Assembly (NCBI GenBank): GCA_946413815.1
Contig: CAMKMD010000001.1
Location: forward strand, 1 to 64,000
Direction of reading: 5' to 3'
Source: an uncultured Ruminococcus sp.
Lineage (GTDB): Bacteria > Bacillota > Clostridia > Oscillospirales > Ruminococcaceae
Length of the DNA stretch: 64,000 nucleotides
Within the stretch, counting starts at the first letter, position 1; each line of letters opens with the position of its first letter. The notes beneath the pieces were generated by a model. That model was not told the origin of the DNA, ran no database searches, and saw only the letters and a list, made by a program, of their open reading frames with translations. A program made the position numbers and the translations under genes. This document shows positions 1 through 64,000 of the stretch, in pieces.

Positions 1-1425
1 GACTGGTGCATTTCCCGTCAGCTCTGGTGGGGACACCGCATCCCTGCATGGTACTGCGCTGACTGCGGCGAGACTATCGTAGCCAAGACAGCTCCCTGCA
101 AGTGTACAAAGTGCGGCAGCACAAATCTCGATCAGGATCCCGATACTCTCGATACCTGGTTCTCCTCAGCTCTCTGGCCTTTCTCCATACTGGGCTGGCC
201 GAATACGGATGCAGAGGACTACAAGTTCTTCTATCCCACAAGCACTCTCGTTACCGGATACGATATCATCGGTTTCTGGGTAAGCCGCATGATCTTCTCC
301 GGTCTTGCATACACAGGAAAGCTCCCCTTCGATACTGTTGTTATCCATGGTATCGTACGTGACAGCCAGGGCAGAAAGATGTCCAAGTCTCTCGGCAACG
401 GCATCGATCCCCTTGAGGTCATCGAGCAGTACGGCGCTGACGCTCTCCGCTTCATGCTCGTTCAGGGAAGCTCTCCCGGAAACGATATGCGCTACAGCGA
501 AGAGAAGATCGTCGCAATGCGTAACTTCACCAACAAGATCTGGAATGCTTCACGCTTTCTGCTGATGAATATGTCCATCGACAGCTTCAGCATCCCCGCT
601 GAGCTGGAGCTCGAGGACAAGTGGATACTCTCCAAGCTCAACAGCCTTATCAAGGATGTTACCCACAATATGGAGACCTTTGAGACAGGCGTTGCTGCTC
701 AGAAGATCTATGACTTCATCTGGAGCAGCTTCTGTGACTGGTACATCGAGCTCGCAAAGATCAGACTTAACGGCGATGACGAGGTCAAGAAGAACAATGT
801 ACAGAACGTTCTCTGCTACGTGCTCACAGACATCATGAAGCTCCTGCACCCCTTCATGCCCTTCATCACTGAGGAGATCTATCAGGCTCTGCCCCACGAG
901 GAAGGCTATCTGATGCTCCAGAGCTGGCCTGAGTATACTGACGCTCTCAACTTCCCCGAGGACGTTGCAAAGATGGAGAGCATCATGGAGGCAGTAAGCA
1001 AGGTCCGTGAGACACGCGCCAACCTCAATGTTCCCAACTCACGCAAGGCACACGTTACCATCGTTACCGACAAGCCTGATTCCTACGCTGAGGCAAAGGA
1101 CTTCCTTATCCGTCTCGCAAGCGCTTCCTCTGTTGACATCGTATCCGAGGAGACAGGCGATACAGCAGGCATGGTAAGCACAGCTACAGCCGACGCCAAG
1201 ATCTTCCTCCCCCTCGCAGAACTCGTTGATACCGAGAGCGAGCGTGCAAGGATCAACAAGGAGCTTGAGAAGGCTTACAAGGAAATGGAATTCGTTAACA
1301 GCAAGCTGAACAACGAAAAGTTCATGTCCAAGGCTCCCGAGAACGTAGTGGCTTCCGTTCGTGAGAACGAGGCAAAGACAAAGGCACTTATCGAGAAGCT
1401 GGAGCAGATGCTCAAGGCTCTCTGA
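1..1425 (+). CDS. valS: Valyl-tRNA synthetase, 3' part
   Basis: The frame is open from the first base and ends at 1425, so the 5' half lies upstream of the window; 474 residues remain. It attaches valine to tRNA-Val in the cytoplasm. The segment begins in the catalytic/editing region with the ValS signature [10 protein letters not shown], followed by a CxxC...CxxC zinc-knuckle region (CADCG and CTKCG) and GYDIIGFW. The class I motif KMSKS is encoded at 376-390. The C-terminal third has the anticodon-binding helical domain and the lysine/glutamate-rich coiled coil typical of ValS (about 1210-1420). A methionine at 289 is internal and not a start. Family assignment is firm. Confidence 0.97.
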
Positions 1426-1440
1426 TATAAGGACATAACA

Positions 1441-1464
1441 AGGGCGCTCCGCACAGAGCGCCCT
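1441..1464 (+). terminator. Hairpin after valS
   Basis: A 9-bp perfect stem (AGGGCGCTC/GAGCGCCCT) with a 6-base loop, 16 bases after the valS stop. The following T run is short (TTTGATA), so termination may be leaky into the next gene. Confidence 0.6.
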
Positions 1465-1488
1465 TTGATACATCATGAGGTGATCTGT

Positions 1489-2154
1489 ATGACACAGAAC
1501 AAGACAAAACTTACTGATAAGCTTGAAAAGATACGAAAGCCCCGCCCCATATCCGCAGGCAGGGCGGCAGCCGGCACCGTGATATCAGCGTTCACCGGTG
1601 TCCTGCTCGGAGTATCAGCCAAATGGCTCGATGACCTTGCACTTGACAGCGATATATGGTGGCACAGGATAGTTGAAAGGTTCAACCTCAGCGCATTCTT
1701 CTCCGATATAGCAGTATGGCTGCTCATAGCACTTGTTATAGCTGTGATAAGCGCCTCGGCAAAACGTGCGGCGCTGAATGTATTTGTATTCTTCGCCGGA
1801 ATGTGTGCCGCTTACCATATATGGACCATAGTCTTCAGCGGCTTTGACCCGGGCACGTATATGCTGATCTGGTACGGGATAACGCTGGTATCTCCCCTGC
1901 CCGGAGCTCTCTGCTGGTACGCAAGGGGCAACGGATATGCGGCAGCGGTGATAAGCTGCCTTATCATGGCTGTATTCTGGGCGGTATGCTTCAATATCGG
2001 CCTCGTCTATATCGGACTGAAAGATGTGCTCAGTCTGCTGGTATTCATCGCAGCGGCAGCGATACTGCACAAGAGCTGGAAGAGGACGGCAGTAATGCTG
2101 GCGGCAGGTGCTGTCCTGGCGTTGCCTGTCTCAGTTGTTAATCCGTTCAAATGA
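1489..2154 (+). CDS. Polytopic membrane protein of unknown function
   Basis: The start is the ATG at 1489, preceded by GAGGTGA at good spacing; an in-frame TTG at 1465 lies inside the preceding hairpin and is unlikely. The 221-residue product has a basic cytoplasmic N-terminus (about 25 residues) and then roughly six hydrophobic segments, including GVLLGVSAKWLDDL, SDIAVWLLIALVIAVI, ALNVFVFFAGMC and VLSLLVFIAAAAIL. No catalytic motif is visible and I do not recognise the family with confidence. It may be co-transcribed with valS by read-through of the weak hairpin. It converges on the next gene across a shared terminator. Confidence 0.75.
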   Translation: MTQNKTKLTDKLEKIRKPRPISAGRAAAGTVISAFTGVLLGVSAKWLDDLALDSDIWWHRIVERFNLSAFFSDIAVWLLIALVIAVISASAKRAALNVFVFFAGMCAAYHIWTIVFSGFDPGTYMLIWYGITLVSPLPGALCWYARGNGYAAAVISCLIMAVFWAVCFNIGLVYIGLKDVLSLLVFIAAAAILHKSWKRTAVMLAAGAVLALPVSVVNPFK

Positions 2155-2157
2155 ACA

Positions 2158-2181
2158 ATCCCCACCCTGACGGGTGGGGAT
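2158..2181. terminator. Terminator between convergent genes
   Basis: A 10-bp perfect stem (ATCCCCACCC/GGGTGGGGAT) with loop TGAC sits between two convergent stops. It is followed on the plus strand by CTTTATC; it probably serves both directions. Confidence 0.7.
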
Positions 2182-2183
2182 CT

Positions 2184-3290
2184 TTATCTGTTATCATTTT
2201 TCTTCATTACTTTCAGTATCGTTGCAAGATAACGTCTTCGCTTTGTGAGGACACGCCCCCAGCGGTAGACGATGCCTGCCGGATATAGCAGCGGGCACTT
2301 GTCCACAAAATCCACTGACGCCCTCATGTACTTCACATCAGGGAACATATTACGAAGTATATATCCGGCTTTTGACCGGCCTTGCAGTTTCTTCTTCACC
2401 GAGTTTTCAAAGGTACCGTATGTACCGGCAGTAAGATAATACATAAGAAGCTCGTTCTCACTGTCGGTAAGCTCCGGAAGCATCCCGGAGGAAAATACCT
2501 TCATTGCCAGCTCACGGCGCTCCCTTTCGAAATCCGCTATCTCAAGCTGACTGCACTGTTCAGTGATATACTCCCAGTCAAGCACACCGCCCTTTTCCTT
2601 TACATACACATAGCAGTCAAGCAGGGAGCGTATGCCTGTGCCGCCTGCTGAAAAATGCTTATACTCATGGGCTGTCATATAAACGTAGAAATCCTCGTCT
2701 GAGAAGTGATAGCCGAAGCTGTTGTCTTCGTCCTTTTTCATCAGACGCATGGGGTCGCTGTAGTAGCTGAAGAGGCTCTCGGTGTGGTACTCCCCGAAAA
2801 GCACAGTATGCAGCTCGAAATTCAGCACCGGCGGCTTGTGATAGATATCATGGTGATTCTTGCCGACGCTCTCCGCTGTATAGCCCTTTGAAATCATTAT
2901 CTCCATGACATCGTGCTGTCTTGTGCTGTCATAGAGGACGTCGTTATCTGCCATCTCACGCATACCGTTCCCGGGGTAGAGTTCCTTGAGTATGGCCCCT
3001 TTCAGCGGCATATACCATATGCCCTGCTTCTCGAATTCGCTGAATATAGCTGTCCGCTCCATATCAAGATAGATATTCTTGCGGACGGCCTTTTTCATGG
3101 CTTCATGGAAGCCTGCGTGTTCTGTCCCTGCGCTCTCAAGTGCGATGCACACAGCAGCACGTACAGAATGGGATTTTGCCAGTTTATAGAGTCTTTCCGT
3201 ATCTGTGTCCCGAACAGCTGCCGCATCCGGAACAGTACCGTTAACTGCACAGGAGAGCAGGTATATCAGATCGGAGTACAGCTTGTTCAT
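2184..3290 (-). CDS. Nucleotidyltransferase-family protein (NTP_transf_5-like)
   Basis: The 368-residue cytoplasmic protein matches the uncharacterised nucleotidyltransferase family often called NTP_transf_5: a helical N-terminus, then LKGAILKELYPG followed by the acidic pair in ADNDVL (about residues 98-120), which is the expected polymerase-beta-like nucleotide/metal site, then a long helical C-terminal half rich in YKHF and LLDCYVYV. Substrate is unknown. Its ATG overlaps the stop of the PqqD-like gene as ATGA, so the two are translationally coupled. Relatives with a PqqD partner occur in some ribosomal-peptide and polysaccharide loci, which suggests that the PqqD-like protein presents a peptide to this enzyme. 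That role is inference. A truncated or inactive enzyme is unlikely given the preserved motif. Confidence 0.75.
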   Translation of the reverse strand: MNKLYSDLIYLLSCAVNGTVPDAAAVRDTDTERLYKLAKSHSVRAAVCIALESAGTEHAGFHEAMKKAVRKNIYLDMERTAIFSEFEKQGIWYMPLKGAILKELYPGNGMREMADNDVLYDSTRQHDVMEIMISKGYTAESVGKNHHDIYHKPPVLNFELHTVLFGEYHTESLFSYYSDPMRLMKKDEDNSFGYHFSDEDFYVYMTAHEYKHFSAGGTGIRSLLDCYVYVKEKGGVLDWEYITEQCSQLEIADFERERRELAMKVFSSGMLPELTDSENELLMYYLTAGTYGTFENSVKKKLQGRSKAGYILRNMFPDVKYMRASVDFVDKCPLLYPAGIVYRWGRVLTKRRRYLATILKVMKKNDNR

Positions 3291-3550
3291 TCCACTATTG
3301 CTCCGATAGAGCGGAGCTTGTCAATGATATTGTTCACATCACGTTCCACATCAAGACGGCTGACTCCCTGATACTCCTCCAGCAGCCTGTCGGCTATAGC
3401 GCTTACAGTAGTCTCCTCCTTGAGGCACTCAACGATGATCGCCGCTGTTTCATTGTTCTTTACAATGCCCTTGAAGGGTGTACCGCCGGTAGAAATGATG
3501 TAATGCTCCCCCTTTGTCACATGGGTGAGGAATCTTGGATTGAGTTTCAT
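3287..3550 (-). CDS. PqqD-like peptide-binding protein
   Basis: An 87-residue protein with the winged-helix layout of PqqD/RRE (RiPP recognition element) proteins: two short N-terminal strands (FLTHVTKGEHYIIST), a FKGIVKNNETAAIIVE stretch with the usual small-to-large turn, and the C-terminal helix pair with the VERDVNNIIDKLRSIGAI pattern. PqqD-like domains bind leader peptides and hand them to modifying enzymes. The start is fixed by GGAGGA eight bases upstream. It has its own consensus promoter and overlaps the nucleotidyltransferase gene by four bases. No radical-SAM enzyme or transporter gene is adjacent, so what it binds is not proven; the small ORF just upstream is the obvious candidate. 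Confidence 0.78.
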   Translation of the reverse strand: MKLNPRFLTHVTKGEHYIISTGGTPFKGIVKNNETAAIIVECLKEETTVSAIADRLLEEYQGVSRLDVERDVNNIIDKLRSIGAIVE

Positions 3551-3587
3551 GATTATGTCCTCCGTTTTTGATTAGTTTGTTATGTTT

Positions 3588-3616
3588 ATTATAGCAGGTT
3601 TTTGCGGGGAATGCAA
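3588..3616 (-). promoter_or_regulatory. Sigma-A promoter of the pqqD-like operon
   Basis: On the minus strand TTGCAT (3616-3611), a 17-bp spacer and TATAAT (3593-3588). It lies downstream of the terminator that closes the preceding small ORF, giving the pqqD-like pair independent transcription. Confidence 0.75.
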
Positions 3617-3636
3617 GGGGGTGGGGGGAGAAAAGA

Positions 3637-3664
3637 AACAGGCGGCCGGGTGGGGCCGCCTGTT
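3637..3664 (-). terminator. Terminator after the 40-codon ORF
   Basis: An 11-bp perfect stem (AACAGGCGGCC/GGCCGCCTGTT) followed on the minus strand by TTCTTTTC. It starts eight bases after the stop codon of the small ORF and ends the beta-helix transcript. Confidence 0.8.
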
Positions 3665-3672
3665 ATTTGCAA

Positions 3673-3795
3673 TTATGTGACACCTATCTCTTCTGTTTCA
3701 GTCCAACTATTATCATCCCCACTATCATAAAGAATATCCTCAGTTTCGAATTCTGTGATTTCCATTTCCGGAATAACGTATTCTTTCTTATTCAA
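3673..3795 (-). CDS. Small acidic peptide, candidate RiPP-like precursor
   Basis: A 40-residue ORF in the gap between the beta-helix gene and the PqqD-like gene. The only in-frame start is TTG at 3795, eight bases after AGAGG; an in-frame TGA lies a few codons upstream. The peptide begins MNKKEYVIPEMEITEF and continues into an acidic ETEDIL stretch and a Gly/Asp/Asn/Ser/Trp/Thr-rich tail. The N-terminal K-x-Y-x-x-PE-x-E-x-x-x-F-x-x-ED pattern resembles, from memory, short hypothetical peptides repeated in Clostridia. It is followed at once by a strong terminator and shares strand with the PqqD-like and nucleotidyltransferase genes. Translation may be coupled to the beta-helix gene, whose stop is two bases upstream. 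Being a real peptide, and a modification substrate, is inference. Confidence 0.5.
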   Translation of the reverse strand: MNKKEYVIPEMEITEFETEDILYDSGDDNSWTETEEIGVT

Positions 3796-3797
3796 TT

Positions 3798-6128
3798 CTA
3801 TCGCCTCTTTGCCTCAAAGTATTGTTTAGTTGCTTCATTATACCGATAAAGCGCCTTTACAGTATTACAGATATCAGTTTTTTCAGTTTTGCCTTCATAA
3901 GCACTTAGAATCATATAAGCATATGACAATGCACACACTTCAATGCTTCCATTTTCACCAAAATCAATGATGAACTTCTTATCAAGATCCTGAGCGCATA
4001 TGTTTTTTATCTCGACATATTGTCTCGAATTTGTTAAACCGTTAACTGTATTCACTGCCTTTCCATTCAGAGTAGCCGTTGCTGTAATTGGATCACCCGA
4101 ATAATACAGTCTTAAAGAATTATCGAATTCAAGGAACAATGACATAGTAAGATCTTGAACTGAGAAGCCCTCACTCTTAACCGCAGAATACTCTTTAAGT
4201 GTATCAGATGTTATATCGTCTAAAGTTATTGGTTCTGCGATTTCAGCCATTGTCTCAGAAATCTTGCTTTCATTGATAAAATACTGTCTTGCCCACGAAC
4301 CATAATTCTGCATAGATTTAGCTAATTCACCGAGCTCGTCACTGCGATTTTTTATATCGTTAATATATTTGTTTACCGAATACTTGAATATTTCATAAGA
4401 TTTGTTTTTTTCTGTATTCCAAATCAATTGGATCTTATCTTGACCATTATAGAATTTAAATGATACTTCTTCGCCCATCTGCGCCGCATTTACCTTGCAT
4501 ACTGCTCGATATGCGCCTTTTTCATCCGGCTCAATTTCCGAAAGAAGCTGCTTAACAGGTGAAGAATCATTCGGGCCTTGAATAAGGAAATACGCCCCTT
4601 CATCAGCCATTGAATCCGGTACAACAAAATACATATTTACACTGATTTCACCATTCAAGGAAAGACTTGCGCCTCTGATAAAACAGCCTTCCAGCCAAAC
4701 TGCTTCAACCGTAATATTATCATCAACAACAATATTATCTCCCGGCTTCTTTTCCTGACCATTCACAGACCAGCATTTAAACAGATTGCCGTCAGGAGCT
4801 GTGAAACTGCATTCGGGGAGTGTGTAGGTTTCGCCTTTATATGCAGCGTAAGACTCCATTGAACCGGCGGCTTCTCCAGCTGAAAATGATACTGTACAAG
4901 GCTCACCAATCCATACCTTTGATCTATTATTTGAATCGTTTCTGATAAATGTACGATAGTTTCCATTACCGTCACACTTAAATACATCAAGTGGAATTGT
5001 TCCGCTTTCTCCTTCTGCGAACTCACAAGGTTTTTGATCATTAACCGCTACATATATTTCTGATTTTGCATCAAGTTCTCCGGTAACATTTATATTGTTG
5101 TAATTATTCAAATACAGATTATCAACTGTATACTCACTTTCTTCATTTGTTTTACCAACAGTATTATCATTTATGATGACTGTTCCTTGCATATTGATAT
5201 TACCATTGTTCCAGATACCACCGCCAGTATGTCCAGTACTAATGTTATTTCCTGTGATTGTATTCACACCCTGCAAAGTAAGAGTTCCTTGATTATTGAT
5301 ACCACCGCCGCCATTAACTGTAACCTTGTTGTTGCTTATAGTTACATTTTCAAGTGTTGCGCTACTGAAGCTGACAACAATACCACCGCCATCAGAACTC
5401 TCATTCTGCATAATTGAGGATCCTTTTATAGTCATTCCAGAATTGGTATCAAGGTAGATACCACCTCCACCATTATAGTATCCTTCTGAAATATTATACT
5501 CAACACAACAATTACTTACGAAAAGCGAAGCTTTGCTATCATAATCTCTACCTTTACAGTATATTGCACCGCCGGACTGGGAAGTCTTGTTATATTCAAT
5601 TGAAATATTCTCAACGGTTAAAACGCCTTCATTAATAATACAGCCACCGTTATCACTTGAATATCCGCCGGTCATCTTACCATTCTTATCCGTACTTGAA
5701 TCAGTAATTGTAAGTGTTCCGCCACTCTCAACTTTGATAACACTGCCATTGCTCACTGCATTATCAGTATTATAAAGTCCCCTGTCAAGCGTATGTCCGT
5801 TCATGTCGATAGTAATAATCTGGTTGCTACTAACTACGAGCATATCTTCAGTGTTTATATCAGCCGTAAGCTTGATTGATGCAGAGGCATTACCAGAAAA
5901 AATACTTTCTAATCGCTCCCATGTACTAACCTCTTCCACTCCATCAGGTGCCGGAGTCTGTCTGCTTTCTCCGGAGGTGTTTTCACCTTCCGAAACAACC
6001 GTACCGTCACCCGTCGCTGCTGCCCTGACCGGGGCTGTGCCTGGGAACATCGTTACCGCTATCATCAGCGATAATGCAATGCCGAACGCCCTTGATGCGG
6101 GTGTCCGTTTACTTTTTTCAATTTTCAT
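3798..6128 (-). CDS. Large secreted beta-helix protein
   Basis: A 776-residue exported protein. Residues 1-37 form a signal peptide ending near APVRAA. A right-handed parallel beta-helix follows (about 90-340), with repeated GG-x-I turns such as GGGIYL, GGGIVV, GGGGINN and GGGIWNN, as in polymorphic outer-membrane/pectate-lyase-like proteins. Next comes a beta-grasp-like module resembling Listeria-Bacteroides repeats (about 405-480, ending ITVEAVWLEG), then a C-terminal region rich in Tyr and Asn ending in ALYRYNEATKQYF, a tail I associate with large Ruminococcus surface proteins. No catalytic residues or sorting signal are visible; adhesion is the likely role. The DNA is clearly more AT-rich than its neighbours, suggesting transfer. 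GGAGGG precedes the ATG. Confidence 0.8.
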   Translation of the reverse strand: MKIEKSKRTPASRAFGIALSLMIAVTMFPGTAPVRAAATGDGTVVSEGENTSGESRQTPAPDGVEEVSTWERLESIFSGNASASIKLTADINTEDMLVVSSNQIITIDMNGHTLDRGLYNTDNAVSNGSVIKVESGGTLTITDSSTDKNGKMTGGYSSDNGGCIINEGVLTVENISIEYNKTSQSGGAIYCKGRDYDSKASLFVSNCCVEYNISEGYYNGGGGIYLDTNSGMTIKGSSIMQNESSDGGGIVVSFSSATLENVTISNNKVTVNGGGGINNQGTLTLQGVNTITGNNISTGHTGGGIWNNGNINMQGTVIINDNTVGKTNEESEYTVDNLYLNNYNNINVTGELDAKSEIYVAVNDQKPCEFAEGESGTIPLDVFKCDGNGNYRTFIRNDSNNRSKVWIGEPCTVSFSAGEAAGSMESYAAYKGETYTLPECSFTAPDGNLFKCWSVNGQEKKPGDNIVVDDNITVEAVWLEGCFIRGASLSLNGEISVNMYFVVPDSMADEGAYFLIQGPNDSSPVKQLLSEIEPDEKGAYRAVCKVNAAQMGEEVSFKFYNGQDKIQLIWNTEKNKSYEIFKYSVNKYINDIKNRSDELGELAKSMQNYGSWARQYFINESKISETMAEIAEPITLDDITSDTLKEYSAVKSEGFSVQDLTMSLFLEFDNSLRLYYSGDPITATATLNGKAVNTVNGLTNSRQYVEIKNICAQDLDKKFIIDFGENGSIEVCALSYAYMILSAYEGKTEKTDICNTVKALYRYNEATKQYFEAKRR

Positions 6129-6375
6129 CCTGAACCCTCCAATAAAATAATGTCTCTCCGCCCTGTGCGGAGCAACCCTTAAAAATAGAAAAACGCACCA
6201 CAGATGATCTTTGTCAGTACGCTTGTCACATTATATGATTTAAAGGAATTACAGCGATATATCGGGTCAAGGTGGTGTATAGAAATGGTGGATCTGTTGT
6301 ATTGCCGTCCTCGGCTGTTGCTCCTCTGTCACAGTCAATTGTGAACAAGCAGCGAACAAAACATCTATTTATTTT

Positions 6376-6404
6376 ATTATATCACACAATTCATAAACTG
6401 TCAA
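6376..6404 (-). promoter_or_regulatory. Consensus promoter of the beta-helix gene
   Basis: TTGACA (6404-6399), 17 bp, TATAAT (6381-6376) on the minus strand. The predicted transcript has a leader of about 240 bases before the ATG at 6128. The leader holds a CTCCGC/GCGGAG hairpin near its 3' end; I do not recognise a known riboswitch. Confidence 0.8.
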
Positions 6405-6483
6405 GTATTTCCATACATTTTATACCATCAATGTTATAATTTTTTATATGCCCCGTTTTCCGGTCGCTGGTCATGGGCGTAAA

Positions 6484-6510
6484 AAGGCAGCCGTTCCGGA
6501 CGGCTGCCTT
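6484..6510 (-). terminator. Terminator-like hairpin, repeat copy 1
   Basis: AAGGCAGCCGT/ACGGCTGCCTT stem with loop TCCGG, followed by TTTTTACG on the minus strand. The same 27 bases recur at 6662-6688. It can end minus-strand transcription leaving the wall operon. Confidence 0.65.
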
Positions 6511-6545
6511 CAGTCTGTCAATAAACCTTACATTCACAAATAAGC

Positions 6546-6623
6546 GGGGCGATGTAGGCATCGCCCCCTACATTTTGCTATGGAGGAATCGGCGTTTGTA
6601 GGGGCGGATGCCCACATCCGCCC
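6546..6623. repeat. Paired palindromic (REP-like) units
   Basis: Two imperfectly related palindromes: GGGGCGATG/CATCGCCCC at 6546-6567 and GGGCGGATG/CATCCGCCC at 6602-6623, separated by about 35 bases. The form (GTAGGGGCG...CGCCC) is typical of dispersed extragenic palindromes. No coding frame is convincing in 6405-6694. Confidence 0.6.
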
Positions 6624-6661
6624 GCTTGACTTCTGCCATAACTGACTTTTTTGACAAGCTG

Positions 6662-6688
6662 AAGGCAGCCGTTCCGGACGGCTGCCTT
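6662..6688. repeat. Terminator-like hairpin, repeat copy 2
   Basis: Exact second copy of the 27-base hairpin at 6484-6510, six bases after the stop of the lipoprotein gene. It is preceded by the 18-base tag ACTTTTTTGACAAGCTGA (6645-6662), which recurs at 24500-24517 in front of a different hairpin. Confidence 0.7.
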
Positions 6689-6694
6689 GTATCC

Positions 6695-7840
6695 TTATTC
6701 ATATACAGCTTCTGTCTGCTGTTCATCGGCAGGCTGATACTCTGCCCGGGTCTCCTCCTGAAGTATCTCCTCAGGCTCTGTTTCGGCCTCGGCTTCAGTT
6801 TCCGGCTGCTCCTGAGTATCTTCAGTCGTTTCCTCTTCCGTTGGTTCCTCCGTCTGAGGCTCCGGCGGCTCCTCCTTTTCAAGCTCGAACCAGCTTACGA
6901 TATGTACGCCCTTCAGCTGATCTGTGTCGCCGATGGTATCCGCTCTGTAGGACTCGCTTGCCTTGATCTTCGCTCCGGTCACCATACGCTCCTCCGATAC
7001 TGCGCTGCCGAGAAGACGTATGATAACGCTGCTCAGGTTCTCAGTACTGCAAGGGCTCTCATAGCGTGAGATATCTCCGTCCGGGAAGGACAATGCAACC
7101 TGAGCTGCGTGGGCAGGATCATTGAGCAGCAGCTCACGCCCTGTATATATGACCTGATCCATACCTCCCCTGTCAAGAGTGCCGTCATCGCTGAAATGGA
7201 AATACATCGCCGATACCAGCAGGTCTTTTTCAGCGGAAACAAAGTTCACGCAGTAGAGGTTCTCGGATTTATAATAGGTAACGCTGAAATCCGTCTCCGG
7301 AGAGATATAGGTGCTGAGCGCCTCACGGATAAGGTCATTGCGGTTCTCGTAGACTCTCGGTGCGTTGACGGAATAGTCATGCTCCGGCGCAAAGCCTGTA
7401 TATGCGGTGCTCTTGCTGCTGCGGCTGCCCTCTGTGAGCAGGTCGGCAAGCACTACGGGATTGATACCTATGGCAGCGGAATTGCTGTAGAATACAGATG
7501 TGAGCGGCGAATAGCTGCTCAGTCCCGGCACTGTTTTCTGCGGTAGGAAGCTGGTCTCACAGAAGGCCTGTCTCTCCGTCAGAGCTGCCTTGAGGGCTGC
7601 GTCATACTCCTCTGCCTTTGCCGTGAACTGTGCATCAAGAGCTTCAAGCTGCTCGTCTGTAGTCTCTGTACCGTAGAGCATCTCCGTCAGGGGAAGGTAT
7701 TTCAGCTTCTTTGAGAGAGCTGCACGCTCTCCGTCGCTGACCTCTACAGGAGGATTATCGCTTATGACACCTCCGAGGGCGTCACAGCCGCTGAGCATGA
7801 ATAGTGCAGCAAGTGCGGCTGCTGTAAGCCTTTTCTTCAT
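6695..7840 (-). CDS. Lipoprotein with acidic tail, last gene of the wall operon
   Basis: The start is placed at the ATG at 7840 because GGAG lies eight bases upstream; GTG and ATG codons at 7849 and 7846 are too close to it. The 381-residue product has a lipoprotein signal (KKRLTAAALAALFMLSGC, lipid-modified Cys19) and so is anchored outside the membrane. The body (about 25-320) carries a two-helix start and a mixed alpha/beta region with no recognised motif. The last 60 residues are a Glu/Pro/Thr-rich low-complexity tail. It follows its neighbour by five bases and is the final gene of the ten-gene operon. A sensor or binding role at the wall is possible but unproven. Confidence 0.75.
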   Translation of the reverse strand: MKKRLTAAALAALFMLSGCDALGGVISDNPPVEVSDGERAALSKKLKYLPLTEMLYGTETTDEQLEALDAQFTAKAEEYDAALKAALTERQAFCETSFLPQKTVPGLSSYSPLTSVFYSNSAAIGINPVVLADLLTEGSRSSKSTAYTGFAPEHDYSVNAPRVYENRNDLIREALSTYISPETDFSVTYYKSENLYCVNFVSAEKDLLVSAMYFHFSDDGTLDRGGMDQVIYTGRELLLNDPAHAAQVALSFPDGDISRYESPCSTENLSSVIIRLLGSAVSEERMVTGAKIKASESYRADTIGDTDQLKGVHIVSWFELEKEEPPEPQTEEPTEEETTEDTQEQPETEAEAETEPEEILQEETRAEYQPADEQQTEAVYE

Positions 7841-7845
7841 TGTCA

Positions 7846-9093
7846 TCACTCCTTACTGATAAGCGCTGTTATCTTCTTCAATGCCTTCTTCTGGAGAAGC
7901 GGCGGGAGACAGAGCTCCGTTACGTGGTCTGTCATGGTCTTGGCCAGCTGTCTGTCGCCGTAAAGCTCGATGCAGTCCTTCATGGAAAGCTCGCCGTAGA
8001 GGTAGAGCACTGCCGGCACGATGCCGCTGACGTTGGCGGAATCCGGCGATACAAGGCCGATAATGGACATGGAGTTCTCGTCACGGCCGAGGACTGCAAG
8101 CAGAAGCGGCGTCGGCACCTCCATATCGACTGCATCACAGTAGATGCGGTAGAGGTCCTCCGGTGTGGCATCATCGAGAGGCATACCAAGGGCGATATTG
8201 TTCCTTACTGCCATACGGAAGCGTGCGGGATAGGAGTCTATCGGCTTCTGATAGAGCTCATACATATTCTGCTCCGGCTTCATGCCGCCGGAGAAATGCT
8301 CGCGGGAGATATCCACCCACATATCACGCCATGCCTCGGCAGGATAATTGCGTATCATCCCGAATACCTCGAGGGGGTCTGTGATGGAGGGGCGTATCAT
8401 ATCTATGAAGTTCTTCACCAGGCCGAAGCTGATGTCCGGTGAGCCGCTGAAAAAGCGTATGAAGGAATTCTGCCATTCGATGCGGAAGGGTGCTCCGTTG
8501 AGATAGGCGAAGAACTGGAGCATATGCTCCGGCACATAGCCGGAATTGTCGCGGCAGAGCCTGTCTACGAGCCTCTCCTCGTTGTCGCCGAACTGGGGGA
8601 GATACATTATCCAATGAGTTATGTCTGCCGGTACCTTTTCCTCCGGCGGAAGGTCGTGTTTGAGCAGGTCGGCAGTCATCATGCCCGGGAAATCCTCCTC
8701 GCTGAGCTGGAGACGGCGGGCATAGCGTGAGGGAAGTCTGCGGCAGGCATAGGTCATAGCCGGAAGGAGCTTGTCCTCCGGTACTGTGAAGCTTCCGCTG
8801 TTGTGAAGAAGGGCAAGTATCAGCTTTCTGCCGTACTCCTCGTCCTGTCTGGTGGAATACTCCTCAACGGTGCAGACGAAATTCTCTCTCTCGTCCACCT
8901 TCTTGCCGTGGGATTTGAATATCTCAAGCACCTTGTGGTCCTCGGTGCAGACAAAGTATGCACTGCGTCTCTCCTCGAGCCTCTGTAGCAGCGGTACGAG
9001 CGCCTGATAGCGGTTATCTGCGGGAGTCCTTCCGTCGTCCCTGAGCCATGACCAGCCGGCGTCTCTTGAAGGTCTTGTGTAGATCAGCTTCAT
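7846..9093 (-). CDS. Unrecognised protein coupled to the GTPase-like gene
   Basis: A 415-residue soluble protein without signal peptide or membrane segment. It starts MKLIYTRPSRDAGWSWL and has a mixed alpha/beta first 100 residues, then a long helical region with short tryptophan- and proline-rich motifs (THWIMYLPQFGDNEERL, SYPARFRM). I do not recognise a family. The ATG shares one base with the stop of the GTPase-like gene (TAATG), with GGAGGT upstream, so the two are made together and may form a complex. By analogy with GTPase-centred bacterial systems in which a large partner (GAP1-type) accompanies a TRAFAC GTPase, this could be a GTPase partner; I saw no diagnostic GAP1 motif, so this is a guess to be tested by profile search. 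Confidence 0.7.
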   Translation of the reverse strand: MKLIYTRPSRDAGWSWLRDDGRTPADNRYQALVPLLQRLEERRSAYFVCTEDHKVLEIFKSHGKKVDERENFVCTVEEYSTRQDEEYGRKLILALLHNSGSFTVPEDKLLPAMTYACRRLPSRYARRLQLSEEDFPGMMTADLLKHDLPPEEKVPADITHWIMYLPQFGDNEERLVDRLCRDNSGYVPEHMLQFFAYLNGAPFRIEWQNSFIRFFSGSPDISFGLVKNFIDMIRPSITDPLEVFGMIRNYPAEAWRDMWVDISREHFSGGMKPEQNMYELYQKPIDSYPARFRMAVRNNIALGMPLDDATPEDLYRIYCDAVDMEVPTPLLLAVLGRDENSMSIIGLVSPDSANVSGIVPAVLYLYGELSMKDCIELYGDRQLAKTMTDHVTELCLPPLLQKKALKKITALISKE

Positions 9094-10547
9094 TACCTTA
9101 TACCTCCATAGACTTTGATGGTCTCGATGAGATCTTCAATATACATAGGCGCATACCTGTTTTTGAGCCTGCTGTCTGATACATCGGTGCCGAAGGGCGC
9201 TACACAGGCATATTTCACGGTATAATCGGATATCTCGTTGCAGCATACCCTGAGTGAGCGGAGGTAGTGTACGGAGTCGATATCCGCTGCTTCATCTGCT
9301 GCGGGTTCTTCTCCGGCTGTACCGGCTTCTTCTGCGCTCTCCGGTACGGGTGCAGCTTCGGGCTCCGGTGCGGGAGTTTCTTCCCCTACAGGGATATCTA
9401 TGTCGATATCGAAACCGGGTTCCTCAGTGCCGTCGATGAATTCTTCTATATACTCTACGGCGGAGGGCTTCTGTGGCTCCTTTTCGTAGAACTTGCCTGT
9501 CATGAAGTATGAGTCATCCGCTGACATCAGGTGCTTTCGGAGATTGATGAGGTTCTCGTAGTCAAGACCCTTCTTCTTCCAGTTATCCTTCCAGCCCTGA
9601 TAATCGGTTATCATGCTGGCGGCGGCGTGGTCGGGATAGCGGTCACACTTCGAGAAGCAGAGTATTATCTTGGTGGGCTTGGTCTTTCCGGCAAGCTTTA
9701 CTTTGAGTTCCTCAAGATAGCTCTCAAGACGGGTAAGGGATATGCGGCTCTTGTCATCGCTGTCAACTATGACTATGAGCATATCCGACTCGACTGCCGG
9801 ACGGAAGTCTCTTACCTCGCCCACGATGTCCTTTCTCTCAGGGTCCTTGCCGAGAATTTCTCCGGCGGTATCAGTGATGTGGATATCGGTTATCTCACGT
9901 TTGCTGTTGCGGAATTTTATTGTAAGACAGGGCGTCTTTGAGCCGTGTGTGGCTCCGGGTGCCATGCGCTTTGCAAGCATAGCCTCAAGGCCCTTGTAAT
10001 AGCTGTTGAAAAAGGGCTCTGCCATATTTATGGTATTACCCTTTTCCTTGAAGCGGTAGTAGAGGGATATGGCAAGAGCCGTCTTGCTTCCGCCTACGTT
10101 GGATATAAGGGAGATGTTTACGCTCTTTCCCCTTGCGTCGGGGCCGTTCTCGTCGGCGTACTCGTTGGGGAGTATCAGGTGGCAGTTCCCGCAGGCAACT
10201 GTCATAAGCGGTGTGGGGCGTCCGCCCTTGCTCCTGATGTCGGCTACATAGCCGCCTATTGAAACGTGGTCACGTACATTCGAGGATGATACAGGCTGCA
10301 CGCTCACCTTGTCGCGGATGATATCGGGGATGACGTTCTGGCTGAAGAGCACACGGAGACAGTCATCATCTGAAGCGTCTATGCCGTACTTCTTCAGCGT
10401 GCCGTCCTCTCCGGAAAGCACAGGGTCGATGAGGTATTCCTTCTTGGCCGCAAGCTCGTCCTCGTTGAACATGAGAAGAAGGTCATCACGGGTCAGGGCA
10501 AAGCGAAGCCCCTCCTTGTCGTCATTGCAGTATGGACAGTATTTCAT
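9093..10547 (-). CDS. Zinc-ribbon GTPase-like protein
   Basis: A 484-residue soluble protein. Residues 4-7 (CPYC) and 119-122 (CGNC) make a split zinc ribbon. A P-loop NTPase domain follows: the P-loop-like sequence SNVGGSKT (149-156) departs from GxxxxGK[ST] at both glycines but keeps Lys155-Thr156; the switch II motif is DTAG (226-229), a hydrophobic strand MLIVIVDSDD follows, and SKCD (299-302) sits where [NT]KxD is expected. A Glu/Pro/Ala-rich linker (about 385-430) precedes a short C-terminal domain. This fits divergent TRAFAC-type GTPases seen in conflict-related or membrane-associated operons. Start is set by GAGGAGGGGAAGGAA upstream. Nucleotide specificity is unproven. Confidence 0.75.
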   Translation of the reverse strand: MKYCPYCNDDKEGLRFALTRDDLLLMFNEDELAAKKEYLIDPVLSGEDGTLKKYGIDASDDDCLRVLFSQNVIPDIIRDKVSVQPVSSSNVRDHVSIGGYVADIRSKGGRPTPLMTVACGNCHLILPNEYADENGPDARGKSVNISLISNVGGSKTALAISLYYRFKEKGNTINMAEPFFNSYYKGLEAMLAKRMAPGATHGSKTPCLTIKFRNSKREITDIHITDTAGEILGKDPERKDIVGEVRDFRPAVESDMLIVIVDSDDKSRISLTRLESYLEELKVKLAGKTKPTKIILCFSKCDRYPDHAAASMITDYQGWKDNWKKKGLDYENLINLRKHLMSADDSYFMTGKFYEKEPQKPSAVEYIEEFIDGTEEPGFDIDIDIPVGEETPAPEPEAAPVPESAEEAGTAGEEPAADEAADIDSVHYLRSLRVCCNEISDYTVKYACVAPFGTDVSDSRLKNRYAPMYIEDLIETIKVYGGIR

Positions 10548-10560
10548 TTCCTTCCCCTCC

Positions 10561-11709
10561 TCAGTATGCTATCTCGATGTGATAATCCTGACCGAACATC
10601 GTTACGTCACGGACATACTTATCACGGTATGCCTCGTTTTCCTCGTAATATACAAGGTCCACGGACTGCACTGCCGCTGTGTTGTCGGCACTTATGGCAC
10701 GCTCTCCGCAGGCAAGCTGGAAGACCTCGTTCTCCTCGCTGTACTGGAGCCTGAGGTTCTTCGGGAACCTGAGGTCGGTGCGGAGCCTTCCGCTGCCGTC
10801 AGATGCTGCAAATATGGCGTTCTTTCTGTTGAACTGCATGAACTGGCGTATCTTATCGTTCTGGAACTCCTTGCTGTCGGTCTCGGGAACGGTGCTGGCC
10901 ATATAGTAGCGTACATTTCTGCCGTTCTCGTATATATCGGTATATACGATGATGGAGGCACGCCTGAGGAAGGCTTCGATGCCTGTGGGCTCCGGCTCCG
11001 GAATGACGGGCTCGGGTACAGGCGGTGCTGAGGAGACTGCCGCACGCTCTGCTATAGCTTCACGGCGGAGCTTCATAGTTTTAGCGCCTCTTGAACCTGT
11101 GGAGCTGCTGCCGGAAGCGACTGTCTCCGGAGCCTTGGGTGCTGCTGCGGGAGCTGCCGGTACCGGAGCAACAGGCTGGGGCGGTACATAGCCGCCCGGC
11201 TGGGCGTAAGGGCTCTGGGGAGCATAGCCGGGATAGACCTGCTGCTGAGGAGCATAGGGTGATGCGGGCGGCACCTGATAGGGCTGCTGCGGCTGTGGAG
11301 GTACGGCAGGGCGGACCTGTGTATTCTGCGCGTTGGTATTCTTTGCGGCAGGCTTGCGCTTTCCGGCGGCTGCACTTATCCAGTCAGCGATAAGAGTGAT
11401 CAAGAGGTATATCACCATAGCCACTCCGAAGAAGAGACAGAGATAGAGAAGGTCTCTGCCGAGGGCTGTCCTGAAAGCATTGTGCAGTGCGGGATACCTT
11501 GTATCGGTGCTGTTGGTCACTGTTAAAAGTGCCGCCGTTCTGTCCCTGTCAAAGAAGGCAGGTATCATATCCTTTGGTGTATAGTTTGCTGTGATATAGC
11601 CTGTCGAAAGGCCTGCATGGAGCGCTGCCCCGGTAAGAGAGATCAGAGCTACGATGATCATAAGCAGTATAGTCCTGAATGTTCCGGTGTGTTTTTTGTT
11701 CTTCGCCAT
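10561..11709 (-). CDS. Membrane protein with Pro/Gln-rich cytoplasmic linker
   Basis: A 382-residue protein with a transmembrane segment at about 12-35, a short external loop, and a second at about 90-110 (LLYLCLFFGVAMVIYLLITL), so the large C-terminal part should be cytoplasmic. Residues about 130-205 are a low-complexity Pro/Gln/Ala/Tyr linker (repeats of PQQP, YAPQ, PYAQPGGY). The last 130 residues are a folded domain (EAFLRRASIIVYTDIYENG onward) of unknown family. Its ATG overlaps the preceding stop by one base (TGATG), and it lies 13 bases before the GTPase-like gene. The layout suggests a membrane platform linking the external wall enzymes to the cytoplasmic GTPase-like pair; that is inference. 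Confidence 0.7.
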   Translation of the reverse strand: MAKNKKHTGTFRTILLMIIVALISLTGAALHAGLSTGYITANYTPKDMIPAFFDRDRTAALLTVTNSTDTRYPALHNAFRTALGRDLLYLCLFFGVAMVIYLLITLIADWISAAAGKRKPAAKNTNAQNTQVRPAVPPQPQQPYQVPPASPYAPQQQVYPGYAPQSPYAQPGGYVPPQPVAPVPAAPAAAPKAPETVASGSSSTGSRGAKTMKLRREAIAERAAVSSAPPVPEPVIPEPEPTGIEAFLRRASIIVYTDIYENGRNVRYYMASTVPETDSKEFQNDKIRQFMQFNRKNAIFAASDGSGRLRTDLRFPKNLRLQYSEENEVFQLACGERAISADNTAAVQSVDLVYYEENEAYRDKYVRDVTMFGQDYHIEIAY

Positions 11710-12953
11710 CAGTTGACCTCCTCAGAATGTTCTATAAAATAGGCTATGCAGGGAGTGAGCAGATTGATCCTTGCATCCTCCTGACTGTAGAGCACGAATG
11801 ATTTGCTCCTGCCGTCGGGCATCGTTATCACACCTGCTGTATACTTCACTCCGTCTCCGGTGTTCTTTACTACGCGCATATCCGGTGTTACGCCCTGTAC
11901 AGGCGTAAAGAAGCCCCTTGCACGCTCGCAGAGCTCCTGCGGCAGCTCCTCCGGTGTGTTCACTGGAAGAGAAACGGCTTCTCCGGCGCTGTCGGTAACG
12001 GATGAAGTGAGAACGGGAAGTGAATGCTTTCCCGACCATATACGCTGTACTGTGCTGCAAAGGTGGAGCGGACTGATATAGCCCTCTGACACGGGCTTTG
12101 CAAGAGCCTCTGCCTTTGGCAGCGGCTTTCCGTCATCAGCTGCCGGCTCGGAGAGAACTCCGAAATCCGTCATGAATCCGTAGGAGGATATCATCTCCCC
12201 CTTCTCGTCATCGAAGGAAGTCATATAGCTGCTGCGGCAGTCAAAGGCCGACGCCGCTTCCTCCGCCGATATACCGAGCTTGTCGAATACGGCGGCTGAA
12301 ATGTTGGCTTCAAGCTGTGTGCAGCCGCTCACCTCACGGTCTATGCCTGTGGTGCTGGTGGCACACATGGTCTGTATCTCGCCTGTGGCAGTATCCTGTA
12401 TTATGCAGCCCCCGAGTATACCGTTATACTTCAGGAGCATATATATGCTCTCCTCAAGCTGCGGACGAAGGGTGAGAGTGACGTTGCAGCCCTCTCCTGT
12501 GCCCTTGTCATAGCGGAGATATCCCTCAAGGCCGCCTGCATTGACATCGCCGTAGAGATAACGGCAGAGCATTGCACGGCTCCTTGCGGAGGACGCTGAG
12601 CTGACCTCGTTCACGGCTATGGTGCTGTCATAGCAGAGACCGCCCGCATAGTCATAGATTCCGCTGCGGTGCGGGAAATAGCTGTAGCCCTTTCCCGTGA
12701 GTTTAGCGGCGTAGTGCTCACTGCGCAGATTGCTCCTTGCAAGGCTCATGGCTGCAAGGGCTTCGGAAACTGCGCTGTCACCGGAGAGGGATTCAGTCTC
12801 GCTGACTGTGAAGAGCGGAGGCTTCGGGAAAAAGCTGTAGTATGCAGTGAAGCAGAAAACGGCAGCTCCGACAGCTATGGCTGCTGCGGCTGTCGGGGCA
12901 GAGCGTACACGCTTCTTAGCCTCTGACAGATCCGGCTTCTTCAGCTGTTTCAT
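11709..12953 (-). CDS. PBP-like protein without catalytic motifs
   Basis: A 414-residue single-pass protein: cytoplasmic start, membrane helix at about 22-41, then an external domain. Residues 159-196 (TLTLRPQLEES onward to DTATGEIQTM) match the start of the transpeptidase fold of class B penicillin-binding proteins (TLD..LQ....., ...D..TGEI.AM). Downstream I find no SxxK, SxN or KTG at the expected spacing, so it should not acylate. A strong GGAGG places the ATG at 12953, so the gene overlaps the SEDS gene by 38 bases. A structural or regulatory partner of the SEDS protein or of the active PBP two genes upstream is the likely role. It could also be a much-diverged active enzyme with unusual motifs. 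Confidence 0.7.
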   Translation of the reverse strand: MKQLKKPDLSEAKKRVRSAPTAAAAIAVGAAVFCFTAYYSFFPKPPLFTVSETESLSGDSAVSEALAAMSLARSNLRSEHYAAKLTGKGYSYFPHRSGIYDYAGGLCYDSTIAVNEVSSASSARSRAMLCRYLYGDVNAGGLEGYLRYDKGTGEGCNVTLTLRPQLEESIYMLLKYNGILGGCIIQDTATGEIQTMCATSTTGIDREVSGCTQLEANISAAVFDKLGISAEEAASAFDCRSSYMTSFDDEKGEMISSYGFMTDFGVLSEPAADDGKPLPKAEALAKPVSEGYISPLHLCSTVQRIWSGKHSLPVLTSSVTDSAGEAVSLPVNTPEELPQELCERARGFFTPVQGVTPDMRVVKNTGDGVKYTAGVITMPDGRSKSFVLYSQEDARINLLTPCIAYFIEHSEEVN

Positions 12954-14328
12954 AGACTGCCTCCTTTCTGCGGCTCAGTGAAAGAGCGATAAGGCATATA
13001 TATATCACTGAGTATACAAGGTTCGTTATACCGTCACTGACGAAGGGAAGGCCTACGCCGGTGAAGAAGAATGCTGCAACATTTGCCATGCAGTGTATAG
13101 CACAGGAGGCAAGGAGCATGACTGCTCCGTAGAAGCCTGCCCGGGCGGTGAAATCCTTTTCCTTCACGCTGCTGAGTCTTACTGCCGGTATCAGCGTGAG
13201 GGCAAGATAGGCGGCAAGTATGATGACTGCCGCAAGCTTTCCGAGGACTGTGAGCATATTCAGGAAGCTGAAATCCTCACAGCGTGTGGCGAGCTCGCCG
13301 CCGATATAAACATCGTAGCGGTTGGGGTTGGGCCAGATATATGTCCTTTCGCCCAGCTCCTCACGTACAAGGTTGACCTGGTCGAAAGCTGTGATATCAA
13401 AGAGTCTCTGATATATGTGGCTGTTCTCCGGGAAGAACATATAGATGAATACTCCTCCGGCAGCAACGATCGCTGCCGAGAGCGCTGCAAGCCTGTAGCG
13501 GCCTGTGAGAAGAAGACTCGTCAGGTAGAAGAACAGAAGTATCATCACCGTTCCGAATTCTCCGGTCAGCGCAAGGAAAGCCATAGTCGGTACGCATACT
13601 GCAAATACCGCATTCCTGCTGATGAAGCTGCCGGCGTTCTTTCCCTTTCCGGCAGGTACGGTCTCAAGTGCTGCTATGGAGATGACTGCAAGGAACTTTG
13701 CAGTCTCGATGAGCCTGAGCTGCATACCGAAGCTGTGTCTGAATACCGCAGCTGCAAGGATCAGCATGATGTCCGCTGTAATCAGTAGAAGCATACCGGT
13801 GCTGAACCAGTACCATCTCGGATCTTTCGCCTTAGATGCTCTTACACGGCGCAGGACAGCTTTAAGGGGACGGAAGGATTCTGCCTTTGCCCGGAGCTCC
13901 GGCACTGCTGTGAAGGTCAGCACTGCGCACAGGAATGCACAGCCGAGGACGAGCAGTACCAGCTTCTTTATCTCGTTCGGCGTAAGTGTACGTATATAAA
14001 GCTGGAAGAATATGCCCAGTTCTCCCATTGCGGTAAAGAATGCGATGACTGCAAGGGCAAGGCTGTCGCCGGTAAGACCGGTGCCGAAGCTGAGTGCTGC
14101 GGCCTTGACAGCTATGCCTATGATAAGGAACAGTATGAATACCGCTGCATAGAGCGGTGACGAGAGCAATGAATTGCGTGCGAAATATATTACCGCGGTC
14201 ACAAGAAGGATGACCTCCGGCGCAAAAAAGTACATAAGGTACTTGAACTGCTTTACAGCCCACAGTATATCGGAGCGGAGATTTCTCGCACCTGATACTG
14301 CGGTGTTCACTATTTCTTTTTCTGCCAT
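12916..14328 (-). CDS. SEDS-family (FtsW/RodA-like) membrane protein
   Basis: A 470-residue polytopic protein with about ten hydrophobic segments. Family marks are LTGEFGTVMILLFFYL (like the FtsW LxxDxG...), a large external loop holding YQRLFD and ending CEDFSFLNMLTVLGK (compare tDFIFAvigEELG), and the last-helix motif GVGLPFVSDGITN (compare TGLPLPFLSyGGSS). SEDS proteins polymerise lipid II into glycan strands together with a class B PBP. Here the loop is diverged and the conserved Gly-Gly-Ser at the end is altered, so it is probably a specialised paralogue rather than the housekeeping FtsW or RodA. It sits four bases after the LCP-like gene. Confidence 0.8.
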   Translation of the reverse strand: MAEKEIVNTAVSGARNLRSDILWAVKQFKYLMYFFAPEVILLVTAVIYFARNSLLSSPLYAAVFILFLIIGIAVKAAALSFGTGLTGDSLALAVIAFFTAMGELGIFFQLYIRTLTPNEIKKLVLLVLGCAFLCAVLTFTAVPELRAKAESFRPLKAVLRRVRASKAKDPRWYWFSTGMLLLITADIMLILAAAVFRHSFGMQLRLIETAKFLAVISIAALETVPAGKGKNAGSFISRNAVFAVCVPTMAFLALTGEFGTVMILLFFYLTSLLLTGRYRLAALSAAIVAAGGVFIYMFFPENSHIYQRLFDITAFDQVNLVREELGERTYIWPNPNRYDVYIGGELATRCEDFSFLNMLTVLGKLAAVIILAAYLALTLIPAVRLSSVKEKDFTARAGFYGAVMLLASCAIHCMANVAAFFFTGVGLPFVSDGITNLVYSVIYICLIALSLSRRKEAVYETAEEAGSVRG

Positions 14329-14332
14329 CGGA

Positions 14333-15613
14333 TCACCCCTTCATATCATAGCAGATTATGCGTATCACAGCCTGCCTCAGCTGTGCGGGATAGGTGTATA
14401 GCGTGCGTGTGCCGTCAGCGGAGTAGAGCTCCTGACAGTTCACGGGAAGGCGGATGCTTCCGGTATTCCTGTAGGAATCACGGTAATCACGCCAGTATGA
14501 AGCTGTATCGAAGCCAAGCTTCAGGAGGTCTCCGGCGGAAAGGCTCGTTGCCGCTCCGTCTGCGGCTTCATTGAAACGAGAGGTCGAAAGGAGCAGCTTT
14601 GAAAGACTGCGGCGGGTAGCTATCGCATTTATTACCCTGTCCTCACGCTCGGTGCGTATGTAATCGCTGTCCGGCTTTGCACCGGTGGATGTGACCACGG
14701 TAAGGCTGTAGGCCTGCTTTCCATCGCAGCGCACCTTCCCAGTCTCCTCTTTTCCGGAGAAAAGACGTGCGGTGTCAAGGAGTGTGCAGTCCTCACCGTA
14801 TCTTTCTGTGAGGATGCTGTTCACCTGCTCCGCCTCTGCCGCTGACATCTCCACGGTAACACCGCCGAGACTGTCTATTACCTTGACGAAGGACTTGTCA
14901 TCGAGTATCAGAGTCTCGTCCACCTTTATGGAAAAGGCATCCTCGACTGCGGAGGGCAGCTCCTGTGCGGGTACCTCCGCAAGACGGCAGAACCTGCCGC
15001 CATAAGAGACCTGTGTATCGCCTAAAAGTGTGAGCAGTCTGACAGACTTGCTGCGCCTGTTGAATACTGCTGTCTTTATCATATCGGGAGCACCGTCCTC
15101 ACCTGTCACGGCAATGAGGATGCTCGTTATATCCTTGTCCTCTATCACATCAGCGGACGCGGAATGCTGTACCTCTGAAGTGAGCGCACGTCTGAGAAGA
15201 GCACTCACCTTCGTCATACGGAATATGCCGAAGCCCACAGAAGCTGCAACAAGGAACGCAGCTGTCATGAGTATCACGAAGCGGCGGTACGGCATACGGT
15301 TTGTCATTGTAGTACCCACGACACGCAGCTTGGGAGTGCCCTCGCCGTAGCGGTAGCCTATCAGCCAGCGGAGATCCTCATCGGTGTCACCGTAGCTTAT
15401 CTGTACCACACCGTTGTCGCCTTTAAGAAGCATACCCGTCTTTCCGCCTATATCGAACATGGTCTGGCCGGAGTCAGAGAGTACGGGAGTAACTTCCGAA
15501 TCGCCGAGCTTCATGTGGATGTGAAGCCCCTTGCGGTATCTGATACCCCTTGCCCACAGCAGGGTGCCGAGTATCAGAAGGATTATCAGTGCAAAGAATA
15601 ATGTCCAGATCAT
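14333..15613 (-). CDS. LCP-like membrane protein lacking key arginines
   Basis: A 426-residue protein with a membrane helix at the very N-terminus, a first cytoplasmic-looking domain (about 25-105), a second helix (RRFVILMTAAFLVAASVGF, about 110-128), and an external LytR-CpsA-Psr-like domain (about 160-420). The match is in the layout ITSILIAVTG, ...VFNRRSKSVRLLTLLGDTQV and FVKVIDSLGGVTVEM, which are the LCP core strands. The residues usually written R-S-D-T and R-D-T, which bind the pyrophosphate lipid, are replaced here (GAPDM and GDT), so transfer of wall polymers by the usual mechanism is doubtful. It overlaps the PBP stop as ATGA, with GGAGGT upstream. Confidence 0.7.
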   Translation of the reverse strand: MIWTLFFALIILLILGTLLWARGIRYRKGLHIHMKLGDSEVTPVLSDSGQTMFDIGGKTGMLLKGDNGVVQISYGDTDEDLRWLIGYRYGEGTPKLRVVGTTMTNRMPYRRFVILMTAAFLVAASVGFGIFRMTKVSALLRRALTSEVQHSASADVIEDKDITSILIAVTGEDGAPDMIKTAVFNRRSKSVRLLTLLGDTQVSYGGRFCRLAEVPAQELPSAVEDAFSIKVDETLILDDKSFVKVIDSLGGVTVEMSAAEAEQVNSILTERYGEDCTLLDTARLFSGKEETGKVRCDGKQAYSLTVVTSTGAKPDSDYIRTEREDRVINAIATRRSLSKLLLSTSRFNEAADGAATSLSAGDLLKLGFDTASYWRDYRDSYRNTGSIRLPVNCQELYSADGTRTLYTYPAQLRQAVIRIICYDMKG

Positions 15614-17106
15614 GCCGCACCTCCTGATCCCGCAGCTATGGCTGCTATCTCACGGTAAAGCGGAACGAAGCTTGACGCATAGATTGAGTACTGGGTATTG
15701 CCGTTCTCGTCTGTGAAGTATTCAGCGAAATCTGCTCCGTTGTGGACGAATAGGGTTATCACCTTCAGAGGTGTGGTGCCCTGTGCGATGAAGCCGGTTA
15801 TGGTAAGGCACTCGAGAGGCTTTTCCACGCCGTCTTCCACGTACCATGTACTTGCAGAGCCTGTCTTTATGTAGAAATCATAGCCATCTGCGGGTGAGCA
15901 GCTGGAGTAAATGGCATCCTCATACATGAGCGACCACATACCGTCCCTCACTGTATCGGAAAGAGGTTCTGTACCCGGTACGGTCTGCACATCGGTCGCC
16001 GTGTTTATGCGGGGGGAGTGCATCTGTCCGCTTGCTATGGCTCCGGTAACCGCATTCATGTACATCAGGGAAACTCTCTCGTCTATGCCGTCGGAGTTGC
16101 ACATACCTATAGCGAAGAAGGCTGTCTGACGGTCACGGACATTCTTAGTATCATCGCTGTCGCCTTCCTGTACCTTCAGCTGGCTGATATCAGGCTGTAC
16201 TATCTTCTGCCAGTCGGTGCCGAGGATATAGCCCTTCAGCGGGCTGCCGTCGGAATTGAAGCCGAAATACTTGTTGTATACCGGCGCAAAGGTATCATAG
16301 CCCATAGTCCTCAGGGCATTGATGAAGTAGGTGTTGCTCGAGAAGGCAAAGGCGCCGAAGCTGCTGTACACACCGTCATACTGCGTACCGAAGAGATTCC
16401 GGTCAACGTTGTAGCCGTATCCCCTGCCGTCGATATCCCAGTTGCTGAAATCCCGGTCGTAGATATGCAGGGCTCCGGGATCGGAGTAGTACTGCTCGGC
16501 TCCTGATTCAAGCATGGCTGATGAAACGAGTATCTTTGCCGTACTTCCTATGAGCTGCGGAGTCGAGAAGAAGTCATTCTGTTTCAGGAGCGTTTTTTCG
16601 TCCTCCTCCGGAGTGGGCTCCTTCATATGCGGAGCGCTGTTGACTATGGCATCAACTGTGCCGTCCGGTTCAGAGACTATGACACAGCCGTCTATGCCGT
16701 GTCCCTCATTGCGGGTATAGCCGGTGAGCTTGCTGAGTATACTCGTACCCATATCGGTATCGAGCGTAAGGTCATAGGTTATGCCGGGACCTGCTACAGC
16801 GCTCTCTGTGATACTGTCAACGAGCTGCGGAAAGCTGTTCCCGAGCTCCGTGCGCTCCCACTTGCCGCTTGTGAGCTGTGCGAGGGGTGAGCCGTTCTTT
16901 GCGCTTATGACGGTATCATAGAGCGGGTCCTCGGGAAGAGGAGGCTCCGGCTCGGGGTTATGCTCCTCGGTGAAGAAGCTGATATCCACAGTACCGTCGA
17001 TCTGATGCGGCAGCGGCGAGGCCGAACGGACGGTATTTCCGCAGCCGCAGCTGCCTGTCAGGGCGGTGAGCGCCGTCAGGGCTGCAATCGTTCTTTTTAT
17101 GGTCAT
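15610..17106 (-). CDS. Class B-like penicillin-binding transpeptidase, lipoprotein
   Basis: The start is the ATG at 17106 (AAGGAGAACGAA upstream). The 498-residue protein has an N-terminal export signal with LTGSC, so it may be lipid-anchored at Cys20 instead of held by a helix. The transpeptidase domain keeps all three motifs at proper spacing: SxxK as STAK (188-191), SxN as SSN (256-258) and KTG (414-416). The preamble TYDLTLDTDM resembles the PBP TLD strand. It would cross-link peptidoglycan, or another peptide, outside the membrane. A lipoprotein PBP with only about 110 residues before the catalytic domain is short for class B. It lies 19 bases after the dockerin gene and overlaps the LCP-like gene. 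Confidence 0.8.
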   Translation of the reverse strand: MTIKRTIAALTALTALTGSCGCGNTVRSASPLPHQIDGTVDISFFTEEHNPEPEPPLPEDPLYDTVISAKNGSPLAQLTSGKWERTELGNSFPQLVDSITESAVAGPGITYDLTLDTDMGTSILSKLTGYTRNEGHGIDGCVIVSEPDGTVDAIVNSAPHMKEPTPEEDEKTLLKQNDFFSTPQLIGSTAKILVSSAMLESGAEQYYSDPGALHIYDRDFSNWDIDGRGYGYNVDRNLFGTQYDGVYSSFGAFAFSSNTYFINALRTMGYDTFAPVYNKYFGFNSDGSPLKGYILGTDWQKIVQPDISQLKVQEGDSDDTKNVRDRQTAFFAIGMCNSDGIDERVSLMYMNAVTGAIASGQMHSPRINTATDVQTVPGTEPLSDTVRDGMWSLMYEDAIYSSCSPADGYDFYIKTGSASTWYVEDGVEKPLECLTITGFIAQGTTPLKVITLFVHNGADFAEYFTDENGNTQYSIYASSFVPLYREIAAIAAGSGGAA

Positions 17107-17125
17107 TTCGTTCTCCTTGATGAAC

Positions 17126-17536
17126 TCAGCCTGTATACCTGCCGGCATAGTCACGGAGAGATACGATACCGTGATCTATGGTGCTGTCGGCGAGGTAGGC
17201 CGTGAGCAGTGCCGAATCGGAGGTATCAATGATGCCGTCGGCGTTTATATCTGCTGTCTGGAGCTGCTCCTCTGCTGTGAGAGTGGTCTCGCCCCTGAGG
17301 TAGATGTTCTGTAATGCAAGTACATCTGCGGCGTCAAGTACGCCGTCCTTGTTGAGGTCGCCGAGTATCAGCGAATTATCCCCCGGTGCCGGCTGAGACT
17401 GTGCAGGCTGTTCTGTCAGGGACTGCGCCGGGAAAAGCGGTGCAGCTGCCGGACGTGACCATATAAACATCATGGCCATAACTCCGGCAAAGAACCAGAG
17501 TATCCTGAGGATACCGTTCTTACGTGCTCTATCCAA
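17126..17536 (-). CDS. Membrane-anchored dockerin protein
   Basis: The start is a TTG at 17536, nine bases after GGAGGG; the ORF runs through the stop of the preceding lipoprotein gene with an 8-base overlap. The 136-residue product has a basic start, one membrane helix (ILRILWFFAGVMAMMFIW, about 10-27), a Pro/Gln/Ala linker, and a type I-like dockerin (about 55-120) with two Ca-loop repeats, DLNKDGVLDAAD and DINADGIIDTSD. Dockerins normally bring secreted enzymes onto cohesin scaffolds. A dockerin tethered by a transmembrane helix inside a wall-synthesis operon is unusual; it could dock a cohesin-bearing protein at sites of wall growth, or the EF-hand pair may serve another protein contact. 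Confidence 0.8.
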   Translation of the reverse strand: MDRARKNGILRILWFFAGVMAMMFIWSRPAAAPLFPAQSLTEQPAQSQPAPGDNSLILGDLNKDGVLDAADVLALQNIYLRGETTLTAEEQLQTADINADGIIDTSDSALLTAYLADSTIDHGIVSLRDYAGRYTG

Positions 17537-18278
17537 GGTATATGCCCTCCTTTTCCATGTCTTCACGGGTGGTAACAAAGCTGAGCGCTGTCTTCATCAT
17601 GCCCTCGGTGTTCTCCTCTGCGGATTCAACGGCAAAGGTGAAGCAGTAGCGGGAAGTGAGCTTCTTCACACGCTCGCCTGTTTCCTTGTCGGTCTCGTAA
17701 ACATAGCTGCCGTCTGAGTCACGCTCGTATTCGTCGTCCTCCACGGGCTTGTCGATTATCCATATCATCATATTCTTCTTCATAGTGCCGCTGTCATTTA
17801 TCAGGCTGATGCAGTGCGCCCTGTAATCATACTTCCCGACAGTGACATTTTCCTCGGTCTTCATATTCTCCGGGGAGTACCTTCCGGAGAGAGAATGCTT
17901 CATCTCCTGATAGACCTCGTCATAGGTATAGCCGTTCCAGCTCTCGGCGGTGATGATATTCACGCCGGAGGGGTCGGAATACTGGACAAGGTAGCTGTTC
18001 TCGTCCTCGAAGGTGCGGCTGAATCCCACGGGCACATCAAAGCAGCAGTTTATCCTGCCGACTATGCTGCGGCTCGAAGGGTAGTAGCTTTTCGGGTACT
18101 GCGGCGGAGCAGACGGATCGTCTATGGAAAGATAGCCCGCCGTGAAGTCGATAACGGGTGAAGCATCCGGTGCGGCGGTCTCCGCTGCCGGCGTACCGGA
18201 GGTCTGCTTACCGCTGCATCCTGTGAAGGCTGCGGTACAGACTATCAGTGCCGCTAAAGCGGCAAAGGTTCTTTTCAA
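17529..18278 (-). CDS. Lipoprotein, first gene of the wall operon
   Basis: It starts at TTG 18278 with GGGGG eight bases upstream; 249 residues. The signal RTFAALAALIVCTAAFTGC gives a lipidated Cys21, followed by a Thr/Ala/Pro-rich tether (about 22-45). The body resembles PsbP/MOG1-type beta-rich lipoproteins: a bulky core with INCCFDVPVGFSRTF, SGVNIITAESWNGY and a terminal helix (TEGMMKTALSFVTTR). These folds often scaffold surface complexes. No catalytic motif was seen. It is promoter-proximal and overlaps the dockerin gene, so it should be the most abundant product. The family call is tentative. Confidence 0.7.
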   Translation of the reverse strand: MKRTFAALAALIVCTAAFTGCSGKQTSGTPAAETAAPDASPVIDFTAGYLSIDDPSAPPQYPKSYYPSSRSIVGRINCCFDVPVGFSRTFEDENSYLVQYSDPSGVNIITAESWNGYTYDEVYQEMKHSLSGRYSPENMKTEENVTVGKYDYRAHCISLINDSGTMKKNMMIWIIDKPVEDDEYERDSDGSYVYETDKETGERVKKLTSRYCFTFAVESAEENTEGMMKTALSFVTTREDMEKEGIYLG

Positions 18279-18329
18279 AAGTCATACCCCCTGTAAGAAT
18301 ATCCCTCAGAGCGTCATGCGCTCACAGTA

Positions 18330-18358
18330 ATTCTACCATAAAATCCCTTATTTTTCAA
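18330..18358 (-). promoter_or_regulatory. Promoter of the ten-gene wall operon
   Basis: TTGAAA (18358-18353), 17 bp, TAGAAT (18335-18330) on the minus strand, about 50 bases before the first start. A GAGCG/CGCTC inverted repeat (18309-18323) lies at about +6 to +20 and may be an operator or a leader hairpin. The 18361-18595 gap is otherwise featureless apart from a repeated GGTTAC pair. Confidence 0.75.
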
Positions 18359-18595
18359 GTACCCCCGATTTTTTCGCCTGTTTTTCACCTGCCTTTCATG
18401 TAGTTTAAGAGGGATTTGCAGAGAGGTCATGAAGAGGTTACTAAAGGTTACAAAGCGGGAAAAACAGGGGTTTGCGCCGCATTTCTCCCACATACTTCAT
18501 TAGTCTGCAGCGGGACTTCTTAATAATTTCTTAAAATTACCGGAGCATGGTTTTAAGAATTACAGCGGTGCGCCCGGACAGCTGACAAACGGCGC

Positions 18596-18624
18596 TTGAC
18601 ATGAGTCTGCCTTTCCATTATAAT
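18596..18624 (+). promoter_or_regulatory. Consensus promoter of the uvrC operon
   Basis: TTGACA (18596-18601), 17 bp, TATAAT (18619-18624), about 30 bases upstream of the TTG start at 18661. It is divergent from the wall-operon promoter. Confidence 0.85.
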
Positions 18625-18660
18625 TAAAGTATCATACTGAACATAAACGGAGGGATCCAT

Positions 18661-19332
18661 TTGAATAACAAGAAACTCTTAGCTATAGTGGCCTGCGTCG
18701 CTGTTATGTTCGTCATCGGCTATATCGTCGGCTCTGCAACGAACAAGCACAGCGGTAACGGCGGTGCTGAAAACTGGCCGGAGGTCACCACACAGGCACC
18801 GGATGACGGGATCACGCTGGAAGTCGTGACTGAGGAGGCAACGTATACTGTTGAGGAAACAGAGCCTGCCGCTGAGGCTCAGGAGGAGGCCACAAAGCCG
18901 GCAAAGACCACCAGAGCTCCGAAGACTACGACGAAGACGGCAAAGACTACAAAGGCTCCGAAGACACAGAAGGAGACCGGGGAATACGTATCCGATACCA
19001 CTACCGAAGCAGTAACCGAGAGCTGGACCGAGTGGGATGACCAGAACTATGTGGAGTATCACTTCCGCAGCAAGAAGCTGCTTAATCAGCACTGGGAGAA
19101 GCACGGCGGAGAGTTCAAGAAGGATTTCGGATACGCTGACGCATCGGAATACGAAAAGGGCGCAAGCGACGTTATCAACAATCCGCAGGCTCTCAACAAG
19201 ACAGAGGCCGAGGACGGCGACTATATCTATTACATAGAGGATACCAATGAGTTCGTGGTGCTCTCGAAGGACGGCTACATCCGCACCTACTTCCGTCCCA
19301 ATGCCGGAAAGAAATACTACGACAGGCAATAA
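18661..19332 (+). CDS. Membrane-anchored protein with toxin-RNase-like domain
   Basis: It starts at TTG 18661 after GGAGGGATCCAT; 223 residues. The protein has a short basic start, one membrane helix (LLAIVACVAVMFVIGYIVG, about 6-24) and a Thr/Lys/Ala-rich spacer (about 40-125) like a wall-spanning linker. The C-terminal about 90 residues have the order HW-x-KHGGEF, YADASEYEKGA, GDYIYYIEDTNEFVVLSKDG, IRTYFRP and a terminal KKYYDRQ. This order resembles, from memory, BECR-fold nuclease domains (barnase/EndoU/colicin-like) found at the ends of phage-head and polymorphic toxins, with His and Lys/Arg-Thr as candidate catalytic residues. Here it would face outward. It precedes uvrC by nine bases. 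Activity is unproven. Confidence 0.7.
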   Translation: MNNKKLLAIVACVAVMFVIGYIVGSATNKHSGNGGAENWPEVTTQAPDDGITLEVVTEEATYTVEETEPAAEAQEEATKPAKTTRAPKTTTKTAKTTKAPKTQKETGEYVSDTTTEAVTESWTEWDDQNYVEYHFRSKKLLNQHWEKHGGEFKKDFGYADASEYEKGASDVINNPQALNKTEAEDGDYIYYIEDTNEFVVLSKDGYIRTYFRPNAGKKYYDRQ

Positions 19333-19341
19333 GGAGGCCCC

Positions 19342-21180
19342 ATGAATCCGAGACTGCCTTACCTCAGGGAGAAGACCTCAAAGCTGACCTCCTCTCCCGG
19401 GGTATACATAATGAAGAACAGGGAAAAGGCCATAATCTACATAGGAAAGGCCAAGAACCTGAAAAACAGGGTGACCAGCTATTTCCGGGAGAATCCCGAC
19501 CATCTGCCGAAGGTCGCCGCCATGGTCTCCAACGTGTGGGACTATGACTTCATCGTCACGGACAGCGAGCTTGAAGCCCTTGTGCTTGAATGCAGCCTGA
19601 TAAAGCAGCACAAGCCCAAGTACAACATCCTTCTGAAGGATGACAAGGGCTACAGCTATATACGGATATCCGACGATGAGTATCCCCGCATCACATCAGA
19701 AAAGAACACCAAGGCTCCGGGCACATACCTGGGGCCTTATATGAGCGGCTCGGTAGCCCGTGAGGCCGTAAACGAGGCCAACCGTGTCTTCATGCTGCCC
19801 ACCTGCCACAGGAAGTTCCCCAGAGATTTCCGCAAGGGCAGACCCTGTCTCAACTACCATATCAGGAACTGCATGGGCCTCTGCCGCGGGAAGATAAGCA
19901 AGGAGGAGTATCTCAAAGCCGTTGAAGGGGCTGTTGACTTCATCAAATCCGGCAGCGCACAGTCCGTGGAGCGTATGGAGGAGGAAATGAACGCAGCCGC
20001 CGAGAATCTCGATTTCGAGAGGGCTGCCGTCCTCCGTGACCGCATAAACGCCGTCAGGAAGGCTGCCGAGAAGCAGAAGATGATGAACAGCGGTGTCGGC
20101 TCCGCTGATATCATCGGCACGGCAGAATACACCGGCGGCGTATACATCTCCGTACTCATATACCGTGACGGCAGGCTCAGGGACAAGACCGTCTTTGAGG
20201 TCAGCCGCTCCGGCGGCGAAGAGATAGGGGATATACTCGGACAGTTCATGGTGCAGTTCTATCACGGCCGTGAGGATATCCCCCGCATCGTTGCGGCAGA
20301 CCATATCCCGGACGAGAGCCCCCTTATCGAGGAGCTGCTTGCAAAGCAGTCCGGAAAGGAGCTCAAAAACGGAAGGCTCCTTGTGCCGCAGAAGGGGAAA
20401 TACGCCGAGCTGCTGCGTCTTGCCAAAAACAACAGCGCAGAGTATGCCGCACTGAAAAGCAGCCGGACAGGCAGAGAAGTCATCGCACTTGAACAGCTCG
20501 GAAAATGCCTCGGACTCGCCGCTCCGCCGAAATATATCGAAGCCTACGATATCTCGAACCTTTCCTCCGAATCAATGGTTGCGGGTATGATAGTATTCGA
20601 GAACGGAAGGCCGCTGAAAAAAGCCTACAAGCGATTCACTGTCAAGGAACAGGAGCATCAGAACGACTACGGCAGTATGTATGAAGTGCTGAAACGCCGT
20701 CTGACCCATATACTCACAGGCGAGGGCGATGAGTACTTCACCCGCACCCCAGACCTTATCCTCCTTGACGGCGGCAAGGGACACGTAAACACCATAACTC
20801 CCCTTGTGGAGGAGCTCGGCCTTGATATCCCCGTATTCGGCATGGTAAAGGACGACAAGCACCGCACCCGTGCCATCGCTGCCGACAGCAGTGAGATACA
20901 GATAAACGAACTGCAGGCTGCCTTCAACCTCGTTACGCAGATACAGGACGAGGTACACCGCTTCTCTGTCAGCTTCATGCACTCCCGCCACAAGAAAAAG
21001 ACCTACGCCTCCGAGTTGACGACTATACGGGGCATCGGACAGAAGAAGGCGGAAAAGCTGCTGCTGAAATACCGGACGAAGGATAATCTGAAGCAGGCCT
21101 CACCGGAGGAGCTTGCCGCTGCGGCAGGCGTAAATCAGGAGACAGCTCTCGAGCTGTGGAAGCTGATACAGGAAATATGA
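19342..21180 (+). CDS. uvrC: Excinuclease ABC subunit C
   Basis: A 612-residue UvrC, the dual nuclease of nucleotide excision repair that cuts both sides of UvrB-bound lesions. The N-terminal GIY-YIG domain shows GVYIMKN and IYIGKAKNLKNRV (about 20-45). A UVR motif for UvrB contact lies at about 205-240 (EEEMNAAAENLDFERAAVLRD). The RNase H-like second nuclease domain contains YDISNLSSESMVAGM and LDGGKGH, and two helix-hairpin-helix motifs close the protein (IRGIGQKKAEKLL). Length and order are normal. The start ATG follows GGAGG by four bases. It is co-transcribed with the flanking genes; no SOS box was recognised. Confidence 0.96.
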   Translation: MNPRLPYLREKTSKLTSSPGVYIMKNREKAIIYIGKAKNLKNRVTSYFRENPDHLPKVAAMVSNVWDYDFIVTDSELEALVLECSLIKQHKPKYNILLKDDKGYSYIRISDDEYPRITSEKNTKAPGTYLGPYMSGSVAREAVNEANRVFMLPTCHRKFPRDFRKGRPCLNYHIRNCMGLCRGKISKEEYLKAVEGAVDFIKSGSAQSVERMEEEMNAAAENLDFERAAVLRDRINAVRKAAEKQKMMNSGVGSADIIGTAEYTGGVYISVLIYRDGRLRDKTVFEVSRSGGEEIGDILGQFMVQFYHGREDIPRIVAADHIPDESPLIEELLAKQSGKELKNGRLLVPQKGKYAELLRLAKNNSAEYAALKSSRTGREVIALEQLGKCLGLAAPPKYIEAYDISNLSSESMVAGMIVFENGRPLKKAYKRFTVKEQEHQNDYGSMYEVLKRRLTHILTGEGDEYFTRTPDLILLDGGKGHVNTITPLVEELGLDIPVFGMVKDDKHRTRAIAADSSEIQINELQAAFNLVTQIQDEVHRFSVSFMHSRHKKKTYASELTTIRGIGQKKAEKLLLKYRTKDNLKQASPEELAAAAGVNQETALELWKLIQEI

Positions 21181-21198
21181 GAATCTGAAAGGATAGAA

Positions 21199-21987
21199 AT
21201 GAAAAGCATAATCTTCTTTGACATAGACGGCACTCTCATCACGGAGGACGAAAAACAGGAGATACCCGAAAGCACCCGCAAAGCCATACGCCTTACCCGT
21301 GAGAAGGGCAATCTCACCTTCATAAACACGGGCAGGACGGAATTCAATGTCGCAGAGAGGGTCAGGGACCTGGGCTTTGACGGTATCCTCTGCGGCTGCG
21401 GCACCTATATAGAGTATCACGGTGAGGTGCTGCTTTACCGCACTCTTGAAAAGGATTTCTGCCGCAGGACAGCAGAGCTGCTCAGGCGCAGCGGAGTGAC
21501 CCCGGTATATGAACGCCGTGACGCCTACTTCTTCGATGACACAGCTGTACAGAATCCCGAGGTGGAGTACTTCCGCAGCACCTTCGTAAGTCAGGGGATA
21601 CGCACTGACAGGCAGACAGACGACCCTGACTTCAGCTTTGACAAATTCGTTATATGGGAAAACCCCGGAGCAGATATGGAGCTCTACCGCCGTGAGATAG
21701 GCAGGGATTTCGATATCATCGACCGCGGTCACGGCTTTTATGAGAACGTGCCACTCGGCTACTCGAAGGCTACAGCTATTGATACAGTACTCGGGATGCT
21801 CGGCATAGCGCCCGAAAACGCTTACGCCATAGGAGACAGCAACAACGACCTGCCTATGCTGAGAGCTGTACCCAACAGCATCGCAATGGGCGGCGCGGAA
21901 TGCCTTTACCCCTATGTATCGTACATCACAACGCCCATACTCGAGGACGGCATATACAACGCCCTTGACCATTTCGGGCTGATATGA
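21199..21987 (+). CDS. HAD hydrolase, Cof type
   Basis: A 262-residue cytoplasmic HAD phosphatase of the Cof/type IIB group. Motif I is DIDGTL (about 9-14) with the nucleophile and acid Asp; motif II is the Thr in INTGRT; motif III Lys is in YSKATAID; and motif IV is GDSNNDLPML. The large alpha/beta cap between motifs II and III is typical of sugar-phosphate or flavin/phospholipid phosphatases. The specific substrate cannot be told from sequence. It lies 18 bases after uvrC with AAAGGAT before the ATG, and ends at a strong bidirectional hairpin. Confidence 0.9.
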   Translation: MKSIIFFDIDGTLITEDEKQEIPESTRKAIRLTREKGNLTFINTGRTEFNVAERVRDLGFDGILCGCGTYIEYHGEVLLYRTLEKDFCRRTAELLRRSGVTPVYERRDAYFFDDTAVQNPEVEYFRSTFVSQGIRTDRQTDDPDFSFDKFVIWENPGADMELYRREIGRDFDIIDRGHGFYENVPLGYSKATAIDTVLGMLGIAPENAYAIGDSNNDLPMLRAVPNSIAMGGAECLYPYVSYITTPILEDGIYNALDHFGLI

Positions 21988-21992
21988 AAAAT

Positions 21993-22036
21993 ACCCCTCA
22001 GGGCTCACACGGGAAACCGTGAAGGCCCTGAGGGGT
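21993..22036. terminator. Bidirectional terminator with nested stem
   Basis: A 12-bp stem (ACCCCTCAGGGC/GCCCTGAGGGGT) encloses a second CACGG-GAAA-CCGTG hairpin. The minus strand has TATTTTTCAT after it, so it mainly ends the dockerin esterase gene, and the HAD gene from the other side. Confidence 0.8.
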
Positions 22037-22056
22037 GAACTGTATCATGTGTTATC

Positions 22057-23973
22057 TCAGAATGAAGATATCTGGCCGAGCAGATACCTGCTCAGAAGTA
22101 CAATATCATTTATCTCGTTAGTGCCGCTGCCGTCGATATCAGCAGCTCTCTTCACCCTGCTGTCACTGAAGCCGTTGATAAGACCTTTGCGCATGAATAC
22201 CATATCGAAAGCGGTAACGCTGCCGTCCATATCAAGGTCACCTATGGTCACAGGCTCCTCCGTGGGAGGCTCTGTGGGCGGATCAGTAGGGGGCTCAGTC
22301 GCAGGCTGTGCCTGTGAGGAGAAGTAGCTGTCGAGGGTCTCAGCCCAGAACTTGCCCATCTTCTCATAGCCCTTTCCGTTGGGGTGGAGATTGTCTGAGC
22401 CGATATCGTTCATGCCGTCAAGTGCGCCGTGTACATCTGCGAACTCCACGTTCTTGCCGGCGCTTGCATATTCGTCTGCCACCTTTTTCACAGTGTTGTT
22501 ATAATTTGCTACTCTTTCAGGATTACCGCCGTACTCTGTGAATTCCGGTATCGAGCCCATATAGATCTTTCCGCCTTCAGGCATATCACCCAGCATATAG
22601 TCGATCAGGGTGCGGAGATCGCTTGCACAGTCATTCAGGTTGCGGTTGGCTGTCATATCATTCGTACCGATGATCAGTAGCACCACATCGGGGCTGTACG
22701 TCTTTATCGCATCCTTGCTCTTGAGCTTCTCGTAAAGTCCGCTGTCGTTGCTCCAGCTGTTGGGCTGCTGCTTGATAGTAAAGCCGCTGTAGCCGGCGTG
22801 GTCTCCGTCATACTCCACGGTCTGTCCGTTGTAGGTGAAGGACGGATTTCCTCCGCCTCCTCCCCAGGGCCAGCCGCCTCCGCCGCCGGTGGATTCGGGG
22901 CCTACCATATCAACGCCGGTATAGCCCTTCTGCTTCATGAAGTAATCGAGATACTTTCTGTAGCCGCCGTCCTCGCCCATACCAAAGGTTATGGAGTCGC
23001 CTACGGGCATGATCTTTATCGTCCTGCTCTTGTCAGCGGTGCTCTGACCGCCGGGCTGCTGTGAAGGCTGAGTGGGCTGCTGCCACTCTGTGGGCTGCTC
23101 TGTCTGGCCTGTTGAAGAACTGCTGAAATAGTCATCGAGGGTCTCAGCCCAGAACTTGCCCATCTTCTCATAGCCCTTTCCGTTGGGGTGAAGATTGTCT
23201 GAGCCGATATCGTTCATGCCGTCAAGTGCGCCGTGTACGTCTGCGAACTCCACGTTCTTGCCGGATGCTGCAAACTCATCTGCCACCTTCTTCACGGTGC
23301 TGTTGTAGTTTGCTATCTTCTCGGGGTTGCCGCCGTACATCGTGAACTCCGGTATCGATCCCATGAAGACCTTGCCGCCTGCCGGCATATCGCCGAGCAT
23401 ATAGTCAACGAGATCACGGAGATCGCTGGCACAGTCATTCATCGAACGGTTTGCTGTCATATCGTTGGTGCCGATGATAAGGAGTATCACATCGGGCTGA
23501 TAAGTCTTTACCGCATTTTTTTCCTTCAGCTTGTTGTAAAGGCTGCTGTCCTGTCCCCAGCTTGCGGGCTGCTTTATCTGGAAGCCGCTGTAGCCGGCAT
23601 GATCACCGTCATACTCCACGGTCTGGCCGTTGTAGGTGAATGTGGGGTTTCCTCCGCCTCCTCCCCAGCCCCAGCCGCCTCCGCCGCCGGTGGACTCGGG
23701 ACCTACGAGGTCGATTCCGGTATAGCCCTTCTGCTTCATGAAGTAATCAAGATACTTTCTGTAGCCGCCGTCCTCGCCCATTCCAAAAGTTATGGAATCG
23801 CCTACGGGCATGATCTTAACGGTGTCGCTCTTTGAAATGGCTTCTGCTGCCGGCATGGATGCCGCCGTGACAAATGACGATGCAATGGTGAATGCCGCAA
23901 ATACCGCAGAGATGCCTGCTCTGAGCATACGGCCGCCCAAACCGTTTTTCCTTGTGTTACTGATAATACTCAT
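22057..23973 (-). CDS. Tandem CE3 acetylxylan-esterase-like protein with dockerin
   Basis: A 638-residue secreted protein. Signal peptide about 1-40; SGNH hydrolase domain 1 about 46-285; a Gln/Pro/Thr linker; an almost identical domain 2 about 315-550; a TEPPTDPPTEPPT linker; and a C-terminal dockerin (DLDMDGSVTAFD and DIDGSGTNEIND). Each SGNH domain has GDSITFG (Ser nucleophile), GTNDM, and DNLHPNGKGY (Asp/His), as in carbohydrate esterase family 3, which deacetylates xylan. Each also carries an odd Gly/Trp-rich loop (GGGGGWGWGGGGG and GGGGGWPWGGGGG). The duplication is visible in the DNA (22330-23040 against 23110-23835). Cellulosome assembly through the dockerin is expected. GGAGG precedes the ATG. 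Confidence 0.9.
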   Translation of the reverse strand: MSIISNTRKNGLGGRMLRAGISAVFAAFTIASSFVTAASMPAAEAISKSDTVKIMPVGDSITFGMGEDGGYRKYLDYFMKQKGYTGIDLVGPESTGGGGGWGWGGGGGNPTFTYNGQTVEYDGDHAGYSGFQIKQPASWGQDSSLYNKLKEKNAVKTYQPDVILLIIGTNDMTANRSMNDCASDLRDLVDYMLGDMPAGGKVFMGSIPEFTMYGGNPEKIANYNSTVKKVADEFAASGKNVEFADVHGALDGMNDIGSDNLHPNGKGYEKMGKFWAETLDDYFSSSSTGQTEQPTEWQQPTQPSQQPGGQSTADKSRTIKIMPVGDSITFGMGEDGGYRKYLDYFMKQKGYTGVDMVGPESTGGGGGWPWGGGGGNPSFTYNGQTVEYDGDHAGYSGFTIKQQPNSWSNDSGLYEKLKSKDAIKTYSPDVVLLIIGTNDMTANRNLNDCASDLRTLIDYMLGDMPEGGKIYMGSIPEFTEYGGNPERVANYNNTVKKVADEYASAGKNVEFADVHGALDGMNDIGSDNLHPNGKGYEKMGKFWAETLDSYFSSQAQPATEPPTDPPTEPPTEEPVTIGDLDMDGSVTAFDMVFMRKGLINGFSDSRVKRAADIDGSGTNEINDIVLLSRYLLGQISSF

Positions 23974-24076
23974 TCCTTTTCCTCCTCTTTTATTAGTATT
24001 GGTCTTACGCCCTTATCTGTTCTTCCCTCCTTTGCAATGGTATAAACTCCCCATACCTATATAATATTCTAAGATT

Positions 24077-24105
24077 AATATATATCATCAGCACCATTTT
24101 GTAAA
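24077..24105 (-). promoter_or_regulatory. Promoter of the CE3 esterase gene
   Basis: TTTACA (24105-24100), 17 bp, TATATT (24082-24077) on the minus strand, giving a leader of roughly 95 bases. Confidence 0.6.
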
Positions 24106-24217
24106 GATTTCACAGCAAAATCAGCAAAAAAAATCAAATTGTAAGCAATAATTGGTTAAAACCAGAGCCATTTACCGCCGTTCCGGTCAAAAAACAATAC
24201 AAATACCTTAAAAAAAT

Positions 24218-24255
24218 AACAGGCAGATGCTTCATCAGATGAACATCTGCCTGTT
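24218..24255 (-). terminator. Terminator of the lost histidine kinase
   Basis: A 12-bp stem (AACAGGCAGATG/CATCTGCCTGTT) with a nested TTCAT/ATGAA stem, and TTATTTTTTT on the minus strand. It lies right at the stop of the kinase remnant. The plus side has only TTTTA. Confidence 0.8.
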
Positions 24256-24427
24256 TTATATTGTAGTATGATAGAAATGTATCGTGAATGCTGCACCGTG
24301 GGGCTTGACGTTTTCTGCTCTCAGACTGCCGTTCTGCGCTGTTATTACCTTCTTGGCAAAGGCCAGACCGATGCCGGATCCGTTTCCGGTATACTCTGAC
24401 GAGCGATAGAACCGTTCAAATATATGC
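24256..24427 (-). pseudogene. Remnant of a sensor histidine kinase (ATPase C-terminal end)
   Basis: About 56 codons remain in frame on the minus strand up to a TAA at 24258-24256. They read IFERFYRSSEYTGNGSG, then GIGLAFAKKVITAQNG and a final beta strand ending FTIHF. This is the F/G2-box end of a HATPase domain (ERFYR, G-x-G-I-G-L-A, Ala-Lys-x-V). Everything upstream (dimerisation helix, H box, N box, membrane part) is gone; the frame is cut at a palindromic repeat starting at 24428. The original terminator remains. No response regulator is nearby. It is a relic and not a working gene. Confidence 0.8.
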
Positions 24428-24462
24428 GGGGCGCTTTGCGGCTATATGTGGGGCAAAGCCCC
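24428..24462. repeat. Palindromic repeat at the pseudogene breakpoint
   Basis: GGGGCGCTTTGC and GCAAAGCCCC form an imperfect stem (a 2-base bulge) around a 13-base loop. It abuts the exact point where the kinase frame stops making sense. Confidence 0.55.
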
Positions 24463-24499
24463 TTTAGAATCCCATACGTTTGGTTTTGCCGGTGAAACC

Positions 24500-24539
24500 A
24501 CTTTTTTGACAAGCTGAGATAGCCCATGTTGGGCTATCT
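24500..24539 (+). repeat. 18-base tag plus terminator-like hairpin
   Basis: ACTTTTTTGACAAGCTGA (24500-24517), identical to 6645-6662, leads into a 10-bp stem AGATAGCCCA/TGGGCTATCT followed by CTTTTATC. At 6645 the same tag leads into a different hairpin. No gene is convincing in 24540-24627. Confidence 0.6.
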
Positions 24540-24627
24540 CTTTTATCTGCTCATTTTCTTATATTTACGCAGCTTTCGCATTAGCTTGATCCTGCCCCGG
24601 ACAGCCTCGATCCGATAAAAAGAAAAA

Positions 24628-24647
24628 CACCCCTATAAATAGGGATG
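24628..24647 (-). terminator. Terminator after tRNA-Leu
   Basis: Minus-strand CATCCCTA/TAGGGGTG stem (one G-U pair) followed by TTTTTCTTTTTAT, about 20 bases past the tRNA 3' end. Confidence 0.8.
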
Positions 24648-24668
24648 CTTTTCACCGATGTTTCATAA

Positions 24669-24755
24669 TGGTGCAGGTGAAGGGACTTGAACCCATACCC
24701 CCTTGCGAGGACTAGCACCTGAAGCTAGCGCGTCTGCCGATTCCGCCACACCTGC
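24669..24755 (-). tRNA. tRNA-Leu (anticodon CAG)
   Basis: An 87-base class II tRNA with the CCA end encoded. The 7-bp acceptor stem GCAGGTG/CACCTGC, the anticodon arm CTAGC-TTCAGGT-GCTAG with CAG in the loop, a long variable arm and the T-arm GGGTTCAAGTCCC are all seen. It reads CUG codons. It has its own perfect promoter and terminator, so it is a single-gene unit. Confidence 0.95.
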
Positions 24756-24801
24756 ATATCATATACCGGAAAGCTCCGGGCTGTTTTAACTCAGCTTTAT
24801 T

Positions 24802-24830
24802 ATTATATCACAGGAGCGAGGCGATGTCAA
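24802..24830 (-). promoter_or_regulatory. Consensus promoter of tRNA-Leu
   Basis: TTGACA (24830-24825), 17 bp, TATAAT (24807-24802), about 47 bases upstream of the mature 5' end. Confidence 0.85.
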
Positions 24831-24883
24831 GGGTAAAAATATTTATTTTTATTTATTAACAAACATTACCCGCCCTTAAAAAT

Positions 24884-24923
24884 GACCGCAGTATCTCCGG
24901 CTTCTGCCTTTGATGCTGCGGTC
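24884..24923 (-). terminator. Terminator of the protease-sortase operon
   Basis: GACCGCAG/CTGCGGTC stem with a 24-base loop and ATTTTTAAGG on the minus strand, just past the sortase stop. Confidence 0.65.
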
Positions 24924-24939
24924 TGTATCACTTTGATGT

Positions 24940-25449
24940 TCAGGGCTTTGCCACAACTATCCTGCGCTGTGTACCGTCATCCGTGCAGGTCACAAGCGTC
25001 ACCCGCACATCCCCTGCATCATCGAGCACCCATGTCTCTGAGGGCTCGACTATGAAGGTATCGGTCACATGATAGGTATAGAGGTTCTTGCTCACATCAT
25101 AAAGCTTTACCTCCATGCCGTTCTTCACATCACGGAGAGCGTTGAAATACTCCTTGTATATGGTGCTGCTGTGAGCGGCTATGCAGTAGTTGCCGGAACC
25201 CGGAGAGCCTGTGCCGGGGAAGTGTCCTGCCGCCTTCGAAAGGACTTCGTTGTCCGTGCCCTCAAGCACCGGCGCCTTGATGCGCAGCTCCGGTATCTCT
25301 ATGACCACGTTCGTTTCCATCAGCTTGTTTCGTCTGTAGTCCCGCCAGAGCTTCCGGCCGACGAGGAAGGAGAGTATCCCCGTCCCCACCAGTATCGCTG
25401 CAATGCCGAGTATGAAAAGCAGTCTGCTGAGTCTTGTCTGAGTCTTCAT
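24940..25449 (-). CDS. Sortase
   Basis: A 169-residue class D/A-like sortase. The start is the ATG at 25449, one base after the TGA of the protease gene; the ribosome site is weak (AGAAAGA), so translation is probably coupled. It has a membrane helix at about 10-30. The sortase barrel contains the catalytic triad His93 (AAHSS), Cys155 (TLVTC) and Arg162/163 (QRRIVVA). It would cleave LPXTG-type signals and join the protein to peptidoglycan. The only substrate gene seen here is the adjacent LPQTG protease, so it is probably a dedicated pair. Confidence 0.9.
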   Translation of the reverse strand: MKTQTRLSRLLFILGIAAILVGTGILSFLVGRKLWRDYRRNKLMETNVVIEIPELRIKAPVLEGTDNEVLSKAAGHFPGTGSPGSGNYCIAAHSSTIYKEYFNALRDVKNGMEVKLYDVSKNLYTYHVTDTFIVEPSETWVLDDAGDVRVTLVTCTDDGTQRRIVVAKP

Positions 25450-25450
25450 A

Positions 25451-28400
25451 TCAGTTATCTTTCTTTCTGCGGAATGCACCGGAGGCAAGTACGGCTGCTG
25501 CGCCGAAGAGCATCAGCACGCCTGCTACCGTTTCCGCGGAGGCTGTTGTGATATCGTTGTTTCCGGTCTGCGGGAGGTCGGTCTCGTTTCCGGCCGCATC
25601 TGTTCCCTTTCCGGTGAAATGGTCTACCTTGTACTCAACACTGGTGTCAAGCCATATGGTAACTGTGCCGTCAGGATGGGTCTCGGTCCCTCTTACTCCG
25701 GTCTCTATGCCGGTCTTGTACCAGTAGTTCTTCAGGGCCATCTCCCCAAGCTCCTCAGAGGTATAGAAGGTCTCTGCATCGGGGTCATCGGAGAGGCGCA
25801 TATACATCTCCACAGTGCCGTCGGGATGAATAAAGGAAAGCTCAGTTTCCGAGATCGGAGCAACTACTGTTCTCTGCGTCTCGCCGTCCTTTGTGAAATC
25901 AACCGCCATGACGCCTGTCCACTTGTACTCCGCTAAGCTGCCCGTTCCGTCTTTGGGGTCGGTAAAGGTGATATAACCGTTGCCGGAGATGGAAGCGAAA
26001 GTGGTAGTGTTATCATAACTGCGGCTCCAGATACCGGGCTCAAAGAGGTCTCTTATCTCGGGGAGCGCTGAAAGATCAACGGCGTTTCCAGCCTGATCAG
26101 TGCCCTTGCCGTCAATATTATCTACTAAAATCTGCTGTCCGTCGGTGAATTCTATCATATACTTTCCGTACTCGTCAAAAGCGGCGGATTCTATCTTCGG
26201 ACGGTCTGCCCTCATGCGCTCGGCGTAATCCAGTGCCAGTTCTTCAAGTTCTGACGTAGAGAAGCCCTTGAAATCCTCCTCCGGTATGGTGGGCTCGAGA
26301 GCTATCATGTACTCCCTGCCATCCTCGAAGGTAATGGTCACAAGTCCGTCATTATCGGAGCTGAAGGATACCGTTACCTCGTCCTCTTTGCCTTTGTTGC
26401 CTGTGATAGTGCCCTTGCCGATGGTGAGAACGTATTCGTATAATATGCCTTCCTCTGCAGAGGCGACCACTGCTCTGCCGTCCCCGGTAAAGAGGACGGA
26501 ATAGTGTGAGTTGTCATTATTCGAGCTGTTTATACAGCGGTATACGCCCTTCTGGATATAGTTGAAGGAAACTTCGTTTCCGGCGGGATCCTTTGCGGTG
26601 CCGGTGAATCTGTCAAAACCGGTATACTCGGCGACCTTTGTACCCTTTTCGTCAAGGAGGGTTACTGTACAGAGTTCATCATCGTTGAACTTCACCTCCG
26701 CAGATGCTGCCTTCGTATCATTGTTCAGGTTGTAATGCTCAAGCACCATCGCCCCGATATCGGAAGTCTTGCTGAAGGAGAAGCCTGCGAATCCCTTTGA
26801 ACTCAGGTAGCTCCATTCCTCCCTGGTGCCATCCTCCCAGGTTATGACTGCATGGCTTCTGTCTGTAAAGGTGAAGCTGCCGGTATGGGTCTCGGTGCCT
26901 TCTTCGCCCTCGATATTCATAGTGATGGTATTCCTGGTCTGCACAAAGGTGAAGCTGTCCTCGCGCGCACCGTTCTGATAGCGGATATTTCCGTCAGCAT
27001 CATCCCAGATGTTGATATAGGCATCATTGTCTCCGCCTCTGTGAGCCCACCATGCACCCCATATGAAGGAAGCTGTCTCCTCACCGTCATCAGCCTTCTT
27101 CTCGGTAGTATTGAAGGCCTTGTCCATCGCTGTGACGGTATAGTCTTCCATTTCTGTTATATCATAGGTTATCTTTACGGTGCCGTCCTCTGTCATGTAT
27201 CTGTCAGCGGGGATGATATCCGCAAAGTCATAGGTTTCCAGCAGACCCATTGTGTAGGCATCCCCCGCACCTGTGAGGGCACTTATGAGAGTCGATTCGG
27301 CAACGATATTCTCCTCGCAGTATACCTCACCTGCATAGAGGCTTGCTATACCCGGAACAGCATCATATATCTCCATGAGCTCTCCGCTGTATTCACCGGA
27401 TATGCCGCCCTTTCCCCTGCCCATGACGTAGATGCCGTCTATGAACGCGTCACGGGAGGTTATCTCAATAAGCTTCCTGCCGTTTTCGTCCTTCTCTGCT
27501 ACATTGAGCTCGGGAGCAGTATTGTCTATCACTATGGGGAAGGAATACTTCTGCGGCTTCGACTCTGCGCCCTCGTAGAAGACATAGCCCTCGAGCACGC
27601 CGGTATACTCTCCGTCGGGGAGATCGCTCATGTCCGCCTCTGAAAGGGTGAACACATCGTCATGGGCAGGTATCCACATTCCTTCTTCCTCGCATACAAG
27701 CTCACCGCTGCTGTTGTAGAGCTTCATACCTGATACATAGGCGGATCTGAGCACGGTGAAATTCATTCCGGCATGGTCTGCCATTCCGTCACCGTCGGGA
27801 GAGATATAGGTATCATCCTCGGTGATCTCTATCAGGCGCCTCAGGAATTCCTCGTCCATATATTCCTGTATCGCATTGGGATCGCTCATGATGGCCGCTG
27901 TCTCTTCCTCGGGGAGTCTCTTCATAAGCTCACTCACTGCTTCGAGATATCCCGCAAAGCCTATGCCGCTCTGGAGCGTGGTATCTCCCTCTGTCACAAA
28001 GAAGGTATAGGGTTCAAGGTACTTCGTGCCTTCGTGGAAGATCGGAACCTGTGTCCAGTCGCCGTAGAAGCCCATCACGGGGATGGATATATCGCAGCAG
28101 TTTTCTGCTCCGCTGAGCACTATATATCCCTCCACAAAGAAGCCATTCGGGAAGAAGCCCTTGCGGTCGGCAATATCGCTCTGTGAGAGCTGAACGGTTA
28201 TGGTCTCTGTCCTGCTCTCCCCTGCCGATGTTTTCAGCAGCGAGGAAAGGTCAGCAGTACAGCCGAAGGGTCTGTTGCCGACTATGGATATCTGACCGGA
28301 TTCGTCATCTGAAAGCTGGCCTGCATCATCAGTGGTAAGGAGGAGCTTTGCATCGGTGAATTCCACATCCTTATCGCTGAAATTCCTGATATTCACGTTG

Positions 28401-30406
28401 ATGCTGAAGGTGTCCGCAAGGTTGTCCTTCAGCTCTATCTTGGCAAGTCCGCTGTCGCCGGTGAGTATCACCATGTCATTGAGGACGTTCTTCATATCAA
28501 CAAGCCCCGCACCCTGACGTCTCGGGCTCTCGTAGCTGCCGTCAACCACAAAGAGGTCTGCGGAATTCATGAGGATGTTCTTGATGAAGGCTGTCTTCTC
28601 AGAGCCTGTAAGCTCTGTGCCGTTCTTGCGGAGGTACTGGTCGAATACCGCAGCGCAGCCCGCTACATAGGGTGCTGCCATTGAGGTGCCGTCCATGACC
28701 TTCAGGCCGTTACGGTAGGCAGAGGAGGTCACAGCACCGCCGATGCCGGCTATCTCCGGCTTTATTCTCAGTTCCTCTGTCGGCCCGAAGGAGCTGAAAT
28801 AGCTGATCCCGCCGTCAAGAGGTGTCACAAGGGAGTGGGTGCTGTCTATGCGGAGCTTTTTGCTCTCGGCGTTTTTCAGCTTCTCGCCGTCATTTATGGA
28901 GATGAATGCTCCGGGGAGGTCGCAGCCGTCAAGCACCATGCTGATAAGATGGCCTGTATCGGTGTTGTCACATACTATCATACAGGATGCTCCTGCATTC
29001 GCGGCATTTGCGGCCTTTTCGGCAAAAGTGATCTCACCTCTGTCGATGAGGGCTACCTTCCCCTCAACATCTGCGTTTTCAAAATCTGATTCAAGGCCGA
29101 AGCCGCAGTATACATAATCATGCACGCCGTCGCCGAGCCTTTCAAATACCGTCTCAGTGCCTGTATCAAGGAATGGTATCTCGTCATTGAGCCCCTCTAT
29201 CATGAAGCATCTCTCGCGGCAGAAGGAGTTGTCCGCAGCAGCTACGCAGAATACATCCCCGAAGGCTGCGGGCTCTCCTATGGTCTGGGTGTCAGGAACG
29301 TTGGCATCCATATCGAGCCAGCTTCCCGGCATGATACGGTTGTTCGCCGAATTGCCGGCAGCACCGATCACCATTACGCCCGCATTGTTGAGAGCTGTCA
29401 GCGCCTCCTTATAGGGAAGGCTGTTCAGGTCGGGCTCAGGTCCGCCGAAGCTCATATTTATAACATCTACCTTCAGCTTTGCCGCATCCTCAAGGGCGGC
29501 AAGCAGGATGTCCTCGTCAACTGTATACTCTGTCACGCCGCAGTCCTCGTCCACTGCCACGTCACTGAACACCTTCATCATGACAAGCTGCGCATCTCGT
29601 GCGATACCGGCTATCTCGTCGCCGTTAATGTCTGAGATAAGGTCGCCGGCCGCAATTCCCGCAACGTGGGTGCCGTGGTACTCCTCCTCGAAGGATACAT
29701 CGTAGGGGGTATCATCGCCGTAGTCAAGTACAAAGGGCAGCTTGCTGCTGACGTATGCCTTGTCCGGGTCCACAGGCACGTTAAGACTGCCTGCCACGGC
29801 TGCGATATCCGCCCTGGTGAGCTTGTTCTCCTTGTCATCTATGGGAGCGAACATACTATGTGTTATATCAAACTCTGAATCCAGCACGGCTATGACCTCG
29901 CCCTCGCCGTAATAGCCTGTAGTCTCGCCGAAAACGTCAACGCCGCCGGCTTCGGGCGCATAGTAGAGCTCCGGCTTGACGACCTTCACCGTCTCTGTCA
30001 GGGTCACACTTTCCACCCACTGGCATTCACTTACCTTTGAGATAAGGTTCTCCGGCAGTTCACATGAAAAGCCGTTCATGAGAACATCATACCTGTAATC
30101 TATTCTTAGAGCCGGATAAAGACTTCTTATGTATGCCTCTGCCGCACTGCTGACCTGAGAGAGAGAAGCAGCCTCAGATACCGCGCCTGCTGTGCCGAGA
30201 TAATCCGTGCCCTGCTGTGCACCGCCGGCGCCCGCGAGCAGTCCTTCTCCGGCAAGCTTTACCATGACCGGCACGAGCCTGTCCTCCGTTTTACCTTCTT
30301 CTGCTGCGTATGATGCTGCCCCGAACGCCCCGCTGCTGACTGCCGCAGAGCAGCCTAAAGCTGCCGCAGCCGCCACACTCAGAAGGCGCTGTCTGATTTT
30401 CTTCAT
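25451..30406 (-). CDS. Cell-wall-anchored subtilisin-like (S8) protease, LPQTG
   Basis: A 1651-residue cell-envelope protease of the lactocepin/C5a-peptidase type. Signal peptide about 1-34; propeptide to about 145; S8 catalytic domain with Asp176 (VLDSEFD), His244 (HGTHVAG), oxyanion Asn352 (AAGNSANN) and Ser575 (DGTSMAAP), interrupted by a PA domain (about 395-530). Fn3-like and other beta domains follow, then three related C-terminal repeats each ending G-x-G-T-D-x-AGN. The last repeat runs straight into the LPQTG sorting motif, a hydrophobic helix and RRKKDN. It degrades extracellular proteins, probably for peptide nutrition or surface processing. GAAGGG lies upstream of the ATG. The sortase gene follows immediately. 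Confidence 0.93.
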   Translation of the reverse strand: MKKIRQRLLSVAAAAALGCSAAVSSGAFGAASYAAEEGKTEDRLVPVMVKLAGEGLLAGAGGAQQGTDYLGTAGAVSEAASLSQVSSAAEAYIRSLYPALRIDYRYDVLMNGFSCELPENLISKVSECQWVESVTLTETVKVVKPELYYAPEAGGVDVFGETTGYYGEGEVIAVLDSEFDITHSMFAPIDDKENKLTRADIAAVAGSLNVPVDPDKAYVSSKLPFVLDYGDDTPYDVSFEEEYHGTHVAGIAAGDLISDINGDEIAGIARDAQLVMMKVFSDVAVDEDCGVTEYTVDEDILLAALEDAAKLKVDVINMSFGGPEPDLNSLPYKEALTALNNAGVMVIGAAGNSANNRIMPGSWLDMDANVPDTQTIGEPAAFGDVFCVAAADNSFCRERCFMIEGLNDEIPFLDTGTETVFERLGDGVHDYVYCGFGLESDFENADVEGKVALIDRGEITFAEKAANAANAGASCMIVCDNTDTGHLISMVLDGCDLPGAFISINDGEKLKNAESKKLRIDSTHSLVTPLDGGISYFSSFGPTEELRIKPEIAGIGGAVTSSAYRNGLKVMDGTSMAAPYVAGCAAVFDQYLRKNGTELTGSEKTAFIKNILMNSADLFVVDGSYESPRRQGAGLVDMKNVLNDMVILTGDSGLAKIELKDNLADTFSINVNIRNFSDKDVEFTDAKLLLTTDDAGQLSDDESGQISIVGNRPFGCTADLSSLLKTSAGESRTETITVQLSQSDIADRKGFFPNGFFVEGYIVLSGAENCCDISIPVMGFYGDWTQVPIFHEGTKYLEPYTFFVTEGDTTLQSGIGFAGYLEAVSELMKRLPEEETAAIMSDPNAIQEYMDEEFLRRLIEITEDDTYISPDGDGMADHAGMNFTVLRSAYVSGMKLYNSSGELVCEEEGMWIPAHDDVFTLSEADMSDLPDGEYTGVLEGYVFYEGAESKPQKYSFPIVIDNTAPELNVAEKDENGRKLIEITSRDAFIDGIYVMGRGKGGISGEYSGELMEIYDAVPGIASLYAGEVYCEENIVAESTLISALTGAGDAYTMGLLETYDFADIIPADRYMTEDGTVKITYDITEMEDYTVTAMDKAFNTTEKKADDGEETASFIWGAWWAHRGGDNDAYINIWDDADGNIRYQNGAREDSFTFVQTRNTITMNIEGEEGTETHTGSFTFTDRSHAVITWEDGTREEWSYLSSKGFAGFSFSKTSDIGAMVLEHYNLNNDTKAASAEVKFNDDELCTVTLLDEKGTKVAEYTGFDRFTGTAKDPAGNEVSFNYIQKGVYRCINSSNNDNSHYSVLFTGDGRAVVASAEEGILYEYVLTIGKGTITGNKGKEDEVTVSFSSDNDGLVTITFEDGREYMIALEPTIPEEDFKGFSTSELEELALDYAERMRADRPKIESAAFDEYGKYMIEFTDGQQILVDNIDGKGTDQAGNAVDLSALPEIRDLFEPGIWSRSYDNTTTFASISGNGYITFTDPKDGTGSLAEYKWTGVMAVDFTKDGETQRTVVAPISETELSFIHPDGTVEMYMRLSDDPDAETFYTSEELGEMALKNYWYKTGIETGVRGTETHPDGTVTIWLDTSVEYKVDHFTGKGTDAAGNETDLPQTGNNDITTASAETVAGVLMLFGAAAVLASGAFRRKKDN

Positions 30407-30500
30407 TATTCATCAATCCCTTCTGTACCTATACCGGATTCAGTCAGTGTTTTCTACCGGATGAAAAATATCCGCCTGTTTTTCCGGTCCGTACATTATT

Positions 30501-30529
30501 ATTGTAACACATTTTCCTTTTAGTGTCAA
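30501..30529 (-). promoter_or_regulatory. Promoter of the protease-sortase operon
   Basis: TTGACA (30529-30524), 17 bp, TACAAT (30506-30501) on the minus strand. Confidence 0.8.
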
Positions 30530-30540
30530 CTTTTACCACT

Positions 30541-30856
30541 ACTGCAAAGCGGCTGTCCGGAGACTATGTACAGACAGCTGACCACGTTCTCCGGGGCCCG
30601 CAGGACGGTTCCCTGTCCGCTTTCAGGGCAGACCTTTCCATTCTTCTCCAAAAAAGAGCAACAGTCCTACCCCCGCCCAAAAAGGAGATAAGACTGTTCT
30701 GATTCGCCCTCTTACATTAAAGGAATCGGATAGCAAAGGAATTATCCCCCTCAGCCGATGAGCTATCCGGTCATACAGCTGAGTTGTTATTGCGCCCTGT
30801 CCGCACGGCAGAATTGTGCAGAAACCGCCGTGCGGGTTTGAGAGGGTTGCCGAAAG
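30541..30856. other. Non-coding gap with several inverted repeats
   Basis: No convincing gene. Inverted repeats seen are AACAGTC/GACTGTT with a TTTTTT run on the minus strand (about 30645-30700), CGGATAG/CTATCCG (about 30728-30770) and CCGCACGGC/GCCGTGCGG (30801-30835). The first is probably the terminator of the CE1 esterase gene; the others may be extragenic palindromes. Confidence 0.5.
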
Positions 30857-32656
30857 TTAAGCTGCCTTGAATACAGCGCGTACAAAGTTGTACAGATGTG
30901 AATGGATGGAGTTGTCTCCGTGGTATCCGCCCTGGATGTAGTGCCATACGTGCGGAACACCGTTCTTTTCAAGGCTGTTGTGATATCCTACAGGGATAGT
31001 GCCTACAACGTCATCGTTTGTACCGCCTGAGAGGAAGAGCAGATAAGGTGACTCCTCGTCGGTATGTCTTACGAATATGCTGTCGGGTACGCCCGGTGCA
31101 GGACAGATAGCTCCTACGTAGCCGAATATCTCGGGATGCTGGAGACCGATGAGGAGAGACTCACGTCCGCCCATAGAGAAGCCTGTGATAGCTGTATTCT
31201 CTCTGCCGGTCTTTACGCTGTAGTGCTCTTCGATATAAGGCATCAGGCTGTCGAGGAGGTCGTGTACGAAGTCATCGTATGCCTGATTGTTCTCGTTGTC
31301 CATTCCTGTGCATTCATTCAGTCTCTTGCTGGTGAATACATAGGGGAATACAAGGATCATTTCCTCAGCCTCGCCGTCAGCTATCGCATTGCCGACGATC
31401 TGCTGTGTCCTCATGCTTCCGGTCTGGTTGCCGTTTACGATCATTCTGTCAACCTTCTCGTAGTATCCGTGCATTACATACATTACGGGATACTCCTTGG
31501 TTCCGTCATAGCCTGCAGGAAGGAGGATATAGTAAGGCTTGTCCTTGTTGGCAAAATCGGAATGATATGTTCCCTGCTCTATCTTGCCGTAATCGACTCC
31601 GCCCCTCTTGTCCTTGGAGCTGTTGGGCTCCATATTTACAACATTTGGAGCGATCTCTGCTGTGAATTCTTCCATAGACTTTGCCTCCGGCTTTATCTTC
31701 TCAGCTACGGGGAATTCTGTTATCTTGCCGAGAAGGAACTCGCTGAGGAGGACTGTATCAGCAACGGCAAACTCGCCGTTCTGGTCAACGTCAGCAGCCT
31801 TCTTTTTCTGCTTGTCTGAGAAACCGTCACTTACAAGGAACTGTCTTGACGCAGCAAGATCAAAGGTATCAAGTGACATATCGGCGTTTATGTCGCCGAG
31901 GATGAATTTATAGGGCTGAGGTCCTTCAATAGCAGTACCTGCGGGTGCGGCTATGGCTTCGTCGATATAGAAGTCTCCGGAGCTTGACTTTGTCTCGATA
32001 TAGAGCGTCATATTAGTTGCTCCTGAGGGTATCTTATAGTTCGGATTTGCAAGCTGTACGTATTTTCCCTTTACACAGTCAGCCTCTGCAAGATGGTCAT
32101 ATATCGTCTCAGAGCCGTTGTCGTACTGAAGAGAAAGGAGAAAATGCGTAGTTGTACCTGTATCTGTACCGGCACACACACTGAAGCTGTACTCTGTACC
32201 GGGCACGAATGTGTCTGTACTGAGCTCTACAGCTGCGCCGTTCCAGTCATCGGTACGGCCCGAGCACTTGAGTGCCTTGCTGCCTTTGTATACAAGTCCG
32301 TCAGAGACATCTACCGAGGCTCCGCCTCTTCCTGTCCATGCTCCTGCGTCGCTCTCGAAGGTGTCGTAGAAATAACAGGCATCCTCCTTGAAGCCTTCTG
32401 CGGGAGGGTCAGCATCGGGCGAATCGGCAAGCAAGCCATTTCCACTGCCTTCGAGATACAGATCGATGCCGGGTACCTGTTCAGATGGAGATGATACCCA
32501 GACCTGGTCTTCGTATGTTTCTGTTACTTCTGAGAGGGGGTCGGTGCCGAGGTCTGTTCCTGAGGCGAGGGGCACTGATGATACAGAGCCGGTCAGCAGC
32601 GCTCCGCTTATGATGGCTGCCAGAACAGATCTTTTCTTATGAGAGAGATTTGTCAT
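30857..32656 (-). CDS. CE1 feruloyl-esterase-like protein with CBM and internal dockerin
   Basis: A 599-residue secreted esterase. Signal peptide about 1-32; a beta-sandwich carbohydrate-binding module (about 88-250, resembling CBM22/CBM4-9, DTFESDAGAWTGRGG...); a dockerin in the middle (about 255-320, DINADMSLDTFD and DVDQNGEFAVAD); and a C-terminal CE1 alpha/beta hydrolase (about 345-599) with the nucleophile elbow GFSMGG, an oxyanion strand MYVMHGY and a terminal GYHGDNSIHSH His region. CE1 enzymes release ferulate or acetate from xylan. The dockerin between the CBM and the enzyme is unusual, since most lie at a terminus. GGAG precedes the ATG. Confidence 0.9.
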   Translation of the reverse strand: MTNLSHKKRSVLAAIISGALLTGSVSSVPLASGTDLGTDPLSEVTETYEDQVWVSSPSEQVPGIDLYLEGSGNGLLADSPDADPPAEGFKEDACYFYDTFESDAGAWTGRGGASVDVSDGLVYKGSKALKCSGRTDDWNGAAVELSTDTFVPGTEYSFSVCAGTDTGTTTHFLLSLQYDNGSETIYDHLAEADCVKGKYVQLANPNYKIPSGATNMTLYIETKSSSGDFYIDEAIAAPAGTAIEGPQPYKFILGDINADMSLDTFDLAASRQFLVSDGFSDKQKKKAADVDQNGEFAVADTVLLSEFLLGKITEFPVAEKIKPEAKSMEEFTAEIAPNVVNMEPNSSKDKRGGVDYGKIEQGTYHSDFANKDKPYYILLPAGYDGTKEYPVMYVMHGYYEKVDRMIVNGNQTGSMRTQQIVGNAIADGEAEEMILVFPYVFTSKRLNECTGMDNENNQAYDDFVHDLLDSLMPYIEEHYSVKTGRENTAITGFSMGGRESLLIGLQHPEIFGYVGAICPAPGVPDSIFVRHTDEESPYLLFLSGGTNDDVVGTIPVGYHNSLEKNGVPHVWHYIQGGYHGDNSIHSHLYNFVRAVFKAA

Positions 32657-32727
32657 TTTTCACACGCTCCTTTTCGGGAAGTTGTACAATACTATTTACT
32701 TTATATGGCAATATTAAGTACATCTTT

Positions 32728-32756
32728 ATTATAAACAAAATATGAATTGATATCAA
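32728..32756 (-). promoter_or_regulatory. Promoter of the CE1 esterase gene
   Basis: TTGATA (32756-32751), 17 bp, TATAAT (32733-32728) on the minus strand, about 70 bases before the ATG. The rest of 32757-32965 is AT-rich without a gene. Confidence 0.75.
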
Positions 32757-32970
32757 CCTGTAAAATAAATATTTAGTGGATAAAATGCAGGTATTTGATC
32801 AAAATCTTTGCATTTGTGACATTTTTTTAGCGTTTTATACCATTAAACAGCGTTTAAGTGACAAATTCTTTAACATTTGCGGCGTACAAATCGCACGAAA
32901 ACATTAATTTAAGACATTACAAATTTACCCTCATAGGTGAAAAAATGCAGATCAATACATACAACTTAAA

Positions 32971-33012
32971 AGCCGCAGCGCTTTCCGGAACATTCACGGA
33001 AGCACTGCGGCT
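32971..33012 (-). terminator. Terminator of the M16 peptidase gene
   Basis: AGCCGCAG/CTGCGGCT stem extended inside by TTTCCG/CGGAA, with TTTAAGTTG after it on the minus strand. Confidence 0.65.
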
Positions 33013-33028
33013 GTAGGTTTATTCTATT

Positions 33029-35890
33029 TTATACAGATACTGTCTCAAGATCGCCGACAGCTGCTATGGCATCAGGGCCGCCTGTTACGCAGACGCTGCC
33101 CTCTCTGCCCAACTTTCTGAGATCATCGCAGAGCGCAAGGAGATCCTCACGCTTGACGGAGAGCATATCCTGACGGAGCTTCACCTTGTCCTCGAAGGTC
33201 ATGCCGTAGTACCAGTTGGGCATCTCGCGCTGTATCACCTTCTGGGGAGATACAAGAGGATCAAGGGCCGCAACAGAGGATATGATGTACTTGTCGAGAT
33301 CCTCGCCGCTGCTGCACCATTCCTCAAGTGCATCCGCAAGCTCACCGTAAATGCCGAGAGTACGTGCGGGTGATGGGTCACGGTAGGAATAGCATGAAAC
33401 AGAGCCGCTTATGGTAGCCTTCATTCCGCTGCCGTAAGCACCGCCCTGTACACGGACTGTATTCCACAGGCAGTCAAGGCTCATGATCTGGGATGCGATC
33501 ATCATGGGTCCGTTTACCTCCGGCAGGAAGATGCCCTGGACCGCATAGGATACTCCCGAGGGAACGATGACGCCCATGCGCTCAGGAAGTGAAGAGGTGT
33601 ATACCGCACGGGGATCAACTGCGCTGCCCTCCGGGAAACCGAGAAGCGGCACTATATCCCTGTAGTTGTCACTGGTGACTGCCACCTTGAGGCGCTTCAT
33701 GCAGACAGCCTCGCTGAGTACAGAGGTGAGCTCCGAGCAGAACTCTCCGGCGAGTTCATCGAAGTTCTCTGCTATGCGGCGTGTCTCCTTCATCATGGTT
33801 ATGCCGTCAACAAGCTCGTTTGCGGCGCACTGTGCAGAGTAGTGGGAAAGAGTTGCAAGGAAGCCTATGGAATGGCCGGCAACGATAAGTCTCTGGCGGT
33901 CATCCTCCTGCTTCTGGAGAAGGAGGTTCTTTATAAGATCAGTACGTGTGAAATCGGTCTCTGTGAGTATCTCACGGATTATCTCTATTGCCTTTTCTGT
34001 CTCGCCGTCGAGAACGCTGCAGCTTACGCTGAGTATCGGGCGGCAATGCTCACGGTCACCCTTCCATGACACCACGGATACAGGGAAGCTGAGCGAACCG
34101 ATATGGGTCTTTATCAGCTTCTGAAGGTCTGCTACGCTGTGCTTTTTTGTCGGGAGATCCGCAAGGATCAGCGGGAGCAGCTTTACGTGGCAGAGAGTCT
34201 GCGGCGGGAGCTGTCCGAGGTCGAAATACAGGCTGAAATGGGTGATGCCGCTGCAGGGCACAGTAAAGTGCACTATCTCAGTCTCGCCGCTGTGCAGCAC
34301 CTCCGTATCCACACGTTCCGGCTCATCTGATATCTCGCTCAGTGAGAGTACGGGAAGAGTGCTCCTTGCCTCTTCGCTGTCGGGAGTCTCCTGCCAGCTG
34401 AGAAGTCTGCGGTGCTCCTCCCCGAGAGTGCGGAGCTCAGCCTCTGTCATTGCTCCTGTGCGGGCTTCAAGTCTGTTCTTCTCATCATCCGCATCACGGC
34501 GTCCCTGCTCCTTATCGGGTATCATGACGAGGGTGCAGAGTCCATCACGGCTGAAGAGGCTGCGGAGAAGAGTTTCAAATCCGCCGTTACCGACCATTTC
34601 ACGCAGCTGAACGAATACATCCGCCATATCGATATAAAGGAGGGGATCTCCGCCGTAGAGCAGGCTGTCGAGCACCCTGTTGCAGCGCTGGAGACCGCTG
34701 GGCTCATATACCAGGCGGAAATCGAATTCCATGCGGCTTATGTAGGAGAGAAGGAGCTCCTTGTCGAGTCCCTCCTCAAGGAGCTTATCAACGGTGGAGA
34801 ATATCAGTTCCTTGGCCTTATCGGTATCTTCCTCACGCATATTTCTAACAAGGACTGCGAAATAGCTCTGAAGGATGCCGAGTGTCGAGGAAGCAACTGT
34901 CTCCTGTCCGATACCTGCATCAAGGAGAGCCTTGGTGAGGGGGGATTCGTTGGTAGAAGTCAGGTAATCAGCCAGCACATCGGAGGCAAGAGCAGTCAGC
35001 CTGTCGCTGAACTTTCCGCTTATCCTGCCGAGTAGGAGGTTGGTGCGCTCGGTGATATCCTCGTCATCGCCTACGGCATATCTTACGGTATTGCTGCGTG
35101 ATACGGGCTCCTGATATACGAATTCAGGTATCTCCGGTCTCTCGCCGCAGCCTGTGATATAGCCGTTTATCATATCGAGAGTCTTCTCGAGGGGCACTGC
35201 GCCGTCAAGATAGAATATGGCATTGGAGGGATGGTAGAAGCGTCTCCAGGTATCGCAGAACTTCTCATAGGTCAGGTCGGGTATGTACTTCGGGTCGCCG
35301 CCTGATACAAAACGGTAGGAGGTATCAGGGAACATGAGCCTGTGGAGCTCTGTCTCGGCAAGATCATCAACATCCGCAAAAACACCCTTCATCTCGTTGA
35401 AAACTACACCTTTATATAAGGGGGCACCGTTCTCGTCATTTTCTATATGCCAGCCCTCCTGCATGAAGATGTTCTTCTCCGTAAGGATCCTGGGAGCGAA
35501 CACCGCATCGAGATAAACGCTGGTGAGGTTGAGATAGTCCTGCTCACTGCGGCTCGAGATCGGGTAGAGGGTCTTGTCATCGTAGGTCATGGCATTGAGG
35601 AAGGTATTGACGCTGCTCTTCATCAGATCGAGGAAGGGCTCCTTTACAGGGTACTTCGCCGAACCGCAGAGCACGCTGTGCTCGAGTATATGGAACACTC
35701 CGGTATCGTCCGAGGGGAGAGTCCTGAAAGCTACCGAGAAAAGCTTGTTGTTTATGCCGTTGTCAGCCCAGCAGAGCTGTGCGCCGGACTCCTTGTGGAG
35801 CATCTCCACGAATCTTCCCTCGCTGTTGGGAAGCTCTCTTATCCTTGTAACGGTAAAGCCGCTTATCACTTTGCCTGTATTCAAATCCAT
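33029..35890 (-). CDS. M16C (PreP/insulinase-type) metallopeptidase
   Basis: A 953-residue cytoplasmic zinc peptidase. The inverted zinc motif HxxEH is HILEH at 67-71, followed by the M16C signature SVLCGSAKYPVKEP, and the third ligand Glu is in FNEMKGVFAD about 75 residues later. The remaining two-thirds forms the non-catalytic half of the clamshell with GGAYGSGM near the C-terminus. PreP-like enzymes degrade short unstructured peptides; length is normal for the family. There is no signal peptide. GGAGG lies upstream of the ATG. It is a monocistronic unit with its own promoter and a perfect palindrome after the transcription start. Confidence 0.93.
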   Translation of the reverse strand: MDLNTGKVISGFTVTRIRELPNSEGRFVEMLHKESGAQLCWADNGINNKLFSVAFRTLPSDDTGVFHILEHSVLCGSAKYPVKEPFLDLMKSSVNTFLNAMTYDDKTLYPISSRSEQDYLNLTSVYLDAVFAPRILTEKNIFMQEGWHIENDENGAPLYKGVVFNEMKGVFADVDDLAETELHRLMFPDTSYRFVSGGDPKYIPDLTYEKFCDTWRRFYHPSNAIFYLDGAVPLEKTLDMINGYITGCGERPEIPEFVYQEPVSRSNTVRYAVGDDEDITERTNLLLGRISGKFSDRLTALASDVLADYLTSTNESPLTKALLDAGIGQETVASSTLGILQSYFAVLVRNMREEDTDKAKELIFSTVDKLLEEGLDKELLLSYISRMEFDFRLVYEPSGLQRCNRVLDSLLYGGDPLLYIDMADVFVQLREMVGNGGFETLLRSLFSRDGLCTLVMIPDKEQGRRDADDEKNRLEARTGAMTEAELRTLGEEHRRLLSWQETPDSEEARSTLPVLSLSEISDEPERVDTEVLHSGETEIVHFTVPCSGITHFSLYFDLGQLPPQTLCHVKLLPLILADLPTKKHSVADLQKLIKTHIGSLSFPVSVVSWKGDREHCRPILSVSCSVLDGETEKAIEIIREILTETDFTRTDLIKNLLLQKQEDDRQRLIVAGHSIGFLATLSHYSAQCAANELVDGITMMKETRRIAENFDELAGEFCSELTSVLSEAVCMKRLKVAVTSDNYRDIVPLLGFPEGSAVDPRAVYTSSLPERMGVIVPSGVSYAVQGIFLPEVNGPMMIASQIMSLDCLWNTVRVQGGAYGSGMKATISGSVSCYSYRDPSPARTLGIYGELADALEEWCSSGEDLDKYIISSVAALDPLVSPQKVIQREMPNWYYGMTFEDKVKLRQDMLSVKREDLLALCDDLRKLGREGSVCVTGGPDAIAAVGDLETVSV

Positions 35891-35917
35891 ATATAGAATC
35901 CTCCTGAGTTTACTTGT

Positions 35918-35934
35918 GCTGTCACTGTGACAGC
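35918..35934. promoter_or_regulatory. Perfect 17-bp palindrome, candidate operator
   Basis: GCTGTCAC-T-GTGACAGC lies between the -10 box (35947) and the M16 ribosome site, at about +6 to +22. Position and perfection suggest a repressor site. Confidence 0.55.
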
Positions 35935-35946
35935 GTTTACTTATTT

Positions 35947-35975
35947 ATTATATCATTCCGGCAGGTTTATGTCAA
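35947..35975 (-). promoter_or_regulatory. Consensus promoter of the M16 peptidase gene
   Basis: TTGACA (35975-35970), 17 bp, TATAAT (35952-35947). The -35 box and spacer lie inside the last codons and stop of the upstream regulator gene. Confidence 0.85.
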
Positions 35976-38145
35976 TTGATTTGTTGGTCCTGTACTCCGT
36001 AGGGGTCACCGAGAATGACTTCTTGAACTGCTTCATGAAATAGCCGTCTGCGCTGTAGCCGCACTGCGCCGCTATCTCGGCTACGGAGAGCCCGGTCTCA
36101 CGAAGGAGGCGTCTGGCCTTTTCCATGCGGAAATCTATAAGCTCGTCTATGACGCTCCGGCCGAAAAAGGCACGGTAATTCTTCTGCAGGGTGCTCTTGC
36201 TTATTTTCAGTCCGGCGCAGATATCCTCAGTTTTCCACGGTCTTTCCGGCTCCCTCTCCATATCGCTGCGCAGTCCGGAAAGCCGCTCAAAAAGGTCTTC
36301 TGTTCCCGCATTGCGCCCCCGGTATGTCATTACAGGATTCAGCGCCGCCGCAGCTATTAAATCATATACCTCGTCATCGCCGGATATTCTCTCAGGCAGG
36401 AAGACACACTCGCCGAAGGTAAAGCCCGCAGGGACTGAATGTGAGGAGCGCACGCTTCTTCGCAGCTCTCCGAACACCTCCGCCGCACGCTGTTCACTGT
36501 CAAGGACGAGCCCGAAGCTGCCGGCCGAGAGTGCACAGCAGAACTCCCCCACACGGATAAGCTCTGAAAGCCTTCCTGCAAGGCCGCGGAGCATACTTGC
36601 CGTGCCGCTGCCGCCGTACCTTTCATAGAGCTGATGAAGTCCGGTGACCTCGCAGCAGACCATAAGAAGCTGCCGACCCTGCCCGCGGCTGCGGATATAC
36701 TCGGTGAGCGCGGCAGCATCGGGAAGTCCGGTGAGGCTGTCTGTGCGGCCCGGAGTCGCCGTGTCCCCCTTCCGGAGAAGCAGGCGGTCGAGAGCGAAGG
36801 AAAGACTGCTGATGAACTGCCTGTAGCAGTCATCGAAGCCGTACTGCTCCTTTCCGAAGGAGAGGGCGGCAAGTCCGAAGAACCTTTCCTCTGCGTGAAG
36901 AGGGCTTATGTAGTATGCGGCGGGCTTGTCCGTATCCGGGCTGAAAAGCCGCCCGACTTCATCCGCCGGGAATGCTTCCCCGCCTGCGGTAAAGGCTCTC
37001 CCCGCATTCTTCCGGAAAACCGGACGGAGCATGGTATCACGGGTGAGGGTCAGTTCTCCGCCCTCACAGTATCCCTTCGTCAGAAAGATGCCGAGGTGCT
37101 TCATACGGTATATAAAATAGGTGTAGTTGTCAGCACGCCTGAGGAGGTCCTCCGTATCAGCTGCGGCAGTCAGGCTGAAAAGCATATCAGAGTTCTTCAT
37201 CTCCTCGCGGAACCGCCCGCTCACCTGCTCACGCCGCCGCTCCCTGCCGCGTAAGGAGTCAAGGCGCGAGCAGCCGCAGGATGTGCCCTGTACGAAACAG
37301 CTGCCGCTGCCGGAGACCCTTTTGCTCGCTCTTCCGGTAATGTAGCGGTAGATCCGTCGCATACAGTCCGCCCCGAGACGGACGTTGTCCCGGCGGCAGG
37401 TGGTCAGAACAACAGGCAGCCGCCTGCTGTACTCGATGCCGTCATAGCCCGTAACGGCTATGTCATCCGGCACACGTATCCCCGCCTTTTCAAGCTCCTC
37501 GATAAGTGTACAGGCCATGATATCGTTACCGCAGACTACAGCCTCCGGCATTGCAAGCTCTCCGGATATGATGCGGCGGGCAAGCTCAGCGGGAGCCTCT
37601 TTCCAGAAATCGCCGTAGCTGTATCGGTCAGCGCCGCAGGGCAGGCCGTGCTCACGCATGGAGCGGAGATAGCCTTTAAGCCTCTCCTCCGACTGGAACT
37701 GCCCCTTAACACCCGTAAGGCAGTAGATATCCCGGCAGCCGTGTACCTCGATAAGATGGTCTACGATCGACCTGAAGCTGTCGGAATCATCAGAGCGTGT
37801 AGAATCGAAGGCCTCCGCTTCAGAGCCGTCAGCCACCATCACAAAGCGGTTGGTGTTCCTCAGGAGAGCCTCTGTGCTGCTAATAAGTGAGCTGTCCATC
37901 TCAGAGGAGGAGCGGCAGTAGATATAGCCGTCAAAGGCCGGAGAGAGAATAAGGTCATATATCCGTTTTTCTGCCTCACGGTGTCTGGTCTTTTCGGGCG
38001 GAGTAAAGGAGCACAGGGAGGTCAGCACCGCAACATCGCAGCCGCAAACCTCCGCCTGTCTGATTATGCCGTTCACTGTACGGGAGGACGGTCTGTCCCG
38101 TGAGCAGTCGGCAGCTATCACGCAGATGAGCGGTCTTTTCTTCAT
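35953..38145 (-). CDS. Hybrid regulator: LacI-type sensor, GGDEF-like domain, AraC HTH
   Basis: A 730-residue cytoplasmic regulator. Residues about 1-285 form a periplasmic-binding-protein-like ligand domain of the LacI/GalR type (VCGNDIMACTLIEELEKAG, DDIAVTGYDGIEYSRRLPVVLTT) without the usual N-terminal LacI HTH. A GAF-like middle (about 310-460) leads to a degenerate GGDEF-like domain starting DSLTGLPDAAAL, which lacks GG[DE]EF. The C-terminus is an AraC HTH pair (about 620-725, IAAQCGYSADGYFMKQFKKSF). It probably senses a sugar and activates neighbouring enzymes. It is divergent from the PL11 gene and is a full-length paralogue of the protein at 43434-45617. GGAGGG precedes the ATG. Confidence 0.85.
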   Translation of the reverse strand: MKKRPLICVIAADCSRDRPSSRTVNGIIRQAEVCGCDVAVLTSLCSFTPPEKTRHREAEKRIYDLILSPAFDGYIYCRSSSEMDSSLISSTEALLRNTNRFVMVADGSEAEAFDSTRSDDSDSFRSIVDHLIEVHGCRDIYCLTGVKGQFQSEERLKGYLRSMREHGLPCGADRYSYGDFWKEAPAELARRIISGELAMPEAVVCGNDIMACTLIEELEKAGIRVPDDIAVTGYDGIEYSRRLPVVLTTCRRDNVRLGADCMRRIYRYITGRASKRVSGSGSCFVQGTSCGCSRLDSLRGRERRREQVSGRFREEMKNSDMLFSLTAAADTEDLLRRADNYTYFIYRMKHLGIFLTKGYCEGGELTLTRDTMLRPVFRKNAGRAFTAGGEAFPADEVGRLFSPDTDKPAAYYISPLHAEERFFGLAALSFGKEQYGFDDCYRQFISSLSFALDRLLLRKGDTATPGRTDSLTGLPDAAALTEYIRSRGQGRQLLMVCCEVTGLHQLYERYGGSGTASMLRGLAGRLSELIRVGEFCCALSAGSFGLVLDSEQRAAEVFGELRRSVRSSHSVPAGFTFGECVFLPERISGDDEVYDLIAAAALNPVMTYRGRNAGTEDLFERLSGLRSDMEREPERPWKTEDICAGLKISKSTLQKNYRAFFGRSVIDELIDFRMEKARRLLRETGLSVAEIAAQCGYSADGYFMKQFKKSFSVTPTEYRTNKSIDINLPE

Positions 38146-38200
38146 TGTATCCCTCCTGTCATGTGTCTGTCACGAGCCGTTTATTTCTTCTTACTGTATT

Positions 38201-38229
38201 ATTGTATCACAAGATGAAGAGTTTTTCAA
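38201..38229 (-). promoter_or_regulatory. Promoter of the hybrid regulator
   Basis: TTGAAA (38229-38224), 17 bp, TACAAT (38206-38201) on the minus strand. Confidence 0.7.
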
Positions 38230-38232
38230 CGC

Positions 38233-38266
38233 TTTTTTACACCATCCTTCACGAATGTGTAAAAAA
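38233..38266. promoter_or_regulatory. Inverted repeat in the divergent control region
   Basis: TTTTTTACAC and GTGTAAAAAA are perfect 10-bp arms 14 bases apart, between the two divergent promoters. It is a candidate binding site for the adjacent regulator, controlling both directions. Confidence 0.5.
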
Positions 38267-38293
38267 ATCAATTGAAAATGATACAATAAATCA

Positions 38294-38322
38294 TTGAAAA
38301 TTTGTGAATAATACTGTATAAT
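38294..38322 (+). promoter_or_regulatory. Promoter of the PL11 lyase gene
   Basis: TTGAAA (38294-38299), 17 bp, TATAAT (38317-38322), about 75 bases before the ATG. Confidence 0.75.
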
Positions 38323-38397
38323 ATTATCAGAGACCGGATGAGATGTCCTCAGATCCTCATACGTCAGAAGAAAAAACTATCACAGGGGGAATTACCT

Positions 38398-41085
38398 ATG
38401 AAGAGTAAAACAAGAAGGCTGACAGCGGCGGCGCTCTCTATCGCCGTAGGCACCGCTTCAGCTGCAGGCACCGGCGCTGTCGCTGATGCCGCTTACGGAA
38501 ACGGCGGCAACGGTACAGCAATCATGGAATACCTCAACAGAGGTATCTATGCAGTACGTTCAGGAAACGGTATGTTCATAAGCTGGCGCTTCAACGCCAA
38601 TGATGATGACAACGCAGAATTCAGGCTCTACCGCGACGGCGAACTGATATATACCAGTGACGCCGGCAAGGCCACCTGCTTCTACGACGGCTCAGGAAGC
38701 CCGCAGTCATCCTACAAGGTAGAAACTCTCAGGAACGGCTCAGTAATCTCAACTGAGAACTGCAGTATCGCCTCAGGTGCAAACTACTTTGACATCCCGC
38801 TCAGAAAGCCCTCCGGCAACTATATGCCGAATGACTGCTGTGTCGGTGATATTGACGGTGACGGACAGTACGAGATCTTCCTGAAATGGGATCCGGCCAA
38901 TTCACAGGATAACTCCAAGGCCGGAGTTACCGATAACGTGTATATCGACTGCTATACCCTCACAGGAAATCAGCTCTGGCGCATAGACCTCGGCAGGAAT
39001 ATCCGTGCAGGACAGCATTACACTCAGATGTGTGTCGCAGACTTCGACTGTGACGGCAAGGCAGAGCTAATCACCAAGACCGGTGACGGCACAAAGGACG
39101 GCGCCGGCAATACCATAGGCGACGGAAGCAAGGTATACATCAACGGCGACGGATACGTTCTCTCAGGTCCGGAGTATCTCACCCTCTTTGAAGGCGCTAC
39201 CGGAAGAGCCCTTGATACCATCGACTTCCCTGTAGCAAGAGGAAACGTTGCTGACTGGGGCGACAAGTACGGAAACCGTGTTGACCGCTTCAACAGCGCA
39301 ATAGCTTACCTTGACGGCGTTCATCCCTCGGCTGTATACGGCAGAGGATACTACACCCGCCTTACCCTCTCCGCCGTGGATGTACGTGACGGAAAGCTGG
39401 TCAAGCGCTGGGTATATGACACCGGAAACAATTCCTCCGATCCCGGATACGGCAACGGAAACCATAATGTTATGGTGGCCGACGTCGATGATGACGGCAA
39501 GCAGGAGATCTGTATGGGCGCCTCCATGATAGATGACAACGGCAAGCTGCTCTGGTCCACAAGACAGGGCCACGGCGATGCCATGCACCTCGGAGACCTG
39601 GATCCCGACAGAACCGGCCTTGAGCTCTGGCTCTGCCACGAATCAGGCAACTACGGTGTATCCCTCGTCGATGCAAAGAACGGAAGTATCATCTTCCACA
39701 AGGACGGCGACAAGGATACCGGCCGCTGCTGCGCAGACAACGTCTTCGCAGGCAACAGGGGCGGCGAGTTCTGGGGCGCACGTCCGGCAAATACAGTCAT
39801 GGATTCAAAGGGCAACACTATAAATATGAAGTCCACCTCCATGAACTTCCTTATCCACTGGGACGGCGACCTTGAGCGTGAGCTTCTTGACGGCACTACG
39901 ATCTCAGACGTGAACAACAGCGGTTCTTCCACAGCTATACTCCAGGCAGAAGGATGCGTATCCAACAACAGCACAAAGGCTGTTCCCTGTCTCACAGGTG
40001 ATATCCTCGGTGACTGGCGTGAGGAGCTCGTTCTCTCCACCTCCGACGGAAATGCACTGCGTGTATGGTGTACAAATACTCCCACTGACTACCGCATCAC
40101 GACCCTGATGCACGATATGCAGTACCGTATGCAGAACGGCTGTCAGCAGTCAAGCTACAACCAGCCGCCTCATACGAGCTTCTTCCTCGGTACAGGCTTC
40201 GATCTCCCGGCAAGACCGGCCGTAGCCCTCAACGGAGGACCTCAGGAGCCCGTCAACGGCAGATACGTCAAGGATCTTCAGATCATCGATACCTCTAACC
40301 GCACCGCATGGCAGCTCGCTGAATCCAATTCATCCGGCGGCGCTGTATACGGCGACAGAGACTTCACTTACACCTCTCTCCCGCAGTACCTTGATGGCAG
40401 CGAGTACATCCGGACAGCCTGCAACTCCAAGAACAGCTCCGGCGACCTCGCTCAGTTCACAGCCGGAGAGGATATAACCGTATACGCTCTCGTGGACAAG
40501 CGTGAGGAAGAGGCAAACAGTGTTCCCGGCTGGCTATCCTCCTGGGAAAGAACAGGCGATGAAGCTCAGATCAGCAATGATGTTGTATTCGTTGCATACA
40601 AGAAGAACTTCAGTGAGGGAGATACCGTACTCCTCGGCAACAACGGCATGACAGGAAATGTTGTCAACTACACCGTATTCGTTAAGGCAGCAGAGCCTGC
40701 ACCCACCGAGCCGCCTACGGATGCTCCTACCGATCCGCCTACAGAGCCCCCCACGGCTCCTCCGACAGATCCGCCCACGGATGCTCCTACAGACGCTCCC
40801 ACGGATGCTCCCACGGATGCTCCCACGGATGCTCCCACAGATCCTCCCACATCCGGAAACGTTATGTACGGCGATGCAAACTGCGACGGCAGGATCAATG
40901 TTGCTGATGCAGTAGCCATCCTCCAGTATATCGCAAATCAGTCCAAATACCCGCTCACACCTGAAGGTCTCAACAACGCCGATGTTTACAGCAGAGGCGA
41001 CGGAATAACAGGTTCAGACGCTATATCCATCCAGAAAATGGATGCCGGCGTATTAAAGAGCCTGCCCGAATCATACCAGCAGTAA
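38398..41085 (+). CDS. Rhamnogalacturonan lyase (PL11) with dockerin
   Basis: The start is the ATG at 38398 (GGGGG eight bases upstream); upstream in-frame codons lack a ribosome site. The 895-residue secreted enzyme has a signal peptide (about 1-32), an N-terminal beta domain (MEYLNRGIYAVRSGNGMFIS) and an eight-bladed propeller with repeated Ca-binding D-x-D-x-DG turns (DIDGDGQYEIF, DFDCDGKAELI, DVDDDGKQEI), as in YesW/YesX lyases of family PL11, which cleave the pectin rhamnogalacturonan I backbone. A Thr/Pro linker of PTDA/PTDP repeats (about 790-830) leads to a C-terminal dockerin (DANCDGRINVAD and a second, altered loop). It is divergent from the hybrid regulator. Confidence 0.92.
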   Translation: MKSKTRRLTAAALSIAVGTASAAGTGAVADAAYGNGGNGTAIMEYLNRGIYAVRSGNGMFISWRFNANDDDNAEFRLYRDGELIYTSDAGKATCFYDGSGSPQSSYKVETLRNGSVISTENCSIASGANYFDIPLRKPSGNYMPNDCCVGDIDGDGQYEIFLKWDPANSQDNSKAGVTDNVYIDCYTLTGNQLWRIDLGRNIRAGQHYTQMCVADFDCDGKAELITKTGDGTKDGAGNTIGDGSKVYINGDGYVLSGPEYLTLFEGATGRALDTIDFPVARGNVADWGDKYGNRVDRFNSAIAYLDGVHPSAVYGRGYYTRLTLSAVDVRDGKLVKRWVYDTGNNSSDPGYGNGNHNVMVADVDDDGKQEICMGASMIDDNGKLLWSTRQGHGDAMHLGDLDPDRTGLELWLCHESGNYGVSLVDAKNGSIIFHKDGDKDTGRCCADNVFAGNRGGEFWGARPANTVMDSKGNTINMKSTSMNFLIHWDGDLERELLDGTTISDVNNSGSSTAILQAEGCVSNNSTKAVPCLTGDILGDWREELVLSTSDGNALRVWCTNTPTDYRITTLMHDMQYRMQNGCQQSSYNQPPHTSFFLGTGFDLPARPAVALNGGPQEPVNGRYVKDLQIIDTSNRTAWQLAESNSSGGAVYGDRDFTYTSLPQYLDGSEYIRTACNSKNSSGDLAQFTAGEDITVYALVDKREEEANSVPGWLSSWERTGDEAQISNDVVFVAYKKNFSEGDTVLLGNNGMTGNVVNYTVFVKAAEPAPTEPPTDAPTDPPTEPPTAPPTDPPTDAPTDAPTDAPTDAPTDAPTDPPTSGNVMYGDANCDGRINVADAVAILQYIANQSKYPLTPEGLNNADVYSRGDGITGSDAISIQKMDAGVLKSLPESYQQ
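40713..40851 (+). repeat. 12-bp coding tandem repeat (PTDA linker)
   Basis: Repeated units of CCCACGGATGCT-type sequence code for the P-T-D-A/P linker of the PL11 protein. At least four near-identical units are adjacent around 40785-40840, so copy number may vary between strains. Confidence 0.75.
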
Positions 41086-41096
41086 GAGCTTACCAT

Positions 41097-41130
41097 CTGC
41101 CGCCTCTGTGATACTGAGGCGGCAGTTTTT
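41097..41130 (+). terminator. Terminator of the PL11 gene
   Basis: CTGCCGCCTC/GAGGCGGCAG 10-bp stem followed by TTTTT. Confidence 0.9.
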
Positions 41131-41244
41131 CATGTGTTCAGCAGATTTGTGCTATCGTATGCCGCTAAGTACTACTTTCATGATTTTTGCTGCCGCAAAA
41201 TAATACAATGATTATCAAACTAATACTATTATGCACAGATAGTA

Positions 41245-41273
41245 TTGACAATCCCTGTAAATAATGCTAAAAT
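41245..41273 (+). promoter_or_regulatory. Promoter of the GH5 gene
   Basis: TTGACA (41245-41250), 17 bp, TAAAAT (41268-41273), about 65 bases before the ATG. Confidence 0.8.
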
Positions 41274-41338
41274 AAACATAAGAGGATATGTTTAAGAAAT
41301 CTTAACAAAATACCATATCCTGAGAGGGGAAATCAATT

Positions 41339-43285
41339 ATGAAGAATTTACCAAAAACAGCTGCTGCTTTTGCATCTGCCGCTGTCCTGGCTTTTACAGG
41401 CGGCGTTCAGTTTATACCGGCAGCACAGCAGCAGTACGCTGTAGCCGCTGATGACGGCAACGATGACTGGCTCCATGCGGAGGGCAGCAAGCTCTACGAT
41501 ATGAACGGCAATCAGGTATGGCTCACCGGTGCTAACTGGTTCGGCCTCAACTGTACTGAGAACGTTCCTCATGGACTCTACGCCCGCGATGTTGATGATA
41601 TGCTTTCAACTATCGCAGACCACGGAATCAACATCATCCGCTTCCCGATCTCCACAGAGCTCCTTCTTTCATGGATGGACGGCGAACCTCTGCCGGTAAG
41701 CTCCGTTCAGGCGTCATACAATCCGCCTCAGGACGAGCTCGGAGAGGACGGCACAGTTACTCCTGCCGGTAAGTACGGCAATATCAACCGCGAGTTCTGC
41801 GAGGCTGACGGAAAGACTCTCAAGAACTCCATGGAGATATTCGACATCATCATGCAGAAGTGCAAGAAGTACGGCGTGAAGGCTCTTGTTGACGTTCACA
41901 GCCCGGCTTCACACAACTCCGGTCACAACTACAACCTCTGGTACTACGAGCCTACGGCAGATGATTGCGACGGAATGGCTACGGGTCACTTCTCTAAAAA
42001 GCAGATAACCTGGGACGACTGGAAGGATTCCATTACCTGGCTCGCCAAGAAGTATGCAAACGATGATACCATCCTCGCATACGACCTCAAGAACGAGCCT
42101 CACGGAAAGCGCGGCTATTCCGGTTCAGAGTGCCCAGCAAGCATTGCAAAGTGGGATAATTCCACCGATAAGAACAACTGGAAGTATTCCGCAGAGGAAT
42201 GCGCGAAGTCTATACTCGCTGTCAATCCCCACGCTCTTATCCTCATCGAGGGCATCGAGCAGTCGCCTATGTTTGACAGAGGCTCCGACTGGAACACTCC
42301 CGACAAGTTCAATCCCAACCCCGGCGAAGAGCGCTGGTACGGCGCATGGTGGGGCGGAAACCTCAGAGGAGTAAAGGATCTTCCCGTTCTTCCGAACTCC
42401 GGACAGATCGTATACTCTCCTCATGACTACGGTAAATCCGTATACGCTCAGAGCTGGTTCGAGAAGGACTTCACAGAGCAGACCCTCCTTGATGACTACT
42501 GGTACGATACCTGGGCCTACATCAACGACCAGGATATCGCTCCCCTGCTCATCGGCGAGTGGGGCGGACATATGGACGCAGGCGACAACCAGAAGTGGAT
42601 GGAGATACTCCGCGATTATATGATCAAGAACCATATCAACCACACCTTCTGGTGCATCAATCCGAACTCCGGAGATACAGGCGGACTTATGGATTCCACC
42701 TTCCAGAACTGGGATGCTGCAAAGTATGCTCTCTTTGAGAAGTCACTCTGGCAGACAGACGGCGGAAAGTATATCGGCCTCGACCATCAGCAGTCTCTCG
42801 GTGTGAACGGCACAGGCCTTTCACTCAGCGAGTTCTACTCAAGCGGACAGAAGAGCAATATCAACGGAGGTTCAGGAAGCTCCTCCGGCGGAACAAGGCC
42901 TCAGCCTACTCAGCCGCCCACATCGGCTCCCACAGAGGCAACTACTGAAGCACCCACAGCTGAACCTACTCAGGCACCTACTGAAGCACCTACCACGGCT
43001 CCTACCGAAGCTCCCACAAAGGAGCAGACACCCACAGAGCCCGGTACCGATGCTCCTGTGAACGTAGTTTACGGCGACGCAAACGAGGACGGCAAGGTAA
43101 ATGTTTCAGATGCAGTAGCCATACTCCAGTACGTGGCAAACAAGACAAAGTATGCACTCACTCCTCAGGGTCTTATCAACGCTGATATCGACGGCGCAGC
43201 AGGCATAACAGGTACAGATGCAGTTACTGTACAGAAGATAGATGCCGGAATCCTGAAGGCTTCCGATTTCCCGCTCAAGAACTGA
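41339..43285 (+). CDS. GH5 endoglucanase with dockerin
   Basis: A 648-residue secreted cellulase. Signal peptide about 1-37; GH5 (beta/alpha)8 barrel about 45-490 with ANWFGL, HGINIIRFP, VDVHSP, the acid/base Glu253 in DLKNEPHG and the nucleophile Glu407 in LIGEWGG. A Ser/Gly/Thr/Pro linker (EAPTAEPTQAPTEAPT) precedes a C-terminal type I dockerin (about 580-640; DANEDGKVNVSD and DIDGAAGITGTD). It hydrolyses internal beta-1,4-glucan links and should plug into a scaffoldin. The dockerin closely matches that of the PL11 protein (ADAVAILQYIANQSKY against SDAVAILQYVANKTKY), so both probably bind the same cohesin type. GAGAGGGG precedes the ATG. Confidence 0.95.
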   Translation: MKNLPKTAAAFASAAVLAFTGGVQFIPAAQQQYAVAADDGNDDWLHAEGSKLYDMNGNQVWLTGANWFGLNCTENVPHGLYARDVDDMLSTIADHGINIIRFPISTELLLSWMDGEPLPVSSVQASYNPPQDELGEDGTVTPAGKYGNINREFCEADGKTLKNSMEIFDIIMQKCKKYGVKALVDVHSPASHNSGHNYNLWYYEPTADDCDGMATGHFSKKQITWDDWKDSITWLAKKYANDDTILAYDLKNEPHGKRGYSGSECPASIAKWDNSTDKNNWKYSAEECAKSILAVNPHALILIEGIEQSPMFDRGSDWNTPDKFNPNPGEERWYGAWWGGNLRGVKDLPVLPNSGQIVYSPHDYGKSVYAQSWFEKDFTEQTLLDDYWYDTWAYINDQDIAPLLIGEWGGHMDAGDNQKWMEILRDYMIKNHINHTFWCINPNSGDTGGLMDSTFQNWDAAKYALFEKSLWQTDGGKYIGLDHQQSLGVNGTGLSLSEFYSSGQKSNINGGSGSSSGGTRPQPTQPPTSAPTEATTEAPTAEPTQAPTEAPTTAPTEAPTKEQTPTEPGTDAPVNVVYGDANEDGKVNVSDAVAILQYVANKTKYALTPQGLINADIDGAAGITGTDAVTVQKIDAGILKASDFPLKN

Positions 43286-43296
43286 ACATAGCTCTG

Positions 43297-43332
43297 TACG
43301 GCTTATCCTGCTGCACCGCCGGATAAGCCGTA
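43297..43332 (+). terminator. Terminator of the GH5 gene
   Basis: TACGGCTTATCC/GGATAAGCCGTA 12-bp stem with a 12-base loop, then TTTC. Confidence 0.75.
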
Positions 43333-43433
43333 TTTCAAAAGCCCACGCCGATACCCTCCGGCTCTGCGGTGCAAAGTAAAGAACAGATCAGTAAGAAAGA
43401 TGAGAAGTATAATATAGAATAAAGGGAATTATT

Positions 43434-45617
43434 ATGACATTGAAAAGCAAGCGGCCGATTTTAGGCGTCATTGCCGCAGTTGCAAATAGTATTGAACAAC
43501 GTCAGATCCTGAAAGGCTTCGTTTCAGAAGCTCAGAGTCACGGCTTCGATACTGCGGTCTTCTCAAATCTCTACAATCCTTATACAACCATTGAGGACCT
43601 TTTATGCGAGCAGCGCATTTATGAGCTCGCACACTCTGAACAGATCTCCGGTTATATACTTGTGACCGAATCCTTCATCAATCCCGATCTGCGCCGGTTA
43701 ATCGCAGGCTTCATGAAGCATATAAAGGCTCCGGTGGTGCTTGTAGGTACAATACAGGAGGAATTTGATATTCCCGGCATCACCCGTATCAACACGAGCG
43801 ACGAGGATGATTTCTCCGAGATAACCACCCATATGATCGAGAAGCACGGCTGCAGAAAGATTGACCTGCTGACAGGCCCTTCCGACAAAGAGGTATCACA
43901 GAGGCGTGCTGCCGGTTTCAGGAGGGCCCTTCAGGATCACGGTATCCCGGTCTGTGATGAAGATATAATCTACGGCGATTTCTGGCTTACAGGCGGAGAA
44001 AAGCTGGCTGATGAATATGCCGACAGAAAACGTGCTATGCCTCAGGCAGTCATATGTGCAAGCGACTATATGGCTTACGGTCTCCTTGACAGGCTGCAGG
44101 AGAGAGGCATAAAAGTCCCGGAGGACATCGCCGTGATCGGCTACGAGAACATCATGCAGAGGATGTATCACTCTCCCCTGCTGACGACCTATCAGCGGAA
44201 CAGGCACGACCTGGGCAAATCCGCGTTCAATATTCTCTTCTGCAAGATAAAGGGACTGCCGGAACCTGCATTCACTCCACCGGCCGGAAGAATAATCCCC
44301 GGAGAATCCTGCGGATGCACCGGTGATTTTGAAGACTACCGGAAAGAGCAGGCAAACATACGCGAAGAGAAGAAATACGAATCATGGAATATGTTCGGCT
44401 TCATGGATCAGAAGCTTACGAGCAGCCGCAACCTCATTGAATATGTCTCCTATATCGGTGAGCATCAGTGGCTGATAAGAAACGTGCCGAATATTTACCT
44501 CTGTCTTTTCACTGACTGGTGCGAGTCATCCGGCACTATGTCGGAACACGTAAGCTGCCGGAGCGTCATGCCATGGAAAGACAACGAACCGTTTGAGCTC
44601 CATAAGTTCGACCTGGCTGGCATATTCAGCAAAGAAAGCTCTCCGTCAGTATTCTATTTCACTCCCCTTTTCTTCGGTCAGAGACTTTTCGGACATCTCA
44701 TTCTGAGATATGACAGACCCGATACCTACGATGATTTCTTCCGCAGCTGGTCAAGGTCCATATCCAACGGCCTTGAGATACTGCGCATGAAGAACGATAT
44801 CCAGTACCTCACCAGCTGTCAGAATCTTTCAGACCAGCGTGATACCCTCACCGGTATGTATAACGAGGACGGCATAAAGAAAGCCTTCTCCTCCGCAGTC
44901 GCCCCCAAGAACAAGGCACTCTACCTTGTGGTGCTCCGTATAGGGCTCTTTGACGAGTCCATATCCAGCATGGACAACGCCGACCGCATCGACGCCGTTC
45001 TCAGCGCTGCAAAGGCAGTCGGCAAATTCTGCGGCAACCATGATATCTGCGGCAGGGTATCGGACAATACCTTCGTCTGTATAGTACAGACCTCCGCCGA
45101 TGCTGAGACGCTGACAGGCACCCTCAGCGCCCTGCTGATACGCCACAAGAAGTACATGGAGCGCTACGGCATGGATTCATTCGCCTGTGCAGCTGAAAAG
45201 TATGACGGCAGCTCCTACGCTGAGCTCTATGAAAAATGCTCGGAGGATATCGCACAGATATGTGCAGAGCTCTCCGAAAAGCGCCTCCTCAAGCACTACC
45301 GCGAGATGCTTGAGCTGAGGAACTATATCTACTCGAATCCGGAGGCTACATTCGATACTGATGATATATGCTCAAGCTTCTCCGGAAGCTCCGGCTACCT
45401 CAGGGCGATATACAAGCAGTGCTTCGGCATAAGCCTGCATCAGGACTGTATCGCTGCAAGGATACTCAGAGCGAAGTACTACCTTGTTACCACCTCGCTC
45501 AATATGGCGGATATCGCCGATAAATGCAGCTATACCGACAGCAAGTACTTCCTGAGGCAGTTCTATTCCGCCACAGGCCTGACTGCTGCAAAATACCGCT
45601 CAATGATACAAGGATGA
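43434..45617 (+). CDS. Hybrid regulator, paralogue of the one at 35953-38145
   Basis: A 727-residue protein with the same three-part plan. Residues about 1-285 form a LacI-type ligand domain (VICASDYMAYGLLDRLQERG, EDIAVIGYENIMQ) without an N-terminal HTH. A middle sensor region follows, then a degenerate GGDEF-like domain starting DTLTGMYNEDGI, and a C-terminal AraC HTH (ADKCSYTDSKYFLRQFYSATG, with preceding MADI). Both paralogues share the ...G-E/Q-S/T-CGC... cysteine stretch after the ligand domain (GESCGCTG here, GTSCGCSR in the other). It lies 150 bases after the GH5 gene, pointing the same way, and probably controls cellulase expression. A TATAAT at about 43411 lacks a good -35 box, which suggests activated transcription. 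Confidence 0.85.
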   Translation: MTLKSKRPILGVIAAVANSIEQRQILKGFVSEAQSHGFDTAVFSNLYNPYTTIEDLLCEQRIYELAHSEQISGYILVTESFINPDLRRLIAGFMKHIKAPVVLVGTIQEEFDIPGITRINTSDEDDFSEITTHMIEKHGCRKIDLLTGPSDKEVSQRRAAGFRRALQDHGIPVCDEDIIYGDFWLTGGEKLADEYADRKRAMPQAVICASDYMAYGLLDRLQERGIKVPEDIAVIGYENIMQRMYHSPLLTTYQRNRHDLGKSAFNILFCKIKGLPEPAFTPPAGRIIPGESCGCTGDFEDYRKEQANIREEKKYESWNMFGFMDQKLTSSRNLIEYVSYIGEHQWLIRNVPNIYLCLFTDWCESSGTMSEHVSCRSVMPWKDNEPFELHKFDLAGIFSKESSPSVFYFTPLFFGQRLFGHLILRYDRPDTYDDFFRSWSRSISNGLEILRMKNDIQYLTSCQNLSDQRDTLTGMYNEDGIKKAFSSAVAPKNKALYLVVLRIGLFDESISSMDNADRIDAVLSAAKAVGKFCGNHDICGRVSDNTFVCIVQTSADAETLTGTLSALLIRHKKYMERYGMDSFACAAEKYDGSSYAELYEKCSEDIAQICAELSEKRLLKHYREMLELRNYIYSNPEATFDTDDICSSFSGSSGYLRAIYKQCFGISLHQDCIAARILRAKYYLVTTSLNMADIADKCSYTDSKYFLRQFYSATGLTAAKYRSMIQG

Positions 45618-45624
45618 CACAGAC

Positions 45625-45654
45625 CCTGAGATGCGTACGACACGCTCTCAGGGC
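45625..45654 (+). terminator. Terminator of the second hybrid regulator
   Basis: CCCTGAGA/TCTCAGGG stem followed by CTGTTTTC. Confidence 0.7.
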
Positions 45655-45862
45655 TGTTTTCATGCTCAGGGATGTGTAATGTAAAATCCTTGTAAAATAA
45701 AATGCCTTTCACCTTCCTGTCACATTATTTTCATCTTATATACACCGTTATTCCGTAAGATTATAATTTGACAGCGTATGCCTGTCCGCGGCTGCGGAAC
45801 AGTTTTCAAACACCGTCAACAGCCGTGTTTATTCATAATTTTCCGTAACGGAGGAATAGTAA

Positions 45863-48502
45863 ATGAAGCATTATCTTGAGTCAACGGAGGCCGTTCTCAA
45901 AGAGGTCAACAGTACTCTGACCGGTCTGACTGCGGAGGAGGCTGCAAAGCGCCTTTCCGATGTCGGTCAGAACAAGCTCGATGAGCCGCCGAAGCCCACG
46001 CTCCTTGCAAGATTCATCGAACAGTTCAAGAATCCGATGATACTTGTACTGCTTGCCGCTGCTGTAGTCTCAGCCATAACAGGCATCATCTCAGAGGGCA
46101 AGCTTGAAGCAGACGTTTTCATCATCCTGTTCGTAGTCATTGCAAACGCCGTACTCGGTGTATATCAGGAGAACAAGGCAGAATCAGCTATCGAGGCCCT
46201 TCAGGCAATGAGCGCTGCACAGAGCAAGGTATTCCGCTCCGGCGAGCTTGTAGTTATCCCCAGCGCAGAGCTGGTTCCAGGCGACGTTATCACTCTTGAA
46301 GCGGGCGACAATGTACCGGCTGACTGCCGTATCCTTGAAGCCGCTGCTCTGAAGGCTGAGGAATCGGCGCTTACCGGTGAGAGCGTTCCCTGCGAGAAGA
46401 CAAGCGAGACACTTACTGGAGAAGAGGTACCTCTCGGTGACAGAAGAAATATGCTGTATATGGGCAGCAGCATCGCCTACGGCCGCGCAGAGGCTGTAGT
46501 AGTTGCTACCGGAATGAAGACAGAGATGGGCAAGATCGCCGGAGCTATCTCAGAGGCCGACGATGACGAGACTCCTCTTCAGAAGAGCCTCACTCAGCTC
46601 AGCAAGATACTCTCAGTTGCAGTTCTTATCATCTGCGTTTTCATACTCGCACTCAGCGTTGTTCAGTCACTTGTCAAGAACGGCACAGTAACTCTCCCCT
46701 CCTTCCTCAACTCCTTCATGATAGCTGTCAGCCTTGCTGTTGCTGCTATCCCGGAAGGTCTGGCCGCAGTTGTTACCGTTGTGCTTTCCATCGGCGTTAC
46801 CAATATGTCGAAGCGCGGCGCTGTTATCCGCAGACTTACAGCTGTTGAGGCTCTCGGCTGCGCCCAGGTAATATGCAGCGACAAGACAGGTACTCTTACA
46901 CAGAACAAGATGACTGTAGTCAAGGAGAGCACAGATGACAAGGAGCTCCTTGCAAAGGCTATGGGACTCTGCTGCGATGCAGTCCTCAACGCTGACGATA
47001 CAGTTGCCGGCGAGCCTACAGAGGCTGCTCTCGTAGCTTACGCAAACAAGTGCGGACTCAAGAAGTATGAGCTGGAGGAGAAGACTCCCCGTGTTGCTGA
47101 AGCTCCCTTCGATTCCATGCGTAAGATGATGTCCACTATCCACAAGACAGAAAACGGCTACGTGCAGTACACCAAGGGCGCTCCTGATGTGGTCCTTGCA
47201 CAGTGTACACACATCCTTGAAAAGGGTGAGGTACGCCGTATGTACGAAGAGGACCGCGGACGCATCCTCCTTGAGAACAAGGCAATGGCCGATGAGGCAC
47301 TCCGTGTACTCATGGCAGCTTACCGTGAATACGATGAGATACCTGAGGATCTTTCCACAGAGTCTCTTGAAAAGAAGCTTATATACATAGGTATGACAGG
47401 TATGATCGATCCTGTCCGTCCTGAGGTAAAGGACGCTATCGGTCTCTGCCGTACAGCAGGCATCCGTCCTGTTATGATCACAGGCGACCACAGAGATACA
47501 GCTGTTGCCATAGCCAAGGAGCTCGGAATCCTCGGCGAGGGTCAGCAGGCTCTCACAGGTGCAGAGCTCAACAAGATACCGGATGATGTATTCGATGAGA
47601 CTGTAGGCAATTACAGCGTATATGCCCGTGTTCAGCCCGAACATAAGGTACGTATCGTAAACGCATGGCGCAAGAAGAATATGACTACCGCCATGACCGG
47701 AGACGGCGTAAACGATGCTCCCTCCATAAAGAGCGCAGACATCGGTGTCGGCATGGGTATCACCGGTACAGACGTTACAAAGAACGTTGCTGATATGGTC
47801 CTCACCGATGACAACTTCGCTACCATAGTAGGAGCTGTTGAGGAAGGAAGACGTATCTACGACAACATCCGCAAGGCCATACAGTTCCTCCTCTCGAGCA
47901 ACCTCTCAGAGGTAATATGTATCCTTATCGCTACACTCGGTCTTGGTAAGCTGACACACGGCTCCTTCACCATCTTCGGACCTGTTCACCTCCTCTGGAT
48001 CAACCTCGTTTCCGACTGCTTCCCTGCTGTCGCTCTCGGTATGGAATCCGCTGAAGAGGGAATAATGAAACGCAAGCCGAGAAGCTCAAATGCACACATC
48101 TTCTCTGACGGACTTGGCATCAACCTCCTCTGGCAGGGTATCGTGATCGCACTTCTCACCATCGTTTCCTATGTCATCGGCGCACAGACATCTCCCGAGG
48201 CCGGCACAACAATGGCATTCATCACACTTTCGATCTGCGAGATGCTCCACGCATGGAACATGAGAAGCCTGAAGGAATCAGTATTCAGCATGAAGACACA
48301 CAACAAGATGCTCACAATTTCCATCATCGTTTCATTCCTTATCCTCATACCGATACTTCTTGTTCCCGGTCTGAGATCCATCTTCTCACTCGTTAAGCTT
48401 TCAGGTATGCAGTACGTACTTGCAGCAGTCATTGCAGCAGCTATAGTACCCATAGTTGAAGTAGTCAAGGCATTCCAGAGATCAAAGAAGACAGAAGGCT
48501 GA
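45863..48502 (+). CDS. Calcium-type P-type ATPase (PII)
   Basis: An 879-residue cation pump of the SERCA/PMCA-like group. It has an actuator loop with TGES (171-174), membrane helix 4 with the ion-binding PEGL (298-301), the phosphorylated Asp340 in ICSDKTGTLTQ, a nucleotide-binding KGAPD motif, MTGDGVNDAPS, and a C-terminal block of about six helices containing the helix-5/6 acceptors (NLSEV, WINLVSD). It exports Ca2+ (or Mn2+) from the cytoplasm. The N-terminal HY.ES..VL start is usual for the family. GGAGG precedes the ATG. Ca2+ export suits a cell with Ca-dependent dockerins outside, but that link is only circumstantial. Confidence 0.93.
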   Translation: MKHYLESTEAVLKEVNSTLTGLTAEEAAKRLSDVGQNKLDEPPKPTLLARFIEQFKNPMILVLLAAAVVSAITGIISEGKLEADVFIILFVVIANAVLGVYQENKAESAIEALQAMSAAQSKVFRSGELVVIPSAELVPGDVITLEAGDNVPADCRILEAAALKAEESALTGESVPCEKTSETLTGEEVPLGDRRNMLYMGSSIAYGRAEAVVVATGMKTEMGKIAGAISEADDDETPLQKSLTQLSKILSVAVLIICVFILALSVVQSLVKNGTVTLPSFLNSFMIAVSLAVAAIPEGLAAVVTVVLSIGVTNMSKRGAVIRRLTAVEALGCAQVICSDKTGTLTQNKMTVVKESTDDKELLAKAMGLCCDAVLNADDTVAGEPTEAALVAYANKCGLKKYELEEKTPRVAEAPFDSMRKMMSTIHKTENGYVQYTKGAPDVVLAQCTHILEKGEVRRMYEEDRGRILLENKAMADEALRVLMAAYREYDEIPEDLSTESLEKKLIYIGMTGMIDPVRPEVKDAIGLCRTAGIRPVMITGDHRDTAVAIAKELGILGEGQQALTGAELNKIPDDVFDETVGNYSVYARVQPEHKVRIVNAWRKKNMTTAMTGDGVNDAPSIKSADIGVGMGITGTDVTKNVADMVLTDDNFATIVGAVEEGRRIYDNIRKAIQFLLSSNLSEVICILIATLGLGKLTHGSFTIFGPVHLLWINLVSDCFPAVALGMESAEEGIMKRKPRSSNAHIFSDGLGINLLWQGIVIALLTIVSYVIGAQTSPEAGTTMAFITLSICEMLHAWNMRSLKESVFSMKTHNKMLTISIIVSFLILIPILLVPGLRSIFSLVKLSGMQYVLAAVIAAAIVPIVEVVKAFQRSKKTEG

Positions 48503-48510
48503 TAACAGCA

Positions 48511-48550
48511 AGCCCGTATGCTCCTTTTCATGGGGCATACGGGCTCTTTT
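48511..48550 (+). terminator. Terminator of the P-type ATPase gene
   Basis: AGCCCGTATGC/GCATACGGGCT 11-bp stem followed by CTTTTT. Confidence 0.9.
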
Positions 48551-48567
48551 TCATATCCGTAAAAAGC

Positions 48568-48601
48568 AGGCCCCGGAAGGAGCTCCCTCCTTCCGGGGCC
48601 T
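48568..48601 (-). terminator. Terminator of the TM2 gene cluster
   Basis: AGGCCCCGGAAGG/CCTTCCGGGGCCT 13-bp stem with GCTTTTTACG on the minus strand. Confidence 0.9.
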
Positions 48602-48616
48602 ATTTATATCAAAACA

Positions 48617-48856
48617 TCAGAACCAGGACTTTCCGCCGTCGCCATAGACAAACTCAAACTCGTCATCCGGCTTTGTCAGGTAGATGATGCCTTCAATAAG
48701 GCCGATGATCTGCATGACCACTGCACCGATTCCGAATGTCAGCAGCGAGACAAGAAGTGTGATAACTCCCGCCTTTGTGCATCCGAGATAGAACTTGTGG
48801 ATACCCAGTCCGCCAAGTAATATTGCCAGTAAACCTGCTGCGATCTTGTTTTTCAT
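48617..48856 (-). CDS. TM2-domain protein, copy 1
   Basis: A 79-residue membrane protein; the ATG at 48856 follows GGAGGTATATATT. It has two hydrophobic helices with the TM2-domain pattern (KIAAGLLAILLGGLGIHKFYLG, shown here only in part: GGLGIHKFYLG; then VITLLVSLLTFGIGAVV) and an acidic tail EFEFVYGDGG. TM2 proteins are small bacterial membrane proteins of unsettled function. This copy is identical at DNA level to the next two. Confidence 0.85.
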   Translation of the reverse strand: MKNKIAAGLLAILLGGLGIHKFYLGCTKAGVITLLVSLLTFGIGAVVMQIIGLIEGIIYLTKPDDEFEFVYGDGGKSWF

Positions 48857-48904
48857 AATATATACCTCCAATAATTTTTTACACCTTTATCATTATTTAT
48901 GTGA

Positions 48905-49144
48905 TCAGAACCAGGACTTTCCGCCGTCGCCATAGACAAACTCAAACTCGTCATCCGGCTTTGTCAGGTAGATGATGCCTTCAATAAGGCCGATGATCTG
49001 CATGACCACTGCACCGATTCCGAATGTCAGCAGCGAGACAAGAAGTGTGATAACTCCCGCCTTTGTGCATCCGAGATAGAACTTGTGGATACCCAGTCCG
49101 CCAAGTAATATTGCCAGTAAACCTGCTGCGATCTTGTTTTTCAT
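48905..49144 (-). CDS. TM2-domain protein, copy 2
   Basis: Identical 79-residue TM2 protein with its own GGAGGT site; the preceding unit ends 48 bases upstream. It is co-transcribed with the other copies from the promoter at 49950-49978, since no promoter lies between units. Confidence 0.85.
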   Translation of the reverse strand: MKNKIAAGLLAILLGGLGIHKFYLGCTKAGVITLLVSLLTFGIGAVVMQIIGLIEGIIYLTKPDDEFEFVYGDGGKSWF

Positions 49145-49192
49145 AATATATACCTCCAATAATTTTTTACACCTTTATCATTATTTATGTGA

Positions 49193-49432
49193 TCAGAACC
49201 AGGACTTTCCGCCGTCGCCATAGACAAACTCAAACTCGTCATCCGGCTTTGTCAGGTAGATGATGCCTTCAATAAGGCCGATGATCTGCATGACCACTGC
49301 ACCGATTCCGAATGTCAGCAGCGAGACAAGAAGTGTGATAACTCCCGCCTTTGTGCATCCGAGATAGAACTTGTGGATACCCAGTCCGCCAAGTAATATT
49401 GCCAGTAAACCTGCTGCGATCTTGTTTTTCAT
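49193..49432 (-). CDS. TM2-domain protein, copy 3
   Basis: Identical 79-residue TM2 protein, the first of the triplicated units in transcription order. The spacer to the diverged fourth copy is different in sequence (TTTATTCCTG), so this unit marks the outer edge of the duplication. Confidence 0.85.
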   Translation of the reverse strand: MKNKIAAGLLAILLGGLGIHKFYLGCTKAGVITLLVSLLTFGIGAVVMQIIGLIEGIIYLTKPDDEFEFVYGDGGKSWF

Positions 49433-49475
49433 AATATATACCTCCAATAATTTATTCCTGTATCTTTTTTGCTGA

Positions 49476-49715
49476 TCAGAACCAGCTCTTGTGGTTGTAT
49501 ACGTAGGTATCTGCAAACTCTTCATCAGTCTTTGACAGATAGGTGATACCTTCGATCAGACCGATGACAGCCATTATCGAAGCACCGATACCGCAGGTGA
49601 GAAGACTAATGACAAGCGTCGTAACGCCCTCCTTCGTGTAACCGAGATAGAACTTGTGGATGCCAAGCACTCCAAGGAATATCCCGAGAAGTCCAGCCGG
49701 TAATTTTTCTTTCAT
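49476..49715 (-). CDS. TM2-domain protein, diverged copy 4
   Basis: A 79-residue TM2 protein; the ATG at 49715 follows GGAGGATATGATA, and upstream in-frame codons lack a ribosome site. It keeps GVLGIHKFYLGYTKEG and the two helices but differs from the triplet at many positions (VISLLTCGIGASIM, tail EEFADTYVYNHKSWF against the triplet's EFEFVYGDGGKSWF). Same length as the others, so it is an older duplicate and the first TM2 gene of the transcript. Confidence 0.85.
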   Translation of the reverse strand: MKEKLPAGLLGIFLGVLGIHKFYLGYTKEGVTTLVISLLTCGIGASIMAVIGLIEGITYLSKTDEEFADTYVYNHKSWF

Positions 49716-49807
49716 TATCATATCCTCCTTTGAATTAGTTTTTTGGTCTGTTAACACACCTTTTACTATGTCATTGATACTGTGTCTGATTCAGTGTCCC
49801 TTGCCGA

Positions 49808-49870
49808 TCAGCTTGTGTAATCAGAGCTGAGGCTGATCAGCATTCTTACTGTAGTGAATAGCTGTTTCAT
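49808..49870 (-). CDS. 20-residue leader or small peptide upstream of TM2 genes
   Basis: A short ORF in the 5' leader: MKQLFTTVRMLISLSSDYTS, with an excellent AAGGAGGT six bases before the ATG. The N-terminal part is amphipathic and hydrophobic enough to bind membrane. It lies between the promoter and the first TM2 gene. It could be a regulatory leader peptide or a small membrane-active peptide. The perfect ribosome site argues against chance. Confidence 0.45.
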   Translation of the reverse strand: MKQLFTTVRMLISLSSDYTS

Positions 49871-49949
49871 AATTATACCTCCTTGAGATTTGTTCAGACG
49901 CGAGTTCATGGTAACCCTTATCACGTTCATCTGAACCTCTTACATGCAT

Positions 49950-49978
49950 ATTATATCACATCGTTTTCATTTTGTCAA
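49950..49978 (-). promoter_or_regulatory. Consensus promoter of the TM2 cluster
   Basis: TTGACA (49978-49973), 17 bp, TATAAT (49955-49950). The leader is about 230 bases long and holds a GTTCAGA/TCTGAAC inverted repeat and the 20-codon ORF. The rest of 49979-50105 is AT-rich without a gene. Confidence 0.85.
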
Positions 49979-50108
49979 GTATTTGTCACGATTTTTCATA
50001 ACATATAATTCACCTATATACAGGCATTTAAAGGGATTTTGTTAGTATTTAATAACAATTTTATCACAAAACCATCATGTATATTTACTCTTCTTAACAC
50101 ATAAATAT

Positions 50109-50150
50109 AAGCCACAGCACAAACAGTTCATCTGTTACGCGCTGTGGCTT
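50109..50150. terminator. Terminator after aspS2
   Basis: AAGCCACAGC/GCTGTGGCTT 10-bp stem with a nested AACAG/CTGTT. The plus side has TTTTTT; the minus side, relevant for aspS2, has TTATATTTAT. Confidence 0.75.
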
Positions 50151-50199
50151 TTTTAGTATATTTATAACATAGTATTCACTAATCCTGTATATTTACAGT

Positions 50200-51534
50200 T
50201 TAAGGATTAAGTCTGTTGGGTCCACGGAAGAGGAACATAGCCTCCTTGATGTGAAGACCGAGGAGCAGCATGGTAAGACGGTCTACGCCGATACCGAAGC
50301 CGCCGTGAGGAGGACAGCCGTACTTGAAGAATTCAAGATAGAATTTAACGTCCTCTGCAAGACCCTTCTCGTCTGCCTGTGCCTTGAGCTGCTCGTAGCG
50401 GTGCTCTCTCTGAGCACCTGTGGTGATCTCGACACCTCTCCAGATAAGATCATATCCCATAGGTACGCCGTTTTCATCACGCATATGATAGAAGGCTCTC
50501 TGCTCTGCATCGAAATCTGTAACGAAGAGGAATTCGTGACCATAGTGCTTCTTTACCCACTCGTAACTGAGTCTTTCTGCATCTGTGGTAAGATCGCCCT
50601 TTTCGGAATCGTCAACTGTGTAGCCGAACTCTTCCTCAAGTGCCTTGTAGAGGTCTGCCAGCTTAACTACAGGGAAGGGAATCTCGGGCACAACTACCTC
50701 TGTGCCGAAAAGCTCCTGGATCTGGTCGCCGTAGCTCTCCTTAACTTCCTTCAGCATAGCTGTCAGCAGCTCCTCCTCCATCTTCATAACATCACGGAAG
50801 GAGTTGATATAGCTGAACTCAAGATCGAAGCCGGTAAACTCTGTGGTATGCTTGCTGGTAAAGGACTTCTCTGCACGGAATACAGGTCCTACCTCGAAGA
50901 TACGCTCAAAGCCGCTTGCCATAGCCATCTGCTTATAGAACTGCGGGCTCTGTGCAAGGTATGCCTTGCGGTCGAAGTACTGTACCTCGAATACATTTGA
51001 GCCACTCTCACTTGCTGTGCCGATAAGCTTGGGAGTATGTATCTCTATGAACTTCCTGTCGAGCAGGAACTTTCTCATTGCGTTTACCATGACTGTCTGA
51101 ACCTTGAACATGAGCTGGTTCTCGTCTGTTCTCAGGTCGATCCAGCGGTAATCTATTCTCTGGTCGATGCTTGAACGCTCAACCGCTGCCTTCTTCTTGG
51201 TAGCGGGGATATCCTTTCTTGCGATCGGGATCGCATCTGCAATGCTCTCAATAACGATGGAATCCGGTATCATCTCGAGACCGCCCATCTTTACATAGTC
51301 GTTCTCGGATACTATACCCGTTACAGTGAGTACTGAATCTCCTGTGATCTGATCAAGCGTCTCAACCAGCTGCGGAAGCTTTTCCTTCTCAACTGTGATC
51401 TGAAGCTTTCCTGTGATATCCTTTAATACGATGAACGCCATAGCACGGCTGTTGCGGAAGTTCTCAACAAAGCCCTGTACCTTGATGGGAGTGCCGAGAC
51501 TGCTGCGTACATCGGAGATATATGTTCTCTCCAT
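50200..51534 (-). CDS. aspS2: Aspartyl-tRNA synthetase, archaeal/short type
   Basis: A 444-residue class II synthetase of the short AspRS type that lacks the bacterial GAD insertion (bacterial AspS is about 590). An N-terminal OB-fold binds the anticodon (VQGFVENFRNSRAMAFIVL). Motif 2 is in FRAEKSFTSKHTTEFTGFDLE, the active-site strand is YDLIWRGVEITTGAQREHRYE, and motif 3 is GGFGIGVDRLTMLLLGL. Enzymes of this type in bacteria often also charge tRNA-Asn (non-discriminating), with GatCAB finishing Asn-tRNA; which applies here cannot be told. It should not be read as AsnRS: the GAQREHR strand fits AspRS. GGAGG precedes the ATG. Confidence 0.88.
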   Translation of the reverse strand: MERTYISDVRSSLGTPIKVQGFVENFRNSRAMAFIVLKDITGKLQITVEKEKLPQLVETLDQITGDSVLTVTGIVSENDYVKMGGLEMIPDSIVIESIADAIPIARKDIPATKKKAAVERSSIDQRIDYRWIDLRTDENQLMFKVQTVMVNAMRKFLLDRKFIEIHTPKLIGTASESGSNVFEVQYFDRKAYLAQSPQFYKQMAMASGFERIFEVGPVFRAEKSFTSKHTTEFTGFDLEFSYINSFRDVMKMEEELLTAMLKEVKESYGDQIQELFGTEVVVPEIPFPVVKLADLYKALEEEFGYTVDDSEKGDLTTDAERLSYEWVKKHYGHEFLFVTDFDAEQRAFYHMRDENGVPMGYDLIWRGVEITTGAQREHRYEQLKAQADEKGLAEDVKFYLEFFKYGCPPHGGFGIGVDRLTMLLLGLHIKEAMFLFRGPNRLNP

Positions 51535-51589
51535 TTTTATTCCTCCATATATAATGATTCATTTTATTCCGATAAAATGTCCACTTCTT

Positions 51590-51618
51590 TTTATACCACA
51601 TTTTTGCCTTTTTGTCAA
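51590..51618 (-). promoter_or_regulatory. Promoter of aspS2
   Basis: TTGACA (51618-51613), 17 bp, TATAAA (51595-51590) on the minus strand, about 55 bases before the ATG. Confidence 0.8.
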
Positions 51619-51684
51619 GTGTTAAAGGGCAATTGAAACCGTCGCCGGCATCTGTTTTTATACGATGTCTGTGCCGGACAGGCA

Positions 51685-51840
51685 GTGGGGGCGCCGCCCC
51701 CACACCCCTGCCAAAGAGGCGAAGCCTCTCTGGACTCTCATTTCAAAACCGTCTCTCCCCATGAATGGGGAGAGACGGTTTTGCAGCGGGATTCCAAAGG
51801 GACTGTGTCCCTTTGGCGGGAGTTTGAGGGCAGAGCCCTC
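51685..51840. repeat. Array of five different hairpins
   Basis: Consecutive perfect stems: GTGGGGGC/GCCCCCAC (51685-51703), AGAGGC/GCCTCT (51715-51729), AAAACCGTCTCTCCCC/GGGGAGAGACGGTTTT (51745-51782), CCAAAGGGAC/GTCCCTTTGG (51794-51816), GAGGGC/GCCCTC (51826-51840). Loops are 3-6 bases. The set fills the gap between aspS2 and gpmI and has no coding frame I trust. It looks like a multi-palindrome extragenic element. Confidence 0.75.
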
Positions 51841-51870
51841 AATATCTTTCTGTCACAGATACCCGATAAA

Positions 51871-51895
51871 AAACGGACGCCGGTGGCGTCCGTTT
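51871..51895 (-). terminator. Terminator of the glycolytic operon
   Basis: AAACGGACGCC/GGCGTCCGTTT stem, with TTTTTTATCGGG on the minus strand, just past gpmI. Confidence 0.85.
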
Positions 51896-51898
51896 TTA

Positions 51899-53416
51899 TT
51901 ACTTAAGCAGGCACTTGCCTGTCATTTCCTCAGGCTGAGGCACGCCCATGATCCTGAGCATAGTGGGCGCAAGATCAGCAAGAACGCCGCCCTCTGCAAG
52001 CTCGCCGTCAACACCGACTGCAATAAGCGGTACAGGGTTGGTAGTATGAGCTGTGAAGGGGCTTCCGTCGGGCTCCATCATCTTGTCAGCGTTACCGTGG
52101 TCAGCTGTGATAAGAGCTGCGCCGCCCTTTGCGAGGATGGCATCTACCATCTTGCCTACGCACTCATCAACTGCCTCAACAGCCTTTACTGCGGCATCAA
52201 AGATACCTGTGTGGCCTACCATGTCGCAGTTAGCGTAGTTAAGGATGATAACATCATACTTGTCGCTGTTGATAGCCTCGAGTACAGCATCGCATACCTC
52301 GTATGCGCTCATCTCAGGCTTGAGGTCGAAAGTAGGAACATCGGGAGACTTGATGAGGATACGATCCTCGCCCTCGAACTGCTTCTCCTCGCCGCCGTTG
52401 AAGAAGAAGGTAACGTGTGCATACTTCTGTGTCTCGGCGATACGGAGCTGTGTCTTGCCGAGCTTTGCAAGGTACTCGCCCATTGTCATTGTAAGCTGTT
52501 CCGGAGGATAAGCTACTGATACATTAGGCATAGTTGCATCGTACTGAGCCATGCATACGAAGTTTACAGGGAAGAAACCATTCTTTCTCTCGAAGCCTGT
52601 GAACTCAGGATCAACGAATGAACGTGTGATCTGTCTTGCACGGTCAGGACGGAAGTTGAAGAAGATAACGCTGTCATCAGCCTTGATCTTCTCGCCGCCG
52701 GCAATAACTGTAGGAAGCATGAACTCGTCTGTTACGCCGTTTTCGTAGGAGTTCCTTATAGCCTGTACAGGATCTGTCTCCTGTACGCCTTCGCCGTATA
52801 CGAGAGCGGAATAAGCCTTCTCAACTCTGTCCCATGCGTTGTCTCTGTCCATTGCATAGAAACGGCCGGAAATAGTAGCGATCTTTCCGAGACCGATCTT
52901 CCCGAGCTCAGCAACTGCCTCTTCCATATACTCAGCAGCAGATGAGGGAGGAACGTCACGGCCGTCAAGGAAAGCGTGGATGTATACCTTGTCGAGACCG
53001 TTCTTCTTAGCCATTTCTACGATGCCGTAGAGGTGCTCCATGTGGCTGTGTACGCCGCCGGGAGAGAGAAGTCCCATGAGGTGCAGTGCGCTGCCCTTGG
53101 CCTTGCAGTTCTCCATAGCAGCAAGGATAGCCTTGTTGTTGAAGAATGTGCCGTCCTTGATATCCTTTGAGATCTTTACGAGCATCTGGTATACTATGCG
53201 GCCTGCACCGATATTGGTGTGGCCTACCTCGGAGTTGCCCATCTGGCCGTCCGGCAGACCTACATCAAGGCCGCTTGCGCCGATGAGAGTGTTGGGGCAC
53301 TCTGCCATGTACTTGTCAAGGTTGGGCTTCTTTGCGGCAGCGATAGCGTTGCCGTAGGTGTCGGGATTATAGCCGAAGCCGTCCATTATAATAAGTGCTA
53401 CGGGTTTCTTTGACAT
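51899..53416 (-). CDS. gpmI: 2,3-bisphosphoglycerate-independent phosphoglycerate mutase
   Basis: A 505-residue alkaline-phosphatase-superfamily enzyme that interconverts 3- and 2-phosphoglycerate with two Mn2+ ions. Seen are the N-terminal metal Asp in ALIIMDGFGYN, the Ser nucleophile in NSEVGHTNIGAG, ALITADHGNADKM and the His ligand in FTAHTTNPVP. Length is standard. GAAAGGATAATTGAT lies before the ATG. It follows tpiA after a 126-base gap holding a hairpin; no good promoter was found there, so read-through from pgk is likely. Confidence 0.96.
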   Translation of the reverse strand: MSKKPVALIIMDGFGYNPDTYGNAIAAAKKPNLDKYMAECPNTLIGASGLDVGLPDGQMGNSEVGHTNIGAGRIVYQMLVKISKDIKDGTFFNNKAILAAMENCKAKGSALHLMGLLSPGGVHSHMEHLYGIVEMAKKNGLDKVYIHAFLDGRDVPPSSAAEYMEEAVAELGKIGLGKIATISGRFYAMDRDNAWDRVEKAYSALVYGEGVQETDPVQAIRNSYENGVTDEFMLPTVIAGGEKIKADDSVIFFNFRPDRARQITRSFVDPEFTGFERKNGFFPVNFVCMAQYDATMPNVSVAYPPEQLTMTMGEYLAKLGKTQLRIAETQKYAHVTFFFNGGEEKQFEGEDRILIKSPDVPTFDLKPEMSAYEVCDAVLEAINSDKYDVIILNYANCDMVGHTGIFDAAVKAVEAVDECVGKMVDAILAKGGAALITADHGNADKMMEPDGSPFTAHTTNPVPLIAVGVDGELAEGGVLADLAPTMLRIMGVPQPEEMTGKCLLK

Positions 53417-53502
53417 ATCAATTATCCTTTCATTGAGCAGTTATCGCTGCCGGATGACCGGAGCGTTCTTTTTTGTTAAAAAATTGCCAATGCAAATCAA
53501 AT

Positions 53503-53528
53503 CATAGTCCGGGCTTCCCCGGACTATG
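53503..53528 (-). terminator. Hairpin between tpiA and gpmI
   Basis: CATAGTCCGGG/CCCGGACTATG 11-bp stem with loop CTTC. The minus-strand tail (ATTTGATTTGC) is weak, so it probably attenuates rather than stops transcription. Confidence 0.6.
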
Positions 53529-53542
53529 TATCATATTCGCAA

Positions 53543-54319
53543 TCAGCCGTTGATAGCTGCCTGTACGATTGTATTGAAGTCGTTAGCCTTCAGTGAAGCG
53601 CCGCCGATGAGGCCGCCGTCGATATCGGGCTGAGCGAGAAGCTCTGCAGCGTTGCCGGCATTCATGGAGCCGCCGTACTGGATTGTTACAGCATCAGCTG
53701 TAGCCTGGTCGTACTGCTTTGCAAGCTGAGCACGGATGAATGCGCATACTTCCTGAGCCTGTGCAGGTGTAGCTGTAAGGCCTGTACCGATAGCCCATAC
53801 AGGCTCGTAAGCGATAACGACCTTCTTAACGTCCTCTGCTGATACTTCCCAGAGATCAAGCTTGATCTGACGTGCAATAACTTCCTCAGTGATGTTGCAC
53901 TCACGCTCCCACTTGAGCTCGCCTACACATACGATAGGCTTGAGGCCTGCCTTGAGAGCAGCTGCTGTTCTCTTGTTTACAGTCTCGTCTGTCTCGCCGA
54001 AGTACTGTCTTCTCTCACTGTGGCCGATAACTACGTACTCAACTCCGAGCTCTGTGAGCATGGAAGCAGAGATCTCGCCGGTGTATGCTCCGCTCTCAGC
54101 GAAGTGTACGTTCTCAGCGCCGACCTTTACGTTGCTGCCCTCTGTAGCGTTGATAGCTGTCTCGAGGTTTGTGAAAGGTACGCAGGCAATGACCTCTACC
54201 TTGCCCTCAGCGTTAGCTACGAGGGGCTTGATAGCCTCAAGAAGCTCCTTAGCCTCAGGGCGTGTCTTGTTCATCTTCCAGTTACCGGCAATTATTGCCT
54301 TTCTCAGGTTCTTGTTCAT
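53543..54319 (-). CDS. tpiA: Triosephosphate isomerase
   Basis: A 258-residue TIM barrel that interconverts dihydroxyacetone phosphate and glyceraldehyde 3-phosphate. The catalytic residues lie in AGNWKMNKT (Lys), VIGHSERRQYF (His) and AYEPVWAIGTG (Glu), and the phosphate loop is IQYGGSMNAGNA followed by GGLIGGASL. AAAGGAGTAGATACTA lies before the ATG. The gene is the third of the pgk operon, 31 bases after the small membrane protein. Confidence 0.97.
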   Translation of the reverse strand: MNKNLRKAIIAGNWKMNKTRPEAKELLEAIKPLVANAEGKVEVIACVPFTNLETAINATEGSNVKVGAENVHFAESGAYTGEISASMLTELGVEYVVIGHSERRQYFGETDETVNKRTAAALKAGLKPIVCVGELKWERECNITEEVIARQIKLDLWEVSAEDVKKVVIAYEPVWAIGTGLTATPAQAQEVCAFIRAQLAKQYDQATADAVTIQYGGSMNAGNAAELLAQPDIDGGLIGGASLKANDFNTIVQAAING

Positions 54320-54350
54320 TAGTATCTACTCCTTTGATATTATTATCTTC

Positions 54351-54584
54351 TCAGAACTCGATCGCGTCTTCGTCATAATCCAGGCTCCAGTCGTCTGTAT
54401 CAACGAGGCCGCCTGTCTCCTTGTTTACAACATGGTTATTGCTTCCTATAGTCACACCCTTCTTGATGGGGGAAAGGAAGAAGCCGCAAACCATACCGAT
54501 AAGGAAGGAGCATACTGCGAAGAGAATGAAGAACATGGTATTCTCACGGATCTGACTTGTGAAGTTATTAAATTTCTTTTCCAT
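54351..54584 (-). CDS. Small membrane protein between pgk and tpiA
   Basis: The start is the ATG at 54584 after AAAGGGGATGTACCT; an upstream in-frame codon is less likely. The 77-residue protein has a charged start (MEKKFNNFTSQIRENTM), one membrane helix (FFILFAVCSFLIGMVCGFFL, about 18-37), and a short acidic tail ending DDWSLDYDEDAIEF. I do not recognise the family. Its place inside a core glycolytic operon, with no break in strand or spacing, suggests constant high expression. It could tether or regulate an enzyme or be unrelated. Confidence 0.75.
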   Translation of the reverse strand: MEKKFNNFTSQIRENTMFFILFAVCSFLIGMVCGFFLSPIKKGVTIGSNNHVVNKETGGLVDTDDWSLDYDEDAIEF

Positions 54585-54609
54585 AGGTACATCCCCTTTT
54601 ATCACAATA

Positions 54610-54633
54610 AGGGCGAATATCTCTATCCGCCCT
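54610..54633 (-). terminator. Weak hairpin after pgk
   Basis: AGGGCG/CGCCCT stem around a partly pairing ATATC loop, between pgk and the small membrane gene. The minus-strand tail is TTATTG. It could make pgk transcript more abundant than the downstream genes. Confidence 0.4.
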
Positions 54634-54647
54634 GTATGTTTTTATTC

Positions 54648-55868
54648 TTACTTCTCAGCGATAACTGCAACGCCGGGAAGAACCTTGCCCTCAAGGTACT
54701 CAAGTGAAGCGCCGCCGCCTGTTGAGATGTGGCTCATCTTGTCAGCAAATCCGAGCTGGATAGCTGCTGTAGCTGAATCGCCGCCGCCGATGATAGTTGT
54801 TGCATCTGCCTCAGCAAGTGCCTCGCATACTGCAACTGTACCCTTCTTGAGTGTGGGGTTCTCGAATACGCCCATAGGTCCGTTCCATACAACAGTCTTT
54901 GCGTTCTTTGCAGCCTCTGCGAAGATAGCAGCTGTCTTGGGACCGATGTCAAGACCCATCTTGTCAGCAGGGATCTTGTCAGCATCTACATACTCAACCT
55001 CGATCTCAGCATCGATGGGATCAGGGAAGGATGCAGCGATAGCTGTATCAACGGGAAGGAGGATCTTCTTGCCGAGGCTCTCAGCCTTAGCGAGCATCTC
55101 CTTGCAGTAATCAAGCTTCTCATCGTCAACGAGTGACTTACCGATGGAGCCGCCCTGTGCCTTGATGAATGTATATGCCATACCGCCGCCGATGATGAGT
55201 GTATCGCACTTCTCGAGGAGGTTGGAGATAACGTTGAGCTTGTCAGCAACCTTTGCACCGCCGAGGATAGCAACGAAAGGTCTCTCAGGAACCTCTACTG
55301 CGTTTCCGAGGTACTGGATCTCCTTCTGCATCAGGTAGCCTACAGCTGTCTCCTTAACATACTTTGTAACGCCGGCAGTTGAAGCGTGTGCTCTGTGTGC
55401 AGAACCGAAAGCATCCATTACGAATACCTGTCCGTCAACGAGATCAGCAAGCTCCTTGGAGAACTCCTCGCCGTTCTTTGTCTCGTCGTTGCCGCGGAAT
55501 CTTGTGTTCTCAAGAACTACGATCTCGCCGTCCTTCATCTCTGCTACAGCCTTCTTGGCATTCTCGCCTACTACTGTATCGTCAGCAGCGAATGTTACCT
55601 TTGCGGATACCAGCTCAGCAAGTCTTGCAGCAGCAGGTGCGAGGGAGAACTTAGCCTCGGGGCCGTTCTTGGGCTTGCCCAGATGTGAGCAAAGAACGAT
55701 CTTTGCGCCGCCCTCTACCAGCTTGTTGATAGTAGGAAGTGCAGCCTGGATACGGTTATCGTTTGTGATAGCGCCGTCCTTCATGGGAACGTTGAAGTCA
55801 ACTCTTACGAGCACCTTCTTGCCCTTTACGTTAATGTCCTCTACAGTTACCTTGTTTAATCCTGCCAT
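54648..55868 (-). CDS. pgk: Phosphoglycerate kinase
   Basis: The start is the ATG at 55868 (AAAGGATG upstream); 406 residues, normal for the family. It makes ATP from 1,3-bisphosphoglycerate. Landmarks are [12 protein letters not shown], substrate-binding [36 protein letters not shown] and the C-terminal [11 protein letters not shown] followed by [13 protein letters not shown]. It is the first gene of the operon pgk - small membrane protein - tpiA - gpmI; gap and eno are not in the window. Confidence 0.97.
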
Positions 55869-55955
55869 TGTTATGACATCCTTTCGTATTAAAAATCTTT
55901 TGCTTGCCGGGTGAGACCGCTCCGGTTGAACAGTACGCCGCAGCATTCAATATTT

Positions 55956-55984
55956 ATTTTACACTATTCCGGCATTATTTGCAA
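55956..55984 (-). promoter_or_regulatory. Promoter of the pgk operon
   Basis: TTGCAA (55984-55979), 17 bp, TAAAAT (55961-55956) on the minus strand, giving a leader of about 80 bases. Confidence 0.75.
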
Positions 55985-56086
55985 GTGCTTTTTTGATTTT
56001 TTACGGAAAAATTTACATTTGAAATAAGCGGTCATATCGTCATATCTTAACTGAATGAGAGACTGAGTACCAAATATGTGACAAAT

Positions 56087-56150
56087 GTGTTACAGATTGT
56101 GTTACAGTTCGATGAAATATATTGATTTACATCATAAAATATGTTATAAT
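56087..56150 (+). promoter_or_regulatory. Orphan plus-strand promoter with upstream direct repeats
   Basis: TTGATT (56122-56127), 17 bp, TATAAT (56145-56150) points toward the 3' end of the AraC gene with no ORF behind it. Just upstream, GTGTTACAG occurs twice 12 bp apart (56087-56095, 56099-56107). It may drive a short non-coding RNA of about 90 bases ending at the hairpin 56209-56241. Confidence 0.4.
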
Positions 56151-56208
56151 CGCATAAAAGAAAGAATTATACAGCCGATACAACAGAATACTCTTACATA
56201 TATAAATA

Positions 56209-56241
56209 GTAATGCCCGGAGCATTACGTAAATGTCCGGGC
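56209..56241. terminator. Overlapping alternative hairpins
   Basis: GTAATGC/GCATTAC (56209-56227) and GCCCGGA/TCCGGGC (56214-56241) share bases and exclude each other. One or both end the minus-strand AraC gene. No strong T run is seen. Confidence 0.5.
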
Positions 56242-56271
56242 ACGCCTAAAAGGTTATGTAAAAGACGGATG

Positions 56272-57132
56272 TCAGTCATTGAGCTTGAACATCTTCTTGA
56301 ATTCGGTGGGTGTACATCCTTTGGCCTTACGGAAAACACGGTTGAAGGTGGTTATGCTTGAAAAGCCTGACTGCATCGCAATATCAGTTACTGAAAGAGA
56401 GGGGTCGGCCATAAGCCTCTCAGCAGCCTTGATCCGCTTGCTGTTGATATACTGTATGTAGGGCATACCGTTATACTCCTTGAAGATGCGGGAGAAGTGA
56501 TACTTGCTGTAGCCGGCGACCTCAGCAAGCTTCTCAAGGGGCAGCTCATACATATAGTTCTGATTGATGTACTTCATTACAAGGCTGAACTTGCGTGTAT
56601 CATCTGTGCTTACCGCATTTGCAGCACTCTCAGCCTCCGTCAGGGATAACTGGTACTCCCTTGCGGCAGTCAGTATCGAAAGTAGATTCAGAAAGATGTG
56701 TACATCGGCAAGGGGTGACTTGGAATAGTACTCCGTGTAAATGTCAAGCACGCTCTTTCGTGAGATAACATAAAGCTCCTTGCTCAGTTCCTGTGTGATG
56801 TGCATAGCCGATGCAAATACAGGCATAATGTTCTCGAGAGTAGGCAGCCCGCTGAGCATGGCATTATCGCACTGGAAGATGATGCGTCTTCCCTCCTGTG
56901 CAGGCATCGAGTGAAGTTCTCCCGGAGGTATGATAAGTATCTCCTTCTCGTCAAGATGATATTCCTTTCCGCCTGTTGTAACGGTGAAACCGTTCTGGAG
57001 GGGAACAATGATCTCGACAGCATTGTGCCAGTGAACGGGGTATTCCTCGATCTCCTCGTTGTCATAGAGCATAACGAAACGCTGGTTCTCGTATTCGACC
57101 GTCTCGTATACTCCCGATAGATTTTTAATCAT
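56272..57132 (-). CDS. AraC-family regulator with cupin sensor domain
   Basis: The start is the ATG at 57132 (GGAGGAATTGCC upstream); 286 residues. The N-terminal cupin (about 10-150; YPVHWHNAVEIIVPL, EILIIPPGELHSM) should bind a sugar. The C-terminal AraC HTH pair (about 185-280) shows LAEVAGYSKYHFSRIFKEY and IAMQSGFSSITTFNRVFRK with the PTEFKK end. It is transcribed divergently from the GH3/ABC operon 277 bases away and is very probably its activator. Confidence 0.9.
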   Translation of the reverse strand: MIKNLSGVYETVEYENQRFVMLYDNEEIEEYPVHWHNAVEIIVPLQNGFTVTTGGKEYHLDEKEILIIPPGELHSMPAQEGRRIIFQCDNAMLSGLPTLENIMPVFASAMHITQELSKELYVISRKSVLDIYTEYYSKSPLADVHIFLNLLSILTAAREYQLSLTEAESAANAVSTDDTRKFSLVMKYINQNYMYELPLEKLAEVAGYSKYHFSRIFKEYNGMPYIQYINSKRIKAAERLMADPSLSVTDIAMQSGFSSITTFNRVFRKAKGCTPTEFKKMFKLND

Positions 57133-57409
57133 GGCAATTCCTCCTGACCATTTATTGTGATGGAAATCATTGAAAATCAATTATTGTTCTGTGTAAAACA
57201 GCGAAAAACTCGCCCTATCTTGGTAATAAACCATAAATAATAGTATGTCCTTTAAGCATATTATACACCAAACAGATAATTATTGTAAAGAGCGTTTGAA
57301 TATTTTGTGCAATTTCAGCAATATTTGATTTACGCCCCGCAATTTTTGGTTAGTATAATATGTGATAAAGATATATAATTATTGTAGTGAATTACGAGAG
57401 GGGCATATT
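57133..57409. promoter_or_regulatory. Divergent control region of the sugar-uptake operon
   Basis: An AT-rich gap without a gene. Two TATAAT boxes (about 57353 and 57375) face the operon but neither has a consensus -35 box, the pattern of an activator-dependent promoter. AATATT repeats flank TTGTGCAATTTCAGC at about 57300-57326, a possible AraC site. Confidence 0.5.
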
Positions 57410-58303
57410 ATGAAAGTAAAATGTTATGAGATAAACTACAGTAATTACGGACGCTGTATATGCCTCGAAAACGGCAACATCAAGCTGCTCGTGACAGTTG
57501 ATGTGGGCCCGAGGATAGTTTTCTTCGGTTTCTGCAAGGGCAGCAACATACTGTTCGAGGACACCGAGAGAAACTTCTATGAGATCAATAAAGGCTACGG
57601 AGTATGGTATGCATACGGCGGACACCGCATCTGGTGTGCACCTGAAAAGATGCCAGAAACATATTTCCCTGACAATACAAAGGTCAATGTGGAATATGAC
57701 GGCACAAAGCTGACCCTGACCCCCGAAAAGACAGCCTTTGGCAAACAGTTCAGCCTTGTTTGCATGATGGATGAAAATAATACGGTATATGTAGAGAACA
57801 GGATCACAAACTGTTCAAGCAAGCCTGCCGACTTCGCTCCCTGGTCAATTACGGGGCTTGCAGGCGGAGGCACGGAGATCATTCCACTTTGTACTGACGA
57901 CAACGGTTTTCTCCCCAACAGGACTATGGCCCTGTGGAGTTACTCTGACATAAAGGACGAGCGCTTCACTCTGTGTGACAAATACGCAGTACTGAAGCAT
58001 GACCCGTCAAATAAAAAAGCTTTCAAAGCCGGATTCAATGTCACAGGCGGACAGGTCGTATACATACTTAACGACATGATCCTCCGCAAGTCCTTTGACG
58101 GCTACAAGAATATAGATTATCCGGATTTCTGCTGCAACTTCGAGACCTATACCAACGATCTGTTCCTTGAATGCGAACTGCTTGGTGAGATGAAGAAGTA
58201 TCAGCCCGGCGAAACAGCGATCATCAAGGAAAAATGGGAGCTGATACGCAACGAGGGCGATGCAGAATCCGCGATAAAAGGCTACATCAGCGAGCTCAGC
58301 TGA
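57410..58303 (+). CDS. Galactose-mutarotase-like (DUF4380-like) protein
   Basis: The start is the ATG at 57410 after GAGAGGGGC; 297 residues, cytoplasmic. It is a beta-sandwich protein resembling aldose-1-epimerase-like DUF4380 proteins: VDVGPRIVFFGF near the start, GGHRIWCAPEKMP (about 72-85), then ITNCSSKPADFAPWSIT and a late YTNDLFLECELLG strand. The paired His/Glu sites of true mutarotases are not obvious. As the first gene before a GH3 and a sugar ABC transporter it may convert anomers of imported or released sugars. Sugar specificity is unknown. Confidence 0.75.
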   Translation: MKVKCYEINYSNYGRCICLENGNIKLLVTVDVGPRIVFFGFCKGSNILFEDTERNFYEINKGYGVWYAYGGHRIWCAPEKMPETYFPDNTKVNVEYDGTKLTLTPEKTAFGKQFSLVCMMDENNTVYVENRITNCSSKPADFAPWSITGLAGGGTEIIPLCTDDNGFLPNRTMALWSYSDIKDERFTLCDKYAVLKHDPSNKKAFKAGFNVTGGQVVYILNDMILRKSFDGYKNIDYPDFCCNFETYTNDLFLECELLGEMKKYQPGETAIIKEKWELIRNEGDAESAIKGYISELS

Positions 58304-58325
58304 CGGGCCCGAAAGGAGAATCCAC

Positions 58326-60413
58326 TTGGAAAGATACAAAGATAAGTCGCTCCCGGCTCTTGACCGTGCGATCGACCTTACCGACCGCCTCTCCCTTGAG
58401 GAGAAGGCTTCTCAGCTCAGATATGACTCCCCCGCTGTTGAGGGACTCGACATTCCCGCATATAACTGGTGGAGTGAGGGCCTTCACGGAGTCGCAAGAG
58501 CAGGTACAGCCACAATGTTCCCGCAGGCTATCGGTCTGGCAGCAATGTTCGACGAAGAGGCCATGTTTAAAATAGGTGATATAATCTCTGATGAAGCCCG
58601 TGCAAAGTACAACGAGTACTCAAAGCACGAGGACAGGGATATATATAAGGGACTGACCCTCTGGTCACCCAATATCAATATCTTCCGCGATCCCCGCTGG
58701 GGCAGAGGTCAGGAGACCTACGGTGAAGACCCGTTCCTGACAGCAAGACTCGGCGTTTCCTTCGTTAAGGGAATGCAGGGAGACAAGGAAGTACTCAAGA
58801 CTGCTGCCTGTGCAAAGCACTTTGCAGTACACAGCGGACCTGAGGCAATAAGGCACGAATTCGATGCTGTTGCCGGGCCGAAGGATATGGAAGAGACTTA
58901 CCTCCCCGCTTTCGAGGCTCTTGTAAAAGAGGCAAAGGTAGAAAGCGTCATGGGTGCCTACAACAGAGTAAACGGTGAACCATCATGTGCAAATACCTTC
59001 CTGATGAACAAGCTGAAGGAATGGGGATTTGACGGACACTTCGTTTCCGACTGCTGGGCGATCCGTGATTTCCATACAAGTCACCATGTAACCAAGACCG
59101 CACCTGAATCAGCTGCCATGGCTCTCAAGGCCGGCTGCGATCTCAACTGCGGCAATACATACATCCATCTGCTCATCGCTTACAACGAAGGGCTCATCTC
59201 AGAGGAAGACATCAGGAAAGCCTGCATAAAGCTTATGCGCACAAAGGTACGCCTTGGAATGTTCGACGGCGGCACCGAGTATGACGATCTTGATTATTCC
59301 ATCGTATCCTGCAGGGAGCACGTGGAGTACGCCCTGAAGTGTGCCGAGAGATCGATGGTAATGCTGAAAAACAACGGTATACTCCCCCTCGACAGGAACA
59401 AGATAAAGTCGATCGGAGTTATCGGTCCCAATGCCGACAGCCGTGCTGCTCTTGAGGGCAATTACAACGGCACAGCGGACAGGTACATCACCTTCCTCGA
59501 AGGCATTCAGGACGAATTTGAAGGAAAGGTCTATACCTCAGTAGGTAGCCATCTGTACAAGGACCGCTGTATGAATCTCGGTATGGCCGATGACAGGATC
59601 GCTGAGGCAGAGATAGTAGCTGAGCATTCAGACGTCGTTGTCCTCTGTGTAGGACTTGACGCAGGCATCGAGGGCGAAGAGGGAGATACCGGAAACGAGT
59701 TCTCCTCCGGAGATAAGAACGATCTCAGGCTCCCCGAGGCTCAGAGAAAGCTTGTCAAGGCTGTCATGGCAGTCGGAAAGCCCGTTATCATCGTTACTGC
59801 CGCCGGCAGCGCGATAAACGTTGAGGCAGACTGTGATGCACTTATCCATGCCTGGTATCCCGGTCAGGCCGGAGGAAAGGCTCTCGCCAATATCCTCTTC
59901 GGCAAGACCTCACCTTCCGGAAAGCTTCCCGTTACCTTCTACAAGGACGCTTCGCTCCTTCCGGAATTCACAGACTACAGCATGGTCAACCGTACATACC
60001 GGTATGTGAGATACGACGAGGATAATGTACTTTACCCCTTCGGCTTCGGTCTTACATATTCCGATATAAAATGCTCTGATCTGAAGTTCTCTGACGGAAT
60101 CGCTTCCGTAACCATAACCAACAACGGAAGCTGTTCGGCTGAGGATGTGGTTCAGTTCTACATCAAGAGCTACAGTGAGGACGCTGTCCCGAATCACAGT
60201 CTCTGTGGTTTCAGGAGAGTATCACTGGAAAAGGGCGAAAGCAGGACCGTGGAGGTAAGGATCCCGGACAGCGCTTTCACAACAGTTAATGCAGAGGGTG
60301 TAAGATCCGCACAGAGCGGAGAATTCACACTCTACGCAGGCACTTCCCAGCCGGATGCACTCAGCTGCAGGCTCAATGGCAGGGATTGCCTCAAGGTTAC
60401 TATAAACCGCTAA
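58326..60413 (+). CDS. GH3 beta-glucosidase/beta-xylosidase, intracellular
   Basis: It starts at TTG 58326 (GAAAGGAGAATCCAC upstream); 695 residues and no signal peptide, so cytoplasmic. The N-terminal GH3 barrel has AYNWWSEGLHGVARAG (a xylosidase-like start), FRDPRWGRGQETYGEDP, KHF (164-166) and the nucleophile Asp242 in VSDCWAIRD. The second alpha/beta domain follows (NADSRAALEGNYNG, EGEEGDTGNEFSSG) and then a fibronectin-like C-terminal domain. It hydrolyses terminal beta-linked glucose or xylose from imported oligosaccharides. The neighbours (binding protein and permeases) supply the substrate. Confidence 0.92.
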   Translation: MERYKDKSLPALDRAIDLTDRLSLEEKASQLRYDSPAVEGLDIPAYNWWSEGLHGVARAGTATMFPQAIGLAAMFDEEAMFKIGDIISDEARAKYNEYSKHEDRDIYKGLTLWSPNINIFRDPRWGRGQETYGEDPFLTARLGVSFVKGMQGDKEVLKTAACAKHFAVHSGPEAIRHEFDAVAGPKDMEETYLPAFEALVKEAKVESVMGAYNRVNGEPSCANTFLMNKLKEWGFDGHFVSDCWAIRDFHTSHHVTKTAPESAAMALKAGCDLNCGNTYIHLLIAYNEGLISEEDIRKACIKLMRTKVRLGMFDGGTEYDDLDYSIVSCREHVEYALKCAERSMVMLKNNGILPLDRNKIKSIGVIGPNADSRAALEGNYNGTADRYITFLEGIQDEFEGKVYTSVGSHLYKDRCMNLGMADDRIAEAEIVAEHSDVVVLCVGLDAGIEGEEGDTGNEFSSGDKNDLRLPEAQRKLVKAVMAVGKPVIIVTAAGSAINVEADCDALIHAWYPGQAGGKALANILFGKTSPSGKLPVTFYKDASLLPEFTDYSMVNRTYRYVRYDEDNVLYPFGFGLTYSDIKCSDLKFSDGIASVTITNNGSCSAEDVVQFYIKSYSEDAVPNHSLCGFRRVSLEKGESRTVEVRIPDSAFTTVNAEGVRSAQSGEFTLYAGTSQPDALSCRLNGRDCLKVTINR

Positions 60414-60467
60414 AAAGCAGCATTGCTGCTTAAATATGAACATATCATTTTATGGAGGTTATGTAAA

Positions 60468-61901
60468 ATGAAAAAGGTATTTTCAACCATCTGCGCACTC
60501 GCACTGCTCGCTTCAATGACAGCTTGCGGAAACACAACTCCCGGTACAGATGACAATGCATCTACACCCGATACTCCTGCCAGCCAGGCTGACGACAAGA
60601 GCTCCGAAGCTGACAAGCCCAAGGACGGCAAGAAGACAACTCTCAAGATCTACGCTTTCACAGAGGAAGTTCCCGGAATGCTCAAGAAGTATCTTGAGAT
60701 GAACCCTGACTTCGCTGCTCAGTATGATCTTGATGTAACAGTTGTTAACACAACAAACGGTGAGTACCAGCCCGCTCTTGACCAGGCTCTGTCTGCAGGC
60801 GGCAAGGACGCTCCCGATCTCTACTGCGCTGAGGCTGCTTTCGTTCTGAAGTATACTCAGGGTGTTGCTTCCTCTTATGCAGCTCCTTACAAGGATCTCG
60901 GCATCGATGATGTTGAGGGTAAGATCAAGGACGCTAAGCTCGCAAGCTACGCTGTTGACCTCGGTACTAACCCCAGCGGTGATGTTGTAGGTCTCGGCTA
61001 CCAGGCTACAGGCGGTGCATTCATCTATCGCCGCAGCATCGCTAAGGATGTTTGGGGCAGCGATGATCAGAAGACAGTTGAAGAGGCTATCGGCGCTGGT
61101 TCACAGAGCTGGGATAAGTTCTTCGATGCTGCTGAAGAGCTCAAGGGCAAGGGCTACGCTATCCTCTCCGGCGACGGCGACCTCTGGCACGCTGTTGAGA
61201 ACAGCTCAGACGCTGGCTGGGAAGTTGACGGCAAGCTCCACATCGACCAGAAGCGTGAGAACTTCCTCGATCTCGCTAAGAAGCTCAAGGATAACGGCTA
61301 CTTCAACGATACTCAGGACTGGACTGAGGCTTGGTACACAGATATGAAGGGCGAAGGCGAGAAGGGCGTTCTCGGATTCTTCGGACCCGGCTGGCTCATC
61401 AACTACACAATGGCTGGCAACTGCGGCGGTGAGAAGCCCGGCGAAGGCACATACGGTGACTGGGCTGTCTGCACACCTCCTGTAGGCTTCTTCTGGGGCG
61501 GTACATGGCTCATGTGCAACAAGGACAGCCAGAACAAGGAAGCTGTTGGTAAGATGATCGAGTGGATCACTCTCGATACTTCTGACACAGGTCTCCAGTA
61601 TCTCTGGGCTAACGGTACATATGATCCTGCTAACCCGACCAAGGACGTTGTTGCTTCTGAGGTTGTAATGTCCAAGTCTGACGGAAAGGTTGCTTTCCTC
61701 GGCGATCAGAACATGTTCGATGTATTCACAGAGTGCAACAAGTTTGCAAACGGTAAGAACCTCACTCCTGATGATGAGAAGATCAACTCCAAGTGGCGTG
61801 ATCAGGTTCGTCAGTACACAGCTGGCAACAAGTCAAGAGACGCTGCTATCGCTGACTTCAAGAGCGACGTTACTGATGAGCTCGGTATCGAAGCTGAATA
61901 A
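60468..61901 (+). CDS. Sugar ABC transporter substrate-binding lipoprotein
   Basis: The start is the ATG at 60468 (GGAGGTTATGTAAA upstream); 477 residues. The lipoprotein signal (VFSTICALALLASMTAC, Cys20) is followed by a Thr/Asp/Ser-rich tether and a two-lobed family 1 binding protein (LKIYAFTEEVPGMLKKYLE, KDAPDLYCAEAAF, GVLGFFGPGWLIN, WGGTWLMCNKDS). It captures oligosaccharides at the membrane and delivers them to the two permeases downstream. Tryptophan-rich motifs suggest aromatic stacking on sugar rings. A strong hairpin after the gene probably raises its mRNA level over the permeases. Confidence 0.93.
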   Translation: MKKVFSTICALALLASMTACGNTTPGTDDNASTPDTPASQADDKSSEADKPKDGKKTTLKIYAFTEEVPGMLKKYLEMNPDFAAQYDLDVTVVNTTNGEYQPALDQALSAGGKDAPDLYCAEAAFVLKYTQGVASSYAAPYKDLGIDDVEGKIKDAKLASYAVDLGTNPSGDVVGLGYQATGGAFIYRRSIAKDVWGSDDQKTVEEAIGAGSQSWDKFFDAAEELKGKGYAILSGDGDLWHAVENSSDAGWEVDGKLHIDQKRENFLDLAKKLKDNGYFNDTQDWTEAWYTDMKGEGEKGVLGFFGPGWLINYTMAGNCGGEKPGEGTYGDWAVCTPPVGFFWGGTWLMCNKDSQNKEAVGKMIEWITLDTSDTGLQYLWANGTYDPANPTKDVVASEVVMSKSDGKVAFLGDQNMFDVFTECNKFANGKNLTPDDEKINSKWRDQVRQYTAGNKSRDAAIADFKSDVTDELGIEAE

Positions 61902-61950
61902 TCGACATCACAGATATCACACTTCATAATATTTAAGCAGTTTCTGCCGG

Positions 61951-61977
61951 GAGGGATACCTCTTTGAGGTATCCCTC
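61951..61977 (+). terminator. Attenuating hairpin between binding protein and permeases
   Basis: GAGGGATACCTC/GAGGTATCCCTC 12-bp stem with loop TTT and no T run after it. Such stems usually stabilise the upstream binding-protein mRNA. Confidence 0.65.
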
Positions 61978-62011
61978 CTCAGCGGAAGCGCTCAAAAAGG
62001 AGGTTCCCGCC

Positions 62012-62983
62012 TTGGCAAAACCGCTCAAGGGTATAAGCTACGCTAAGTACGGTTATCTGTTCAGTATCCCGTTCATAGTTATTTTCCTTATTTTCTGGCT
62101 TTATCCTACTGTATACACCTGTGTCCTCGGATTTACCGACTGTAAGGGTTTCGGTAATACATCCTGGCACATTCTCGAGAATCCTCTCGATAACTTCAGA
62201 GATGTTTTAAAGAACAATTCATTTAAGGTATCACTCAAGAATACCATCATTATCTGGATAATGAACTTCATTCCCCAGATTGCCATCGCTCTTCTCCTTA
62301 CTGCATGGTTCACTTCTCATGCAACCGATATCAAGGGCAAGGGCTTCTTCAAGGTAGTATTCTATATGCCGAATATTATCACAGCTGCTACAGTTGCCGT
62401 TCTCTTCAGAACTCTGTTCAGCTACCCCATCGGACCTATCAATGACCTTCTGATGTCAACAGGAATCAGAGAGGCTGCTTACAACTTCACAGTTGATAAG
62501 AAGGCTGCAAAGCTCATTGTTGCATTCATCCAGTTCTGGACATGGTACGGAAATACAATGATCGTACTTATCTCCGGTGTTCTCGGTATCAGCCCTGACA
62601 TCTTCGAGGCTGCTGAGATCGACGGCGCTAACAGTGTTCAGACATTCTTCAAGATCACAATACCCAACCTCAAGACTGTTCTCCTCTATACTCTGGTAAC
62701 AAGTCTTGTCGGCGGTCTTAATATGTACGATATCCCCAAGCTCTATCAGGACGGCGGTCCGGATAAGGCTACACTTACGACCAGCGTATTCATTCAGCAG
62801 CAGGCATTCTCCGGAAGCTATATCTACAACAAGGCGGCTGCGGCAAGTATGATCATGTTCCTTATCATATCTGTCTGCTCGGCTGTACTGTTCTGGATCA
62901 TGCGTGACAAGGACGAGGCTAAGATCGAAAAAGAGAAGAAACTCGCCAGGAAAGCTGCACGCAAGGCAGAAAGGAGCTTCTGA
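62012..62983 (+). CDS. Sugar ABC permease, MalF type
   Basis: Start at TTG 62012 with GGAGG seven bases upstream; in-frame codons before it lie in the preceding hairpin region. The 323-residue membrane protein has six hydrophobic segments and the EAA-loop pattern EAAEIDGANSVQTFFKITIPNL, which contacts the ATPase. It forms the import pore with the next gene. No ABC ATPase is in the operon, so a shared MsmK-type ATPase elsewhere is expected. Confidence 0.93.
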   Translation: MAKPLKGISYAKYGYLFSIPFIVIFLIFWLYPTVYTCVLGFTDCKGFGNTSWHILENPLDNFRDVLKNNSFKVSLKNTIIIWIMNFIPQIAIALLLTAWFTSHATDIKGKGFFKVVFYMPNIITAATVAVLFRTLFSYPIGPINDLLMSTGIREAAYNFTVDKKAAKLIVAFIQFWTWYGNTMIVLISGVLGISPDIFEAAEIDGANSVQTFFKITIPNLKTVLLYTLVTSLVGGLNMYDIPKLYQDGGPDKATLTTSVFIQQQAFSGSYIYNKAAAASMIMFLIISVCSAVLFWIMRDKDEAKIEKEKKLARKAARKAERSF

Positions 62984-63831
62984 TGTCTGTTACAAATAAG
63001 AAAAAGGATGTACCTTTTAAGGTATTCGCTTACACTTTCTGTATCTTCCTTACTATCCTTTCGCTCTTCCCCTTCGTTATCATGATAGTTAACTCAACGA
63101 GAAGTACGAACCAGATACAGTCACACGCTATTTCCCTTATCCCCTCTCATTACCTTGTAAACAACTTCAAGGTACTGACTTCCAAGACATTTGATCCTTT
63201 CAGAGGCTTCCTGAACTCGCTTATCATTTCAGTCGGTTCAACATTCTGTGCAGTTTACTTCTCAACAATGACTGCATTTGCACTTGTTGCTTATGACTGG
63301 AAGCTGAGAAAGCCGTTCTTCACCGTTATCATGTGCATCCTGATGATCCCTGCACAGGTTATTTCCATCGGTTTCTATCAGTTCATGTACAAGATCGGTA
63401 TGACAAACAATTTCCTCGCACTCATCCTTCCCTCTATCGCTGCTCCTGCTACGGTATTCTTCATGAGGCAGTACATGATTCCTTCTCTGCCGATGGAGAT
63501 CCTCCAGTCAGCACGTATAGACGGCGCAGGTGAATTCCGAATCTTCAATCAGATCGTTATCCCCATGATGATGCCGGCTATGGCTACACAGGCGATCTTC
63601 TCCTTTGTAACCAGCTGGAACCAGCTGTTCATGCCTTCAATCCTTCTCACCAGAAACCAGCTGTACACGCTGCCTATGATGGTTGCGCTCCTCAACGGTG
63701 ATACGTATAAGACGGAATTTGGTGCTGTTTACCTCGCACTGTTCCTGACAGTTGTCCCGCTGCTGGCGATCTACTTCCTGCTTTCGAAGTACATCATCGC
63801 AGGTGTTGCTCTCGGCGGCGTAAAGGGATAA
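62983..63831 (+). CDS. Sugar ABC permease, MalG type
   Basis: The ATG overlaps the preceding stop (TGATG), with GGAG upstream; 282 residues. Six hydrophobic segments, the EAA loop SARIDGAGEFRIFNQIVIPMM and a C-terminal GGVKG are seen. Partner of the MalF-type permease. The operon ends here at a strong terminator. Confidence 0.93.
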   Translation: MSVTNKKKDVPFKVFAYTFCIFLTILSLFPFVIMIVNSTRSTNQIQSHAISLIPSHYLVNNFKVLTSKTFDPFRGFLNSLIISVGSTFCAVYFSTMTAFALVAYDWKLRKPFFTVIMCILMIPAQVISIGFYQFMYKIGMTNNFLALILPSIAAPATVFFMRQYMIPSLPMEILQSARIDGAGEFRIFNQIVIPMMMPAMATQAIFSFVTSWNQLFMPSILLTRNQLYTLPMMVALLNGDTYKTEFGAVYLALFLTVVPLLAIYFLLSKYIIAGVALGGVKG

Positions 63832-63863
63832 TCAAAGAACACTTTCACCCCCTTAAATATAAA

Positions 63864-63900
63864 ACAAACTGCTGTCCGTGTGTTCAGCAGTTTGTTTTTT
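63864..63900 (+). terminator. Terminator of the sugar-uptake operon
   Basis: ACAAACTGCTG/CAGCAGTTTGT 11-bp stem followed by TTTTT. Confidence 0.85.
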
Positions 63901-63956
63901 GCCATGATATTTAAAGCCCCGTGGACGATGGTGGAGGTACTATATAATAGTTTTGA

Positions 63957-63995
63957 GCCATAGTATTTCTGATGTAAGGTCAGAAATATTATGGC
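63957..63995. repeat. Inverted repeat at the window edge
   Basis: GCCATAGTATTTCTGA and TCAGAAATATTATGGC form a 16-bp stem with one mismatch around a 7-base loop. The role is unclear since the sequence ends just after; it may be a terminator or the end of an element. Confidence 0.45.
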
Positions 63996-64000
63996 GTTTC

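Follow-up and report, generated by a model that had tools for sequence, protein, structure and literature searches.

Judged by sequence conservation, ten genes on the minus strand of the window (the whole stretch of 64,000 nucleotides analysed here) form one conserved unit. Sequence and predicted fold indicate that its SEDS protein retains the catalytic Asp and that the neighbouring membrane-anchored PBP is catalytically empty; by its motifs, the only complete transpeptidase site of the unit lies on a separate lipoprotein. The explanation that we prefer, tentatively and at rather less than an even chance, is an extra, dedicated SEDS glycan synthase that a cytoplasmic GTPase would switch and that would be linked to the surface system of cohesins and dockerins. 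The ten open reading frames listed in an earlier note on this DNA were all found, overlapping or nearly touching, and are given here with the signals at either end.

18330..18358, minus strand: promoter-like site of the operon, TTGAAA-17-TAGAAT, with TG ahead of the second hexamer
17529..18278, minus strand: gene 1 (LP1), lipoprotein of 249 aa, no known family, lipobox by pattern
17126..17578, minus strand: gene 2 (DOC), N-terminal transmembrane (TM) segment and type I dockerin
15610..17154, minus strand: gene 3 (PBP), lipoprotein DD-transpeptidase with STAK, SxN and KTG
14333..15613, minus strand: gene 4 (LCP-like), two TM segments and a degenerate LCP domain
12916..14328, minus strand: gene 5 (SEDS), multi-TM, glycosyltransferase-like
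11709..12953, minus strand: gene 6 (PBL), class B PBP pseudoenzyme, TM-anchored
10561..11709, minus strand: gene 7 (PRO), two TM segments with a Pro-rich linker and a C-terminal domain that is probably cytoplasmic
9093..10547, minus strand: gene 8, P-loop GTPase related to DO-GTPases, with two CxxC pairs (C4/C7, C119/C122)
7846..9093, minus strand: gene 9 (U415), alpha/beta N-terminal domain and helical domain
6695..7849, minus strand: gene 10 (LIP), lipoprotein of 384 aa, no known family
6546..6567, minus strand: terminator-like hairpin of 9 pairs, just past gene 10, closing the operon

A promoter-like site does occur where the earlier note had placed the promoter. It is one of 16 in the region against 8.5 expected, and terminator-like sites number 15 against 8.8, so that single matches of either kind prove little. 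Another promoter-like site, scoring 12/12, lies downstream of the hairpin at 6404-6376 (minus strand). By eye, the likely real start of gene 2 is TTG 17536, and that of gene 3 is ATG 17106 rather than GTG 17154.

The operon is not a chance grouping, because nine of the ten gene families keep the same order in all 12 relative loci, as far as the contigs extend. Searches with the GTPase gave strong matches in seven genomes (G000, G019, G028, G188, G876, which is locus L027 by coordinates, G1048 and G654), and SEDS and PBP-type genes adjoin the GTPase gene in every one. This count is unbiased; the remaining GTPase-bearing loci were retrieved via gene 6, so wall genes are expected there, and they stand outside it. 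The earlier note had named as fatal to its proposal a survey in which the GTPase-like genes never occur with the wall genes; the survey found the opposite. Its view that this is no part of a known wall operon also held, as literature searches gave no characterised operon like it. Seven of 12 GTPase matches in the family were weaker, and the seven loci fetched had no SEDS, PBP, pseudo-PBP or LCP profile match at 0.01; the class gave three more weak matches. Among these seven loci, Pfam places a GTP-bdg_N/MMR_HSR1 protein, HflX-like, in L072, an MBOAT neighbour in L071 and an HSP70 neighbour in L078. Weak matches to the pseudo-PBP profile (7/9 in the genus, 1/3 in the order) were considered as further copies and rejected as ordinary PBPs. 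Six of the seven in the genus are lipoprotein-like and, apart from dockerin-profile proteins, have no neighbour that matches the unit at 0.001 or better; the seventh belongs to the operon at L054, and the match in the order, L018, is a SEDS-PBP pair.

The sole family-model match that marks gene 5 as SEDS is TIGR02614 at 4e-5; Pfam PF01098 does not match the window copy and matches the L054 member at 1.4e-11. The window protein has a multi-TM fold with the C-terminal TGVxLPFxSxG signature, its profile aligns with the RodA and FtsW chains, and hhalign gave 96% against two ordinary SEDS proteins. Asp352 aligns with the catalytic Asp262 of E. coli RodA. An Asp at this position is invariant in all 13 aligned copies and is also found outside the alignment in L035, a copy dropped for an in-frame stop ahead of the last signature (cut copies were dropped likewise, from L032 for the LCP-like protein and the GTPase, and from L034 for the PBP). 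Inspection by eye of 12 aligned SEDS copies found no Pro five residues ahead of the Asp; because this counterpart of the essential Pro257 of RodA is absent, SEDS activity is not assured.

The earlier note had cast gene 3 as the PBP with catalytic motifs in a SEDS-class B PBP pair, which stands as regards the motifs and fails as regards the membrane anchor. The window copy matches Pfam Transpeptidase at 7.6e-12, and SxxK, SxN and KTG are all invariant in the 11 aligned copies. The N-terminal TM anchor of a class B PBP was not found; instead, a short hydrophobic N terminus precedes a lipobox whose G37-C38 is likewise invariant (11/11), which marks gene 3 as a lipoprotein. For gene 6 the predicted structure shows a PBP fold with a TM anchor, in a model with a mean pLDDT of only 62.5 and low stretches. 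Its best motif columns hold SxxK in 5/13 copies (column 447), SxN in 8/13 (122) and K[ST]G in 9/13 (275). Since these are out of PBP order, gene 6 is not an active PBP, which bears out its earlier description as PBP-like without catalytic motifs.

The missing Pro and the distance of gene 5 from RodA and FtsW in sequence (E 0.004-0.012 against solved chains) would suit a SEDS protein that polymerises or transfers a non-peptidoglycan lipid-linked glycan (a surface or secreted polysaccharide), with the PBP-like, LCP-like and lipoproteins as export and attachment parts. LCP-family proteins attach glycans to peptidoglycan, which would agree with such a role. Nevertheless, the complete DD-transpeptidase motif set of gene 3 points to a peptidoglycan stem-peptide substrate, and family-model scans of the ten proteins recognised no other glycosyltransferase or transporter; we consider this alternative unlikely.

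Between its two TM segments gene 4 probably has a cytoplasmic domain. Pfam LCP matches the window copy at 2.3e-9, and just two of the 12 family members at E up to 0.1. Arg-Asp and YxRxR are motifs of LCP proteins. By eye, the first reads Gly-Asp in the window copy, its catalytic Arg not being conserved among relatives, and the Args of the second are lost; a later D..R stretch is retained, so that the label of an LCP-like protein without its arginines applies to the two motifs only.

Gene 2 matches Pfam Dockerin_1 at 1.9e-11, with two calcium-loop repeats (window copy scanned), and a TM scan found the N-terminal segment in 11/11 copies. In clade B the first calcium repeat of the dockerin looks degenerate by eye. 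The lipobox Cys21 of gene 1 is invariant in the 11 aligned copies; neither gene 1 nor gene 10 matched a family or solved structure above chance-level rows. Carriers of the operon are some of the cohesin-bearing ruminococci, and the association with cohesins fits a surface-scaffold role. The cut-off for a cohesin-rich genome, six cohesin matches, was set after the counts were known, and the P value of the association overstates independence because the carriers are related. Of the 15 cohesin-rich genomes in the sample, 11 are without the operon; G666, G667 and G668 with one cohesin match each, and G670 with two, also speak against the link.

By sequence, the nearest kin of gene 8, a putative GTPase, are the DO-GTPases. 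Its Pfam matches are weak (MMR_HSR1 0.0014, DO-GTPase2 0.0027), both below cut-off, the DO-GTPase2 score being 17.8 against a curated 27. Across the family, 10 of 11 members match DO-GTPase2 at E up to 0.1 (best 1.4e-6), and a relative in L078, adjoining an HSP70/VWA gene (HSP70 by Pfam), exceeds the cut-off. All 11 copies carry the two CxxC pairs, a putative zinc ribbon, and DTxGE, with Glu in Walker B; the P-loop of the window copy has SKT in place of GKT. Gene 9 has a TM segment toward the C terminus in 8 of 11 aligned copies, the window copy being one without. Residues 1-81, considered as a longin/roadblock GTPase platform, are possibly longin-like in fold; Foldseek found no match for the fold at 0.001 or better, and coverage in the VIA list falls mostly on residues 205-284. 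Identification of gene 9 as GAP1 was not supported (hhalign 0.1% against eight GAP1-N2 proteins, where six other families of the unit scored 0.1-0.2%). The window form of gene 7 is detectably homologous only to those of L027 and L028 (phmmer 1.6e-225 and 8.2e-23). At the remaining loci a two-TM protein occupies its position, a likeness of position and two-TM topology only; hhalign detected no homology with L029/L037 (10.6%), nor with the two-TM and soluble proteins of clade B (0.1-9.2%).

The earlier note had also suggested a conflict system, antiphage or rival-sensing, in which the GTPase and gene 9 would sense an invader and the SEDS, PBP and LCP-like proteins would be the effectors. The kinship of gene 8 lends this some weight, as DO-GTPase systems are predicted to be conflict systems, often membrane-near and some with peptidoglycan-binding domains, in the sections of Kaur et al. 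2020 (PMC7159879) drawn on here, and so does the patchy distribution of the ten-gene unit, which is present in three of the 125 genomes that represent the genus. Yet PADLOC models matched none of the ten proteins, gene 9 gave no GAP1-N2 signal, and all copies share nine families in one fixed order, where variable effectors would be expected of a conflict system. In addition, the same HAD gene lies near the operon in two species of the genus (L027, L028), and gene 6 had no match in plasmid records that would indicate a plasmid origin. The HAD gene occurs in all 12 genomes asked; surrounding gene order differs in the eight fetched, and no clean empty site was found. A conflict role is thus improbable. 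Equally improbable is a signalling complex in place of a synthase, with degenerate SEDS, PBP and LCP domains sensing wall precursors and reporting to the GTPase: loss of catalytic motifs in two of four wall-type proteins, the two lipoproteins and the TM segment of most gene 9 copies would agree with it, but the SEDS Asp and every one of the transpeptidase motifs are strictly conserved, and family-model scans recognised no transcription factor or output gene.

SEDS-PBP pairs are at the core of the machinery by which the bacterial wall grows; literature searches found no GTPase of the gene 8 kind tied to one. In the dedicated synthase that we prefer, the dead PBP (gene 6) would hold and activate the SEDS protein, filling the structural role of a class B PBP, and the lipoprotein transpeptidase (gene 3) would cross-link, filling the catalytic one. 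The GTPase and gene 9 would reach the membrane via gene 7 and also, in most copies, via the tail segment of gene 9, and would turn the synthase on or position it; GTP gating of the complex is something that we infer. Outside the cell, the dockerin might grip a cohesin carried by a scaffoldin or a surface protein; wall would then be made, or a surface scaffold fixed, at the site of that complex, with the two lipoproteins (genes 1 and 10) as outer sensors or clamps. The earlier idea of a specialised wall-synthesis or surface-assembly complex, perhaps scaffold-anchoring, fits both the gene anatomy and the cohesin association; its conflict component found no support from PADLOC. More doubtful is the full version, in which a GTPase-governed SEDS synthase, its class B PBP jobs split between a dead TM PBP and a lipoprotein transpeptidase, would be hooked by dockerin to the cellulosome, coupling wall synthesis with scaffold attachment. 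If this account is right, the activating role of a class B PBP is naturally separated here from its cross-linking role, a DO-GTPase-like protein takes part in wall synthesis, and the growth of the wall may be physically linked to cellulosome display in gut ruminococci.

The cousin operon at L054 (G654, same genus), a single locus at a contig end, shares a SEDS protein, a PBP, a two-TM protein, a GTPase with split CxxC pairs, a soluble partner and a two-TM LCP protein. By contrast, its PBP has complete motifs and a TM anchor, its LCP protein has Arg-Asp, and its 7.6 kb contig has no dockerin or lipoprotein profile match; no relation was detected between its 270-aa protein and gene 7, or between its 487-aa soluble partner and gene 9 (0.2-0.4%). 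The idea that the dead copies come from an L054-like form has its main support in position and topology, because the L054 PBP is nearer the lipoprotein PBP (hhalign 98.8%) than the pseudo-PBP (68.3%) and the LCP protein matches clade A (95.3%), not clade B (0.1%).

As in RodA-PBP2 and FtsW-FtsI, a SEDS gene with the catalytic Asp adjoins a TM-anchored PBP-fold protein; here, however, that PBP is dead, a lipoprotein of its own serves as the transpeptidase, and the same gene run also encodes a GTPase, a dockerin, an LCP-like protein and lipoproteins. With DO-GTPase/GAP1 systems, as described in those sections of PMC7159879, the unit shares a GTPase that has CxxC pairs and a Glu following DxxG, a partner encoded immediately downstream, with a TM segment in most copies here, and a likely membrane location; it differs in that GAP1-N2 is undetectable and wall enzymes stand beside the GTPase in place of FNIII, tubulin, HSP70 or kinase components. 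Cellulosome anchoring by ScaE of Ruminococcus flavefaciens, going by the portions of PMC2930009 and PMC5301203 used here, likewise places cohesin-dockerin parts at the ruminococcal cell surface. ScaE is a cohesin protein that is sortase-linked to peptidoglycan, whereas here the dockerin is carried on a TM segment within a wall-synthesis operon.

The ten genes follow one another in a single direction on the window's minus strand, from 18278 to 6695, and they overlap or are separated by gaps of a few bases. The promoter-like site before them and the terminator-like hairpin after them give the unit a single plausible start and a single plausible end. These are pattern matches and not proof, with 16 promoter-like sites found against 8.5 expected and 15 terminator-like sites against 8.8.

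18358-18330, minus strand: operon promoter-like site (pattern match)
6567-6546, minus strand: terminator-like hairpin of 9 pairs (pattern match)
6404-6376: second consensus promoter-like site (12/12), downstream of the hairpin and preceding the gene for a 776-aa protein (pattern match)

The 776-aa protein (3798-6128) has a weak, below cut-off match to a pectate-lyase-like adhesive family.

Among the ten proteins, Pfam and NCBIfam gave clear matches for the transpeptidase, LCP and type I dockerin families. Gene 8, the GTPase, matched DO-GTPase2 and MMR_HSR1 weakly, both under cut-off, and gene 5 (SEDS) was detected by TIGR02614 only (4e-5); a PF01098 search of the whole genome recovered three other SEDS proteins and not gene 5. 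No convincing Pfam or NCBIfam family was found for genes 1, 6, 7, 9 and 10.

A pattern-plus-tblastn scan of 84,980 species (one genome each), with the alignment of gene 6, the pseudo-PBP, as query, recovered 12 loci (L027-L038), all from MAGs titled Ruminococcus or Oscillospiraceae. Six titles name a source (rumen 4, omasum 1, horse faeces 1). Profile annotation, together with a check for ORFs masked by longer antisense frames, placed the whole unit in 9 of the 12; the others (L030, L032, L034) are truncated at contig ends, and their remaining genes keep the order. Identity to the window across nine families is 84-96% in L027, 38-51% in L028, and 15-37% in L029 and L031. Position 7 has detectable homology only among the window, L027 and L028, so that "same genes" refers to the nine families, position 7 being assigned by place and topology. 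Clade A (window, L027, L028, L029, L037) has a single two-TM protein there; clade B (L030-L036, L038) has a two-TM protein plus a soluble one where the contig extends. Distances among nine loci follow one pattern in all nine families (correlations 0.95-0.99), as would be expected for a jointly inherited unit; clade structure alone also raises these values. In L035 the SEDS gene (8527-9873) contains a stop codon in frame, late in the gene and ahead of the last conserved signature. In four clade B loci (L030, L031, L033, L035) a 228-aa gene and a gene for a large secreted protein lie upstream of the operon, divergent from it in the last three; in L031 the former is ECF S-component-like and the latter carries DUF4430.

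The earlier note had proposed that the wall-enzyme half is joined with the GTPase-like half in one operon. Wall genes are expected at loci retrieved via gene 6, and the fair test of linkage is therefore a search with the GTPase. Strong matches occurred in seven genomes (G000, G019, G028, G188, G876, G1048, G654; G876 is L027 by coordinates), and in 7/7 the GTPase adjoins SEDS and PBP-type genes, which bears the proposal out. The GTPase is found wherever the contig extends, in 13 places (window, L027-L029, L031-L038 and the cousin operon L054, counting a partial copy in L032), with SEDS in each.

The system is rare and patchy. GTPase searches found the ten-gene unit in 3 of 125 genomes of the genus and the cousin operon in 1. 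A family sample of 396 genomes gave 12 matches. Five belong to the unit (G000, G019, G028, G188, G1048); around the other 7, which are weaker, the profiles for SEDS, PBP, pseudo-PBP and LCP found nothing. Among 361 genomes of the class, the only strong match was in the window's own genome, and 3 were weak.

Gene 8-related GTPases stand beside HSP70-like genes at L073, L076 and L078 (the first two neighbours judged by eye). The L078 GTPase, one of the 7 weaker family matches, exceeds the DO-GTPase2 cut-off and adjoins a gene with HSP70 fused to a VWA domain, a neighbour also described by Kaur et al. (PMC7159879). At L071 (913-1971) a DO-GTPase2-like GTPase just under cut-off is encoded in line with MBOAT and DHHW genes, which may place this group in a second surface-glycan context. 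Upstream of Clostridia GAP1-N2 proteins at L040, L041 and L044-L046 is an ABC transporter-like gene (by eye), not a DO-GTPase.

L054, the cousin operon, comes from a single genome of the window's genus (G654), and its contig stops at the SEDS gene (Pfam 1.4e-11; hhalign 95.3% to the unit's SEDS family). Its GTPase has split CxxC pairs (98.2% to the gene 8 family); its PBP is TM-anchored with SAFK, SSN and KTG (5.3e-18; 98.8% to gene 3, 68.3% to gene 6); its LCP retains Arg-Asp (4.9e-18; 95.3% to clade A, 27.6% to all, 0.1% to clade B). A two-TM protein and a 487-aa protein lacking a TM segment are also encoded. The simplest reading, drawn mostly from position and topology, is a GTPase-SEDS-PBP-LCP core, with the SEDS-side PBP and LCP decayed to scaffolds in the ten-gene unit and a lipoprotein transpeptidase added. 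Lipoprotein-like transpeptidases related to gene 3 occur by themselves in six further genomes of this genus (L048-L053); in two (L048:2099-3559, L049:4728-6182) the next gene encodes a dockerin-profile protein.

Gene 2 codes for a short dockerin protein, and each of the 11 copies reached carries a TM segment at its N terminus. Cohesin domains occur in 12/12 carrier genomes tested (of 13, the L032 genome being left out) and in 64 of 197 sampled family genomes. Each of the four carriers within that sample has cohesins (P 0.010), and each belongs to the group of 15 genomes that show six or more cohesin matches (P 2.2e-5, the threshold having been chosen once counts were known). Because carriers are related and MAGs incomplete, the association counts as support and not as proof.

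The ten-gene unit was not found among the matches listed from mainly open-access literature on DO-GTPase/GAP1; SEDS with PBP, GTPase and Ruminococcus; dockerin with PBP; membrane dockerins with ScaE; cellulosome with SEDS; or lipoprotein PBP and RodA pseudoenzymes. That it is a conserved unit is firmly established. Its make-up points to a specialised SEDS synthase, from which we infer a GTPase switch, a division of labour between PBPs and a cohesin-binding hook. In R. flavefaciens it is ScaE, a cohesin protein attached by sortase, that holds the cellulosome (PMC2930009, PMC5301203).
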